Virus record (IMG/VR): IMGVR_UViG_3300017788_000057
Coordinates: 1 to 42,765 of that record
Direction: 5' to 3' (one strand)
DNA length: 42,765 nucleotides
Source: a virus
Part shown: piece after piece, positions 1 through 42,765 of the stretch
How positions within the stretch are numbered: the stretch's first letter is position 1
How the letters are laid out: each line of letters opens with the position of its first letter
Made by a program: the position numbers and the translations under genes
The notes under the pieces: model-generated
The model's input: only the letters and a program-made list of their open reading frames with translations
The model's database searches: none
Told to the model about the DNA's origin: nothing

Positions 1-173
1 GAACCCCTAAATCGCCTTTATCTTTTGTGTGGTGTCGCATATTTTTAGTATGCGACCGTAAGATTAGGCGTCTATCGGTTTCCTCGGGATTGCCATCACC
101 GTTACGTGGAAGGTTTCCCCGATATAGTGCTGTCCACTTTAAGAATTTTTATTCTTCTTAAAGGCTCCTATTG
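1..173 (-). ncRNA. Group I intron (IC3-like), 3' end outside the window
   Basis: All four conserved core elements are visible on the minus strand: P (GGGGAAACC, about 112-120), Q (AATCCCGAGG, about 82-91), R (about 56-73, with CGCCT) and S (AAGATAAAGGCG, about 12-26, whose AGGCG pairs with the R element to form P7). The 5' part carries an internal guide GAG that can pair with exon C32 U33 and form the expected G-U with U34, followed by a P2 hairpin around 130-165. No endonuclease ORF is present. The P-Q block is nearly identical to that of the intron at 1890-2174, so the two share a recent origin. Confidence 0.85.
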
Positions 174-208
174 AAGGCAAGGGCTCTATCCAGCTGAGCT
201 ACAGACAC
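1..208 (-). tRNA. 5' part of an intron-split tRNA, UNN anticodon (partial)
   Basis: The minus strand from 208 reads a good tRNA 5' half: a seven-base acceptor strand, TA, a GCTC/GAGC D arm with an AGCTGGATA loop, anticodon-stem strand CTTGC, then C32 U33 U34 at 174. A group I intron starts at 173 and runs off the window, so positions 35-76 are not visible and the amino acid cannot be read. The D arm and loop start resemble tRNA-Arg(UCU), but that is only a guess. The intron site after U34 matches the two complete split tRNAs nearby. Confidence 0.8.
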
Positions 209-214
209 TACTTG

Positions 215-337
215 TCACATTGTCATCACTACGAAACGGATGCAGCCTTGCGCCAGTACGTAAATCACAGTCGCGATCGTAGCTGCGGCAAGCGTATCCT
301 GAAGAAGGTCTTTCACGAATTGATGCTGTTTTCTCAT
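215..337 (-). CDS. Small single-pass membrane protein (40 aa), tentative
   Basis: An ATG ORF of 40 codons sits exactly between two tRNA genes (209-349). It begins MRKQHQFVKDLLQD and continues as a hydrophobic stretch (about residues 16-39, containing ATIATVIYVLAQ and IRFVVM), so the product would be a short N-in membrane peptide. No clear Shine-Dalgarno sequence is visible upstream. Position and amphipathic-then-hydrophobic layout favour a real gene. The short length and missing ribosome site argue against. No function is proposed. Confidence 0.4.
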   Translation of the reverse strand: MRKQHQFVKDLLQDTLAAATIATVIYVLAQGCIRFVVMTM

Positions 338-349
338 AGTGAGTAGAGG

Positions 350-426
350 TGGTCCGCCTGCTCCGACTCGAACGGAGAACCTTCACCTTATAAGAGTGCT
401 GCGCTGACCTATTGCGCTACAGGCGG
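350..426 (-). tRNA. tRNA-Ile(UAU), CCA encoded
   Basis: Minus-strand cloverleaf: acceptor CCGCCTG/CAGGCGG, D arm GCGC...GCGC, anticodon loop CTTATAA (anticodon TAT), T arm CTCCG-TTCGAGT-CGGAG, discriminator A and an encoded CCA (350-352). The anticodon stem has a T-G and an outer G-A mismatch. It would read AUA codons. UAU is a rare way to decode AUA in bacteria, which normally use lysidine-modified CAU. Confidence 0.85.
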
Positions 427-437
427 GCCGAGGTCGC

Positions 438-492
438 GTAACTGTAGTCGCGCACTCTGCACAGCGCGCCTTTCGACGCGCAAGACTACAGT
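438..492. repeat. Inverted repeat, possible structured RNA or terminator
   Basis: ACTGTAGTC (438-446) and GACTACAGT (484-492) are perfect complements. The interior is GC-rich, with GCGC-type arms that can fold further. The element lies immediately downstream of the minus-strand gene ending at 500 and before tRNA-Ile, so it may be a transcript end or a processing hairpin. There is no strong U-tract. Confidence 0.4.
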
Positions 493-499
493 AGTTAGG

Positions 500-892
500 T
501 TATTTAGCCGCTCTTTCGGCTAAAGTCTTTTTGAGCAGTTCCGCGGATGCGGCAGCGTCCGCTTCAAGCTGCTTTACCCTATCGTAAGCCGGCCGGTCTT
601 CCACAGGTAGCTCCCACCGCGACACAGGTGCGCGGGGGTGCTCAATCGCCCTGTATGTGGGTTTGGTCACATCTACGCGACAGCCCGGTAACACAAACAG
701 TGCAACAACCGTCGTCACAAACAGTCCCCTAAGTACCTGTTTCATAGGGAATCTCTGCGGTGTGTGTGTCGAGGTTGAGCGCCACCACGGTACGCCATAT
801 ACCACTACCCATGTATACCAGAAGTAGACCAGCCCAAGGGTCAACCCCATTTTCATGACGTTGACAATGATCAACAAGAACTCATTTGCCAT
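500..892 (-). CDS. Membrane protein with internal lipobox (130 aa)
   Basis: The ORF starts at an ATG overlapping the end of the SPFH gene by 11 bases, so the two are probably co-translated. Residues about 4-34 form a very hydrophobic segment rich in aromatic residues. A second hydrophobic segment (about 53-70) ends in a lipobox L-P-G-C (Cys71) and is preceded by an in-frame Met50 (start 745). The C-terminal 30 residues are a charged Ala/Glu/Lys helix. Two readings are possible: one two-span membrane protein, or an upstream membrane peptide plus an internally started lipoprotein (M50-C71 is a plausible lipoprotein signal). The second resembles outer-spanin layout, but no Rz partner was found. 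Function unknown. Confidence 0.65.
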   Translation of the reverse strand: MANEFLLIIVNVMKMGLTLGLVYFWYTWVVVYGVPWWRSTSTHTPQRFPMKQVLRGLFVTTVVALFVLPGCRVDVTKPTYRAIEHPRAPVSRWELPVEDRPAYDRVKQLEADAAASAELLKKTLAERAAK

Positions 893-1790
893 TGTTCACT
901 GCCGCATTTAGCGTGGGAAGTAAGATTGCCGGGTTAGAGAGCGCCTCGTACGGCAAGAAAATCACGTTGTTGTTAGAGGCTGCCAAGCCTTCTAGTACGC
1001 GCAAACCGCGTTGGATAACAAACGCTTGCGTTACTTTTGAGGCAAGGATCTCTTCGACACGCGCCTGCGTCTCTGCCTCTAGGAGGTCAATCTCTTGTTG
1101 ACGGCGTGCCACCTCCAGCTTTGCGCCAGCTTGTGTCAACGCAATCGCTTTCTCGGACTCCGCCTTCTCGATAGCGATCTCACGCTCCTTTGCAGCTTCT
1201 TGTGCTCTAACGATGACATCCGGCGGTTGTACGTCGGACAACCCGAAATTGAACACACGGATCGGCGTGTGGCTGAGTTCTTCCGAAATTACCGTTGCCA
1301 TTTCTTGTGAAACGGCTGCGCGATTGGTCAGAACTTCGAGGATTGTGTATCGCGCCAGCGTCTCTCTTGCACGCTGGCGGATGATTGGTTGCGCATATGT
1401 TGCATACACGTGATCGATTGAGATCTGTTTGATTCGACTGTCCTCCGTCGGCGTGTGCGTCAAGCGGCTGAACATGTCCGCAATGACCGCCTCATCCACC
1501 GGAATCGTGGCGGTAAATCGGAGGTCGAAGGTCAGATTGAGACGGTCTTTTGGCATGTAAACGGTCATGTCGACCTCTTCATACGTCTCGTCCGACGTCT
1601 GCGCCAAAATCAAATACGACTTGGCTTCCCACGGCATCACCACAGGTAACCGGAAACTGGATGGAGTCTTGATTCCGTTCTCTAGACCCGTGGGGCCTAG
1701 CACCTTTCCGACAAAACCAGTCGGAATTTCTACGCGCGCGCCACAGCTGGCGAGCAGCATCGCGATACAAGTAATGAGGACGTTTCGCAC
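882..1790 (-). CDS. SPFH/band 7 (prohibitin-like) lipoprotein
   Basis: A 302-residue protein with a lipoprotein signal (lipobox L13-A-S-C16). A band 7/SPFH domain spans about 20-200, followed by a long Ala/Glu/Lys/Arg coiled coil (about 195-255) and a hydrophobic C-terminus with VIFLPYEALSNPAILLP, typical of prohibitin/HflC-type proteins. Family members form ring or cage oligomers on membranes and scaffold proteases such as FtsH. Here the anchor is predicted to be a lipid rather than an N-terminal helix. The start is GTG at 1790, with an A/C-rich leader and no visible Shine-Dalgarno. The neighbour at 500-892 is a small membrane protein that may act with it. A role in superinfection exclusion or membrane remodelling is only inference. 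Confidence 0.85.
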   Translation of the reverse strand: MRNVLITCIAMLLASCGARVEIPTGFVGKVLGPTGLENGIKTPSSFRLPVVMPWEAKSYLILAQTSDETYEEVDMTVYMPKDRLNLTFDLRFTATIPVDEAVIADMFSRLTHTPTEDSRIKQISIDHVYATYAQPIIRQRARETLARYTILEVLTNRAAVSQEMATVISEELSHTPIRVFNFGLSDVQPPDVIVRAQEAAKEREIAIEKAESEKAIALTQAGAKLEVARRQQEIDLLEAETQARVEEILASKVTQAFVIQRGLRVLEGLAASNNNVIFLPYEALSNPAILLPTLNAAVNNGK

Positions 1791-1813
1791 TTTGTGTTGT
1801 TGTTGTTGTGAAT

Positions 1814-1843
1814 AACACCCGCTGTCACGTGACAGCGGGTGTT
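1814..1843. terminator. 30-base perfect palindrome, likely terminator
   Basis: AACACCCGCTGTCAC is followed directly by its reverse complement. It lies between the 3' end of tRNA-Thr (1848) and the start of the SPFH gene (1790), both on the minus strand, so it would end tRNA transcription. There is only a short T stretch (TGTTATT). A symmetrical protein-binding operator is the alternative. Confidence 0.55.
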
Positions 1844-1847
1844 TGGA

Positions 1848-2207
1848 TGGAGCCGGGGGTGGGGCTTGAACCCACGACCTGCTGATTACCTGCCCACGTG
1901 AACTTTCGTTCGAGACTACACTAGGTGTAACTGTGTGGGTTGGACTTTCTCTTTACCCTCGTCTTCACGTTAGGGTACGCCGTGTAAAGTCTCTACACTT
2001 GCCCAGGCTTTTTAGCCTTGCTAGCTCGGGATTGCCATCACCATCACGTGGAAGGTTTCCCCGACTTAGCGGCGTTCAAACTACAGGTTTCTCTGTAGCC
2101 GTCCGTAATTTTTTTATGATTTATACCTGCCTACACGTCGAACTAGGTATAAACAAGATAAATCATACTAGTACAAATCAGCTGCTCTACCACTAAGCTA
2201 CCCCGGC
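1848..2207 (-). tRNA. tRNA-Thr(UGU), split by a group I intron, CCA encoded
   Basis: The 5' exon 2175-2207 has acceptor GCCGGGG, D arm GCTT-AGTGGTA-GAGC, stem GCTGA and loop bases TTT. The 3' exon 1848-1889 begins GTAA, then stem TCAGC, T arm GTGGG-TTCAAGC-CCCAC, acceptor CCCCGGC, base U73 and CCA. Joining after U34 gives a seven-base loop TTTGTAA with anticodon TGT (Thr). All stems pair perfectly across the join, which proves that the two halves belong together. Confidence 0.92.
1890..2174 (-). ncRNA. Group I intron (IC3-like) in tRNA-Thr, 285 nt
   Basis: Core elements on the minus strand: P GGGGAAACC (about 2054-2062), Q AATCCCGAGC (about 2024-2033), R GTAGAGACTTTACACGGC (about 1979-1999), S AAAGAGAAAGTCC (about 1941-1956). 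The P8 and J8/7 region closely resembles, from memory, the Anabaena tRNA-Leu(UAA) intron. The last intron base is G (omega-G, 1890) and the 3' domain has a GAAC-GAAA-GTTC hairpin. The P1 loop holds an extra hairpin (ATGATTTAT/ATAAATCAT). No ORF is encoded. The internal guide is less clear than in the other two introns. Confidence 0.92.
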
Positions 2208-2212
2208 AAAGG

Positions 2213-2289
2213 TGGTAGCGGGGGCCGGATTCGAACCGACGACCTTCAGCTTATGAGGCTGACGAGCTACCAAACTGCTCTACCCCGCG
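2213..2289 (-). tRNA. Initiator-like tRNA-fMet(CAU), CCA encoded
   Basis: A 77-base cloverleaf with anticodon loop CTCATAA. Three initiator hallmarks are visible: no Watson-Crick pair at 1-72 (C1 against U72), A11-U24 in the D stem, and an acceptor and T arm nearly identical to bacterial tRNA-fMet. The anticodon stem is TCAGC/GCTGA, so the usual three consecutive G-C pairs (29-31/39-41) are not kept. CCA is encoded at 2213-2215. Confidence 0.85.
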
Positions 2290-2375
2290 TACCCGAAGAA
2301 ATTGAAGAAACTAAGCAAAGAACGAGTGACCATATTTTTTCCGATAACGATCGCTCAGCGGCTTAGTTGAGTTAA
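2290..2375. other. tRNA spacer with a long-range inverted repeat
   Basis: No ORF is seen. AACTAAGC near 2306 and GCTTAGTT near 2361 are complementary and could close a loop of about 45 bases between two tRNAs. It may help tRNA processing, but nothing else is recognised. Confidence 0.3.
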
Positions 2376-2449
2376 TGGAACGGATAGTGGGATTCGAACC
2401 CACACAGCCGCGGTGGAAACGCGGCATTCTACCATTAAATTATATCCGC
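2376..2449 (-). tRNA. tRNA-Gly(UCC), CCA encoded
   Basis: A cloverleaf with acceptor GCGGATA/TATCCGT, D loop AATGGTAGA, anticodon stem CCGCG/CGCGG around loop TTTCCAC (anticodon TCC), T arm GTGGG-TTCGAAT-CCCAC, U73 and CCA (2376-2378). The discriminator U fits tRNA-Gly. It reads mainly GGA/GGG, whereas the glycine-rich genes nearby use mostly GGC and GGT. Confidence 0.93.
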
Positions 2450-2454
2450 AAAAA

Positions 2455-2540
2455 CCTAGGCTGCGTCCCGAGTCTTCCTTTCTTTTTTTTATTAAGTAGG
2501 TAAGATTCAAAAAATGCGGTCCCAGCGCGTGCAGCCTAGG
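2455..2540. repeat. Perfect 10-bp inverted repeat closing an 86-base element
   Basis: CCTAGGCTGC (2455-2464) and GCAGCCTAGG (2531-2540) pair perfectly and enclose a T-rich stretch (a run of T near 2480-2490). The inner bases next to the stem (GCGTCCCGAG, GCGGTCCCAGCGC) do not make a tRNA cloverleaf. It may be a structured small RNA, a decayed tRNA or a terminator between tRNA-Gly and the gene at 2550. Confidence 0.4.
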
Positions 2541-2549
2541 TGAACTGCA

Positions 2550-2855
2550 TCAGGACTCTTTGTTGATGACCCATGCCGGTAGTGCGTCCAGACGCGCCTC
2601 CGCTTCGGGCGTCACCTCTTGCACCTCGTGAACGCCGATCACCTTGACGTCTGTAGGTGTACACAGCCGCGTGAACCCTGGATCCAGCTTACCGTATGTG
2701 GCAACTTCGGACAATTCCGCAGCGCCTCCCCAGCGGTACAACCGGCGCGCGTTACGCATTTGTACGATGTAGCCGGCGGGGGTTGCTTCCTCGCGGATAA
2801 TCTGACCGTACCAAACTCCGGATCCTGTTGAACGAACAATGTGTTTGAAAGTCAT
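2550..2855 (-). CDS. Conserved small phage protein (101 aa)
   Basis: A compact 101-residue protein without signal or membrane segments. The middle reads NARRLYRWGGAAELSEVATY followed by a Gly-Lys-Leu-Pro-Gly-type turn. This pattern of an Asn-Ala-Arg-Arg start, a Trp, and a Leu-Ser-Glu-Val-Ala helix is reminiscent of small phage/prophage DUF6948-type proteins, a recognition from memory only. The C-terminus is acidic. It follows the glycine-rich array on the same strand and may be its last co-transcribed gene. No Shine-Dalgarno is visible before the ATG. Function unknown. Confidence 0.65.
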   Translation of the reverse strand: MTFKHIVRSTGSGVWYGQIIREEATPAGYIVQMRNARRLYRWGGAAELSEVATYGKLDPGFTRLCTPTDVKVIGVHEVQEVTPEAEARLDALPAWVINKES

Positions 2856-2933
2856 TTGAGTCTGTATTTGAATTTATGTTTTAGTCTGCGTCTGTGTAGA
2901 CTGTCTTACCGAATGTGTTTTTTTGCTTCGCAC

Positions 2934-3215
2934 TTACCTGCCGCCGCGGCCGTCGCCGATACCTTCACCATCGTCTTCGCCGTAGCCGTCGCCGCGACCG
3001 TGACCGTCGCCGTAACCGGCGCAGCGGCCGGTACCAGTACCGAGGCCATCGCCGCCACCGCGACCGTAGCCATCGCTGTAGCCGTAACCGTGACCGGAGC
3101 TATCGCCGTGCCCGTAGCCGTCGCCTTCGCCGGCACCGTCGCCGAAGCCGTAGACATCGCCGCCACCGGAACCGCTACCGAAGCCGTAACGTTCTTTTTT
3201 ATCTTCTTGTTCCAT
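2934..3215 (-). CDS. Gly/Tyr/Asp-rich low-complexity protein, copy 6 (93 aa)
   Basis: Last of six tandem paralogues. The N-terminus MEQEDKKERYG closely matches copy 1 (MEQEDKEEHYG). The rest is imperfect GYG/GDG/GHG repeats with acidic residues, ending RGDGYGEDDGEGIG-DGRGGR. No catalytic motif is present. The real frame is the minus one: the plus-strand frames are Arg- or Ala-rich by-products of the repeat. Function unknown; such sequences are expected to be disordered or to make glycine-loop assemblies. Confidence 0.8.
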   Translation of the reverse strand: MEQEDKKERYGFGSGSGGGDVYGFGDGAGEGDGYGHGDSSGHGYGYSDGYGRGGGDGLGTGTGRCAGYGDGHGRGDGYGEDDGEGIGDGRGGR

Positions 3216-3220
3216 GGTTT

Positions 3221-3502
3221 TTAACCAGCACCGGAGCTGGGACCATCGCCGTAGCCGTAGCCCTCGCCGTCGCCATCGCCGCTACCGGAACCGCGGCCGT
3301 AGCCGTAGCCGTAGCCGTAGCCGTGGCCGATGCCGTCGCCGAAGCCGTAGCTGTGACCGGAACCGCGGCCGTGACCGGAACCGCGGCCGTCACCACAGCC
3401 CTCGTCGCTACCTTCGCCATAGCCGTGACCATAGCCGTCGCCGCGACCGTCGCTTTCGCCAGCGCCGTCGCCGTAATGTTGCGCCTTGGTTTCTTGGTCC
3501 AT
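3221..3502 (-). CDS. Gly/Tyr/Asp-rich low-complexity protein, copy 5 (93 aa)
   Basis: The start was chosen at ATG 3502 because MDQETKAQHYG matches the N-termini of the other copies; the open frame continues upstream as Ala/Thr-rich read-through of the neighbour in another frame. The body is GYG/GDG/GSG repeats with a GYGYGYGYG run. GAAGG lies a short distance before the start and is also the end of the preceding copy. Unknown function. Confidence 0.8.
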   Translation of the reverse strand: MDQETKAQHYGDGAGESDGRGDGYGHGYGEGSDEGCGDGRGSGHGRGSGHSYGFGDGIGHGYGYGYGYGRGSGSGDGDGEGYGYGDGPSSGAG

Positions 3503-3506
3503 GGTT

Positions 3507-3746
3507 CTAGCCTTCGTCTTCACTGTCACCGTAGCCGTCACCATAGCATTCGCCGTGACCGGTACCATCGCCGGAGCCGGTACATACGCCTTTGCCGTCG
3601 CCGCAGCCGCACACGAAACCGAGGCTTCCGCCGTAGCCGTCGCCGCCACCGAGGCCGAAGCCTCCGCCGTAGCCGTAGCCGGAGCCGAAGCCGCCACCGG
3701 AACCGCTGCCGGAGCCGTAGCACTCTTCTTTGTTTTTCTGGTCCAT
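3507..3746 (-). CDS. Gly/Tyr/Asp-rich low-complexity protein, copy 4 (79 aa)
   Basis: The start at ATG 3746 gives MDQKNKEECYG. The body is Gly/Ser/Tyr-rich and differs from the other copies by several cysteines (C9, and VCGCGDGKGVC in the middle), so it could bind metal or form disulfides. It ends SEDEG, like other copies. Four bases separate its stop from copy 5. Confidence 0.8.
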   Translation of the reverse strand: MDQKNKEECYGSGSGSGGGFGSGYGYGGGFGLGGGDGYGGSLGFVCGCGDGKGVCTGSGDGTGHGECYGDGYGDSEDEG

Positions 3747-3753
3747 GATTTTC

Positions 3754-4041
3754 TTAATCTTCGTCGTGACCATAACCCCTGCCGGAACCGTCGCCAGCGC
3801 CGTGGCCGTAGCCGCAGCTGTTGCAGTCGTAGCTACCGTCACCACGACCATGGTTACTGCCGAAGCCGTAGCCATAGCCGACGCCGTCACCGTAGCCGTA
3901 GCCGTGACCTTCGCCGTAGCCGCGACCGGAGCCTTCGCTGTAGTCTTCGCCGTAGCCGTGGCCGTAGCCGTTGCCTCCGCCGTCGCCGTCACCGTCAGCG
4001 AAGCCGCAGCCGTAGTGCCGCATGTTGATTAATCCGTCCAT
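3754..4041 (-). CDS. Gly/Tyr/Asp-rich low-complexity protein, copy 3 (95 aa)
   Basis: ATG at 4041 gives MDGLINMRHYG; a second Met at 4023 (MRHYG) is possible. The N-terminus is the most divergent of the family but keeps HYG. GYG/GDG repeats follow, with YDCNSCGYG (two cysteines) near residue 75 and a GHDED end. Unknown function. Confidence 0.78.
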   Translation of the reverse strand: MDGLINMRHYGCGFADGDGDGGGNGYGHGYGEDYSEGSGRGYGEGHGYGYGDGVGYGYGFGSNHGRGDGSYDCNSCGYGHGAGDGSGRGYGHDED

Positions 4042-4046
4042 AGTTT

Positions 4047-4316
4047 TTAGATGTGACCATGGTCGTAGCCGTAACCGTCGCCGTCGCCGTCGCCGTTGCC
4101 GATACCACACCCGTTGCTGTACCAGCCACCAGCACCGTAACCAGCACCATCGCCAGTACCTTTACCAGCTCCGGCGCCGGAGCTGTCGCCGCGGCCATAG
4201 CCTTGGCCGTCGCCGTTACCGTAGCCATCGCCGAAGCCGAGGCCGTAGCCTTGGCCGTAGCCTTCGCCGACGCCGCAACTGGCACCGTAATGCTGCACCT
4301 TAGTTTCTTGATCCAT
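4047..4316 (-). CDS. Gly/Tyr/Asp-rich low-complexity protein, copy 2 (89 aa)
   Basis: ATG at 4316 gives MDQETKVQHYG, almost identical to copy 5. Repeats of GYGxGYG and GDGxG follow, with a Trp-Tyr-Ser-Asn-Gly-Cys break at about residue 67. The leader CGAAGGCTAGAACT includes the previous copy's stop codon and a possible ribosome site GAAGG. Confidence 0.8.
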   Translation of the reverse strand: MDQETKVQHYGASCGVGEGYGQGYGLGFGDGYGNGDGQGYGRGDSSGAGAGKGTGDGAGYGAGGWYSNGCGIGNGDGDGDGYGYDHGHI

Positions 4317-4320
4317 AGTT

Positions 4321-4398
4321 CTAGCCTTCGTCGCAGTCGTTACCGGAGCCGTCGCCGTCGCCACAACCGTAGTGCTCTTCTTTATCTTCTTGTTCCAT
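4321..4398 (-). CDS. Gly-rich low-complexity protein, copy 1, short (25 aa)
   Basis: A 25-codon ORF whose N-terminus MEQEDKEEHYG matches copy 6 and whose end NDCDEG matches the family C-terminus. It is a copy that has kept both ends and lost most repeats, as expected from recombination inside the repeat. Its leader again contains GAAGGCTA. Confidence 0.7.
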   Translation of the reverse strand: MEQEDKEEHYGCGDGDGSGNDCDEG

Positions 4399-4428
4399 GA
4401 TTTTTAGCCTTCGGCGTCGAAGGAGGAA

Positions 4429-4516
4429 AGGAGAAGGTGGGATTCGAACCCACGGCGCTTGTTTAGAGCGCGCTTGTTTTCAAGACAAGAGCAATAACCC
4501 ACTCTGCCACTTCTCC
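4429..4516 (-). tRNA. tRNA-Ser(UGA)
   Basis: An 88-base class II cloverleaf: acceptor GGAGAAG/CTTCTCC, anticodon stem CTTGT/ACAAG around CTTGAAA (anticodon TGA), long variable arm, T arm GTGGG-TTCGAAT-CCCAC. The discriminator would be U and no CCA is encoded; serine tRNAs normally have G73. Confidence 0.88.
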
Positions 4517-4520
4517 GTAA

Positions 4521-4594
4521 TGAGCCTGGGGGGATTCGAACCCCACACTGTTAAGATCCTAAGTCTTATGCCTCTACCGTTGGGCTACAGGCTC
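4521..4594 (-). tRNA. tRNA with UAG anticodon, nominally Leu, short variable arm
   Basis: A cloverleaf with acceptor GAGCCTG/CAGGCTC, D arm GCC/GGC, anticodon stem TAAGA/TCTTA around CTTAGGA (anticodon TAG, reading CUA) and T loop TTCGAAT. The discriminator is A and there is no CCA. Bacterial tRNA-Leu has a long variable arm, but this one has only about five or six bases, so the charging identity is uncertain. It is not an amber suppressor, which would need anticodon CUA. Confidence 0.8.
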
Positions 4595-4651
4595 GTGTAT
4601 GGTGACCCCTGCCGGATTCGAACCGGCACGCTGTTTAAGGCTGCAGATTTT

Positions 4652-5032
4652 CTTACCACTATAGCTTTCGCTACTACCCATACTTTAATAGTTGACATAC
4701 TCCCCACGACTAAAGCCGGGGGATTCTTGGATTCAAACAGGGATTGCTTGACCGAAGCCAAGTCTGACATCCCCTAGCCCATCGCGTTGATGCCCCAACG
4801 CTTGAATATTCAAAGCAGCAGTAAAGGTATTTGTGGTCTGGACTGTCTCTTTACCTTTTGCATGTTACTGCAGTCAGGTAGCTACCGTACAGTCTCTACA
4901 CTTCCAATTTTCTTATGGCGCTTACCGCAAGAAAAAAGTTTAGCTCGGGATTGCCATTGTTTTACAACAGAAGGTTTCCCCGAATTTGATAGCATTCGCT
5001 AAAGGATTTCGCCTTTAGTGCTCAAATTGTCA
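4652..5032 (-). ncRNA. Group I intron (IC3-like) in tRNA-Leu(UAA), 381 nt
   Basis: Core on the minus strand: guide GAG near 5021, P GGGGAAACC (about 4973-4981), Q AATCCCGAGC (about 4943-4952), R GTGTAGAGACTGTACGG (about 4885-4902), S AAAGAGACAGTCC (about 4841-4853), omega-G at 4652, and a P9-type hairpin TAGTAGCGAAAGCTAT just before the 3' splice site. It is about 100 nt longer than the tRNA-Thr intron. The extra length lies between S and the terminal P9 hairpin and contains the IS605-like sequence at about 4691-4800. Confidence 0.93.
4691..4800 (-). mobile_element. IS200/IS605-type right end / omega-RNA-like remnant in the intron
   Basis: On the minus strand this insertion ends GAATCCCCCGGCTTTAGTCG followed by TGGGGAGTATGTCAAC (4691-4726). 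A GAATCCC lead, a hairpin with a TTTA loop and an end GGGGAGTATGTCAA is the typical right end of TnpB-encoding IS200/IS605 elements, which is also the 3' end of their omega RNA (recognition from memory). Upstream GC-rich sequence to about 4800 may be more of the scaffold. There is no tnpB or tnpA in the window, so it is a remnant or a non-autonomous element. The exact outer border is not defined. Confidence 0.65.
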
Positions 5033-5076
5033 AAGTCTGCTGTGTCTACCGATTCCACCAAGGGGCCGTGTAGGGG

Positions 5077-5168
5077 TGGTGGGAGTGAAAGGATTCGAAC
5101 CTTTATTGTTAACCCTGAGGGACCAGATTTACAGTCTTGCGCAACACCGCCGTCGTTGCCGCACTCCC
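5077..5168 (-). tRNA. tRNA-Tyr(GUA), CCA encoded
   Basis: A class II cloverleaf: acceptor GGGAGTG/CACTCCC, anticodon loop CTGTAAA (anticodon GTA), long variable arm CCCT-CAGGG, T arm AAAGG-TTCGAAT-CCTTT, A73 and CCA at 5077-5079. The anticodon stem has one A-G mismatch. Confidence 0.9.
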
Positions 5169-5173
5169 GTGGT

Positions 5174-5244
5174 CGGTGTGCTGGGACTTGAACCCAGGCC
5201 ATACGGATTAAAAATCCGCTACTCTACCAACTGAGTTACACACC
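5174..5244 (-). tRNA. tRNA-Lys(UUU)
   Basis: A cloverleaf with acceptor GGTGTGT/GCACACC, D arm ACTC-AGTTGGTA-GAGT, anticodon stem GCGGA/TCCGT around TTTTTAA (anticodon TTT) and T arm CTGGG-TTCAAGT-CCCAG. The discriminator is G and CCA is not encoded. Its 5' end overlaps the last codons of the gene at 5236-5433. Confidence 0.9.
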
Positions 5245-5433
5245 GTTTTTTCTTCGTCGGCGACGCTTGTCCGCCTCTTGGTGCTCGGCCCACCATCGCT
5301 TTAGTATCGGCGTATCAATGTACGTGGGTACAAGTTCTGGATGATCCCGCAGCACATCACAGAGTGCGGCCGCCGCCGCCATGTTCTCGTAAGTACCTTC
5401 AGGCGGTCGATTATCGTCTTCGCGACAAGGCAT
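5236..5433 (-). CDS. Small hypothetical protein (65 aa)
   Basis: The ORF is open further upstream, but ATG 5433 (MPCREDDNRPPEGTYENM) is the better start because the upstream part is low-quality coding sequence overlapping hairpins. The body is a helical Ala/Leu-rich segment with PELVPTY and LKRWWAEH, and the end is a basic RRRRRK tail overlapping tRNA-Lys by nine bases. The basic end suggests nucleic-acid contact. No family was recognised. Confidence 0.55.
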   Translation of the reverse strand: MPCREDDNRPPEGTYENMAAAAALCDVLRDHPELVPTYIDTPILKRWWAEHQEADKRRRRRKNGV

Positions 5434-5456
5434 ATGTCTATTTTTGGTAAAGAAAG

Positions 5457-5486
5457 ATTTACTGCAAAAAACAACGTAGTTGTCAA
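5457..5486 (-). promoter_or_regulatory. Weak candidate promoter, minus strand
   Basis: TTGACA (5481-5486 on the complement) is followed after 17-18 bases by AGTAAAT, a poor -10 match, about 25 bases upstream of the start at 5433. It would drive the tRNA and accessory block. Confidence 0.25.
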
Positions 5487-5501
5487 AAAAAGAAATTACG
5501 A

Positions 5502-5527
5502 GGGAACCGGTTGTGTATCCGGTCCCC
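5502..5527 (-). promoter_or_regulatory. Hairpin upstream of the minus-strand block
   Basis: On the minus strand GGGGACCGG and CCGGTTCCC pair (with one G-U) around an eight-base loop. TTTCTTTTTTT lies a little downstream, so it may be a leader attenuator or terminator. Confidence 0.35.
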
Positions 5528-5605
5528 CCCTTAATTTCGGCGGTAGCTTTAGTGCTGCTTGCCGCCTTTACCCTATGCACTTCTAGGGGTGTTTTTTTAT
5601 TTTTT

Positions 5606-5632
5606 TAGATGATCGGAACAGCCGATCATCTA
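5606..5632. terminator. Perfect 11-bp hairpin
   Basis: TAGATGATCGG and CCGATCATCTA flank the loop AACAG. The T-run lies on the 5' side on the plus strand, so it is not a textbook terminator on either strand. A regulator-binding site is possible. Confidence 0.4.
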
Positions 5633-5766
5633 AAGTATATTTTTAATCGCGGGGTTTGCTGTTCAAGCGGATTACCAATCCAACCTCTTACATCTCGGTG
5701 GTTATTCGAGACAGACCGTATTCGAGCTGTGCGCGGCTTATTCACAGAGCACGGTCGCCGTCCTTA

Positions 5767-5801
5767 AAAAATTGCTCCAAGAAGACCTCGAAGCAATTTT
5801 T
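5767..5801. terminator. AT-rich inverted repeat, possible bidirectional terminator
   Basis: AAAAATTGCT and AGCAATTTTT are perfect complements 15 bases apart. Each strand therefore ends the stem in a T-run, the layout of a bidirectional terminator. Confidence 0.45.
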
Positions 5802-6003
5802 CATTAGACAACGTTACGTAGTTGTTACTAGTGTTTAGCTGTGGCGGCTTCACAGTGTATCACTAGACGGATTAGTTCGAGGACAGTTAGTTCACGACAC
5901 TATGTGTCGCTTATCAGGGGTATTGCACGGGCGTCCACCCGTCTGTCTTCAACCCCAACCATGGCCCAATCACCGTCCATGGTCGCCAGCGGTCTGCCGC
6001 CTT

Positions 6004-6064
6004 CGAATCATATGTGTAACCCACGATATGATTCGTTCGAATCATATGTAACCCATATGATTCG
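6004..6064. repeat. Two tandem hairpins built from CGAATCATAT
   Basis: CGAATCATAT/ATATGATTCG at 6004-6013 and 6026-6035, then CGAATCATATG/CATATGATTCG at 6038-6048 and 6054-6064. The two hairpins share arms and the loop core TAACC, so one is a duplication of the other. They sit about 60 bases before the first virion gene, as operator sites or an origin element might. Confidence 0.55.
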
Positions 6065-6125
6065 TCCTTCAATTAACTTATGACACAAAATAGTGCGTTT
6101 TTACACTATGTATATAAGGCATACC

Positions 6126-6428
6126 ATGCGGCAGCAGAAAAAGAAAACAAAAAAAGAAATATCTCTACAGGATTTACTTAAGGCGGAAGTAGATCCGACC
6201 ATTCAGGCAAAGATGCGGCAGAAAGAGACGGCCGCACCGGTACTGACTGGAGAAGACATGATGGCTGTCCGCATTTTTGCGCGGACAGTGCTGCCTATTG
6301 CGCGACAACGCAACAAAGACATGACTCTGGATCTCCTGGTCGAAAGACTTGTTTCTGTGCTTAAGACTGTGCGAAATCCTTTACGCAAGGTCATGTTGCG
6401 GCAAATGAAAGCGTATATAAATGATTGA
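6126..6428 (+). CDS. Hypothetical basic protein, first gene of the virion block (100 aa)
   Basis: ATG 6126 (MRQQKKKTKKEISLQDLLKA) is preferred over 6093 because AAGGCATACC lies just upstream and the earlier residues are weak. The protein is small, basic and all-helical in appearance, with no cysteine motif. It overlaps the next start by eight bases (ATGATTGA) and is therefore translationally coupled to the spike gene. It may be a baseplate or chaperone factor. Not recognised. Confidence 0.65.
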   Translation: MRQQKKKTKKEISLQDLLKAEVDPTIQAKMRQKETAAPVLTGEDMMAVRIFARTVLPIARQRNKDMTLDLLVERLVSVLKTVRNPLRKVMLRQMKAYIND

Positions 6429-7533
6429 TCCGTACAACGCCGCGACACACGGCGAAACTAAAGTAGCTGTAGGCGCAATACTGTGGTACCACAATCAGTT
6501 ACGTACGTATGATGTGAACGTGATCGGGCACGGTCAGGTACTCGCTAAGCAGCTATACGCAGGCGTCGACAAGCCTTATGGGCGCGGAACACGCGTCGTC
6601 CTGACCAGGTGTTCAGGCACCGATTGGTTTATTGTCGGCGAGCTGCCTACAGCAGGCGCTGGGGGTCAGCAACGCTCAGGTGAGCCGGTGGATTTGGCAG
6701 AGGTAGCGGATTTGGCGGCGAATCGCACACGCCTTACGGCGCCACTAACGCCTGACGCAGCGCGTGATTATACCGATGTCGACAGCAGTGGTCAAGCCGG
6801 TCCTGTTGTCAACGAAGGCGATGTACGTATCGAATCTGGTACAGCTAATCAACTAGCTAAAAGTTTCTTGCATATGCGGAGAGGCGGCGATATTCTTATG
6901 TCGGCGTCTAACGCGTGCTATGTATTGTTCAGCCGGTTTAAGCGCTCGATTATAGTACGCGCGTTGAATCTGTTCGAGAATATCGCAGGCTTCACGCGCC
7001 GGATAGAGACCCGCGCGCTAGGGAACAGGTACGCCACAACATACACGTCTACGATACGCAACGACCCACTACAAGACATACCGGATATACAAGTACGTGC
7101 TGGATATGTAAATGACACCGACATAGATGTAGGGGCTGAGGTTCGCTACGAAGGCGGCTACATACAATTAGCGCACAAAAAAGCATGTCGAATCAAGTTC
7201 GGCGATATTTGGTTTGTTTTAGGCGATCTAAGCAAAACCGCGGAAACACCCTTCGAGGGCACAGGCACAGGCGTTCAAATACACACAACAAAGGGTGTGA
7301 TAACCATATCTGATGATACCGAACACATACGCTTAGCTCTTCAAAATGGTACAACATCGGTAGATATAGGACCAATAGGTGTATCAGTCGCGCAGGCGGA
7401 CGCGCGGCTAACCGTCTCCTCAGGCCAGGTTACACTGGCAGCGCCGAGCGTGCAGATCGCTGCTGCAGAAACACTTGACATAGTTGCAGGCTCTTCCATA
7501 AAACTGACAGCACCTAGTATCGATCTAAACTGA
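6421..7533 (+). CDS. Baseplate spike protein (gpV/gp5-like beta-helix)
   Basis: 370 residues. The N-terminus (about 15-80, GAILWYHNQLRTYDVNVIG and KPYGRGTRVVLTRC) looks like the OB-fold domain of tail spikes. The C-terminus (about 300-370) is a repetitive beta-strand region, VTLAAPSVQIAAAETLDIVA then SSIKLTAPSIDLN, typical of the triple-stranded beta-helix of central spikes and VgrG proteins. The next gene encodes a PAAR-type tip, which supports this call. Such proteins form the trimeric needle that pierces the outer membrane when the sheath contracts. No lysozyme domain is seen. Confidence 0.75.
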   Translation: MIDPYNAATHGETKVAVGAILWYHNQLRTYDVNVIGHGQVLAKQLYAGVDKPYGRGTRVVLTRCSGTDWFIVGELPTAGAGGQQRSGEPVDLAEVADLAANRTRLTAPLTPDAARDYTDVDSSGQAGPVVNEGDVRIESGTANQLAKSFLHMRRGGDILMSASNACYVLFSRFKRSIIVRALNLFENIAGFTRRIETRALGNRYATTYTSTIRNDPLQDIPDIQVRAGYVNDTDIDVGAEVRYEGGYIQLAHKKACRIKFGDIWFVLGDLSKTAETPFEGTGTGVQIHTTKGVITISDDTEHIRLALQNGTTSVDIGPIGVSVAQADARLTVSSGQVTLAAPSVQIAAAETLDIVAGSSIKLTAPSIDLN

Positions 7534-7534
7534 C

Positions 7535-7816
7535 ATGGTTGTGCGCATCAACAATCGACTAGTACAGGTTGCGGGTTCGCCGCTCACGGACGGCGATGTA
7601 CACGCTATCGGCGTACCGACTGTTCGCGTAAACGGTAAACCTATTGCCGTGATTGGTCAGCCCACGACAGGTCACGGTAGCTTTCCTCCGACAGTCGCTG
7701 CCGAGGGGTCCGATAATGTCCGCGTCATGGGTCTAGGTGTGGTACGCGCAGGGGATGCGTATACACCGCACACTGATGGCAAAGAGACGCACACGGGTCT
7801 GGCGGCACCGCTGTAG
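7535..7816 (+). CDS. PAAR-type spike tip protein (93 aa)
   Basis: A short protein with the typical PAAR build: an early GSPLTDGDVHAIG, a strand VRVNGKPIAVIGQPTTGHG, then GSDNVRVMGLGVVRAGD and a final HTDG-KETHTG. Histidines at the turns (DVHAI, GHGS, TPHTDG, ETHTG) suit the metal site of PAAR cones. It follows the spike gene by one base and would cap the needle. Confidence 0.8.
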   Translation: MVVRINNRLVQVAGSPLTDGDVHAIGVPTVRVNGKPIAVIGQPTTGHGSFPPTVAAEGSDNVRVMGLGVVRAGDAYTPHTDGKETHTGLAAPL

Positions 7817-7842
7817 CGGTTTCCGTGTCAGGAAACCGCTAC
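7813..7842 (+). terminator. Hairpin after the spike tip gene
   Basis: GTAGCGGTTTCC and GGAAACCGCTAC form a 12-bp stem with loop GTGTCA, beginning at the stop codon of the PAAR gene. Only a short T stretch follows (ACTGTTCT). Confidence 0.6.
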
Positions 7843-7849
7843 ACTGTTC

Positions 7850-7859
7850 TATACTAATA
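7850..7859 (+). promoter_or_regulatory. TATACTAATA box, copy 1
   Basis: The decamer TATACTAATA lies directly after a hairpin and 20 bases before the ATG at 7880. The same decamer follows the hairpin after the capsid gene. It is AT-rich and -10-like and could be the signal of a phage-specific promoter. Confidence 0.3.
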
Positions 7860-7879
7860 GTTGAGGTAATATATTTTTT

Positions 7880-8212
7880 ATGACCGGCGTTTTACCTAAC
7901 GTATTTTTAGCAGCTAATCACACTGAACAGGCGCCATTTTCTATGGATGTTGCAGGCTTCACGTTTTACAGGGTTTCTAACAAAACCGCAGATATCCCTG
8001 TATTTGTTCGTGCAAACATTGGCGTAGGTGGTGCCACAAAAGGACCCTGGGTACGCCTGCGTCCGCTAGGTGAAGGTATGCTGGCATACCCGACCGGCGC
8101 TTCTATAACACAGATAGAGGCGTATCTACCTAATAATCCGCGGTTCATCTCCATGGCGACTGGCGCGGTATCGCATGCGCAATCAGCCAGACTCGAATTC
8201 ACAACTGCCTGA
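7880..8212 (+). CDS. Hypothetical virion protein (110 aa)
   Basis: A beta-rich 110-residue protein with Gly/Pro turns (ANIGVGGATKGPWVRLRPLG), no signal or cysteines. Its stop overlaps the next start. It lies between the spike module and the large structural protein, which suggests a small baseplate, fibre or decoration subunit, but no family was recognised. An alternative promoter (TATACTAATA) sits before it. Confidence 0.6.
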   Translation: MTGVLPNVFLAANHTEQAPFSMDVAGFTFYRVSNKTADIPVFVRANIGVGGATKGPWVRLRPLGEGMLAYPTGASITQIEAYLPNNPRFISMATGAVSHAQSARLEFTTA

Positions 8213-9846
8213 TGGAACCTTTATTCTTACAAAAAGAACAGTCTCACAAAAAAGAGGCTACGTATCGCTTAGGTCGTGACGTTAAATCTTGGGAACAAGA
8301 TATCATCGAGAAATTGCACGAAGAGCATCCGTATCTTCCTGATTATAACATCAAAGTCGCTTTGCGAAAAACCGACGAGAACGCGGGTGCAGGTGTAGGA
8401 CAAATCGTCGTTGATGATGATATTCGAATTCCGGTTATCATAAAAGATTTTAGACTACAGCCGCTCGATCTTATGTACTACAACGACGAGCTGTTGCCTA
8501 TAACGCAGACGAGTATTGACAATATCACACAAGACGGGTCGTTTGGTAAAGTTATAAAACCTATCGAGACGGGCGCCGACATGGGCATCCGCAGCGCGGT
8601 ACAGCCGCCGCACTACGGCAAATACGCGTACGCTAGTGTGCTAGACTTCTCAGCGGAGGAGTTTAAAACCGCGCTGGCCTCTGTCTATACACCGAACGGC
8701 CTTAAATACGATCTAGAAGATGCTCGGCTATTCCGAGAAGCTGTGGCGTATTATGCAAATAAACCGCAGCTCGAGAAAGCCGCTTCAGCGGTTAGACCGC
8801 AATTGGCGCTACTAAAAGAAGGGTCTTACACCAACCTGCGATCTGGTGGTGCGCAGACTGTTGTTGGAACGGGCGTCATCTGTAAACTCGCTTCATTCGC
8901 GGGCAAGCTCCACGACAGTGTTATCTATTTGGACAAGACCGGCTCTTATTTCATTGGAGACGCCGTGCCGGGTATTGCAACAAAGGTTGAGCTTACATAT
9001 ACGGAACCAAAAGGTCACGGCTGCTTTGTGGTTTCTAACGGCGAAACCACAATCGCGACCGAGCCGGTCCGTGTACTGTACAAAACGGCAGAGCACATCG
9101 TAGTCCATGCAGGTCTAGGTGAGCGACTGACTATACAACAAAACGCCGCTTTCGCCGATTTCACGAAGATCGGATCTGACGTGTTTTTATCAGATAAGTG
9201 GCGCTTTGTCCCTATCACAAAGACGACGACCGTCGGCGATGCAGGAGCGATTAACAAGCTAGCAGCCGCAGGCGCTGATTTCGTTGTCCGTCGCGTAGGT
9301 CAACGATATCTTCTTGAGGGCGACACGACCAAAGTTCCCTTACTGGCAAAGATGGCCGACGCGCCCGTTACGCGATATGAAATGCAGAACGGCTTCAGCG
9401 CCTACTGCTCTCCGGAGGAAGTAGGTGCGATATTAGCGCAGGCAGACCGAGCTATTGCAGCCAAGATCAAAGTGTTCGCACCGAACCCCCGAACTGGTGA
9501 TATAGAAGAAATTCCAAAAATAGCGAAGGCGGATATGTATGCTATCATCAAGACGGCGGGAATACTGACGGATACGATCATCAAAGAAGCGGACATCGAC
9601 GAAGCCGCTGCAGAGAAGACTGTAGATGTTCTACTGGGATTAAACTTCCTAAATAAACAAAACATCTACAAGATGCTCGAAGGTATCGATGATCTGCAAG
9701 CTGCGCGAGGGGTTTTGGCGCGTGTACTACTTGCCGGACGGTTCGGGCTCGATATTGACGTCAGCACGGTACGTACTGCGGTGTTTGCCTTAGATGCCGT
9801 GATCAAAGACTTGCGCCGCCTTCGCCAGACCCATCTTGTCGAGTAG
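8212..9846 (+). CDS. Large virion structural protein (544 aa)
   Basis: 544 residues starting MEPLFLQKEQSHKKEATY. Residues about 85-120 contain RIPVIIKDFRLQPLDLMYYN and then LPITQTSIDNIT, a layout seen in uncharacterised phage structural proteins in which a short domain names a parameter block before a long body. The motif hydrophobic-x-K-x-A appears repeatedly (EKAAS, CKLAS, NKLAA, AKMAD, PKIAK, IKTAG), as in the other head proteins here. The ATG overlaps the stop of the upstream gene. A portal role cannot be excluded, but no portal signature was found. Confidence 0.65.
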   Translation: MEPLFLQKEQSHKKEATYRLGRDVKSWEQDIIEKLHEEHPYLPDYNIKVALRKTDENAGAGVGQIVVDDDIRIPVIIKDFRLQPLDLMYYNDELLPITQTSIDNITQDGSFGKVIKPIETGADMGIRSAVQPPHYGKYAYASVLDFSAEEFKTALASVYTPNGLKYDLEDARLFREAVAYYANKPQLEKAASAVRPQLALLKEGSYTNLRSGGAQTVVGTGVICKLASFAGKLHDSVIYLDKTGSYFIGDAVPGIATKVELTYTEPKGHGCFVVSNGETTIATEPVRVLYKTAEHIVVHAGLGERLTIQQNAAFADFTKIGSDVFLSDKWRFVPITKTTTVGDAGAINKLAAAGADFVVRRVGQRYLLEGDTTKVPLLAKMADAPVTRYEMQNGFSAYCSPEEVGAILAQADRAIAAKIKVFAPNPRTGDIEEIPKIAKADMYAIIKTAGILTDTIIKEADIDEAAAEKTVDVLLGLNFLNKQNIYKMLEGIDDLQAARGVLARVLLAGRFGLDIDVSTVRTAVFALDAVIKDLRRLRQTHLVE

Positions 9847-10901
9847 TGGCAAAAAGAAACAACATATATGTAAAACCTCAGTTATGTAAAGAGTTCGGGA
9901 TCACGGAACGTGTCTTAACTCATTTGACTGAGCTTAATTTGGTGCGTCCCGACTGGCAGTATCGGCACGGACTGCAGATAGTCGATTTGTCAGAACGCGA
10001 TAGACGTGTTCTGATGTGCGCCAAAAATTCGCCATACAATGAGCATCCACTACGGATGCCTTTCCAGCGGTTTCTGCTGCTTCGCTTTATGCAGATGCCG
10101 CTGGATCTTATTCAATTTGAACTTGAGCAAAAAAACCTATTCGATTGCTCGAAGTTTTCGGACTCCTACCTAAGTGATCTACGGGATAGGTTTTTATTAA
10201 ACTGTCCTGAAGAACTGCACGAGTGCTTACTAGACCACCGACCTCCTAAAAACAAAGAAGAGCGGGAAGTCTTTGACACACTTTTAGATGTCTGTGAAGT
10301 GCGCGTCGCGTACGAGCACCCGGAGTGGGACACGGCCATGGCTTTCATGAATGACATGAAAGTCAAAACAATTGTCGACTGTGCACTAAGCACCGTAGGT
10401 ACGTTCGAGCAAATAGCATTATTCTTACACGAAGTGTTAGGTGTGTCGATAAGTCCGGAAGGTCTTTTGTTCTATCAGCAATTGCTGCATGATATGTCTT
10501 TACTGACGCCTGCGGATATCAAAGCGTACTTTAAAGGTATTCATCCGTCCAGGCGGCAAGAGCTACAGCGCGCGCACGGAACGCCGCTGGACGTATACAA
10601 AGTACAGTCTGGTCTACAAGTCAACGTCGACTCAGATGAGATAATCGAGACGGCCCTCAGCCAAGTGGCGCGCAAGGTACTTGATTTGGCGACCAATATG
10701 GATACAGCCACGTCCGATGAAACGTACAGAGCGCTTCGCGCGTTTAATGTATTACTCGATAGACGCGTTAACGTGGGCCGCACTGCGCGCACAACGGTTA
10801 AGGAGACTGCGCCCGAGTTCTTGAAAACGTTGTCGCTGGCCCCTCAGCCGCCGTCACACGGCAAAATTCTTATACCAGACGGTACTAACGTAGTACTATG
10901 A
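9846..10901 (+). CDS. Terminase-associated protein upstream of TerL (351 aa)
   Basis: GTG start at 9846 overlapping the previous stop. The protein is mainly helical. Residues about 10-60 (LCKEFGITERVLTHLTELNL then HGLQIVDLSERD) look like a winged-helix or MerR-like DNA-reading segment. Its end overlaps the terminase start by four bases. Position and the N-terminal DNA-binding look suggest the small terminase subunit or a packaging accessory, though 351 residues is long for TerS. Not proven by sequence. Confidence 0.5.
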   Translation: MAKRNNIYVKPQLCKEFGITERVLTHLTELNLVRPDWQYRHGLQIVDLSERDRRVLMCAKNSPYNEHPLRMPFQRFLLLRFMQMPLDLIQFELEQKNLFDCSKFSDSYLSDLRDRFLLNCPEELHECLLDHRPPKNKEEREVFDTLLDVCEVRVAYEHPEWDTAMAFMNDMKVKTIVDCALSTVGTFEQIALFLHEVLGVSISPEGLLFYQQLLHDMSLLTPADIKAYFKGIHPSRRQELQRAHGTPLDVYKVQSGLQVNVDSDEIIETALSQVARKVLDLATNMDTATSDETYRALRAFNVLLDRRVNVGRTARTTVKETAPEFLKTLSLAPQPPSHGKILIPDGTNVVL

Positions 10902-12706
10902 CACAGTCTGCAGCTTTTCTGGACGTAACTGTCCCGCCGTCGGCATATAAAGACTTGCGCGAAGCGCATTTGTTGCGTGACGATATCAGTTGCGATGATG
11001 AGACGGTTCCTGCGGAAGATTGGCTATCCCTAAATGCGGCGCTTGAGCGCGCTGCCGATGATCTGGAGCCCGACGTAGCGCCTGAGTTGGACATAACACA
11101 GCAGCAGGTGAATCTTACAGACCTTGTGTCGCAGTATCTCACTGTTGACGGTAAACCGTTTTCGTTCTTAGGCAGAGAATATCTAAGAGGTGTATACGAT
11201 TATTTTTCTGATTATCCGGAAGGTTGTCGAAACATCTTATTATTGTCCTCCAGGCAAATTGAAAAATCAACAACGCAATCAGCTAAGTCGTGTGCGCTGG
11301 CCATGGTCAATCCTGCGTACAAGACGCTGTACATAGCTCCTCGATACGATCAAGTGATCATATTTTCGCAGCAGCGGTTTAAACCCATGTGCGAAGATTC
11401 ACCGCTGATGCTACGTACGTTTGTTAATCCTAACAAATGCTTGTGGCAGGTGAAGGCGCGGCAATTCACTAACGGCGCTTTCTTTAATTTCCGCTCTTGC
11501 TATCTAAACGCAGACAACGCTCGCGGTATATCCGCGAACCATCTGCTTATCGACGAAATTCAGGATATCGTACCGGACGCTATCCCGGTTTTAGAGGAAT
11601 GCCAGGCGCACTCACCCGACAACATTAAATACAACTTGTATGCCGGGACACCTAAAAGCACAGCAAATATTATCACACTACGGTGGGAAAATTCGTGCAT
11701 GTTCGAGTGGTTGACAAAATGCGGCAGTTGTAACCACTGGAACATGAATGACGAGTCGATCATTCAAGACGATAAGTACGCGTGCGCGCGATGTGGTAAA
11801 GCCATAGACATACGCAGTAATGGGTTATGGGTACCCAGAAAACCATCGCTTCTAGATAAACGGTGGGGTTTCCGCATAACACAGATGATGGTACCGTTCA
11901 AAGAACATAAACACATCGTAGCGAAGCGAGACGACCCGAATATATCTAGAGCTAAATACCTTAACGAGACCCTCGGTCTTCCGTATGATGAAGGCGAGAT
12001 GGGCATCACAGATGCCGTACTAGAGCGCGCGTGTAAAGACTACGACATGCTTCAACCGCACCAGATCGCACTTCAGTACAAACAAAGAGGTTTTAAGGTA
12101 TACGCCGGCGTGGATTACGGAACGGCGGAAGGCAGTAATCCATCATTCACAGTACTAACGATCGGCACCATGTTAGCGAACGGAATTTTTCGTGTACTAT
12201 TCATGAAAAAGTTTAAGGGAGCGGAGGCTGATTCTGTCAACGAGCTTAACTTGATCGACCGACTGTGTAGAGCAGCTGACGTTGATTGGATCGGAGCTGA
12301 CTGGGGACACGGCGCACACCAGAACGCCCGGCTCGAGCGCGAGCGGGGATGGCAGCGGGTAGGTTCGCGTGATGTATTGATGGAGTTCCGGTATGTGACA
12401 CAGAAAAAAGAAATGACGTGGAACGGTAAATACTATCACATAGATCGTAACCAAACAATGGGGCGCACGATCGATGCGATAAGACAGTGTGACGAGCCTG
12501 GCGGCATACAGTTTTTCAGGTATACGCAGTTCACCGAATTCCGGTCTGATCTGACTACAATATATCTAGAATACAATCACGATAGAGGGACGTATTCGTA
12601 CCAACATCAATTACCCGACGATGCGTTCCACTCTGTAAATTACGCATATATAGCTGCCAGACAAGGTTCAGGACTAGGACTGCCGTCAGGTTTGCCGTCT
12701 ATTTAG
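10898..12706 (+). CDS. terL: Terminase large subunit
   Basis: 602 residues. The ATPase motifs are in order: a Walker A-like SSRQIEKST (117-125), where Glu122 stands in the usual Gly position before Lys123; Walker B LLIDEI (216-221); and coupling motif AGTPKST (249-255). A zinc ribbon follows (C275/C278 and C296/C299). The C-terminal RNase H-like nuclease is marked by GVDYG (Asp406), GADWG (Asp468) and DDAFHSVNYA near 580. It packages DNA into the prohead at the portal and cuts the concatemer. The zinc ribbon between the domains recalls the GpA-type branch. Confidence 0.93.
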   Translation: MTQSAAFLDVTVPPSAYKDLREAHLLRDDISCDDETVPAEDWLSLNAALERAADDLEPDVAPELDITQQQVNLTDLVSQYLTVDGKPFSFLGREYLRGVYDYFSDYPEGCRNILLLSSRQIEKSTTQSAKSCALAMVNPAYKTLYIAPRYDQVIIFSQQRFKPMCEDSPLMLRTFVNPNKCLWQVKARQFTNGAFFNFRSCYLNADNARGISANHLLIDEIQDIVPDAIPVLEECQAHSPDNIKYNLYAGTPKSTANIITLRWENSCMFEWLTKCGSCNHWNMNDESIIQDDKYACARCGKAIDIRSNGLWVPRKPSLLDKRWGFRITQMMVPFKEHKHIVAKRDDPNISRAKYLNETLGLPYDEGEMGITDAVLERACKDYDMLQPHQIALQYKQRGFKVYAGVDYGTAEGSNPSFTVLTIGTMLANGIFRVLFMKKFKGAEADSVNELNLIDRLCRAADVDWIGADWGHGAHQNARLERERGWQRVGSRDVLMEFRYVTQKKEMTWNGKYYHIDRNQTMGRTIDAIRQCDEPGGIQFFRYTQFTEFRSDLTTIYLEYNHDRGTYSYQHQLPDDAFHSVNYAYIAARQGSGLGLPSGLPSI

Positions 12707-12731
12707 TCTATATACTAGAATTAGTCGTATA

Positions 12732-13016
12732 ATGTTATACCAACATTTTCTAACAGAGCTCGAGAAGCGTAGCTATTACCAACAGGCGGAGCCTCAGCCA
12801 CAGCCCGCCAAAGAGAGCGCTGTGAAGACTGTCGCAAAAACCGTCGGTACGGTCGCGGCTATCGGAGGCGCCTCACGGCTCGCTCAGCACGCCGGCGCCG
12901 GTCTGAAAGCCGGGATAAACTCAGCAAAAAGTAAAGCGCAAGAGCTGGGCACAGCAGCTGAGTCGACGGCGTCTAGGATAAGCGCCGCGGTCCGTAATAG
13001 ACTAAAGCAAAAATAA
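12732..13016 (+). CDS. Small Ala-rich hypothetical protein (94 aa)
   Basis: The N-terminal 25 residues are Gln/Pro-rich and the rest is an Ala/Gly/Lys helix (TVAKTVGTVAAIGGASRLAQ) ending basic (RISAAVRNRLKQK). The composition resembles small internal or scaffold-associated proteins. A preceding TATATACTAGAAT stretch could be a promoter. Function unknown. Confidence 0.6.
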   Translation: MLYQHFLTELEKRSYYQQAEPQPQPAKESAVKTVAKTVGTVAAIGGASRLAQHAGAGLKAGINSAKSKAQELGTAAESTASRISAAVRNRLKQK

Positions 13017-13031
13017 TACCGCGAGACACAG

Positions 13032-14267
13032 ATGAATATTTTTGAACAACAGCTACTTGCTCAGCGCATTGCCCTCGACTACATTCGCAGCAACGACGTG
13101 GACCTCAACCGAGAAATCGCGAAAGTTGCGGAAGAGCGCGAGCTATCTCGACTTTATATTCAATCGCTGGTGACCGCCGTAAATCATGCCGCCAATGACT
13201 TACTGCGAAAGCAGGCGAGCGACAAAACTTTTAGCTTCGGTTTAGCTGATGTAGACGGCGTTCTCTCACTACTCAGTGACGTTACACCGGGCGGCCTGCC
13301 TGTGACAAAAGTCGCCGGGCTGTTTCAACCAGCGCCGAGCGCCGCGTTTTCGACAAGTTTGACTAAAGTAGCGGGCGCGTTGGCCGTGTCCCGTGTAGAG
13401 GCAGACGCTCGCCTAGCTGCTCACTACCTTGATAATATAGAAGAACACACGGACGTCGCCTGCCGCGCCTTAGCGGCGGAGCGTACTGCAGAGCTGGCCA
13501 AGCTTGCGGAGTCTTTGGATACACTAACGTCGCAAGTTGGTGACTACTTGCGTAATAAGACACCTCTTTCGGATATCTACCATTTCGTGACAGCTGTTAC
13601 TGATTCCGAACAGATTGCGCACACGCTTATGCAGAAGGTCGCTATGACCCTGGAGAAAAAAGGCCATCCCTTCGCAGGCGTGTTGGCGTCAGCGGCTGAA
13701 TTAGGAAAAGAATCGTTCAAACGTAACGGTGCCGCCGTGCCGCCTGTCAAAGCGGCTGTGGTCAACGGAGATGCGCCCATAACTAAAACAGTGCGTGATG
13801 TAAAACGCGCTATGCATACGTTAACTGAGACCGAGGCTTTTTTACACGAATTATCGTCGCTGAGCGAGAATGTAGAGTTAGCGCGACACTCCCTCAGAGA
13901 TAATGCGGATGTCACTAAATACATTCTAAATGAGGTAGGCTCTGTCTGCAAAGAGCTGGCGATGCGCGACGGGTGCGGTATGGACAAACGCGCCTTTGTC
14001 GTACCCTTGCTAAATTTTGCACGCGGTTCGCGTATCGTCGGAGGAGCTTTTCGCGAGGGTACGCGCACGCTAAATCGTCTAAGTCGCGGAGTTACTGGGA
14101 AAAGTCTCGCGCGTCACGCCGTGAACGCGGCCCCGGCCGTAGGCGCAGCTGCCGCGCTCAGTAAGGGCCTGAGTGTCGCGCAGCATACAGCAGATAAAGC
14201 CCGTAGAGGCCTATCAGGTGCATCAGGGACAGGTGCAGCGGATTCTTCAAGCGTATACCTAAAATGA
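13032..14267 (+). CDS. Hypothetical head-region protein (411 aa)
   Basis: A long, largely helical protein (residues 1-300) with six copies of hydrophobic-x-K-x-A (IAKVA, LRKQA, VTKVA, LTKVA, LAKLA, MQKVA). A Gly/Arg/Ala-rich C-terminus contains SRIVGGAFREGTRTLNRLSR and ends SSSVYLK. The repeated motif makes it a candidate substrate of the prohead protease, for example an inner-core or ejection protein. It overlaps the next gene by four bases. No known family recognised. Confidence 0.65.
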   Translation: MNIFEQQLLAQRIALDYIRSNDVDLNREIAKVAEERELSRLYIQSLVTAVNHAANDLLRKQASDKTFSFGLADVDGVLSLLSDVTPGGLPVTKVAGLFQPAPSAAFSTSLTKVAGALAVSRVEADARLAAHYLDNIEEHTDVACRALAAERTAELAKLAESLDTLTSQVGDYLRNKTPLSDIYHFVTAVTDSEQIAHTLMQKVAMTLEKKGHPFAGVLASAAELGKESFKRNGAAVPPVKAAVVNGDAPITKTVRDVKRAMHTLTETEAFLHELSSLSENVELARHSLRDNADVTKYILNEVGSVCKELAMRDGCGMDKRAFVVPLLNFARGSRIVGGAFREGTRTLNRLSRGVTGKSLARHAVNAAPAVGAAAALSKGLSVAQHTADKARRGLSGASGTGAADSSSVYLK

Positions 14268-15076
14268 GACTATTCGATATATTTAAAGACGTGTACGTCG
14301 GTGAGTTGACTACACAGGAGCAAGGCGAGCTTGCGAAATTCGCCTCGGCGTTGCTACAAGCTAAATATACCAAATCAGCGAGTGCTGCGTCAGCTATTAT
14401 CAAACAAGCCGCAGAGCGTATACATGATCCGGAGGATTATGAGCACATAGCGAATCTCTGCCTATACTTGTCGAAGCATGCTGCTTCTATTAACAGGAGC
14501 GGTTTTGATTGGCAGAAAGCATCAGATTATGTACTGAAAGGCGGCGTGCTCGCGTCCGCGCTTGCGCCTATCCTCGGACCTGTCATACAACGACATCGCC
14601 AGGCTCGGAAACATGACGCTGCTTTCAAAGAGGTTGTACGGGAGCACCCGTCACTGGGCGGTAATGCGCTGGCCACGACAAAGAGGCATTTTGATGTACT
14701 TAAGACGTTTGCGCCTGACGTGGCGTCCAACTCGTTAGTCGCAGGTAACGTACTACACCGAATGCACCGTCTAGGTCCAGGCATGATGGACGTTAATCAG
14801 GTAAAAGAGCTTGCGTCAACACAGTCGCAGCTGAAGGGTGTGGGCTCAAGTGCGGATTCGTTGCGGAGCGTTGGTGATTTACTGAAGACTGTTGGCGAAG
14901 GTATCAAACCTGGCGATCCCCAGAAGGCTCTCACAGACTCCACGGCTGCAGAAAACAAGTTCTTAGCCACTATGCTAGAAAACGACAAGCTGAGAGACGA
15001 CCGCACGCGGCTCACAGCCAAGCTACGTAGAGAGGCTGATTTTATGCGCGCTCGTAATCAGGTGGCTAAGGGCTGA
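14264..15076 (+). CDS. Hypothetical head-region protein (270 aa)
   Basis: Begins MRLFDIFKDVYVGELTTQEQ. The N-terminal 80 residues carry LAKFA, YTKSA, IIKQA and LSKHA. A hydrophobic Ala/Leu/Pro segment (about 88-110, VLKGGVLASALAPILGPVIQ) may touch membrane or pack in a core, and a charged helical C-terminus ends MRARNQVAKG. It lies in an operon with the 411-residue gene and the protease. It may be an internal or ejection protein. Not recognised. Confidence 0.62.
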   Translation: MRLFDIFKDVYVGELTTQEQGELAKFASALLQAKYTKSASAASAIIKQAAERIHDPEDYEHIANLCLYLSKHAASINRSGFDWQKASDYVLKGGVLASALAPILGPVIQRHRQARKHDAAFKEVVREHPSLGGNALATTKRHFDVLKTFAPDVASNSLVAGNVLHRMHRLGPGMMDVNQVKELASTQSQLKGVGSSADSLRSVGDLLKTVGEGIKPGDPQKALTDSTAAENKFLATMLENDKLRDDRTRLTAKLRREADFMRARNQVAKG

Positions 15077-15110
15077 TGATCACGGCGTGTTGTAATCACT
15101 AAGGGGCGTG

Positions 15111-18100
15111 ATGTTAGACAAGTATATTCAATTAGGCGGAGGCGATGCTTGGGGACCGGATTACGTACCTATTCATCAACATACGCTTACGAAGATCGCA
15201 TCGAGTTGTTATACTCCGACGTCGTTAATGGACGTGATGGGTAAACTAGTACCGCGACCAGAAGGTCGTTATGTCTTACTAAACGCGCTCGGCGCCCACG
15301 AGTATTGGGGCTGTTTTACAGCAGGGACACTTATAAGCTCGGAGTACGGCGATGTTCCCATCGAGACGCTTAAGCCTGGAGATAATGTACTAACACATAA
15401 AGGTCGTTACAGACCAATTGTTAATACTCAGGTATACGGCAATAAGAGAACCAAACTCATAATCAAAGTAGAAGGTTTATCTGATTCTATTCATGTCACT
15501 CCGGAACATCCGTTCTTAGTAATGACTTCTGATCTGACCTGTAGAAGAGATAAATATAAACGCTGTACTACTATATCGCAAGGCGAGCAGAGTATATGTA
15601 AAAGATATGCTGGTTGCGCTGTGGCTGATGAAAAATTAGAGTTTATACGAGAATGGCGAAATGCTGGAGAATTAGTAAAAGGCGATTTCTTAGCTATCCC
15701 TAAGGATGTTTTTATTGAAAAAGCGCGGATGACCGAAGCAGAGGCCAATTTATTCGGGCTGTTCTTAGCGGAAGGAAATTTTGAAAAATATACTAAAACT
15801 AAAGAAAAAGTAGGTATTCGCCTCAGTTTCAATGAGAACGAAACTCCCACACTAGTCGCAAACGCAGTCAAGTGCGCAGAATCACTTGGCTTAGAGGGGC
15901 GTGTGTATCACCACAAATCCGGAACACAAGTTTGTGTGGTTATTAAATCAAGAGAATTAGCTGCAAAATTCTATTCTTGGAGTGGAGAGTATGCCGCACA
16001 CAAACAGATGCCAAGATGGTTGTTTAATCAGCCTATAAATATTCAACATGCTGTATTGGCTGGTCTATTTGATGGAGATGCTCATTACAATAAAACTACT
16101 GATGTGGTTGTACTACGATTAGCCTCTAAGCAGCTGATATTGGATGTACAGCGGATGTTGCGGAATTGGGGTATAGCGTCTTGCTATCAAGCAAATAATT
16201 GGAGCAAAGAGCATCCAGATATCCTATATCACCAAGTAAGTTTTCCTACTTGGAAACTTCCTGATCTTACTAAATATTCGTCATCTAAATACTATAAAAC
16301 AACACCGCAGCACAAGAAAACACGATCATTTGGTGATGATGAATATTTCTATGTACCTATCAGAAATATTGAAAAATACGAATCAGACGATCTCGTTTAT
16401 AATTTCGAAGTAGAAGAAGATCACTCTTACATAGCCGGCGGCGTGGCCGTGCATAATTGTAACATGAACGGGGACGCGTTCCCTGAATGGAGTCTTAAAG
16501 GCGACCAGCCGCCGAAGTCTGTCCAAGACATCGTCGAGCTTAAAGTCAAACCTAAAATCCCTGATTTCGTCATACCGCACGGGAACTACGGTCATTCGAC
16601 CTTTGTCTCAAACGCGAAGGTATACGTAGGGCACGCAAACACAGATCCCACGAGAAGTATCGGCGACGTTATTGCGTCGGCATATAACGATAAGATGCAT
16701 CGTGTAGAGCTTATCGTTTTTGTATACACGGATCGCAACCCAGAGCTGGTACAAAAAATCGATGCGAATGAGCCGGTACCGTTTTCGATGGGTGCGAAGC
16801 TTCGGTTCGACGTGTGCCTACTCCCTGGCGCCCTTGTAGCAACGCCGAATGGACCTAAAACAATCGAATCTCTGACGGCAGGCGATTTAGTTTTCACACA
16901 ACAAGGCAACACTCAAGAAGTAATCCAGACGTTCGTGACGCCCGGAATACATAATGTACGCAAAATCAAAATAGGTGGTATAGGCGATGATTTACAGATC
17001 ACAGATAATCACCCTGTGTATGTGTTGAAGGCCGAACATGTGCGAGGATGTGCAGGTACAGTCGGCCGCGGCATGGTCCGTAGGCATAGTTTCTCGGGAA
17101 ATGTCTGTAAAAAGTGCGGGATTACTGCCGACGAACTAGCTGGTAAGGCTGCATTTATCAGAGCAGATGACATAGACGTAGGCGATTACGTCTTGTCGCC
17201 GGCGGTGGCGTCTTCTGCAAATGAGGCAATAGACGAATCGCTTGCTTATGTCGCGGGACTTTATCTTGGCGACGGTAGTCTTATATTTAGTACTAGCAAA
17301 AGGCACGGTCGGCGAGCCGTAGGCGTTTCTATTTGCTGTCAAGATGATCTTATCTATGTAGAGCACGTCAAACAGGCTCTAACCAAAGTATCTGATTCGC
17401 CGGTCAATGTTTATGCGGCAGGATCCGATAGAAAGGCTTGGGTCGTACAGACGCACGACAACGCACTTGCGGCGTATCTTCACGGAGCCTGCGGCGTCAA
17501 AAAATCTAAAAAAATACCGGCCCAGATCTGGGCCAGTGGCTTAGAGGCGAGAAAGGCTCTATTGGCTGGTCTGGTTGACAGTGACGGATCAGTGGATCCA
17601 AGGAGGCTGACTACTCGGTTCAGTAACACACTCCCAGCACTGATCCAAGGCGTACAACTACTGGCGACTAGCTGCGGATATGCGAGCACGTATCACTGGC
17701 GCACCTTTACGCAAAGCACGTACAGCGGCGAGGGCGTGTACGCGACAGTGAGCCTCGGGACAGCCTTTACCGCTGACACAAAAGAGCTGAGTTTTAAATG
17801 TGGTAAACACACTACCGTCCCTAGGTGGTCGAATAAAGTATTACAGCTACCGAGACAGAACTGGTTCCCGGTCGAGACTATCGAAGAGGGCGTGTATGAG
17901 GGAGATGTCTACAACATTGCCGTAGAAGCCGATGAAACCTATTTAGTGAATAACGTCGCTGTTCACAACTGTTCGATTTGTCTCAACATCGCGCGCACAC
18001 GCGCAGAGTATTGCGAACACCTGTCCGCCATGCTTCGGCAGACGCTACCGGACGGTCGCCGTGTGTACTCTTATAACTTCTTCCCGCGGTTCTTTGATAT

Positions 18101-18806
18101 CTCATATGTACGTGTCCCGGCAGACCGAAGCGCCTGGGCTTTGAAAAAAGTAGCCGCACTTCCGCAAGCGCTCATACCGACGCACAGACTGACCGACAAG
18201 CTCGCCGAGCTTGTGAAGAAAGAACTGGGTAGTGGCGAAACGCTCGGGTCAACGCCCGTGAATCCAAAGCTCGTCCGGCTTATGACAAGCCGGGTCGTGG
18301 ATGATTACTCTGAGCGGCCGGAGGATCCGGAAATACTGCGCCTAATAGCTCGCTGTAAGATAGAGAAAGCGCTTGCTTCATTAACGGCGATGGGTGTTAT
18401 ATTAAAGCCTCAAGAAGTCGTTAAACTATCTAGTAGATATCCTGCGTTATTCTCACGTTCTTTCTCGCTTAACGACATCGACCCTATGATTGTCCGCGCA
18501 GCAGACGATATCGTTAAGCGAACAACTACACACAACCCTTATCTTATGAAACGGGCGGAAGCTCGTAGCGTGGTTAAGGGTCCACTAGATACAGATAGTG
18601 CGGCGTTTACGCAATATCGGGAGTATCTAAAATCAATTGATTTTAACAAACTAGCGGCGTGGTTGACTACGTCCCCTGTAGCACAGTTAACTCTACAGAT
18701 GGACAATTTCTTATACAAAGTGGCCGGTATAGACACACAACAAACCGGCATCCCCTTATGTCTACCTACAGCCTGTCTAGTCTACTACCTAAATTCGACA
18801 AACTAA
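15111..18806 (+). CDS. Prohead protease-like protein, precursor with two inteins
   Basis: The ATG at 15111 is preferred to GTG 15108 because AAGGGG is better spaced. The precursor has 1231 residues; removing two inteins (68-449 and 569-953) leaves 464. The middle extein (450-568) has NMNGDAFPEW, then VGHAN (His508) with DPTRSIGDVIASAYN, MHRVELIVF, and PFSMGAKLRFDV (Ser559). His and Ser in this order fit an assemblin-type (HK97/T4 gp21-like) maturation protease. The C-extein begins CSICLNIARTRAEYCEHL, a Cys-rich motif of a known phage protein family. Its C-terminal part is helical with KKVAA and YKVAG motifs. It is followed by small acidic proteins and the capsid gene, as expected. Protease activity is inferred. 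Confidence 0.75.
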   Translation: MLDKYIQLGGGDAWGPDYVPIHQHTLTKIASSCYTPTSLMDVMGKLVPRPEGRYVLLNALGAHEYWGCFTAGTLISSEYGDVPIETLKPGDNVLTHKGRYRPIVNTQVYGNKRTKLIIKVEGLSDSIHVTPEHPFLVMTSDLTCRRDKYKRCTTISQGEQSICKRYAGCAVADEKLEFIREWRNAGELVKGDFLAIPKDVFIEKARMTEAEANLFGLFLAEGNFEKYTKTKEKVGIRLSFNENETPTLVANAVKCAESLGLEGRVYHHKSGTQVCVVIKSRELAAKFYSWSGEYAAHKQMPRWLFNQPINIQHAVLAGLFDGDAHYNKTTDVVVLRLASKQLILDVQRMLRNWGIASCYQANNWSKEHPDILYHQVSFPTWKLPDLTKYSSSKYYKTTPQHKKTRSFGDDEYFYVPIRNIEKYESDDLVYNFEVEEDHSYIAGGVAVHNCNMNGDAFPEWSLKGDQPPKSVQDIVELKVKPKIPDFVIPHGNYGHSTFVSNAKVYVGHANTDPTRSIGDVIASAYNDKMHRVELIVFVYTDRNPELVQKIDANEPVPFSMGAKLRFDVCLLPGALVATPNGPKTIESLTAGDLVFTQQGNTQEVIQTFVTPGIHNVRKIKIGGIGDDLQITDNHPVYVLKAEHVRGCAGTVGRGMVRRHSFSGNVCKKCGITADELAGKAAFIRADDIDVGDYVLSPAVASSANEAIDESLAYVAGLYLGDGSLIFSTSKRHGRRAVGVSICCQDDLIYVEHVKQALTKVSDSPVNVYAAGSDRKAWVVQTHDNALAAYLHGACGVKKSKKIPAQIWASGLEARKALLAGLVDSDGSVDPRRLTTRFSNTLPALIQGVQLLATSCGYASTYHWRTFTQSTYSGEGVYATVSLGTAFTADTKELSFKCGKHTTVPRWSNKVLQLPRQNWFPVETIEEGVYEGDVYNIAVEADETYLVNNVAVHNCSICLNIARTRAEYCEHLSAMLRQTLPDGRRVYSYNFFPRFFDISYVRVPADRSAWALKKVAALPQALIPTHRLTDKLAELVKKELGSGETLGSTPVNPKLVRLMTSRVVDDYSERPEDPEILRLIARCKIEKALASLTAMGVILKPQEVVKLSSRYPALFSRSFSLNDIDPMIVRAADDIVKRTTTHNPYLMKRAEARSVVKGPLDTDSAAFTQYREYLKSIDFNKLAAWLTTSPVAQLTLQMDNFLYKVAGIDTQQTGIPLCLPTACLVYYLNSTN
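15312..16457 (+). mobile_element. Intein 1 (382 aa) with LAGLIDADG homing endonuclease
   Basis: Starts with Cys1 (CFTAGTLISSEYGDVPIETL, block A), block B SIHVTPEHPFLVM, two LAGLIDADG motifs (LFGLFLAEG and LAGLFDGDA), block F NIEKYESDDLVYNFEVEEDH and block G YIAGGVAVHN. The next extein residue is Cys, so class 1 splicing looks complete. It is inserted before CNMNGDAF. Its sequence is visibly more AT-rich than the exteins, a sign of recent arrival. Confidence 0.93.
16815..17969 (+). mobile_element. Intein 2 (385 aa) with LAGLIDADG homing endonuclease
   Basis: Starts with Cys1 (CLLPGALVATPNGPKTIESL), block B ITDNHPVYVL, LAGLIDADG motifs YVAGLYLGDG and LLAGLVDSDG, block F VYEGDVYNIAVEADETY and block G LVNNVAVHN. 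The +1 residue is Cys of CSICLN. An insert with CxxCG near 17107-17121 looks like part of a zinc site. Base composition is closer to the phage than in intein 1, and the two are only distantly alike, so they entered separately. Confidence 0.93.
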
Positions 18807-18815
18807 GGTAATTCG

Positions 18816-19223
18816 ATGAATCTATCAGACGAACTGGAAGCACTATTTGCTAGTCTAAGCGGTGAAGTGAGCAAAGTCGCTCACGAAACCGAAACAGCCG
18901 AAACAGCCGACGCAGGTCTCACTAGCGAAGAGCTAGTGGCCGCCGGCGAAATCATGGCGCATGCGTTCGCTAATCGCGTACTCGAGAAACTTGCTGGCTC
19001 CGGTGTACCGGCTGCAGGCGGTGGTAGCGAGAACCCGATCGCCTCGCCCCGCAGTGCCTGGGAGCAGGCGGCAGCGCGTCTAGCGGCTATGCACTCGCGC
19101 AAGTTGTCTGTAGGCGACGACACGAGCGTGCGGGCCGAAGACACGATCGGTAACGGCGCTGGTCACAACAAAGGTAAAGCCGGTCCGACCGGTCCCGTAA
19201 ATTCACAACGCGCTCTCGGCTGA
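18816..19223 (+). CDS. Small acidic head-region protein (135 aa)
   Basis: Starts after an AAGGT ribosome site. Residues 1-65 are acidic and helical (LSDELEALFASLSGEVSKVA), with LEKLAGSGVP. The second half is Ser/Gly/Ala-rich and ends in an unstructured HNKGKAGPTGPVNSQRALG. Placed between the protease and the capsid genes, it may be a scaffold or core component. Not recognised. Confidence 0.62.
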   Translation: MNLSDELEALFASLSGEVSKVAHETETAETADAGLTSEELVAAGEIMAHAFANRVLEKLAGSGVPAAGGGSENPIASPRSAWEQAAARLAAMHSRKLSVGDDTSVRAEDTIGNGAGHNKGKAGPTGPVNSQRALG

Positions 19224-19244
19224 TTCCGTAGGAGATTAATACAC

Positions 19245-19772
19245 ATGACAAAAAAATCTTTAATTGAGATTCGCAACGAGCTTGAAGAGAAAGAGTTGCA
19301 CGCAAAAATCGCTCAAGTAGAGCAATACTGGGGTGATGATCAAGAGGCGCTTAATATTCTAGCAGACGCGGTCGCGGAACTGGAGAAACAGGCTGCCGCG
19401 GGCGCTTTTGGTGCAGAAGGTTTGACGCCTTCGCAGCTGCTCACTATGGGCGTTGCCATGACCAATGATCTTCTAGAGGACCTTCGCAAAGAAGCCGCTG
19501 ACGCCGAAGGCGTGTCGACCGATGTCGCAGAGACCGCGGAAACTGCGGAGTCTGATGCTTCTGATGAAGAGCAGTTCTCGGACGAGCTTGTCGCTAAGAT
19601 GGCTGAAGCATACGAGACGGCCTTCGAGCTAGGTAGCGCGTTAGGGCAAATCGGCCTCAGCAGCGATGAGATTGCCAAGGTCGCTTCTGCATCTGAGGAA
19701 GAGGCAGAGGAGTTCGCGCGGTTCCTCGTCGAACTGAGTCAGACTTTAGCCGAAGACTCTGAGGAGGCTTGA
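19245..19772 (+). CDS. Acidic scaffold-like protein (175 aa)
   Basis: Good ribosome site TAGGAGA. The protein is strongly acidic and helical: a charged coiled-coil start (LIEIRNELEEKELHAKIAQV), an Ala/Glu/Asp-rich linker (about 85-115), and two further helical parts with AKMAE and AKVAS, ending in Glu/Asp-rich AEDSEEA. Acidic helical proteins just before a capsid gene commonly act as scaffolds, and the K-x-A motifs could be sites for removal by the protease. This is inferred from composition and position. Confidence 0.6.
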   Translation: MTKKSLIEIRNELEEKELHAKIAQVEQYWGDDQEALNILADAVAELEKQAAAGAFGAEGLTPSQLLTMGVAMTNDLLEDLRKEAADAEGVSTDVAETAETAESDASDEEQFSDELVAKMAEAYETAFELGSALGQIGLSSDEIAKVASASEEEAEEFARFLVELSQTLAEDSEEA

Positions 19773-19777
19773 TAAAC

Positions 19778-19978
19778 ATGTTGTTTTCTGACCTAGAGCA
19801 GCTCGTCAAACAGGCTATGGCGACCACAGATGTGGCACCTGCCGTTAAGGAAAACGCAGCAGCGTCTGATGCAGATATAACAACAAAGCTCGCCGAGACG
19901 TTAGAATCCGCAGATGCGGGAAACAGCCGTCTCGGTGTAGCAATGCTCTTAACGGCGATCGATATTTTAAGTGACTGA
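19778..19978 (+). CDS. Small helical head-region protein (66 aa)
   Basis: ATG 19778 is chosen because GAGGAGG (19761-19767) lies ten bases upstream; an alternative TTG at 19769 is too close. The protein begins MLFSDLEQLVKQAM and ends LLTAIDILSD, with VKQA and TKLA motifs. Its stop overlaps the next ATG by one base. Unknown function. Confidence 0.6.
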   Translation: MLFSDLEQLVKQAMATTDVAPAVKENAAASDADITTKLAETLESADAGNSRLGVAMLLTAIDILSD

Positions 19979-20334
19979 TGCCTAAAGTGTTAGTAGATCC
20001 GGGATTGATAAAAGAAGCGCTAGCGCACATTGAGGCGCAAGAGGTTTCTTTAATTAAACTGGCAGCACTTGAGGCAGAGTTACAGATCGCGTACGACGTA
20101 CTGAATCTAGTTCGTGACGGGTTCATCGATATCGATGACGCTCTTAATAAGATTGCTGAGTTTAAGCAATCGCCGGACACGCTGACTATTTTCAAACAAG
20201 CAGCGGCCCTTACAGCAGGCGAAAATAGTCTGGGTAAGTTTGTTGCTGCTGAACCTGATTTCTCTAAGACAGCGTCCTACGGAACTGATCCCGAGGCGCG
20301 ACTATTTTCAAACATTTCACAAATTCTAAACTAA
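19978..20334 (+). CDS. Small helical head-region protein (118 aa)
   Basis: A helical protein with four K-x-A motifs in 118 residues (IKLAA, NKIAE, FKQAA, SKTAS), the densest in the window, and a C-terminus ARLFSNISQILN. It is tightly coupled to its neighbours by start/stop overlap. A scaffold or core peptide cut several times by the protease would look like this, but no homologue is recognised. Confidence 0.6.
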   Translation: MPKVLVDPGLIKEALAHIEAQEVSLIKLAALEAELQIAYDVLNLVRDGFIDIDDALNKIAEFKQSPDTLTIFKQAAALTAGENSLGKFVAAEPDFSKTASYGTDPEARLFSNISQILN

Positions 20335-20335
20335 T

Positions 20336-20875
20336 ATGGTTTCTCGTAAATCACAAACTGTCGTTGCCTTAAACGCTAAACTGAGCAACGTCGATCTTCA
20401 AACAATTCCGTACAACGGCACGACTTACTTTGCCGAAGGCATGCCAGTCAAGTTTGGGCCAGGCGGTGTGGCGGCGGCGCCGACCGGCGGCTCGACATCT
20501 TTTGAGCCTATCTACATCAACTTTGTTGATAGCAACCGCACTGACGTAATCGACGTCCAAGGCGATGCGTTTAATAAAGAGCTTCCGGCGCTCAAGCTTG
20601 GCGGAAGCGGCCATCTTACCGGTATCCGCGGCTCAGGTATTGACGTCGGCCTGCCGGCGGCTTCCTGGCATAGCGGAGCGCTACCTGCCATTGGGCAAGG
20701 CGTTTTCGTAAACGGTACGTCGAAAAAGTTTGATGCAAAGACCGTGGCGTCGGCGGCTGTCGGTACCGCACAAGACTTGTTCTACGGGATTGTAGAACGG
20801 GTCACCAACCAACGCGCATATTTCTGCTTCACGACACGTCCGGTTATGGCTGTCAGTGTTGACACACACGCATGA
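20336..20875 (+). CDS. Capsid decoration/stabilisation-like protein (179 aa)
   Basis: A beta-rich protein (VALNAKLSNVDLQTIPYNGT, then Gly-rich strands) ending RPVMAVSVDTHA, with no helical K-x-A motifs. Directly upstream of the major capsid gene and followed by a terminator, it has the size and position of head decoration proteins. The assignment is by context. Confidence 0.5.
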   Translation: MVSRKSQTVVALNAKLSNVDLQTIPYNGTTYFAEGMPVKFGPGGVAAAPTGGSTSFEPIYINFVDSNRTDVIDVQGDAFNKELPALKLGGSGHLTGIRGSGIDVGLPAASWHSGALPAIGQGVFVNGTSKKFDAKTVASAAVGTAQDLFYGIVERVTNQRAYFCFTTRPVMAVSVDTHA

Positions 20876-20888
20876 TGATTGAATAACA

Positions 20889-20912
20889 AGGCACTACTAA
20901 TTAGTAGTGCCT
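20889..20912 (+). terminator. Intrinsic terminator before the capsid gene
   Basis: AGGCACTAC and GTAGTGCCT form a stem with loop TAATTA, followed by ATTTCCCCTTTTT. It would separate the decoration operon from an independently transcribed capsid gene. Confidence 0.75.
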
Positions 20913-20955
20913 ATTTCCCCTTTTTCTAGCTTACTAAACACAAGAGTTAAATAAA

Positions 20956-22215
20956 ATGACTGATTTCGGTAGAGATTTTAACAACATGTTCGGTGAAGCA
21001 CTGAGCCGGGGTGGAGAGCATTTGAATAAAGTGGCCGAAGTAACGGGCCTTTATATCCAAGAGAAGCTGCGTGAGAACTCGTTCGCACGCCAGATTCTTC
21101 CTCCACAAACCGTGACTGTTGCTGAGCTGACGCGTAGCGAAACTTCTGAGGACCTGATCTATATTGATGACATTGAGCCGGATTCGCTGGCTATGCGCAT
21201 CAACATGCGTGGTGAACCTGAGAAGACTTATATTCAAGGCGACAAGTATTCGATTCGCATCCAGACGATCTCCTCGGACCGCTTCCAAAAGACGGAGCAA
21301 GAGCTCCGTTCTTACCGGATGCCTATCACGAAGATCATCGAGCAGAATACGGTCAAAGACATGCAAGAGCAGGTCGATACTAAGTTCATGGAGCACGTTC
21401 GGGCAGGTATTGTGCTTGCGACGACGGCGCGTATGAACGAGATGGTCGGCCGCAGCATGGCTAAGAACAAAGTAGCTGCTAACGGCGATACGACCGGTAC
21501 AGATTACTCAGGTAAAAACTTCTACAACGCAGCCTGTTTGGCGTCGTATCTGTTTACACGTAACGTCGCTCGCCTCGAGCATGGCGGCGCGTTGGCTAAC
21601 GCTAACCCAGCCGCTTTTGGTTCGTTCTCGGCGGCGCACGCGAACTACAACCCGGCTGACGGTCTTTTCTCGAACATCATCATGTCCGAAGAGACGACCT
21701 TCAATCGTCGGGTTGTTGCGCAGCTTGTGAAGATTCCGGCAGCTCGTCAAATGAAGGCGCGCGTTATCCTGCTGCACGAGTACGATTGGAACGACACGCT
21801 GGCGTGGACCAACGAAGACGCAGGCTACGATCTCGTCAAAGAGATTGTCGTCGGCGGCTATAAGTACACGACCGTCGGTGGTTTCACCTATGTGACCACG
21901 CTTCGTGATAATCCGGCGATCCTTCAGCCTGGCCAGATCTACGTTTTCCCAGCTCCAGAGATGCTGGGCCGCTTCCTTACCTTACAGAACACCCAGTTCT
22001 ATATCAATAAGGAAGGTCGCTTCTTCAGCATGGAAGCATGGGAAGAGTGCGGCGTAGGCTTCGGTAACGTAAAAGGCTTGGGCCTCGTACTTCTTGCTGG
22101 TGCTTCGGTCACGCTGCCGCAGTACTTCTTGACGCTTGCGAACGCGCCGACGGGCGGTACCGGTGCCACCGGCTCGTTCACGCTGGTGAACAACCCGGCT
22201 GCGCCGATCGGCTGA
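20956..22215 (+). CDS. Major capsid protein
   Basis: 419 residues, HK97-like in layout: a charged N-terminal arm, an E-loop-like region (about 75-105 with PEKTYIQGDKYSIRIQTISS), a long spine helix (FQKTEQELRSYRMPITKIIE), then A-domain sequence and a Gly-rich end. It contains LNKVA at residues 23-27, the only K-x-A motif, near the N-terminus where a propeptide could be cut. Codon choice is noticeably more uniform and GC-rich than in neighbours, as expected for the most expressed gene. It has flanking terminators on both sides. Identification is from overall pattern and context. Confidence 0.85.
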   Translation: MTDFGRDFNNMFGEALSRGGEHLNKVAEVTGLYIQEKLRENSFARQILPPQTVTVAELTRSETSEDLIYIDDIEPDSLAMRINMRGEPEKTYIQGDKYSIRIQTISSDRFQKTEQELRSYRMPITKIIEQNTVKDMQEQVDTKFMEHVRAGIVLATTARMNEMVGRSMAKNKVAANGDTTGTDYSGKNFYNAACLASYLFTRNVARLEHGGALANANPAAFGSFSAAHANYNPADGLFSNIIMSEETTFNRRVVAQLVKIPAARQMKARVILLHEYDWNDTLAWTNEDAGYDLVKEIVVGGYKYTTVGGFTYVTTLRDNPAILQPGQIYVFPAPEMLGRFLTLQNTQFYINKEGRFFSMEAWEECGVGFGNVKGLGLVLLAGASVTLPQYFLTLANAPTGGTGATGSFTLVNNPAAPIG

Positions 22216-22234
22216 TAGTTTTACAACTATTTTG

Positions 22235-22268
22235 ATAAGCGGCGGCGTTATTTAGCGCCGCCGCTTAT
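22235..22268 (+). terminator. Intrinsic terminator after the capsid gene
   Basis: ATAAGCGGCGGCG and CGCCGCCGCTTAT make a 13-bp stem with an eight-base loop, followed by TTTAT. It is the strongest hairpin of the virion block. Confidence 0.85.
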
Positions 22269-22270
22269 TT

Positions 22271-22280
22271 TATACTAATA
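22271..22280 (+). promoter_or_regulatory. TATACTAATA box, copy 2
   Basis: Same decamer as at 7850-7859, again directly after a terminator hairpin. It lies only two bases before the ATG at 22283, so a promoter here would give a leaderless or internally started message; it may instead be only a shared AT-rich leader. Confidence 0.25.
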
Positions 22281-22282
22281 AT

Positions 22283-22705
22283 ATGAGTACTATTAAACGT
22301 GTATTTTCAGAATGGCCAGGCGTTGTCGGGCCGTTAAGTTTACTCAAAGGTCGTCCACGATTACTTCATCGAGATCGACTCACGGCTTCCATCATGCGAA
22401 GTTTTGGTAGTAAGTTGGTTGTATTAGATGAAACCACTAAACGTGTAGAACATCGTGGTGTTGCCGTAACGGACAAGTTTATGGAACTGTGCGGTGCGCG
22501 AGGAGAGGCCCTTATCGAGGTTACAGTCGACGAGACAGTACCGGCTGCGCCAGAGGTTTCAAACGCTGTCGATGCGTCGACCGCTGAAGCACCTGCACTT
22601 GCTGCGCCGGCCCCAGTGCAGATTCCTGAATCTCTTCCGATCACCGACGAGGCTGTTCCTGACAAGCCCAAGCGCGGACGTAAATCTAAGCCTGACAGCC
22701 AATGA
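22283..22705 (+). CDS. Hypothetical protein with basic tail (140 aa)
   Basis: N-terminal 75 residues are compact (TIKRVFSEWPGVVGPLSLLK). The C-terminal half is Ala/Pro/Glu-rich and disordered, ending in a basic KPKRGRKSKPDSQ. No ribosome site is seen before the ATG, which follows AT-rich sequence. It is the first gene of the neck region and overlaps the next by four bases. Unknown function. Confidence 0.62.
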   Translation: MSTIKRVFSEWPGVVGPLSLLKGRPRLLHRDRLTASIMRSFGSKLVVLDETTKRVEHRGVAVTDKFMELCGARGEALIEVTVDETVPAAPEVSNAVDASTAEAPALAAPAPVQIPESLPITDEAVPDKPKRGRKSKPDSQ

Positions 22706-23238
22706 CAGAGCAGCTCGTAAACCACGGGGAAAACGTAGTTCTGGTACCTAAACAGCTTGTCAAAGCTGCGCGTAGGTTTATTCAGGATTTCCCAGAGGTT
22801 AACCAAATAGCAGACGGCGAAGAGAACTCCGATCTTCGCATAGCACGTGCCATCGTCGACGAGATCGATGCATGGAACTATACGCCGCCTATTATTCAAA
22901 GCGCATATGTCAATGCTGTCAGCTTGGTCGCTGTGCCGCGATTAGGCGCCGTGCGTAAGTGGCTGACGGACATGGCAGCGGCTCGTGTACTTAAATCGAT
23001 GGTCATACGCATGGCGCGTAATGACATGCCGTACACGGCAGGTAACGTCACGGTACAGCCTAATGCTGTGTGGCGTAATTTGCAGCCGATAATCCAAGAT
23101 ATCGAGCTTCAATACAAAGAATTTAGGCAGTCGTACAAAATAGCTAAGAACACGGAGGCAGCTTATGGCGCCGCGCATTCGGAGCTGTACGTTGGCGTAT
23201 ACGATGCGCGGGAAGGTTATGTGGCTGTCCAGCTATGA
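22702..23238 (+). CDS. Putative head-tail connector protein (178 aa)
   Basis: A helical protein with ARAIVDEIDAWNYTPPIIQS, then LGAVRKWLTDMAAARVLKSM, and a C-terminal helix LQPIIQDIELQYKEFRQSYK. Size, helical content and position right after the capsid gene fit a neck or adaptor protein. It overlaps the previous and next genes by four bases. No motif gives certainty. Confidence 0.5.
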   Translation: MTEQLVNHGENVVLVPKQLVKAARRFIQDFPEVNQIADGEENSDLRIARAIVDEIDAWNYTPPIIQSAYVNAVSLVAVPRLGAVRKWLTDMAAARVLKSMVIRMARNDMPYTAGNVTVQPNAVWRNLQPIIQDIELQYKEFRQSYKIAKNTEAAYGAAHSELYVGVYDAREGYVAVQL

Positions 23239-23720
23239 AAACATATGAGCAAGTATATGACGGTTGGCTAAAGAGCGCGTCTTTGCGTACAGCTATAGAT
23301 GATTGGTTCTCGTCGCAGATGGATGCGTCTGAGGCGATGCGGTCCCCCGCCAGTCCGTTGATTGCGGACCCTGATCTGATAAAACAGCGTATATACGAGA
23401 GTTTTAAGATGGGCACCTTGGCTGGTCTACTAGCTGCAGCAGCGGGGGCAGTAATAGGAACGCCTTTAGGTTTACCCAACATAGGCGCGGCTCTAGGAGG
23501 CTACGCCGGCCTGCTAGGGGGTACCGTAAAAGGACAAGCTGACGCAAATAAGGCCTTTTTAGAAGAAAAAGACCTATCGCCTAAGTATATAAACATTTTA
23601 CGCTACGCTGTACCTAACCGACAAGCGGCGTATTTAGCAACTACTATCTTACCAGAATCCGGTTTTTTAACCGTAAATAAGCAACATGACTATAGTAACA
23701 CTATTCCATACATTCGTTGA
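23235..23720 (+). CDS. Hypothetical virion protein with glycine-zipper segment (161 aa)
   Basis: Residues about 60-95 are a Gly/Ala/Leu-rich hydrophobic stretch (GTLAGLLAAAAGAVIGTPLG, then LGGYAGLLGG) like the glycine zippers of membrane-active proteins. It could be an ejection protein that enters the cell membrane. The start overlaps the previous stop. Function inferred only from composition. Confidence 0.58.
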   Translation: MKTYEQVYDGWLKSASLRTAIDDWFSSQMDASEAMRSPASPLIADPDLIKQRIYESFKMGTLAGLLAAAAGAVIGTPLGLPNIGAALGGYAGLLGGTVKGQADANKAFLEEKDLSPKYINILRYAVPNRQAAYLATTILPESGFLTVNKQHDYSNTIPYIR

Positions 23721-24084
23721 GCAGCAGCGCGCTGAGCTAGAGAAGCAGGCGAGTCTGCGTGACGCAGCGTCTAGTTTCTATAAACACAATAAAGATACCG
23801 TTGATGCTGTCGGACGCGGCGCTTTAGAGTACCTAGGTACGGCAGGCGGCGCCGCTATGGGTAAAGTAGCGCCAAAATGGTACCGCAGCAAGAAAAATAG
23901 ACCTAAAGGCGTTCATGGCGCGCTCAAGGCCGTGTATAACAAAATGGGCGACACGCTATTAAGTGATAAGGCGCGTCACGCATTCGGTAAGGGCTACAAC
24001 CAGCACCGTGAGCTGCAAGCACTGCGTACGCGCTACCAAGCGCATAGCCGTGCGAATAGATATCGCGACGAAGATGACGAGTGA
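23686..24084 (+). CDS. Basic hypothetical virion protein (132 aa)
   Basis: A basic protein beginning MTIVTLFHTFVEQQRAELEK with LEKQA, then a Gly/Ala patch (LEYLGTAGGAAMGKVAPKWY) and an Arg/Tyr/His-rich end with an acidic DEDDE tail. It overlaps the previous gene by 35 bases. Charge pattern suits a DNA- or capsid-contacting protein. Not recognised. Confidence 0.58.
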   Translation: MTIVTLFHTFVEQQRAELEKQASLRDAASSFYKHNKDTVDAVGRGALEYLGTAGGAAMGKVAPKWYRSKKNRPKGVHGALKAVYNKMGDTLLSDKARHAFGKGYNQHRELQALRTRYQAHSRANRYRDEDDE

Positions 24085-24950
24085 GCATGAGCCGATTAGA
24101 CGAGATAACGGTTGTTCAGCAGACTAGTCGATCACTGATCGTCGGGTGGACGTTTATTCCTATTGATGTAGGCGCAGAGGACGCGCGCGTACAGATATTT
24201 AGATCTGACGTCGAGAACACCGGCTTCGTGCTTTTAGCAGAAGTAGACGCTACTCGCGGATGGTACGAAGATACGGATGTCGACGTTCTTGATAGATGGA
24301 CTACGACTTTTTATAGGCTTAAATTACTTGTTGGATCACGAGTAACTGAGTATCCGCCACAGCGCCTGAGTGGTGCGCTAGACGCTGTAGCAAGAGCGCT
24401 GCGTAAGCACACGCTGGTCTATATAAGACACGCTGGTGTGCCTATATTGATATACCAGACTATCCGAAATGGTGGACACTGTTTAACGTGTTGGGATGCG
24501 GTTCTCCGTAAGACGACCCGAGCGGATTGCGCAGCATGTTACGGTACGGGTAAAGAGACGGGCTACTACGCACCTGTTCTGACGCTAGGTGTTATGGGCG
24601 TTGAGGGCAAAAGCAACACGATCAGCGACCGTGTCGAGCAAGAAGCTACCGTAGAGATGTTACTTACTTACTACCCTGTGTTGCGTCCCAACGATCTTGT
24701 GTATGAGATAGATACGGGACGTCGCTACAGGCTACAACAGGTACTTCCGGTAGAGAAGCACCGCATGCTCATAAGCCAAAGCGCAACAGGGTACGCGCTG
24801 GCGCCATCTAGTGCAGAGCACAATATACCGATCCCAGATATAACTAAATTAGAACCGTTTTTGACGCGCGTAGCTGCGCCCATTCGTAATGTAAGCAGCA
24901 CCGATGGTGAACGGTTCGATTACCAAAAATTTTCTACAGTAGACTACTAG
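24081..24950 (+). CDS. Neck/tail-connector-like protein with zinc motif (289 aa)
   Basis: GTG 24081 or ATG 24087 may start it. Residues 1-90 look like a fibronectin-type beta domain (SRSLIVGWTFIPIDVGAEDA...). A CLTCWDA...CAACYGTGK motif at about 134-160 gives four cysteines, followed by ETGYYAP. A C-x-x-C pair, a loop with a DAV and Lys/Thr, C-x-x-C and GTG is a pattern seen in phage neck or baseplate-wedge proteins. The rest is beta-rich. Likely structural, exact role uncertain. Confidence 0.6.
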   Translation: MSMSRLDEITVVQQTSRSLIVGWTFIPIDVGAEDARVQIFRSDVENTGFVLLAEVDATRGWYEDTDVDVLDRWTTTFYRLKLLVGSRVTEYPPQRLSGALDAVARALRKHTLVYIRHAGVPILIYQTIRNGGHCLTCWDAVLRKTTRADCAACYGTGKETGYYAPVLTLGVMGVEGKSNTISDRVEQEATVEMLLTYYPVLRPNDLVYEIDTGRRYRLQQVLPVEKHRMLISQSATGYALAPSSAEHNIPIPDITKLEPFLTRVAAPIRNVSSTDGERFDYQKFSTVDY

Positions 24951-24951
24951 T

Positions 24952-25581
24952 ATGAACACTCCTGAAATGAATCTACAGCAGCGTCTTGCTGCTATTATCG
25001 AAACCGCGCACGTAAACCCTTTTGCAAAAGTGGCCAGTACTGACGCGCAGCTAGCGCTTATCGCTGATTCGTTGGACGACGCTTCACAGGCGGCAGCGCC
25101 GCCTGTCGCAACGCCACGTACAGCACCGCGGGTGTTGTCTCTCGCAGACATTATGAAGCACGCAGCTTTCCATCAAGGCTTTGCGGCAGCCTACGGCGCG
25201 CGTAAGGAGGAAATAGAAGAGGCGTTCGCAAAGATCGCGGGTGCGCAGGAGTACGGAGAGAGTATAGGCCGCTATGCGACTCGTCTTGGCGCAAGCGCAA
25301 GAGCTGTGGGCCGCGAAGTCGCGCGGGGCTTGGTCAGCCCACGACAGGCCTCGGACAGAGCTAAAACTTATGGCGCAGTGGCTGCGGCCACTGGCGCTGT
25401 AGGGGCTCTGAAAGGCGCGTACCGCACACGTAAAGCGAATGCGGCGCGGCCTGCAGATCAGAAAAAATCTGTTTTAGCAGGCGCAGCTAAAGGCGCTGTG
25501 AAGGGTACTGTTTCCGGCGCGGGCGGCGCTATGGCGGCGGACGCCCTCATGCGCGCACGCCTGAAGAAATCGTCCTCATGA
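24952..25581 (+). CDS. Ala-rich hypothetical virion protein (209 aa)
   Basis: N-terminal half with FAKVA, IMKHA and FAKIA motifs. The C-terminal half is Ala/Gly/Arg-rich (GAVAAATGAVGALKGAYRTR, AAKGAVKGTVSGAGGAMAAD) and basic. The composition suggests an internal or ejected protein processed by the prohead protease. The start follows the previous stop by one base. Not recognised. Confidence 0.58.
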   Translation: MNTPEMNLQQRLAAIIETAHVNPFAKVASTDAQLALIADSLDDASQAAAPPVATPRTAPRVLSLADIMKHAAFHQGFAAAYGARKEEIEEAFAKIAGAQEYGESIGRYATRLGASARAVGREVARGLVSPRQASDRAKTYGAVAAATGAVGALKGAYRTRKANAARPADQKKSVLAGAAKGAVKGTVSGAGGAMAADALMRARLKKSSS

Positions 25582-25595
25582 ACTGACGACCAGTT

Positions 25596-26324
25596 ATGTC
25601 CGGCGAAACCGATTTCGGTACACCACTCTCGGAAACACGCATAGGTAATCCTCTTTTGTATGTAAGAAGGATATACCTATGCGTGATAGCCTCGTTTTTT
25701 GCACAAGATAGACTAGAAGACTATCCCGGAGCGCCGGATAATCCATACAAACTTATCTGTGGACCAGAGGGTGATATCGCACCTAGTAGTAAGATATTTA
25801 TCTCTGATCGATATTCTATGACGGAAGTCGCCAAACGTCCGCAGATAGTTGTTGGGCGTGGTGGAGCTGGTTGGCAAAGCGCTGTGATCGGTAGCCGCGC
25901 GCAAGGTGTGAGCGGCTATGCGGCTTGGTATGGCGAGCGCGAATTTTTAGACACGCTGAGTATCCCTATCGATGTCACTGTGTATGCACAAAACGATCTG
26001 GAAGCGGAAAACATCGCGTGGTCTACTGCTTTCTGCTTAAAGGCTTTTAATAGAGAAATTCGCATAGGCTCGCTTTTGTTTAAACTAGAGGCGCCGAGCA
26101 TTAGTCCGGCGATACCTGATAAAGTCAGTTCGACGATTGAGCAGTTCAAAGTAGTCATACAAACAGGCGCCACGATTAATTTACGCTGGCAGAAATCGAC
26201 TACACTAACTAAAGAAGATATACAGCGTGGTTTCTGTAAAATATCCGGAGACCCGTACCCAGTCACAATAAAAGATCTGTGTATTTTCGCGGCTCCGGCG
26301 AACGCCCCCGAACACTGGACATAA
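25596..26324 (+). CDS. Tail-completion/terminator-like protein (242 aa)
   Basis: A mixed alpha/beta protein (RRIYLCVIASFFAQDRLEDY ... KRPQIVVGRGGAGWQSAVIG ... FLDTLSIPIDVTVYAQNDLE). Its VGRG and FxxxIPIxVTVYA strands recall tail-terminator proteins, which cap the tail tube next to the neck. It lies just before the sheath gene, the usual place. No decisive motif. Confidence 0.52.
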   Translation: MSGETDFGTPLSETRIGNPLLYVRRIYLCVIASFFAQDRLEDYPGAPDNPYKLICGPEGDIAPSSKIFISDRYSMTEVAKRPQIVVGRGGAGWQSAVIGSRAQGVSGYAAWYGEREFLDTLSIPIDVTVYAQNDLEAENIAWSTAFCLKAFNREIRIGSLLFKLEAPSISPAIPDKVSSTIEQFKVVIQTGATINLRWQKSTTLTKEDIQRGFCKISGDPYPVTIKDLCIFAAPANAPEHWT

Positions 26325-26326
26325 TT

Positions 26327-29300
26327 ATGGCGATCTCAAATCTTCGTACAGGCATAACCATTCGACAAGAACGCACGTCGGTAGCGCCTAACGTTCAAAC
26401 AACGTCCCTTCCGGCAGTGCTTGTCGGAATCAATAGAGCAATCTACTATCGAGTACCCGCAGATGTGTTCGACTGGTCTGCCGGTACGGCCGCGGAGAGT
26501 GTCGCGTTTCCGGGTTTCACGTCCGGTATAGTAGAGGCAGGTGTCGCGAACCCTTCGTTGAAGCCGATGTTCTTCTTGCGAAACTCGCTGGGTACTGTCG
26601 ATATAACACAAAACGTAACGACAGCTAATCTGGCGTCAGGTACGCCGACATTCTCGATAGCTTCGGGCTTCTCCGCGGTGTTCGAAATATCATCTGGTAC
26701 TAACGGGTGTTTCACGCTCAATAAGACATCTTCGCCCGAAGACGAGCTTGCTAGTGAGTTCTTAGACGACACCGCCGACTTCGTCTTCTCTGGCGTTCGC
26801 CGGGACGACAAGATCAAAGTCGGAGGCGTATACACTTATCAAGTCACAGGTGTCAGATCAGATAAGAGCCTGTCCGTGCGCCGGGTCGGCAAAGGCCCAG
26901 AATCTGCTGCAACCAGCGAAGCGGCTAAGCTACACCTCTCAGTAGCCACCACAGAAGGCTTACGCATACTCACAGCCCGCAGCGCTGTGTTTGAGGCATT
27001 AGACGGCTTCGGACCTCAGGGAACTAAAATTAAAGGCGGGGACGTTCTTCGTATAGATAACTATAGCGATAAGTCCAACTCTGCCGGCATCTTCTTTACG
27101 CGTAAAGGGCAGCTGGCCGGTCAGTTAGTTGGCGCATTTGTTCTGACGGAGGACATGCGCAAAGTCACGTTCCCCGCCAGCGGTAATTTTGATACAGCTG
27201 CTACTGTCTATAACACAGCAACTGGTGTAGGTACTGTTGTATTCACTTCGCAAGACAACAGTCTGGTTCCGTCGATGTACGCTGTGTCTGTGCCGACGGC
27301 AGCCGCAATCGGTACCAAAGATTTCTGGAACACACCACTAGTACCCGAGTCAGAATCTGTGTCGGGGGCTGCCTATTTAGCTATGACGTTCTCATCGTCC
27401 GCGATAACAAGCGTGACCGGGAGCTTCTCGGTTGTGACTACCGGGCGGCAGCGCGTGTTTACGGACGCAGGCGCACCATTCGGTCCGATCACGACGGGCG
27501 GACTGACTGAGTACCATATCCTATTCAAAGGCGCGGACGATGTCTATCGCCCGATGTTTAAGGTACTCTCTAAAACAAACGCATCTGAGTTAGTGGTAGA
27601 GCAGTATGCGCTTGGTGAGCTCGATCCCGCTTTAGCGGCAACTAACGTCTCGTATAAAGTTTCACAGGTTGCGCCAGCTACGGCCACTGTGTACGAGACA
27701 GGCGGTAGTTCTACCGTCAGTGTTGCGTATAGCATCGACCCGAACATTGATGACGGACTGGACTTAGCAGCCAGCTACGGCGGTTATGCGCTTGCGGCAG
27801 CTGATCGCGTACTCACAGCGGACAGCGCCAAAAACTTTGCTGCGGATGGGGTCACAGTAGGCGACTACATATTCAGCGACACTGGTACTCTGATGTTTAA
27901 AGTAGTCCGTGTACCTGTATCCGGGTCGGACGATGACCACACGTTAATTGTACGTACTGTTAGTACTACAGGCGCTAACGTTTCAGCTAATACAGCACTG
28001 ACCAATTTCGGCTTCTCTGTAAGAGAGAAAGGTCTTCCGGTTGATTTCATTGTGCGAAGAGTCATCAGTGCGGCACAACTCGAAGTACGCGAAGCGCTGG
28101 ACAGTCCTAACTCATTGAACAGCACCACAGCTGTCAACGGTTTTGTGTGGTTCCAGGATGCGGCGGAAGCATTACCGGCGTCTGTGATGGCCGCAGATAC
28201 AGGGAAAGGTCTTGCGTACACCGTCGAGAAGACCGTAACGGGAGCTGATCTTACAGGAGACATTCTGGTGTCCTACGCAGTGGTTCGCAACGACCTTGTC
28301 GGTGTGCAAGAGCTTACGGCATCAAATTATGCCAGCGTAGTCGGTGACGCCGTACCTGACAATCCGCTAGGGATGGCGGCTCAGATCTATTTTAGCAATA
28401 GCGGTAGCAATTTATTTGTGACGCAAGTAAAGGAGGACACGCTAGCCGGCTGGCAGGCTGCGGCGGAGACTATCAAGACTGACGCCGTCTACAGCGTCGT
28501 ACCTCTTACGAGCGATGAAACAGTTCTGGCTATGTGGCGGGCGCACACACTCGCAGAATCGGCGCCAGATAACAAACGGGAACGCATCCTGTGGCAGTGT
28601 CGCCGGTTCCTACAAGACGTTGTACTGGCGGCGCTATCTCCTACCGATCACGTGACCGTGAGTCGCGACAACGACGGCGTTCAAACAGTTGTGGTGAGTC
28701 GAAATCTTGTGGAGCTTGGTGTAAAGGTCGGCGATCTACTCACAGGGACGTGGTTTAACGGCGTAACGTACAGAGAGTTCTCCGGCAGAATAATGGCCGT
28801 CTCTGTCATCGGTGCGGTAACAACCGTGACAATGCTACCTGACGGTAATGTGCCGCTAAACACTGTGGATATGACTGTCACAGCCTACACTGTAGTCAGT
28901 AAACCGCTGAGCCTCTTCGAACTCAAGAACCAAATCAAAGCTTATCCACAGACCGTCCGCGAGCGACGTGTGCGTAACATTTATCCAGATCGCTGCACGC
29001 TTGCCTTCTCTGATACGACAGGCGATGGCGAAACAACGGGCCTGTATGGCGGAGGTTTCCGTACAGTAGTTACCGACAATTTCTATAGCTGTGTGGTTGA
29101 AGCAGCTAAGCGCACAGTGTTCGGTCCGGCGAGGCCTTTGACTAAGCGCGGTGGCGCAGGTATATACAATCTTCTTGACCCGTTTGTCGAGGCGCCAGGC
29201 TTCCAAGACGAGCTTATCGATAGCGGTATGTACTATATGGAGCAGGCCGGCGGTCCAGGAAGCAATGTTTACACGCTCCGCGCTCTCACGACGGACACGC

Positions 29301-29596
29301 GCGAGCTGATAACCGCGGAAGAAAGCGTCACACCACAGATCGACAGTTTTGTGCGAACGCTGCGTAAGCAGCTGACGCCACTGCTGGGACCTGAAATTTT
29401 AGATGAGCGTTTCTTCTCGCTCGTATCACTATCTGCGCAAGCGGTCGTGTCGCGCGCCCTCGCGGAAAAAGAGCTGAAAAGTATAAAGCTTCTCGGTATA
29501 CGCGAAAGTTCGGACACCGCTGACACGTTCCTGATGGAGTACGAGGTCGAGCCTTATTTCTCGGGTGCCCGCGGCATCGTGACCATCTTCTTCTAA
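26327..29596 (+). CDS. Tail sheath-like protein, unusually long (1089 aa)
   Basis: The ATG at 26327 (MAISNLRTGITIRQERTSVA) is three bases after the previous stop; the frame is open earlier but unlikely. Beta-rich insertions fill residues about 60-830. The C-terminal third has FELKNQIKAYPQTVRERRVR, EAPGFQDELIDSGMYYMEQA, RALTTDTRELITAEESVTPQ, IDSFVRTLRKQLTPLLG, and a final beta strand FSGARGIVTIFF. That layout, followed by a tube-like gene, fits contractile sheath proteins, but T4 gp18 has 659 residues and many sheaths are shorter. The extra central domains probably decorate the outside of the tail. Confidence 0.72.
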   Translation: MAISNLRTGITIRQERTSVAPNVQTTSLPAVLVGINRAIYYRVPADVFDWSAGTAAESVAFPGFTSGIVEAGVANPSLKPMFFLRNSLGTVDITQNVTTANLASGTPTFSIASGFSAVFEISSGTNGCFTLNKTSSPEDELASEFLDDTADFVFSGVRRDDKIKVGGVYTYQVTGVRSDKSLSVRRVGKGPESAATSEAAKLHLSVATTEGLRILTARSAVFEALDGFGPQGTKIKGGDVLRIDNYSDKSNSAGIFFTRKGQLAGQLVGAFVLTEDMRKVTFPASGNFDTAATVYNTATGVGTVVFTSQDNSLVPSMYAVSVPTAAAIGTKDFWNTPLVPESESVSGAAYLAMTFSSSAITSVTGSFSVVTTGRQRVFTDAGAPFGPITTGGLTEYHILFKGADDVYRPMFKVLSKTNASELVVEQYALGELDPALAATNVSYKVSQVAPATATVYETGGSSTVSVAYSIDPNIDDGLDLAASYGGYALAAADRVLTADSAKNFAADGVTVGDYIFSDTGTLMFKVVRVPVSGSDDDHTLIVRTVSTTGANVSANTALTNFGFSVREKGLPVDFIVRRVISAAQLEVREALDSPNSLNSTTAVNGFVWFQDAAEALPASVMAADTGKGLAYTVEKTVTGADLTGDILVSYAVVRNDLVGVQELTASNYASVVGDAVPDNPLGMAAQIYFSNSGSNLFVTQVKEDTLAGWQAAAETIKTDAVYSVVPLTSDETVLAMWRAHTLAESAPDNKRERILWQCRRFLQDVVLAALSPTDHVTVSRDNDGVQTVVVSRNLVELGVKVGDLLTGTWFNGVTYREFSGRIMAVSVIGAVTTVTMLPDGNVPLNTVDMTVTAYTVVSKPLSLFELKNQIKAYPQTVRERRVRNIYPDRCTLAFSDTTGDGETTGLYGGGFRTVVTDNFYSCVVEAAKRTVFGPARPLTKRGGAGIYNLLDPFVEAPGFQDELIDSGMYYMEQAGGPGSNVYTLRALTTDTRELITAEESVTPQIDSFVRTLRKQLTPLLGPEILDERFFSLVSLSAQAVVSRALAEKELKSIKLLGIRESSDTADTFLMEYEVEPYFSGARGIVTIFF

Positions 29597-29606
29597 TAGC
29601 TAAACC

Positions 29607-30344
29607 ATGACTTCTTTCCTTAAATGGCGGTGGGCGAGCGAAAACGTCCAAACTGAGATCAAGAACGGGGAGTTCGTCAGCTCCGAGTCCTCACTGATAC
29701 TAGCCGGACCTTCTCGGCTTTCATATCTGTCGGCGACCGGTAGCGGAACTTTCCTGGGATCAAGTAATTCGTTGATTCCGCTAGGAATCATAGCCAACTT
29801 CACGCAGGTGCAGAATCAGCCGACACAACGTATGTTTGAGATCGGCTCGCGGCGCGCGTACTTTATTCCAGGCCGCATGTTTGGTCAGTTCACTCTAGGA
29901 CGCATGGTCTTCTACGGCCCGTCACTTCTGCGACTGCTATACGCCCTTGCGCCTGACAGACTTGTCGCAAAACTAGGTACGCCGCTGAACATTGATCCCG
30001 ACTCAAATGGCCAAGGTGTCGCACAGCTTCCTGCATACAATAAACTTTTCCAGTTAGATGAGCTCCAGAGCCTTCCTGGATATGGTGGCACATCTAACGA
30101 AGATAACAGAGATTTCTATATCAACCTGTCCTCTGAACTGTTTCGTATACCGTTCGGTCTGTGTGTCGTACTTAAGACCGCACAAGACAAACCGTACGCG
30201 GCATACTACTTAGAGGACTGCTACATCGAATCGCATCAGATGTCGATGGATGCGGGCAACGTGGTTATCGCAGAGAACGTCACAGGACAGTTCGATAGGT
30301 CCGTACCAATACAACTTGCCACACAAACGACTGTGGTAAGTTAA
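29607..30344 (+). CDS. Tail tube-like protein (245 aa)
   Basis: A beta-rich protein with LGIIANFTQVQNQPTQRMFE, IGSRRAYFIPGRMFGQFTLG, and an end ESHQMSMDAGNVVIAENVTG then a hydrophilic finish. The pattern of two long sheets with a FIPG-type turn is typical of contractile-tail tube proteins. It is the last plus-strand gene before the strand switch and directly follows the sheath. Confidence 0.7.
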   Translation: MTSFLKWRWASENVQTEIKNGEFVSSESSLILAGPSRLSYLSATGSGTFLGSSNSLIPLGIIANFTQVQNQPTQRMFEIGSRRAYFIPGRMFGQFTLGRMVFYGPSLLRLLYALAPDRLVAKLGTPLNIDPDSNGQGVAQLPAYNKLFQLDELQSLPGYGGTSNEDNRDFYINLSSELFRIPFGLCVVLKTAQDKPYAAYYLEDCYIESHQMSMDAGNVVIAENVTGQFDRSVPIQLATQTTVVS

Positions 30345-30403
30345 AAGAGCGCTGCATTGGGCAGGCCATAAAAACGCCTTTCTGTGCAGAGGAACTTCGC
30401 TAC

Positions 30404-30428
30404 GCGGCAGGACTAATACTCCTGCCGC
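30404..30428 (+). terminator. Intrinsic terminator at the strand switch
   Basis: GCGGCAGGA and TCCTGCCGC form a 9-bp stem with loop CTAATAC, followed by ACTATTTTTAT. It ends plus-strand virion transcription where it meets the convergent minus-strand block. Confidence 0.85.
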
Positions 30429-30453
30429 ACTATTTTTATAGCACATACGCGGA

Positions 30454-30648
30454 TCACTCCACCGTTACCGGACCGAACCGCGTACGCAAATAGTGCCGCA
30501 GGTATTGTTCGGCCTCAGTCGATGGTGGGCTACTCCATGAGGTATAGAATCTGTCTACGGCCTCCTCAACGTAATAGACCGTATAACGTACTCCCTTGTG
30601 CACTAGGACGACTGTCCCGGTTCTGTATGTCGTGTCACCGCTCATCAC
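30454..30648 (-). CDS. Small hypothetical protein (64 aa)
   Basis: Starts at ATG 30648 or 30645, overlapping the end of the MazG-like gene by about 14 bases. A short beta-type start (TGTVVLVHKGVRYTVYYV) is followed by an acidic, then Tyr/Arg-rich helix. Last gene of the minus-strand block. Unknown function. Confidence 0.6.
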   Translation of the reverse strand: MMSGDTTYRTGTVVLVHKGVRYTVYYVEEAVDRFYTSWSSPPSTEAEQYLRHYLRTRFGPVTVE

Positions 30649-30976
30649 CTGATCCTTTGAGAGTACCTCGTTGTGCTCTACTACGCAGTTTCTCTATGTT
30701 ACTTTCGGCAACTGCACTCAGCGGTATGTCGTGTATATGCACTATAAGCGCCAAAAACCATAAGCAATCGCCAAGCTCTTTTTTAAGTCTATCTAGGAGC
30801 TCAGGCGCTAGTGTCCTTACGCAGGCGCCGTCCTCGGTGTCGTCCCGCACAAATTTTGCATAGATGCCGCACACCTCGCCGACCTCGGCCGCTAGTCCGG
30901 CTGTTAGGTATTCCATACGGCACGCATTAGTCAAAGCCGTTTTCGTCGCTTCGGCTTGGTACAAGTCGCAGTTCAT
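30635..30976 (-). CDS. MazG-like nucleotide pyrophosphohydrolase (113 aa)
   Basis: Contains the MazG fold signature: an E-x-x-E-like helix (LTAGLAAEVGEVCGIYAKFV, residues about 24-43) and a second helix KKELGDCLWFLALIVHIHDI. Glu/Asp residues in both (EVGE, ELGD) would bind the metal. Such enzymes remove pyrophosphate from nucleoside triphosphates, including alarmone-related or modified nucleotides, and phage copies are often linked to delayed host response or dUTP cleaning. Its start lies inside the end of the upstream P-loop gene (50-base overlap). Confidence 0.82.
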   Translation of the reverse strand: MNCDLYQAEATKTALTNACRMEYLTAGLAAEVGEVCGIYAKFVRDDTEDGACVRTLAPELLDRLKKELGDCLWFLALIVHIHDIPLSAVAESNIEKLRSRAQRGTLKGSGDER

Positions 30977-31532
30977 ATTTTTTCCAGATTTGGTTAATCA
31001 CACACGAGAGTGTGCGTGTTCTATCAGCCATCGACAGCGCGTCGAGTATAATATGCGGTATTTCAAATTGCGCCAGTAGCAGCTGAATCATACCGTCAAT
31101 TCGCAGAACTTCATCCCACTTGGGCGTCTCACGGACACCGTCTTCGGCAAGAAGTTCTTTGTGCGGACGCACAAAGACGACTAGATGTTCTCGCAGTTTG
31201 TTTAAGTATTCAAGCGTCTGCGGCTGACGTAACAAGGTCGCCAGCCTGTCTGTATGTCTTGCGGTGTATGCGAGAGAACAGAAGGCGCGATCGGCCACGA
31301 ATGGCGCTTCCATAGAAGCTTCGGCTGTTAATTGTCTATGGAACACTTCTTGTTGATATCGGCCGATAGCGCTCATATCTGTGCGCAGTTTTTCTAGGTC
31401 GGCTTCTTTCTGCGCAAGCACAAGACGCGCCACTTCAGTCAGCATGGGTATGTTGTACGTCTCACTGACCCACCGCGCTAGCGTAGTCTTGCCTGTCGAG
31501 TGCGCGCCTACAAAGTATATGTTAGGTTTCAT
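30927..31532 (-). CDS. P-loop ATPase / NadR-like nucleoside kinase (201 aa)
   Basis: Walker A GAHSTGKTT (9-17) close to the N-terminus, TEVARLVL, a Walker B-like FVADRAFCSLAYTARH (about 79-93) and VVFVRPHKEL. This pattern fits AAA_28 / NadR nicotinamide-riboside kinase-type P-loop proteins. A role in NAD salvage or nucleotide supply is plausible. The family is clear at the P-loop level, the substrate is not. Confidence 0.7.
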   Translation of the reverse strand: MKPNIYFVGAHSTGKTTLARWVSETYNIPMLTEVARLVLAQKEADLEKLRTDMSAIGRYQQEVFHRQLTAEASMEAPFVADRAFCSLAYTARHTDRLATLLRQPQTLEYLNKLREHLVVFVRPHKELLAEDGVRETPKWDEVLRIDGMIQLLLAQFEIPHIILDALSMADRTRTLSCVINQIWKKYELRLVPSRSDENGFD

Positions 31533-31743
31533 GTTTTAGAACCACTTCTGCGTCTAACAACACGTCCGCAGCCAGTTGTCGGCGCATAGCCATAGCACGT
31601 TCCAGTACGTCGTCCGTAAGGGATGCTGACACGGTTGTGTAGTATATACGGTCGTTGGGAAACGGGATTGCAGGCGCCGCGCGCAACTGGTTGAGTAGCA
31701 CTTCCATGTCCCCCAAGAGTTTGTAAAGCGCTCGCGCTTTCAT
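31522..31743 (-). CDS. Small hypothetical protein (73 aa)
   Basis: Helical (KARALYKLLGDMEVLLNQLR) with a central beta turn and an acidic end AEVVLKHET. It overlaps the next downstream gene by 11 bases. No motif. Unknown function. Confidence 0.55.
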   Translation of the reverse strand: MKARALYKLLGDMEVLLNQLRAAPAIPFPNDRIYYTTVSASLTDDVLERAMAMRRQLAADVLLDAEVVLKHET

Positions 31744-31744
31744 G

Positions 31745-32146
31745 TTATGTCTTATATGTTTGTATACCTAACTGCGTGCACAATTGCATGACTGCTTGTA
31801 TGTTCTCATCGACGGTCCCGTCGCTTATACGATTCGTTAATCCGATGAGTATCCTGCTTCCGTTTAACGCTAACCATTTTGATGCGAGGGCACGTTCTTC
31901 GCTAAAATGCCAACACGGTTTTAGTTGTTTGTGCTTATGCAATCTTTTTGGTAGTGTTTCGGGAGCGGAGTCGGCTGGTCGTATAAGCCAGACGTTACGC
32001 ATCTGCCCACAACATACAAACCGCGTATCCTCTGTTACTTCCCAGAACCTCGCCAGATGCGCAGGCCGCGGTGGCGTGTACCAAACAGTACTGCCTACAT
32101 GGAATGTGAGCGGAAAGCCGTATTTGTCGAACTCTTTTTTCAGCAT
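31745..32146 (-). CDS. Hypothetical protein (133 aa)
   Basis: Beta-rich start (GSTVWYTPPRPAHLARFWEV), a CCGQ motif and a helical C-terminus (IQAVMQLCTQLGIQTYKT). Cysteines at residues 45, 46, 79 and 118 are not arranged as a clear zinc site. One base separates it from the previous small gene. Unknown. Confidence 0.6.
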   Translation of the reverse strand: MLKKEFDKYGFPLTFHVGSTVWYTPPRPAHLARFWEVTEDTRFVCCGQMRNVWLIRPADSAPETLPKRLHKHKQLKPCWHFSEERALASKWLALNGSRILIGLTNRISDGTVDENIQAVMQLCTQLGIQTYKT

Positions 32147-32170
32147 GCGGTGGCTACCTCAGTAAATTAG

Positions 32171-32662
32171 TTATCTCGTTTCTTCAAGGCGCTCTAGACG
32201 ACAGCGCATACAAGGCCTGTCTGGCGGGCAGTGGCTAGCGCCGTCGGATTCTCCCCAACCCCCCGCATACTGACAATCTAGCTCAGAGCGTTGCTGTTGT
32301 AGTTGAATTACTTTTTTGTGCGCCACATCACGCTCTCGTCTGGCGTTATTCAACATGGCAACCAAGCGTCTAGCTACATCGAGTACGACAGGATCTCCGA
32401 AACACCCATCTGCTTCGACAGCTCCTCCCAGCAGCTCTATGACAGAGGAGATGGTCGCATTAGCGGTGTCGAGGTTTTTTTGCTGCGCATGCAGCTTGTC
32501 CCTCAAACGATCTACAACAGCCATCCGCACATCAAGTTCGTTCGCGACAGCTTCTAACCTAGCCACAGCGTTCTTGGCACTAGGACAATGGATTTCTAAA
32601 AATACTCGCTGTTCGCGCACATCACGCGACCAATCATCTGCAGTAATGCTGCGTTTCGGCAT
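32171..32662 (-). CDS. Coiled-coil hypothetical protein with C-terminal Cys motif (163 aa)
   Basis: Residues about 30-125 are a long charged helix with LRDKLHAQQKNLDTANATIS and ARRERDVAHKKVIQLQQQRS, probably a coiled coil. The C-terminal tail contains CQYAGG, CPPDRPCMRCRLERLEE, which may form a small zinc knuckle. Upstream 32663-32698 has no gene and carries the 15-base repeat described in the findings. Function unknown. Confidence 0.58.
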   Translation of the reverse strand: MPKRSITADDWSRDVREQRVFLEIHCPSAKNAVARLEAVANELDVRMAVVDRLRDKLHAQQKNLDTANATISSVIELLGGAVEADGCFGDPVVLDVARRLVAMLNNARRERDVAHKKVIQLQQQRSELDCQYAGGWGESDGASHCPPDRPCMRCRLERLEETR

Positions 32663-32698
32663 AAAGAAGTACCCATATACTTATGACACAAAAATACG

Positions 32699-33562
32699 CT
32701 AATCGCACATAGACGGAGCTTGGTTGCGTATGAAGCGCCACAACTTATAAAGCGCTTTTGCTTTTATCTGGCGTATCTTTTCTCGCGGAATATGCAGCTC
32801 CTCTGCCAGCTCGTCGAAAGTCTTTTCGACACCGTTCAGCGCGTAACGTCCCTCTATAATCCTAGCCTCTTGTTTAGTTAGCACACGAAGCGCTGATTTT
32901 AACAAAGTCCGTTGTTCGGCTGAATACAGATCATCGATCACTTCTTCCTGCACAGGCTCTATCACGAACGCAGAATCGACTGCTACAAAATCCGTGGTCT
33001 CCGTGTCCAATGTATCTAACGAAATGCGAAGGCGTTGCTGATCTTCTTTGAACTGTGTTATCTCATCCTCTGTCCAACCGAGTTCCCAAAACAAATCCTC
33101 GTCATCAACTAAGCGCCCTTCTTTTATGTAACTGTTTTTAAGTTTCCTGTATTGCTGATGTAGCGTTCTGTACCGAATAATCTTTTGTTCGGCAAACCGG
33201 ACTTCCGATCGGATTTTAGCCAGTATCCACCAATTCGCATACGTGGAAAAACGTACGCCTTTGTCTATGTCAAACATATTTAACGCGTAAACCATACCCG
33301 ACACGCCCGCACTTATACAGTCCATCATTTTAGGATCTTCTAGTTTCGTGAACTTTTTTGCGGTATGTATGACAAGACGAATATTACTACATATGAATAA
33401 GTCTTTAGCGGCCTGCTGTTCTGGTGTCAGAAGCCACTCCTTTGCGTCCGGCGGTACGCCCTCTGGCGGCGTTTTTATTACACGCAGCAGCCGATACTCT
33501 TCTTCTGGCGTAAGGAGCGGGTATTCTTTGAATTGCGCTATGTATTGCTGTACTTCAATCAT
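32699..33562 (-). CDS. RNA polymerase sigma-70-family factor
   Basis: 287 residues. Region 2 is clear: FICSNIRLVIHTAKKFTKLE, MMDCISAGVSGMVYALNMFD and KGVRFSTYANWWILAKIRSE (about 55-115), including the -10 recognition helix. Region 4 at the C-terminus has LTKQEARIIEGRYALNG, TFDELAEELHIPREKIRQIK and ALYKLWRFIRN, a helix-turn-helix for the -35 box. The N-terminal 45 residues read LLTPEEEYRLLRVIK like region 1.2. A phage sigma that redirects host RNA polymerase, for example to middle or late genes, is the expected role. It overlaps the upstream gene by eight bases. Confidence 0.92.
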   Translation of the reverse strand: MIEVQQYIAQFKEYPLLTPEEEYRLLRVIKTPPEGVPPDAKEWLLTPEQQAAKDLFICSNIRLVIHTAKKFTKLEDPKMMDCISAGVSGMVYALNMFDIDKGVRFSTYANWWILAKIRSEVRFAEQKIIRYRTLHQQYRKLKNSYIKEGRLVDDEDLFWELGWTEDEITQFKEDQQRLRISLDTLDTETTDFVAVDSAFVIEPVQEEVIDDLYSAEQRTLLKSALRVLTKQEARIIEGRYALNGVEKTFDELAEELHIPREKIRQIKAKALYKLWRFIRNQAPSMCD

Positions 33563-33947
33563 ATAGTTGCTTTATTCTTTTTAAGAAATAGTTACGAATG
33601 TCATCCACACGTATGGTAGGAATACCGAATAGAACAAAATCGAATTGTTTAGCATAGATAGTACTTGCTTCGGCTTCTGCCCAACTGCCGGGTATGTTTA
33701 GACCTGTTGTTATCTCTTTTAGTTTTGCGAGAATGTTTACCATCTCGTGCGTAGTTAGTCTGCTTATAAGTATTATTAGTCGAGACGTCTCGGCGTCGGT
33801 CTTGACTACGGCATGCTTTATGGTAGAGGATTTGTTACCCAAAGGCTCTTCCGTAAACTGAACCGCGAGGCCGCCGATTGACGCTTGTTCATCGAGGCCG
33901 TTAATGCTTGCGAAAGCTCTATTGATGTCTTCGGTTGATTTTCGCAT
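33555..33947 (-). CDS. Hypothetical protein (130 aa)
   Basis: An alpha/beta protein (DAETSRLIILISRLTTHEMV, then LNIPGSWAEAEASTIYAKQF and FVLFGIPTIRVDDIRNYFLK). Its end overlaps the sigma-factor start by eight bases, and its start lies 130 bases inside the preceding gene. No family recognised; a partner of the sigma factor is one possibility from position. Confidence 0.55.
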   Translation of the reverse strand: MRKSTEDINRAFASINGLDEQASIGGLAVQFTEEPLGNKSSTIKHAVVKTDAETSRLIILISRLTTHEMVNILAKLKEITTGLNIPGSWAEAEASTIYAKQFDFVLFGIPTIRVDDIRNYFLKRIKQLYD

Positions 33948-34399
33948 GATTCTGTATGTATGTAAAATAAAAAGTCGTGAATAATGTCAGCACCTACGCT
34001 AAAAAACGCGGTCCAGTCGTATACAGACTTGGTAGATAATGAGTAGCTGCATAGATAGCTGACTAAAGCAGCTACATCAATGTCTTTCTCCCAAGCCAAG
34101 TCGCGTAAGTCTTCTAACCAAGGGCCGGGTAGTCGTACGCCTATAGGCGCTGTATCTCCAATGAGTCTGTATTTTTTAGGAATCGTCTTGAACGCACCTA
34201 GCGCAAGCGCGTGTTTGAAACAAAAAGAAAATACGGCGCTCTGCCGTCGGTCAGCATAATACGCTACTGCTTTCAGCTTGTGTGCGACAAATTTAGAGAT
34301 AAACAGCTGTTTTTTAATACCGTAGACTTCTTGCCTAGGATAGCGTACAACACGTTTAGCTAACTCTGTCGAATCGTCCATGACACGCGGTACATTCAT
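33818..34399 (-). CDS. Hypothetical protein (193 aa)
   Basis: Start at ATG 34399 or at 34381 (MDDSTELAKRVV). The basic first 100 residues contain KKQLFISKFVAHKLKAVAYY and ADRRQSAVFSFCFKHALALG, perhaps a DNA-contacting helical part. Its Ser/Lys-rich C-terminus overlaps the 130-residue gene by about 130 bases in another frame, a long overlap, so the very end may be poorly conserved. Unknown function. Confidence 0.52.
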   Translation of the reverse strand: MNVPRVMDDSTELAKRVVRYPRQEVYGIKKQLFISKFVAHKLKAVAYYADRRQSAVFSFCFKHALALGAFKTIPKKYRLIGDTAPIGVRLPGPWLEDLRDLAWEKDIDVAALVSYLCSYSLSTKSVYDWTAFFSVGADIIHDFLFYIHTESCENQPKTSIELSQALTASMNKRQSAASRFSLRKSLWVTNPLP

Positions 34400-34556
34400 A
34401 TGTATACACAGATGAGGTTAGATCGGCTACTTTACTCATCTCTTGAATAGTTGGACTGTCGCGTACATCTCTAGACCTCTTCACAAGCATGTGAAGAAGT
34501 ATGACATCATCATGACCGCAAAATGGACAAGTTATTGCTCCGTATTTACTTAACAT
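34356..34556 (-). CDS. Zinc-ribbon protein (66 aa)
   Basis: Two knuckles, CPFCG (residues 10-14) and CTACHGRFD (about 55-63), form a classical rubredoxin-like zinc ribbon separated by about 40 residues. Small ribbons next to replication genes usually act as nucleic-acid or protein adapters. It overlaps the RuvC-like gene by 11 bases. Confidence 0.72.
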   Translation of the reverse strand: MLSKYGAITCPFCGHDDVILLHMLVKRSRDVRDSPTIQEMSKVADLTSSVYTYECTACHGRFDRVS

Positions 34557-35121
34557 GTTTACTTATTTGGCGCGCGGCGCGTTTTTTCTTTTTTGGTTTT
34601 AGCGGCGTATTGTGTGTCGCCCATACGGCGACACCTAGGCCGATAGCGTCTACTATGTCCTGGTCTCTAGGCAAGAAGCCGTACGGTCTCCCTTTGTCTA
34701 TTATTTGATCCATAAACTTTTTGTTGACGGCTTCTCGCAAAGCGGCCTTGTCCTGACTCACGTCCCATATACTACGAACGACATTTGCGGGCAACATTTT
34801 GATATTGTTAGGATCTTTACAACCGTACGCAGATAGTACAGCACCTATCGCGTAAGCGACTTTAATCATGCTGTCGAGATTTCGAGCACCGCGGTTAATG
34901 CGCAGCTCTTCTACAGCAACTATGTCAATGTGGTCGCCTATCTTCTCTAGCGTTTTGTGATGAAGTGCGTGTAATCTCCGCGGAAGCTCGCCTTTTAGAT
35001 TCCAGCAACCCCAATCTAGCAGTGTTATGTCTTGTCCATTAAACTGCATCAGTGCATAACCGGCCTTAATGGTTGCTGAATCAATCGCCAGTACGGTCGT
35101 TTTAGTCATCTGTTCCTCCAA
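34546..35121 (-). CDS. RuvC-like Holliday junction resolvase (191 aa)
   Basis: ATG 35121 or 35109 (MTKTTVLAID). An RNase H-fold pattern: first catalytic Asp14 in VLAIDSATIKAGYAL, Glu71/72 in DIVAVEELRINRGARNLDS, and the last acidic pair in RDQDIVDAIGLGVAVW (about 152-167). The basic C-terminus (KPKKKKRAARQISKHVK) would bind DNA. RuvC enzymes cut four-way junctions made during recombination-dependent replication and clear branches before packaging. The acidic set and spacing fit the family well. Confidence 0.82.
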   Translation of the reverse strand: MEEQMTKTTVLAIDSATIKAGYALMQFNGQDITLLDWGCWNLKGELPRRLHALHHKTLEKIGDHIDIVAVEELRINRGARNLDSMIKVAYAIGAVLSAYGCKDPNNIKMLPANVVRSIWDVSQDKAALREAVNKKFMDQIIDKGRPYGFLPRDQDIVDAIGLGVAVWATHNTPLKPKKKKRAARQISKHVK

Positions 35122-35492
35122 GGACGCGTAGCATCTAGCAGCGCGTCACGTTTTGATGGCGGTACCATATGCAGAGGCACCTCTACTCTAGGCGTCGGTA
35201 TTTTACTATACGACGTGTTAAATAGCTTGAGTAATCCTGTGTATATATCTTTTGGACCTATCTCTAAGTCAATAACGGCGTCCCCGTTCGCTTGCTCATC
35301 GAACATAAATCTGGGTATCCTTAATGAGGTCGGCGCATCATAGGGTGTCAGGTAGTGTGTGAACAGATTCTCTGTACCGTCGGTCTCTTGCGTCAGTTTA
35401 AAATACATAAACCAGCCGTGAACCAGTCCTCCGGATGCTTGTACCTCGACTTTTTTTATAACAAAAGTCCAGCCTTCGTTTAGTGTGTGCAT
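35106..35492 (-). CDS. Hypothetical protein (128 aa)
   Basis: A beta-rich protein (EGWTFVIKKVEVQASGGLVH, GWFMYFKLTQETDGTEN) with VEVPLHMVPPSKRD near the end. It overlaps the RuvC-like gene by 16 bases, so it is translated with it. A single-strand DNA binding or accessory role is possible from context, but no OB-fold signature can be asserted. Confidence 0.55.
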   Translation of the reverse strand: MHTLNEGWTFVIKKVEVQASGGLVHGWFMYFKLTQETDGTENLFTHYLTPYDAPTSLRIPRFMFDEQANGDAVIDLEIGPKDIYTGLLKLFNTSYSKIPTPRVEVPLHMVPPSKRDALLDATRPWRNR

Positions 35493-35520
35493 GTATTAAG
35501 TAAATGTTTAAGCTAAAAAT

Positions 35521-35540
35521 AAAGCAACGCTTGTTGCTTT
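35521..35540 (-). terminator. Intrinsic terminator, minus strand
   Basis: On the minus strand AAAGCAAC and GTTGCTTT form a stem with loop AAGC, followed directly by ATTTTT. It lies just after the stop of the gene at 35559-36788 and before the RuvC-like operon. Confidence 0.82.
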
Positions 35541-35558
35541 ACTTTTAGCAGGATGTGC

Positions 35559-36788
35559 TCACGGCAAAAGTCCGGCATCGGTCAGCCGTAAGCGTAAATA
35601 GTCAAGCAGTATTGCGGGGCTGGCCATCTCACCGTACTGTTCTTTAATTTGTGAGCTGCTTGCTGCAATGCCTTGGCGAGTATCGAGTTTGTGGTAGATT
35701 ATCTCTTTTGTGTATTCGGCAATAAGCTCCTGCGTGTCAGCAAGTTCAGCTGTTTCGTCAGGAACCGCCTCGTCCGATCTAGCAGCGACCGTTTGCGGTG
35801 CACCAGGCACACTGATGTCGTACACAGCATCAACCGTACCCAACGTCTCCGCCGCTTCTTCGTAGGAAGAAGCCAGAACGATGTTGACGCCCTCCAGGGA
35901 TCTGTCGGCGTATAGCCTGGTGTAAGGAACAACACCAAGGTTTTCTTTTGTATAGCCGGCCGTCGGCTCGGCTATAAACACCACCTTGATACCTGGGACC
36001 ATGCGCTCGGCGATCTCTTTAAATCTCGCTAAGCCGTAATTCCTACGGACATCCTCAGAGTTTGTTGCAATCTCCGTGATCCGCGCCTCCAGTGCGGAAC
36101 GAACCACACTACCGGCACCGAGTATGCCGGTCGCCTCTTCGATAGTGTTGATGAAGTTGAGTACGTGAGCTTTGTCATCTGCCGTCAGCCTTATGGTCAA
36201 GGCCTCCAGCTGTTCTGGGTCGTCTTCCGCTTTATTAGCAGCAATCTCTGCCTTGAGCAGTTTAGTGATCCCGGTCTCTGTTAACGCAAACTCGCCCGCG
36301 GCAGCAACTAAGGGTAACCATGTATCAACACTTTGCGCGGTGATTAAGCCTGTTTTTATGCCAGGGACAAGCGCACCGAATTTGCTCCACGAGATAGCGT
36401 TGTCGCCTACAAGCAGACTACTCGGTAGACCTAGCTCTATAAACGCGGCCCAACGCGCCGCTAGTGCAGAGGCACGCGGACCGCTTATACGAATCTTGTT
36501 TTCTACGTATTCTGCAAATGTCGCGTAGCCGGCATTGAGATGCGCTCGCGTCTCCTTCAAGACGAATAGTGCATAAGACAGCTTTGCTTCTCCTTTGTCT
36601 TTTTCAGAAGCAAGCGCGAGAGCTACTTGCTCTGCTGTCGCGGCATCTAGCTCATTGGAAAATTGCTCGGCTTTATCGGCTTTAAGTACATTGGCCGCAT
36701 CAGCCAATCTGCGGCGCATAAGCGCTTGCTCGGCGTTGAGCGTGTCTGTACCATAGAGCGCCGGTAATAGGTTATCTTGAGTAGTCAT
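35559..36788 (-). CDS. Hypothetical protein, Ala/Glu-rich (409 aa)
   Basis: Residues 1-60 are helical and charged (RRRLADAANVLKADKAEQFS). A central helical region has YALFVLKETRAHLNAGYATF and AEYVENKIRISGPRASALAA. A later part (about 250-300) has FKEIAERMVPGIKVVFIAEP then VPYTRLYADRSLEGVNIVLA, an alpha/beta look. It ends RLRLTDAGLLP after acidic coils. Its start overlaps the nuclease stop (ATGA). No motif recognised; its place among recombination genes suggests a replication accessory. Confidence 0.6.
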   Translation of the reverse strand: MTTQDNLLPALYGTDTLNAEQALMRRRLADAANVLKADKAEQFSNELDAATAEQVALALASEKDKGEAKLSYALFVLKETRAHLNAGYATFAEYVENKIRISGPRASALAARWAAFIELGLPSSLLVGDNAISWSKFGALVPGIKTGLITAQSVDTWLPLVAAAGEFALTETGITKLLKAEIAANKAEDDPEQLEALTIRLTADDKAHVLNFINTIEEATGILGAGSVVRSALEARITEIATNSEDVRRNYGLARFKEIAERMVPGIKVVFIAEPTAGYTKENLGVVPYTRLYADRSLEGVNIVLASSYEEAAETLGTVDAVYDISVPGAPQTVAARSDEAVPDETAELADTQELIAEYTKEIIYHKLDTRQGIAASSSQIKEQYGEMASPAILLDYLRLRLTDAGLLP

Positions 36789-37771
36789 TTTTTAGGGAAA
36801 CATGTGTCTTTTAGCGGGCAGCGTAACGCTAGAACGTTCGTCGCACTTGTGCATTTAGGTGGAGCTAGCATAAAGCTGCCGCTAGCTACAGCATTTTTCG
36901 CGGTTAGAGCTTGCTGATGTAATTGTTCGTACGCAGACGCGGTGTATGGTTCGTGGTATACCTTTGTCGCAAAAGTATCGCGCTCTACGTAAAGAATAAT
37001 TAGGCCACCAAAATCACTCGCGGGTAATGGTAGCACACCAGCTAGACTTTCGTCAAGTAACATTTTGCTATAAACGTGTCCTTGATATATGTGCGAGGCA
37101 ACCGGCAGCCGTGACGTAGTTGTTTTTATAATCCGCCAGGATTCTTCGGTAGGGTGTTTTGTTGTATACGTTGCGCCGAACGCGTCAGCCGTTACGGATT
37201 TTATCTCTAGCGTGTACCACAGTTTATCACACCAGATACCGTCGACCAAGCCTGTTATAGCATACGCGTCGTCATCTAACGGATTTGAGTAAACATACCG
37301 CTCTACATAAGTCCACGCATTTTCATCTCGATGCGTCATGTCGGCGCACCGCTGTGTAGTGCTGCGGCCCTCCGCATCCGTCACTGTAATCGTCGACGGA
37401 CACGTGTAGTCAGGATAAACGCTGTTCTTCACCTCTCGGTGACATGTACGGCAGCGCCATGTGCCGAATAGCTTGCCCGTTTTTGCCAACAGGTTTTGCT
37501 GCACAGTTTTGTGTGCGTTATTACCTGATTCAAACAAGCGTAAGGCTGCCACATCTGCTGGCGCCATTCTAGGCACGAAGTCGTTTAATCGCTCGTATGC
37601 TTTGAATCTTGTGCAGACACTCCCTCCAGGAGAAAACCTGCGGCCAGCTTTACGGCCTGCTTCGCGAGAAACCAGTACGTCGTTAATGGCTTTATTTATG
37701 TCTGGTGCTGTGTACGCACAACGCTTTTTATAGTCAACAAGTTCACTTAATTTTTCAATGAGCTTATCCAT
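36785..37771 (-). CDS. Cas4/RecB-like PD-(D/E)XK exonuclease (328 aa)
   Basis: Nuclease pattern: GLVDGIWCDKLWYTLEIKSV gives the acidic Asp and E-x-K of the PD-(D/E)XK core, followed by HIYQGHVYSKML, the usual Gln-containing QhxxY helix. Cysteines near the N-terminus (SVCTRF) and a C-terminal set (PPKCTS, ALRCPLKDTCF) resemble the four-cysteine iron-sulphur cluster of Cas4 and AddB. A CRTCHRE...CPS zinc-like insertion lies in the middle. Such enzymes resect DNA ends. No CRISPR array is present, so a recombination role is most likely. Confidence 0.8.
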   Translation of the reverse strand: MDKLIEKLSELVDYKKRCAYTAPDINKAINDVLVSREAGRKAGRRFSPGGSVCTRFKAYERLNDFVPRMAPADVAALRLFESGNNAHKTVQQNLLAKTGKLFGTWRCRTCHREVKNSVYPDYTCPSTITVTDAEGRSTTQRCADMTHRDENAWTYVERYVYSNPLDDDAYAITGLVDGIWCDKLWYTLEIKSVTADAFGATYTTKHPTEESWRIIKTTTSRLPVASHIYQGHVYSKMLLDESLAGVLPLPASDFGGLIILYVERDTFATKVYHEPYTASAYEQLHQQALTAKNAVASGSFMLAPPKCTSATNVLALRCPLKDTCFPKK

Positions 37772-37932
37772 AATGTTATCTCTTCGAGAAGCGCGGCATA
37801 CTCTTTATCAGGGAATTCACGCTCGAAGTTCTTTACTCGAATACGCCACACGCCCTGTAGTTGACGTACGCTTATATCTTTTGTCCCGAGTAGCGTGCAT
37901 AGATCCAGAAACAGCGGCAAGTGTTTAGACAT
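37747..37932 (-). CDS. Small hypothetical protein (61 aa)
   Basis: ATG 37932 (MSKHLPLFLDLCTLLGTKDI) is chosen because the longer frame overlaps the kinase gene. It looks helical with SVRQLQGVWRIRVKNFEREF and an acidic tail. It overlaps both neighbours by a few bases. Unknown function. Confidence 0.5.
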   Translation of the reverse strand: MSKHLPLFLDLCTLLGTKDISVRQLQGVWRIRVKNFEREFPDKEYAALLEEITLWISSLKN

Positions 37933-38719
37933 CACACACCTTCTTCGCAATAGCAGCCGCCATATTTGCGGAAGTGTCTGAGAAAGCTGATAGCGCCATT
38001 CGGTCAGGGAATCGTTCACGTAACCAATCAATGTGCCTTGTTGCGAAGAAGGGTGCTTTGCTGTTCAGACAATCTAATGATGCACGGCCTTCCTCGCCGC
38101 CCAGCGCCATATACAGGTCCATAAAATGTTTTCCAAGTCTGTCTTGATTAAGACCGTCAAAAACGTCTGCGCGCTGAGGCACACACCCATGAGCCGCTGT
38201 GTCAAGAAATATTAATAAAGAATGTTTATGTACCGGATTTGCTTCTGCTACTGTCCTTAATATGGCACACATTATGTTGCGCTGGTGAACTACCTGTGGT
38301 AAGTCTGCTTTGTCCAGCGCATACGGATAAAGAATCTGATACACAATAGTAGACAAAAGCTCTCTATCGATAACAAATACCGGTTGCGCTTTTCGTTTAT
38401 ATACAGCAGCTACAGCCGGCGAACCTAGTAGCGCATTAAATCCGTAATTGAAATCCGCAGTGATGTGTAGCAGATTTGTTAGCGGCGGAATCGTTTGCTT
38501 GTAGCCGGAACGCCAGGATACTTCGTTTGCCGCGCTATCTAGCGTCGGTCTTTCTGCGTTCTGTGCTAGGAAAAAATTACGAAACCCGTCGATGCCGTCA
38601 GAAGGGAACCGGAGGTAATAACCCTCATACCCGGCGTATTTACTTATTTCGGTAGCCAGTGCTCTAGCGAGGGTCGTTTTTCCTGCGCCATCGCCGCCTT
38701 CAATAACTACAGTTTTCAT
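37925..38719 (-). CDS. Thymidylate kinase-like dNMP kinase (264 aa)
   Basis: Walker A GGDGAGKTT (8-16) at the N-terminus, FPSDG and NFFLAQ in the nucleoside-binding part, ADFNYGFN, and the DR motif FVIDRELLSTIVYQ (about 112-125), then HKHSLLIFLDTAA. Thymidylate kinases use the DR-Y/x-x-S-x-x-x-Y motif to hold dTMP. At 264 residues it is longer than the usual 200-220. It would supply dTTP precursors for phage replication. Confidence 0.8.
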   Translation of the reverse strand: MKTVVIEGGDGAGKTTLARALATEISKYAGYEGYYLRFPSDGIDGFRNFFLAQNAERPTLDSAANEVSWRSGYKQTIPPLTNLLHITADFNYGFNALLGSPAVAAVYKRKAQPVFVIDRELLSTIVYQILYPYALDKADLPQVVHQRNIMCAILRTVAEANPVHKHSLLIFLDTAAHGCVPQRADVFDGLNQDRLGKHFMDLYMALGGEEGRASLDCLNSKAPFFATRHIDWLRERFPDRMALSAFSDTSANMAAAIAKKVCDV

Positions 38720-39341
38720 ATGTATCCATAACCTTTATAAAATAATCTAATGTTGTTATGCCGAGTATGGTTTTGTCTCTCAGAACCACAGCAACTTTTC
38801 CCCCACCAGACACGAGCATAAGATATTCTTCAGGAATGTACCGACTGTTTTTGTTTATGTCAAGGACTTTATCGGGAACAGCCGGATGTGGGAATAATAC
38901 AGACCAGGGCGCGGCTGCGAACACAACAGATCCTTTATATGATTGCGGCCGCGCCTCCCAACCGAATAGCACAGCCGCGTGCTGTTTACCTCTTTCCTTC
39001 GCCTGGCGCTGTACTTTATACCACCACGCACTACGAAACACTAAACGGCTTTTTCGCGTGCTTTTAGCTTCGATAAGCCACGTTTTGTGTTGGAGATCGC
39101 CCTTGAAGACAATACCGCACCCAGATCCTGGTGTTTGCTCGAGGGACGTATCGCGAGCCAGGTTTTTTTCAAACTGCGCCCCTTGTGCGCGATTGGTGTC
39201 ATTAATTGTCGAGAAGTCCGGTAACGTCTTCGTCTGTGAGGGTTCGAGTCTTTTTATCAGATCCGTCTCGTAACATGACGGGTTCGAGGCTGTCGGGCCT
39301 CTGCTGAACAAGTGACCCAATTTGCTTAGAGGCTTCTTCAT
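38700..39341 (-). CDS. Hjc-like PD-(D/E)XK nuclease, Holliday resolvase-type
   Basis: ATG 39341 (MKKPLSKLGH) is a possible start; a TTG at 39350 also exists and the first about 45 codons overlap the recombinase gene in another frame, so the true start could be later. The core is GAQFEKNLAR, then GCGIVFKGDLQHKTWLIEAK, with E-x-K nuclease residues and an Asp before it, followed by WYKVQRQAKERGKQHAAVLF. That fits the archaeal Hjc / phage endonuclease family. A second junction enzyme next to the RuvC-like one is notable. Confidence 0.65.
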   Translation of the reverse strand: MKKPLSKLGHLFSRGPTASNPSCYETDLIKRLEPSQTKTLPDFSTINDTNRAQGAQFEKNLARDTSLEQTPGSGCGIVFKGDLQHKTWLIEAKSTRKSRLVFRSAWWYKVQRQAKERGKQHAAVLFGWEARPQSYKGSVVFAAAPWSVLFPHPAVPDKVLDINKNSRYIPEEYLMLVSGGGKVAVVLRDKTILGITTLDYFIKVMDTYENCSY

Positions 39342-40611
39342 ATAGAGCAAGTATAGGCTCGTCTTTGAACGGCGTATAGTTATACGCTTCCGCAGTCAGG
39401 TGCGCACGCAATGTGGGAGGAAATTTTTGCGTGTATATCGGAAACCGTAGTAGGTGGCCTATATCTCGCCTAGATAGGAACTTCGCTATATCCGCAACTT
39501 TTGTGAACTCTCTCTCAAAGATAACGTACTTATTGCCTTTTTTCTCAAACCAACGTGCGTCGAGAGTACCTAGTTCTTTTAGGAAACTGTAGATACGACT
39601 ACCCTCGTCAGTTTGTCCGACGGTGTATGGAATACCTTTAATGTCAATGTCATCAAGGTATAGTCGATATTCAGCAGAGGTATTTGTGCCTCCGCTTTCT
39701 TTATCTTTTTTCGCCGTCAGAACGCAGTCGGCGAATTTATGCCGCATGGTTGTATCGCGCGCGTTATACACCGAGCGGAGATCCCATGAGATAGAGTTGC
39801 TGTATTTGAGTGCCCAACCACCTGCAGCCTCTTTCGGCGTACCGTGCGGAGAAAATCCCCCAATTTTTACACGGTATTGATTGATCATCAGAATTGTGGG
39901 GGCAATGCCGTCTTGATTAGCTGCGTCACCTTGCGCAGCAATCAATGCTGTCACCAAGCCCGTCACCATCTTAGCTTGGTCACCTATCATGGCTTTGCCT
40001 TCCCGTCGACTTGCCGGCTCGAGGACGGCTATAGAGTCTATCACGATTAAGTCGACAGCGCCGTCACGTACCAGTTGCGTTACGACAACACGCACGGACT
40101 CGCCGGCGCCTCCTCTGATCAACACAAAAGAAGCATCATCGGCTATACTTAGCTCATCGTTGCTCTTTGTTATATCATGCGGGATGCGGACACCCCATCG
40201 AGAAGCCCATGCTGGATCAAAGTCATTCTCTGCGTTGATGAGCAGGACACGCATGCGATCGTTTTTACCGCAACGACAAGTAGTGACTACCTCACCTGTC
40301 CAGTCATTTACGAAATCAATGATCGGGGTGTAGCATTGTCGGCATGTTCGCTGCGCAGCGGCTATTAGGATGTAAGACAGCAGCGATTTACCTTGGTGCG
40401 CATCGCCGGTCAGTTGTATACGCGACCCGAATGTGGGCCGCAAGTTAACGTCTACTTCGAACAAACCGGTTTGGAGTATAGATTTTCGAAACGACAGGGC
40501 GTCGCCATACGCGGCGATTGTGCCTGTTGAATCTTTTAGCGCCACTTTCATGGCTGCTTTGAGGCTGTCGGCTAATGTGCCGTGCCTATTACTTTTGCGC
40601 TCCTGTGTCAT
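39202..40611 (-). CDS. RecA/UvsX-like recombinase with zinc insertion (469 aa)
   Basis: Walker A GDAHQGKS (69-76), Walker B VDLIVIDSIAV (186-196), and ILMINQYRVKIGG, typical of RecA-type cores. A zinc-like insertion CRQC...CRCGK (Cys 90, 93, 112, 114) sits between Walker A and the next strand, which ordinary RecA lacks. The last 150 residues hold a tail with EFTKVADIAKFLSRRDIG and an acidic C-terminus (TDEDVTGLLDN) as in RecA. It is likely to drive strand exchange in recombination-dependent replication. Confidence 0.85.
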   Translation of the reverse strand: MTQERKSNRHGTLADSLKAAMKVALKDSTGTIAAYGDALSFRKSILQTGLFEVDVNLRPTFGSRIQLTGDAHQGKSLLSYILIAAAQRTCRQCYTPIIDFVNDWTGEVVTTCRCGKNDRMRVLLINAENDFDPAWASRWGVRIPHDITKSNDELSIADDASFVLIRGGAGESVRVVVTQLVRDGAVDLIVIDSIAVLEPASRREGKAMIGDQAKMVTGLVTALIAAQGDAANQDGIAPTILMINQYRVKIGGFSPHGTPKEAAGGWALKYSNSISWDLRSVYNARDTTMRHKFADCVLTAKKDKESGGTNTSAEYRLYLDDIDIKGIPYTVGQTDEGSRIYSFLKELGTLDARWFEKKGNKYVIFEREFTKVADIAKFLSRRDIGHLLRFPIYTQKFPPTLRAHLTAEAYNYTPFKDEPILALYEEASKQIGSLVQQRPDSLEPVMLRDGSDKKTRTLTDEDVTGLLDN

Positions 40612-40958
40612 TTTCCAAACGGCGCTGGTTTGCCTGTACCGGTGAAAGCTTTATTTATAGTACCAATGGCGTATTCGGCGACGATGTCGGAGTAACTATC
40701 GAGGATTTGTGCCAAGTCTTCGGTGGTCCGAATAGCGGCTGTGTTGGCTGGAACACTTATGCCGACGCTTACTCGAATAGAGGAATAAGAGCCAAATATG
40801 TCCGGCACAGTCATATCTGTGCTGAATGTGACGGAACCTTCTCCCGACTGTGCGGCAGTAGCTATCGAGTGTGTGTCGTGTTTCATAAGTTTGTATGTTT
40901 CTTTTGGAGATAGTCTGTAGTAGACGCGTACATCAAGACGAATGTCTATGAAGTTCAT
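40608..40958 (-). CDS. Hypothetical protein (116 aa)
   Basis: A beta-rich start (NFIDIRLDVRVYYRLSPKET), then Ser/Thr-rich sequence and a helical end EDLAQILDSYSDIVAEYAIG. It overlaps the recombinase start and the helicase stop by four bases each. An accessory to recombination is possible by position. Not recognised. Confidence 0.55.
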   Translation of the reverse strand: MNFIDIRLDVRVYYRLSPKETYKLMKHDTHSIATAAQSGEGSVTFSTDMTVPDIFGSYSSIRVSVGISVPANTAAIRTTEDLAQILDSYSDIVAEYAIGTINKAFTGTGKPAPFGK

Positions 40959-42334
40959 AAGATAAAACCTAATTCTCGGTACTGTTTCGTGCGTTTCTCC
41001 GATTGTCTTCGCAAGATACCTATGTTGTTTATCTGTGGATCAAATATGACTGGCTGTTTTTTACCCAACTGAATGCGCGTACTGCGCCCAGCGGTCTGCT
41101 CAATCTGCGATACGGGTGAGGTCATTATTATACTATCTTTCCATGGTACATCAAGCGCTTTTTCGCTCATTTTAAACGTCGTGAACGTTAGCGGTTTCGC
41201 TAATTCTGCAGCCCCGTCTTTTACACCAGATATATACAGACCGACGTTTGCTGCACCCAACGATTGCCCGACTGCTGTGTGTAGATAATTCAGTGGGGCG
41301 CGAAACTGGTTGAATATCAACACCTGGCGACCGGCCTCAAAAAATCGGCGAATGACGGGTATGAACGTGTTCAAGTACTTCTCGTCATTCACTAGGTCCG
41401 AGAGCATGCTGGTCCACATTAATCGCTCAGGATTCCACTGGACACCTTTAGGTCCAAGAGGTAGACGTCCGCCGCACTTGACCGGAAATTTATCGAACAG
41501 TGGACATTTACTGCACCGTGCCTTCCATGTAGCACTCTTATAGACAATGCACCAAGCCGTTCGGTAATCGTACCACGGAAAATCAACGGTTATTCTAGGG
41601 CGTACAACGCGTGCGGTCATTGTACGCCCTTTCACTTCTACGGTAGTGCCTGCTAGAAATTTATAAAACACCCACGTCAAACCATCTTTACGTATTTCGG
41701 TCGCTGTAAGTGCAAGCGAACGTTCATAATCGATGTTGTACATGGCGCCACAGAAGCGTGGTGCTGAGAACACATGAGCTTCGTCACATATTAGAAGTTG
41801 GCACTTCAGCGGACTATAAAACCATTCTTGACGCATCAAGGATTGTGCAAGGATGATTTTGATAGCCGCATTCGATTGCCTAATCTCTGCTAGCGGCGTA
41901 TCTGTGGAGCTGAACACCGCGACAGTCTTGTCAGGTAAAAACTGGCTAATACGCTCAGCCCATTGTGTTGCAATGTTTTTTTGATCAACAATTACAACTA
42001 CAGACGATACGCCTAGTTTCTCAGCAACAGCCAGCGCTATCACTGTTTTACCTACCCCACAGGCCGCTTTCAGAAACACGCCGGTGTGTTTAGTTGCTAG
42101 AATGTTAGCTACTTCATTAACCGGCTCTTCTTGGTAATCTCGGAGACGTATTGTTGTAGGCAGTACTGCAAGCGGCGGAGGGCGCTCGCTACGGTCTTTC
42201 GGTATGGCGATAAGATCGTCAACCGATTTATATATCGGGTACGTCCGCGCTTTCCCTACTTTAACAATAGGTGTTGCCGAATACTGCGCCAACAGCTCTT
42301 CTGTTGGCGAAACTAATGTAAATGCACTATTCAA
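40955..42334 (-). CDS. SF2 DEAH-type helicase, UvsW-like (459 aa)
   Basis: A Q-like LRDYQEEPV (about 64), Walker A AACGVGKT (90-97), motif Ia VIVDQKNIATQW, motif II CDEAH (183-187), motif III ALTATE, a cysteine cluster ARCSKCPLFDKFPVKCGG typical of some UvsW-like proteins, and motif VI QTAGRSTR. It would unwind branched DNA and disassemble R-loops, helping the switch from origin to recombination-dependent replication as T4 UvsW does. Confidence 0.9.
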   Translation of the reverse strand: MNSAFTLVSPTEELLAQYSATPIVKVGKARTYPIYKSVDDLIAIPKDRSERPPPLAVLPTTIRLRDYQEEPVNEVANILATKHTGVFLKAACGVGKTVIALAVAEKLGVSSVVVIVDQKNIATQWAERISQFLPDKTVAVFSSTDTPLAEIRQSNAAIKIILAQSLMRQEWFYSPLKCQLLICDEAHVFSAPRFCGAMYNIDYERSLALTATEIRKDGLTWVFYKFLAGTTVEVKGRTMTARVVRPRITVDFPWYDYRTAWCIVYKSATWKARCSKCPLFDKFPVKCGGRLPLGPKGVQWNPERLMWTSMLSDLVNDEKYLNTFIPVIRRFFEAGRQVLIFNQFRAPLNYLHTAVGQSLGAANVGLYISGVKDGAAELAKPLTFTTFKMSEKALDVPWKDSIIMTSPVSQIEQTAGRSTRIQLGKKQPVIFDPQINNIGILRRQSEKRTKQYRELGFIL

Positions 42335-42765
42335 CGAAAAATCTGGATAAGGCTTCGTAGTATGATACGTGTAGCTCGTCTTCGGCGCGAGTTACCGCGA
42401 CATATGCAAGGCGATGCTCTTCTTTAATATCCGAGGCGTTCTCATGCGGTAATATACCTTCCTCTGCGCCGATTAAGAACACTTTACCAAATTCAAGGCC
42501 TTTTGCAGCATGGATTGTGGATAACGTCACACCGGGTTTTGCTGCTTGCTTTTGCTGCTGTAACGCAACAACAAACTGTATGTGCGTTAGTAATGCGGTG
42601 ATGCTTGTATAATCCTGTGCGATCGCGACTAACTGTGACACAGCTAGTTGTAGATCTTCTACATTACGTGACAGCGATTTATCGGCGAGCTCACGGAGGT
42701 ACGTGTTATAACGGAATCGATATATGATGTCATTAATCGCCTCTACCGGCTTTGTTGGTCGGTTA
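42327..42765 (-). CDS. UvrD/PcrA-like SF1 helicase, C-terminal end (partial)
   Basis: The frame is open to the window edge; the visible 145 residues end in EALSRFFVE. Helicase motifs V and VI are present: VTLSTIHAAKGLEFGKVFLI and EEHRLAYVAVTRAEDELHVS. Between them ILPHENA is typical of UvrD/Rep. The N-terminal ATPase part lies outside. The stop overlaps the SF2 helicase start by eight bases, so the two helicases are co-translated. Confidence 0.9.
   Translation of the reverse strand, partial: NRPTKPVEAINDIIYRFRYNTYLRELADKSLSRNVEDLQLAVSQLVAIAQDYTSITALLTHIQFVVALQQQKQAAKPGVTLSTIHAAKGLEFGKVFLIGAEEGILPHENASDIKEEHRLAYVAVTRAEDELHVSYYEALSRFFVE

What the first reader, a model, noticed from the sequence alone, without database searches (positions are those of the whole stretch)
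1..5067. Three cyanobacterial-type group I introns in three different phage tRNA genes
Complete or nearly complete group I cores are seen in tRNA-Leu(UAA), tRNA-Thr(UGU) and a third UNN tRNA, all inserted after U34. The P-Q block is almost identical in the first two copies (1-173 and 1890-2174), and the S/J8-7 part of the Thr copy recalls the Anabaena tRNA-Leu intron. Introns of this kind are known in tRNA-Leu, but spread to a tRNA-Thr and another tRNA inside one phage suggests movement within the phage tRNA array.
Basis: partly seen in the sequence, partly recalled or inferred. Interest (0 to 1): 0.87.

Follow-up and report, generated by a model that had tools for sequence, protein, structure and literature searches.

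The report
Phage tRNA intron carrying transposon guide-RNA
A phage's tRNA genes are interrupted by self-splicing introns, and one of those introns carries, in a harmless-looking loop, the intact guide-RNA end of a bacterial transposon without the nuclease gene that normally goes with it, a combination I did not find in any related phage or in the papers searched.

Summary
The core observation holds. On the minus strand, tRNA-Leu(UAA) (4600-5067) and tRNA-Thr(UGU) (1848-2207) each contain a complete group I intron after U34. A third 5' half (174-208, probably tRNA-Arg(UCU)) is followed by the first 173 nt of an intron that runs off the record. 'Three complete' is therefore too strong.

Introns of this kind are not peculiar to this phage. 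One pattern scan found 72 viral contigs with the same tRNA-Leu intron 3' end, several with HNH homing endonuclease genes. Published phages have them too (Agrobacterium Atu_ph07; Klebsiella Muenster, tRNA-Met). The Leu copy groups with Leu introns of other phages. Thr and the third share only a near-identical 40-nt P4-P5 block. Spread inside this tRNA array is at best partly supported.

The Leu intron holds 129 nt (4692-4820) of an IS200/IS605 tnpB 3' end with a structurally intact omegaRNA and an IS608-type right end, in the P9a hairpin tip behind TTTAC. All 26 scaffold pairs hold, 6-12 of them changed on both sides relative to any relative. No tnpB is present. This resembles a minimal IStron but is built from a different intron and lacks the transposase and a left end.

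The parts
5033..5067 (-). tRNA-Leu(UAA) 5' exon, ends at U34
   Evidence: ARAGORN -i
4652..5032 (-). 381-nt group I intron of tRNA-Leu(UAA). P1 strand near 5020-5026, P2 4999-5018, P3 4988-4993/4881-4886, P4-P5 4944-4984, P7 4889-4894/4841-4846, P8 4852-4880, P9 4833-4838 with 4655-4659, P9b 4661-4675, terminal G at 4652
   Evidence: RF00028 63 bits; ARAGORN; motif coordinates
4692..4820 (-). 129-nt insert in the P9a hairpin tip: last codons of an IS200/IS605 tnpB plus omegaRNA scaffold and IS608-type right end (GAAT - hairpin - TCAA)
   Evidence: blastn to tnpB 3' ends; pair analysis; IS608 end features from PMC5934647
4784..4801 (-). omegaRNA helix H1, GCGTTG GGGCAT CAACGC
4739..4775 (-). 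omegaRNA helix H2 (AGGGGAT/ATCCCT) enclosing hairpin H3 (4747-4762, CTTGGC TTCG GTCAAG)
4692..4726 (-). right end: GAAT, hairpin H4, GGGGAGTATGTCAA
4676..4691 (-). would-be guide (16 nt), CTATTAAAGTATGGGT, which is intron P9a sequence
   Evidence: position directly 3' of TCAA; only this place in the window within 3 mismatches of the 18-nt guide
4821..4831 (-). left flank AATACCTTTAC with TTTAC, IS608 target-like, at the junction
4600..4651 (-). tRNA-Leu(UAA) 3' exon with CCA
   Evidence: ARAGORN
2175..2207 (-). tRNA-Thr(UGU) 5' exon
   Evidence: ARAGORN
1890..2174 (-). 285-nt group I intron of tRNA-Thr(UGU). P1 2172-2177/2102-2107, P3 2070-2075/1977-1982, P4-P5 2025-2065, P7 1986-1991/1943-1948, P8 1954-1977, P9 1935-1939/1893-1897
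   Evidence: RF00028 42.4 bits E 1.6e-8; ARAGORN
1848..1889 (-). tRNA-Thr(UGU) 3' exon with CCA
   Evidence: ARAGORN
174..208 (-). 5' half of a third tRNA, probably Arg(UCU), ending at U34
   Evidence: sequence; no 3' half on the record
1..173 (-). 5' part of a third group I intron, cut by the record start: P1 165-173, P2 137-163, P4-P5 82-123, extended P6
   Evidence: 95% over 40 nt to the Thr copy; not found by Rfam or family profile

Best explanation
Two complete group I introns, and the first part of a third, interrupt tRNA genes of this phage after U34. They should self-splice by the usual two steps: G attack at the U.G pair in P1, then use of the terminal G in P7. Inside the Leu intron an IS200/IS605 element of the IS608 kind inserted at a TTTAC in the tip of the P9a hairpin, outside the catalytic core. 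It then lost its left end, any tnpA and nearly all of tnpB. What remains is the right end and a complete omegaRNA scaffold, followed by intron sequence where a guide would be. Because the insert sits in a peripheral loop and P9 can still close around it, splicing should continue, and the excised intron would contain the whole omegaRNA plus its guide. Most likely it is a tolerated passenger that could still be used by a TnpB supplied in trans. Shown by sequence: introns, exons, insert identity, pairing, absence of tnpB on the record. Inferred: splicing, transcription as guide RNA, any use in trans.
For: Introns: Rfam and ARAGORN. Insert identity: blastn matches of 73-78% over 103-111 nt to the 3' ends of annotated tnpB genes and a solo copy. 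Pairing: 26 of 26 hand-parsed pairs are standard in the insert, with 6-12 pairs changed on both sides relative to each of 14 relatives; over 19 pairs and 15 sequences 283 of 285 cells pair, against 210 +/- 5 in shuffles (maximum 228). Right end GAAT-hairpin-TCAA and insertion 3' to TTAC are the published IS608 features (PMC5934647). Empty sites: in the phage Leu introns where this segment could be read, the same place holds a short hairpin or an unrelated longer sequence, never an omegaRNA. L101, nearest in the core tree, has CTATGTTTACTAAATATGG there and folds as P9 + P9a + P9b, and a constructed insert-free version of the window's segment also closes P9 and P9b. No tnpB on the record.
Against: One contig only; no second phage with the insert was found, so a rare or recent event or an assembly fault cannot be excluded, although both intron flanks and both tRNA halves fit. 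The left boundary is uncertain: TTTAC could belong to the intron target or to the tnpB codons before the NAALNI-like motif. The helix parse was made by hand and the insert's parse was chosen to pair. Free folding of the insert alone does not give these helices and its z-score is only -1.17. No RNA data.
Confidence: 0.8

Rival explanations
1. RNA-guided homing: the omegaRNA in the Leu intron is kept by selection and, with a TnpB supplied by the host or a co-infecting element, directs cutting of tRNA-Leu introns that lack the insert, so that the insert (and intron) is copied into rival phages. It would replace the HNH homing endonuclease that other phages carry in the same intron family.
For: Scaffold intact with changes on both sides of pairs. 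The guide position reads the intron's own P9a sequence behind a TTTAC that would serve as the motif next to the target; donor-joint cutting of this kind is described for ISDra2 TnpB (PMC8612924). Related phage Leu introns carry HNH genes at other places.
Against: No TnpB on the record. The 18-nt guide is not found in any other intron of the viral collection; its three viral hits lie outside tRNA/intron context and are probably chance. No second copy.
Confidence: 0.15
2. A dead relic: the insert is the decaying tail of a transposon with no remaining role, structurally intact only because it arrived recently.
For: Left end, tnpA and about 350 codons of tnpB are missing; single occurrence. An intact structure can be inherited from the donor element and does not prove selection here.
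Against: None of the 26 pairs is broken, and the right end is complete, so decay has not begun in the part that matters.
Confidence: 0.5
3. Assembly chimera: the contig joins a phage intron to a host transposon end.
For: The record is a metagenome contig of one sample; omegaRNA ends are repeated in many genomes and can cause misjoins.
Against: Both sides of the insert are parts of one intron (P9 strands pair, P9b and the 3' exon match the tRNA-Leu 5' exon) and ARAGORN accepts the whole as one gene. A chimera would need two misjoins.
Confidence: 0.04

Closest known systems
Group I introns in tRNA-Leu(UAA) and other tRNA genes of bacteria and plastids (Anabaena, Azoarcus, Agrobacterium tRNA introns)
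   Same: Insertion in the anticodon loop, compact core with P1-P9, terminal G; after U34 as in tRNA-Leu (own knowledge for the bacterial cases)
   Different: Here in a phage, in tRNA-Thr(UGU) and probably tRNA-Arg as well, and one copy carries a transposon guide-RNA end
[quoted passage not shown] Agrobacterium phage Atu_ph07)
   Same: Same exon, same splice point and a nearly constant 3' end AGCGAAAGCTATAGTGGTNNGAAAATC
   Different: Others have a short P9a hairpin or other sequence there, sometimes with an HNH gene elsewhere in the intron; none has an omegaRNA
IStrons (CdISt1, BcISt1, CbISt elements)
   Same: Group I intron combined with an IS200/IS605-type end, insert near P9, spliced out with the intron; ORF-less forms are known (PMC4227781)
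   Different: Known IStrons use IA2 introns with the IS part downstream of P9.2, move as whole elements into many genes, and were found only in Firmicutes and Fusobacteria and phages of Clostridium botulinum. Here the intron is a tRNA intron in its family's usual exon, the insert is in P9a, and there is no ORF or left end
IS608 / IS200-IS605 elements with TnpB and omegaRNA
   Same: Right end GAAT-hairpin-TCAA, target TTAC, tnpB 3' end overlapping the omegaRNA (PMC5934647)
   Different: No left end, no tnpA, no tnpB beyond the last codons

Membership tests
Group I intron (Leu and Thr copies) | Core helices P3, P4-P6, P7, P8 in order, P1 with U.G at the 5' splice site, terminal G | tested here: met
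   RF00028 full-length matches; helices and ends located; the Thr copy is below the curated cut-off (42.4 of 50 bits)
Group I intron (third copy) | P7, P8 and 3' splice site | not testable with these tools
   The record starts inside the intron; only P1, P2, P4-P5 and part of P6 are present
Group I intron | Exons join to a proper tRNA | tested here: met
   ARAGORN builds tRNA-Leu(UAA) and tRNA-Thr(UGU) with full stems from the halves
Group I intron | Self-splicing activity | not tested
   Needs RNA work
Cyanobacterial tRNA-intron lineage | Closest relatives in cyanobacterial tRNA genes | tested here: inconclusive
   No cyanobacterial tRNA intron could be fetched; the nearest found are phage introns
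omegaRNA of IS200/IS605 TnpB | Conserved scaffold with covarying helices ending at TCAA next to the guide | tested here: met
omegaRNA of IS200/IS605 TnpB | Works with a TnpB | not tested
   No TnpB on the record
IS608-type transposon | Left end (TTAC followed by AAAG and a subterminal hairpin) and tnpA | tested here: not met
   TTTAC is followed directly by tnpB-like sequence; AAAG as left guide from PMC5934647
IStron | Group I intron fused with an IS element as one mobile unit with IS at both ends | tested here: not met
   No left end and no transposase; the intron sits in the exon normal for its family
IStron | IA2 intron with IS part downstream of P9.2 | tested here: not met
   Insert is in the P9a hairpin tip between P9 and P9b; site of IStrons from PMC4227781. 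The intron subclass itself was not assigned here

The most novel reading that the evidence does not exclude
A phage tRNA intron has exchanged a protein homing endonuclease for a guide RNA. The omegaRNA in its P9a loop survives splicing inside the excised intron and directs a TnpB provided in trans to intron alleles lacking it, giving RNA-guided intron homing between phages. In IStrons, as I recall from recent work not held in this library, splicing and guide-RNA formation exclude each other; here they need not.
Probability: 0.13. Interest if true: 0.9.

Novelty: new variant of a known kind. Interest (0 to 1): 0.6.

Why it matters
Phage group I introns are described as sitting mostly in protein genes (PMC3984707, PMC4227781). 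The searches here show that tRNA-Leu(UAA) introns are common in phages, sometimes with HNH genes, and that further tRNAs (Thr, Met, probably Arg) are hit. The omegaRNA-bearing copy is a natural test of how a transposon guide RNA can live inside a self-splicing intron without harming it, and of whether IStron-like unions arose more than once and outside Firmicutes and Fusobacteria.

Tried and rejected
(1) A miniature element with both IS ends: rejected, no AAAG-plus-hairpin left end. (2) Other copies of the combination: DNA patterns joining an omegaRNA end to the intron 3' part gave nothing in viral contigs or genome contigs; a search of 48 whole viral records gave only one weak, unrelated hit. 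(3) tnpB in the phage or its relatives: none on the record; two large intron-bearing phages (L099, L114 records) hold distant tnpB genes (29-34%); their relation to the introns was not examined. (4) Guide targets: 18-nt guide found in three viral contigs; two of these show the same region with a 21-nt match, the third an unrelated gene; no intron context, taken as chance. (5) Relatives of this phage by terminase (69% identity at best) have no tRNA array or intron in the records held. (6) Minimum-energy folding of the insert does not show the covarying helices, so the comparative parse was used; the alignment A3 is sequence-based and misaligns hairpin H3, so pairs were counted from a hand parse. 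(7) Rfam's weak full-length HgcC match to the insert (19.3 bits, E 0.33) is below any usable level. (8) Regex-based core extraction for the tree lost about a third of the introns; the tree is only a rough guide.
Full report
The window is the whole of a 42,765-base IMG/VR virus record. All features below are on the minus strand, in an array of tRNA genes at 170-5250.

Check of the observation. With introns allowed it adds tRNA-Thr(UGU), c[1848,2207], intron 285 nt, and tRNA-Leu(UAA), c[4600,5067], intron 381 nt, both cut after U34. Rfam's group I model covers both in full length, 63 bits for Leu and 42.4 bits (E 1.6e-8) for Thr. Reading the two introns gives, for Leu, P2 4999-5018, P3 GCUAUC/GGUAGC, P7 GACUGU/ACAGUC, P8 UACCU/AGGUA and P9 ACCAC/GUGGU; for Thr, P1 UUUGUA/UACGGA with U.G at the splice site, P3 ACGCCG/CGGCGU, P7 GACUUU/AAAGUC, P8 UACCCU/AGGGUA and P9 CCCAC/GUGGG; both have AAGAGA as J8/7 and end in G. 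The P3 and P7 helices differ between the two while staying paired, which chance would not give.

The third copy. A tRNA 5' half at 174-208 is followed by 173 nt that start like the others (C-A-A-U-A-G-G-A-G, a perfect P2 hairpin at 137-163, P4-P5 at 82-123), after which the record ends. Neither Rfam at E<=1 nor a profile built from 60 phage introns finds it. Its P4-P5 block is 95% identical over 40 nt to the Thr copy (E 3e-13) and 85-88% to Klebsiella phage tRNA-Met introns. I accept it as the 5' part of a group I intron with fair confidence. Its tRNA is probably Arg(UCU), from the 5' half alone.

Are these introns special to this phage? No. The 3' end of the Leu intron is nearly constant, and a 27-base pattern for it hit 72 viral contigs. 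ARAGORN finds tRNA-Leu(UAA) with an intron in 58 cases counted (most 178-213 nt), and several of the rest are miscalled Leu genes or truncated. Longer ones carry HNH endonuclease-like genes within the intron (L058, L061, L078, L101, L114, plus L093); Pfam HNH_3 matches two of the three that were scanned, one of them below the curated cut-off, and not L101's. Published phages have such introns too: Agrobacterium phage Atu_ph07 in tRNA-Leu, Klebsiella phages Muenster and OU509535 in tRNA-Met. I found no paper in the library that reports this family; reviews place phage group I introns mainly in protein genes (PMC3984707; PMC4227781). L105 has near-identical introns in a CAU tRNA and in tRNA-Leu, so such introns can move between tRNA genes of one phage.

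Relations of the three copies. In a rough tree of cores the Leu copy pairs with L101, a Leu intron (support 0.94), and the Thr copy falls with L058 and the Klebsiella Met introns with little support.

The insert. In the Leu intron 129 nt (4820-4692) separate P9's 5' strand from P9b. They match the 3' ends of tnpB genes at 73-78% over 103-111 nt (Chroococcidiopsis, Trichormus, Geoalkalibacter, a solo copy in an Aphanizomenonaceae plasmid). In frame they read TAALNIQALGHQRDGLGDVRLGFGQAIPV-stop, a TnpB C-terminus. They end in GAATCCCCCGGCTTTAGTCGTGGGGAGTATGTCAA. IS608 has GAAT and TCAA as right guide and cleavage site and inserts 3' to TTAC (PMC5934647). The base after TCAA is C, the base IS608 prefers after TTAC.

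Structure of the insert. Fourteen homologous tnpB ends were collected and aligned. Four helices can be drawn in all. In the phage insert 26 of 26 pairs are standard, and against each relative 6-12 pairs differ on both sides and 0-4 on one side only. For 19 pairs over 15 sequences 283 of 285 cells pair; shuffling partners gives 210 +/- 5, maximum 228. The helices were chosen by hand, which favours pairing, and shuffles do not keep relatedness, but the margin is wide. The insert is thus an intact omegaRNA scaffold. This does not by itself prove selection in the phage, since the donor element had the same structure.

Place and empty site. In the other phage Leu introns where it could be read, the segment between GACCACAAA and GGTAGCGAAAGC is usually a short hairpin; in a few it is longer, but it is not an omegaRNA in any. 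L101 has CTATGTTTACTAAATATGG, with TTTAC in the loop, and folds as P9, P9a, P9b. The window reads AATACCTTTAC-[insert]-CTATTAAAGTATGGG. So the insertion lies in the P9a tip behind TTTAC. No left end (AAAG and hairpin) follows TTTAC, so the element is truncated at its left side. Whether TTTAC is the old target or part of tnpB cannot be settled.

No tnpB is on the record, and the related viral records examined contain no omegaRNA like it.

How it works. The likely reading is two (probably three) ordinary self-splicing tRNA introns, one of which tolerates a transposon remnant in a peripheral loop. The whole omegaRNA and its 16-nt guide lie upstream of the 3' splice site, so splicing would not cut the guide RNA, unlike what I recall for IStrons. 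Whether any TnpB uses it is unknown. The guide reads the intron itself, so with a TnpB in trans the target would be the same intron without the insert; no such allele was found. I give active RNA-guided homing 13-15%.

Comparison. It works like a group I intron and is one (Leu, Thr). The insert is an omegaRNA by structure. It is not an IStron by the tested features: different insertion place, no left end, no ORF. Survey of IStrons: PMC4227781.

Noticed in passing
L051-L122 (72 viral contigs); L021 (Agrobacterium phage Atu_ph07): A large family of group I introns in phage tRNA-Leu(UAA) genes with a nearly constant 3' end, several with HNH genes in the intron, some of them on the opposite strand (L078, L101).
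   Followed up: partly
L018 1420-1721; L019 about 1416-1722: Klebsiella jumbo phages have a group I intron in tRNA-Met(CAU); in the annotated Muenster record the gene is not annotated.
   Followed up: partly
L105 108-385 and 3219-3497: Two near-identical group I introns in a CAU tRNA and in tRNA-Leu(UAA) of one contig, evidence of movement between tRNA genes in a phage.
   Followed up: no
window 2930-4400 minus: Between the tRNA genes lie about five tandem paralogous small reading frames made of Gly-Tyr/Asp-rich repeats, several beginning MDQE-K..YG; no Pfam match for the one tested.
   Followed up: no
window 15108-18806 plus: One 1232-aa frame holds two inteins with LAGLIDADG-type endonuclease domains.
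   Followed up: no
window 882-1790 minus: A Band 7/SPFH-domain protein encoded inside the phage tRNA array.
   Followed up: no
L114 record (G047), 392,823 bases: A very large phage with a HEG-bearing tRNA-Leu intron also carries four tnpB genes elsewhere.
   Followed up: no
L069, L072, L097, L114 P9a segments: Some phage Leu introns have 50-110 nt of other sequence in the P9a tip, so this loop tolerates inserts.
   Followed up: no
L020 record (Vibrio phage 11895-B1): Five matches to the group I intron model in one 126-kb phage, three above the curated cut-off.
   Followed up: no

Follow-up and report, generated by a model that had tools for sequence, protein, structure and literature searches.

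Two inteins placed on either side of the catalytic segment of a phage protease raise the question of whether they act as a timing device for the enzyme or are selfish elements that have settled in a conserved gene. Such a gene is found in a 42,765-base uncultivated virus record, the whole of which was analysed and is here called the window. A preliminary description of this DNA suggested that the core of a prohead protease is held between two bulky LAGLIDADG inteins until both splice, and that this might delay proteolysis until capsid assembly. The analysis below leads to another answer, in which a head-maturation protease of the gp21/herpesvirus fold has very probably been invaded at two sites by selfish class-1 LAGLIDADG homing inteins.

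Structure of the gene

The frame at 15108-18806 encodes 1232 residues when read from an in-frame alternative start, GTG 15108, and 1231 residues from ATG 15111. A ribosome-binding-like AAGGGG precedes ATG 15111 with a spacing that fits this codon better than the GTG, and His508 and Ser559 are numbered from the ATG. Excision of both inteins in silico leaves exteins of 67, 119 and 278 residues (Table 1). The 119-residue extein lies between the inteins and holds His508 and Ser559 just as first described, and the pair is invariant among the homologues apart from one gap. Soon after the catalytic Ser there is a near-invariant CxxC...CxH motif, located at 17970-18020 in the window and present in the homologues, which T4 gp21 does not have.

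Table 1. Features of the protease locus in the window and intein insertion sites in the protease family
Feature	Position	Strand	Remarks
Terminase large subunit	10898..12706	+	Upstream, head-module context; phrog_675, E=9.8e-68
Intein-containing head-maturation (prohead) protease gene	15111..18806	+	One open frame, ATG 15111, stop 18806
N-extein, 67 aa from ATG	15111..15311	+	Gap-free at junction against inteinless relatives
Intein 1 (site a), 382 aa, GC 39.4%	15312..16457	+	Pfam Hint_2, Intein_splicing, LAGLIDADG_3
Intein 1 block B, TPEH	15498..15509	+	
Intein 1 four-Cys cluster, block B to endonuclease	15540..15617	+	Conserved in same-site inteins of L117, L172
Intein 1 LAGLIDADG motif 1, LFGLFLAEG	15750..15776	+	
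Intein 1 LAGLIDADG motif 2, LAGLFDGDA	16056..16082	+	
Intein 1 C-terminal His-Asn and extein Cys+1	16452..16460	+	
Middle extein, 119 aa	16458..16814	+	NxNGDAF motif and both predicted catalytic residues
Predicted catalytic His508	16632..16634	+	His in 104/105 homologues, one gap
Predicted catalytic Ser559 in PFSMGA	16785..16787	+	Ser in 105/105 homologues
Intein 2 (site d), 385 aa, GC 50.2%	16815..17969	+	Pfam Hint_2, LAGLIDADG_3, Hom_end
Intein 2 block B, TDNH	17001..17012	+	
Intein 2 LAGLIDADG motif 1, VAGLYLGDG	17250..17276	+	
Intein 2 LAGLIDADG motif 2, LAGLVDSDG	17562..17588	+	
Intein 2 C-terminal His-Asn and Cys+1	17964..17972	+	Cys+1 is first Cys of zinc-like motif
C-extein, 278 aa	17970..18803	+	Starts with CSIC...YCEH zinc-like motif
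CEH of zinc-like motif	18012..18020	+	Third Cys is site-e insertion point in L172
Major head protein	20956..22215	+	Downstream, likely protease substrate or partner; phrog_2522, E=4.7e-8
Site a, just before NxNGD			Window intein 1, L086, L117, L172
Site b, directly after catalytic His			L088
Site c, two residues after catalytic Ser			L081, L083, L088, L089, L151, L156, L159
Site d, before first Cys of CxxC...CxH			Window intein 2, L032, L172
Site e, before third Cys of CxxC...CxH			L172

Identity of the protease

Both the spliced extein (E=1.2e-6) and 29 of 32 relatives have a match to phrog_18299, 'head maturation protease'. No Pfam model scored above its cutoff against the extein and a sequence-profile search of the PDB matched no protease. 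A model of the protease domain of an inteinless relative, L020, built on 32 sequences (pLDDT 83.6), has T4 gp21 (5jbl) as its best structural match in VIA-align 2 (Z 9.6, rmsd 3.0 over 129 residues); herpesvirus assembly proteases come next, with Z of about 6-9. Prohead proteases were also among the viral-model matches. A first model from six sequences was discarded because of its pLDDT of 48.5. Foldseek alone was equivocal, with MlaD first and T4 gp21 second (E=0.048); after realignment with VIA-align 2, gp21 and the herpesvirus proteases rank clearly first. Comparison with T4 gp21 by hhalign was not significant (probability 0.2%); it pairs the catalytic Ser, Ser179 of L020, with Ser140 of gp21, and VNRN with VNRN.

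The gene lies in a head module, where two or three other genes separate it from the terminase upstream and several small genes from the major head protein downstream. The succession of terminase, protease and major head protein is kept in four relatives (L010, L012, L013 and L016). That the extein is a protease, as the preliminary description had supposed, agrees with the assembly-protease fold of the L020 model, the invariant His and Ser, the phrog_18299 match and the head-module position. The predicted identity as a head-maturation protease is thus well supported by fold, conservation and context together with a modest PHROG score.

Proteins annotated as hypothetical or structural in Mycobacterium phage Ghost (gp97, L019), Salmonella phage Arash (gp222, L018) and Vibrio phage D181 (L017) match the protease domain and are likely to be unannotated head-maturation proteases. 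Relatives were also found in bacterial assemblies, particularly of Desulfovibrio, Bilophila and Mailhella (L092-L100), which suggests that prophages of this group occur in Desulfovibrionaceae. Elsewhere in the window, the first 5.3 kb contain seven tRNA genes on the minus strand (350-5245) and, near them, a gene for an SPFH/Band_7 domain protein (882-1790, minus strand, Pfam E=4.7e-15).

The two inteins

Profile searches found matches to Pfam Hint_2, LAGLIDADG_3 and Hom_end in each intein, with PF13403 and PF14528 above cutoff in both. Intein_splicing (PF14890), with a curated cutoff of 35.8 bits, scores 39.9 bits in intein 1 and 30.7 bits, below the cutoff, in intein 2 (E=3e-7). Both have the residues that define class 1, with Cys1, TPEH, His-Asn and Cys+1 in intein 1 and Cys1, TDNH, His-Asn and Cys+1 in intein 2. 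The block F His is present in intein 1 and absent from intein 2. Each also keeps the full endonuclease length and a pair of LAGLIDADG motifs in which the acidic residues are present. Judged by these motifs, they are two complete class-1 LAGLIDADG inteins for which splicing is predicted. Homology, the structural model and the inteinless relatives agree that two such inteins lie in a prohead protease around its His/Ser segment, which confirms this part of the first reading.

When each intein was used as a single-sequence query against the viral collection no relatives were found, and same-site kin were reached only through the host gene. A cluster of four Cys is seen in the site-a inteins (15540-15617 in the window, and the first inteins of L117 and L172), with a similar cluster in the site-e intein of L172. 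In the site-a inteins it is possibly a zinc-binding element for DNA recognition.

Empty alleles and insertion sites

A search of the viral collection with the joined extein identified inteinless relatives, of which L003 and L005 are 60-61% identical overall and 73.5% over the protease domain. These two and L012, L013 and L014 are continuous across both intein junctions, and the alignment is free of gaps there, which is the outcome of the comparison with inteinless relatives that had been proposed as a check.

Both inteins had been described as placed before a conserved Cys. This holds for intein 2, since 101 of 102 empty alleles have Cys after site d, but not for intein 1. After site a, the closest empty alleles have Val and others have Pro, Ser, Cys or Ala. 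The four invaded alleles all have Cys or Ser there, whereas only 32 of 101 empty alleles have Cys, Ser or Thr (Fisher p=0.012 for sequences that are not independent of each other). Cys or Ser at this position in invaded alleles is the pattern required by splicing chemistry.

An intein hotspot in the protease family

After two further scans, 105 distinct complete protease domains, including that of the window, were available. Twelve of the 105 carry 16 inteins distributed over five sites, with up to three per gene; the resulting carrier rate of one in nine is approximate because distinct sequences found by peptide patterns were counted. Related proteases have an intein at site a only, site d only or site c only, or inteins at a+d+e or b+c. 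L172:607-5475 is a triple carrier (sites a, d and e) with a single frame of 1623 codons, and L088, with sites b and c, is a second double carrier. No second triple carrier was found in a scan with the C-terminal region of L172. A large insertion in L067 was rejected as an intein because neither Hint nor endonuclease motifs were seen. The protease family is an intein hotspot, and the open-access literature rendered no report of inteins in a head-maturation (prohead) protease.

Phylogeny and movement of the inteins

Same-site inteins are usually nearest kin. In the intein tree the site-d inteins (window intein 2, L032 and the second intein of L172) form one clade with support of 100/99. Window intein 1 falls together with the L117 intein and the first intein of L172 (92/72). 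The site-a intein of L086 is placed apart from the other site-a inteins, pointing to a probable second invasion of this site. In the extein tree the window is sister to the inteinless L020 and L022 (100/97), and the presence of inteins is therefore patchy.

Site-c inteins resemble each other more closely than their host domains do: 47% against 34% identity for the exteins in L081 and L089, 49% against 37% for the exteins in L088 and L156, and 46% against 37% for the host domains in L083 and L156. This indicates that site-c inteins have moved between divergent phages. The inteins of the window are 36% (site a) and 38% (site d) identical to those of L172 while the exteins are 53% identical; having diverged more than the exteins, these two copies provide no evidence of a recent transfer. 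They might reflect an old transfer, unsampled donors, or inheritance combined with loss in sister lineages. Taken together, the patchy occurrence, the mixed site combinations and the likeness at site c point to homing of selfish elements.

Base composition

Intein 1 is more AT-rich than intein 2, as noted at the outset (39.4% and 50.2% GC), and nowhere else in the window is the AT content so high. None of 787 equally long segments elsewhere is as GC-poor, the minimum outside being 43.2%, whereas intein 2 matches the genome (50.3% GC for the whole window). The low GC content suggests an AT-rich source for intein 1, without amelioration since its arrival. The further claim that the inteins came at different times was drawn from GC alone and is not shown, the two inteins being about equally diverged from their same-site alleles in L172. 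GC content was rejected as a clock of intein arrival; the foreign composition of intein 1 gives no order of events.

Proposed course of events

The precursor of 1231 amino acids would be translated in one piece. Each intein would then excise itself by means of its Cys1 and Cys+1 nucleophiles, the block B TxxH and the C-terminal His-Asn, and two ligations would yield a protease of 464 amino acids that is expected to join the prohead and cleave head proteins. In a co-infecting relative the intein endonuclease would cut the empty allele at its own site, and repair would copy the intein in. The inteins split the catalytic fold, since site a immediately precedes NxNGD and site d follows the catalytic Ser at a distance of ten residues. 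A precursor that has not spliced is for this reason very likely inactive, and splicing presumably must precede protease activity.

Residues around the active site are nearly invariant, which would make the protease gene a repeated target for inteins. Mycobacteriophage TerL1 has five insertion sites in the active centre of one gene (PMC5050341), and haloarchaeal MCM has four (PMC10643990). These hotspots resemble that of the protease and are explained by homing into conserved active centres. Independent selfish invasion fits the distribution over five sites better than a built-in delay switch.

Alternative explanations

Besides homing, the endonucleases might be used against co-infecting relatives without inteins, whose essential protease gene they would cut to the benefit of the intein-bearing phage. 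The motifs kept in both endonuclease domains and the empty alleles in close relatives are compatible with such a role, and there is a precedent in the PhiPA3 intron endonuclease, which blocks assembly of PhiKZ progeny (PMC11620839). However, homing repair would usually rescue the target. The role is unlikely, and it would add to the selfish reading and not replace it.

The inteins could also be remnants that have lost homing but kept splicing. Neither has a close relative in the viral collection and the same-site relatives are only 36-38% identical, but homing domains are usually the first to erode, and here both inteins have kept the LAGLIDADG motifs, the acidic residues and the full endonuclease length. 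Loss of homing is therefore quite improbable.

For the inteins to be an evolved switch, slow or conditional splicing would have to hold back the protease until the prohead is built. The insertions do flank the His/Ser segment, and conditional splicing is known elsewhere, one of two DnaB inteins in Mycobacterium smegmatis being oxidation-sensitive (PMC6195587). Against this, the nearest relatives do without inteins, the bracketing is not conserved, other homologues having inteins at a only, d only, a+d+e, b+c or c only, and no splicing residue has been lost. Assembly proteases of the gp21/herpesvirus fold are as a rule regulated through their uptake into the prohead and autocleavage there. Both homing domains appear to be intact, and site-c inteins have moved more readily than the host genes. 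The delay of the protease until capsid assembly that was first suggested thus finds no support and is highly improbable. It is likewise highly improbable that zinc or the redox state controls how intein 2, and the site-e intein in L172, are spliced. The idea arises because the Cys that acts as +1 nucleophile is also predicted to bind zinc in the mature protease; if true, active site and zinc motif would be completed only together, in a real post-translational timing step.

Comparison with known systems

The protease family combines five insertion sites with natural empty alleles and with genes that carry one, two or three inteins, and its +1 residues either allow an intein to reside or prevent it. 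This makes it a compact natural system for studying how several inteins come to coexist in an essential phage gene, and whether the speed of splicing has an effect on the maturation of the capsid. An intein inside a serine protease was reportedly described before, in ClpP of Chlamydomonas eugametos by Wang and Liu in 1997. ClpP has an unrelated protease fold and is there encoded by a chloroplast gene with a single intein.

The T4 gp21 prohead protease (PDB 5jbl) shares the fold (Z 9.6), the Ser/His pair, the NxN motif and the position upstream of the major head protein, but it lacks inteins and the zinc-like CxxC...CxH and has no significant profile similarity to the window family. DnaB of M. 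smegmatis likewise has two inteins in one essential protein (PMC6195587); these differ in class and one is conditional, whereas the inteins of the window both look like class 1. The TerL1 inteins of mycobacteriophages are also homing inteins at several active-centre sites of a phage packaging or head gene (PMC5050341), though the host protein differs, the present family being a head-maturation protease with up to three inteins per gene. In haloarchaeal MCM (inteins a-d) several non-allelic inteins likewise occur in one gene and doubles are common (PMC10643990). Empty alleles of MCM-d mostly have Pro and invaded alleles Ser, similar to Pro, Ala or Val against Cys or Ser at site a. MCM is an archaeal helicase for which homing has been tested in vivo (PMC10643990), whereas in the protease homing is inferred from the distribution and likeness of the inteins.
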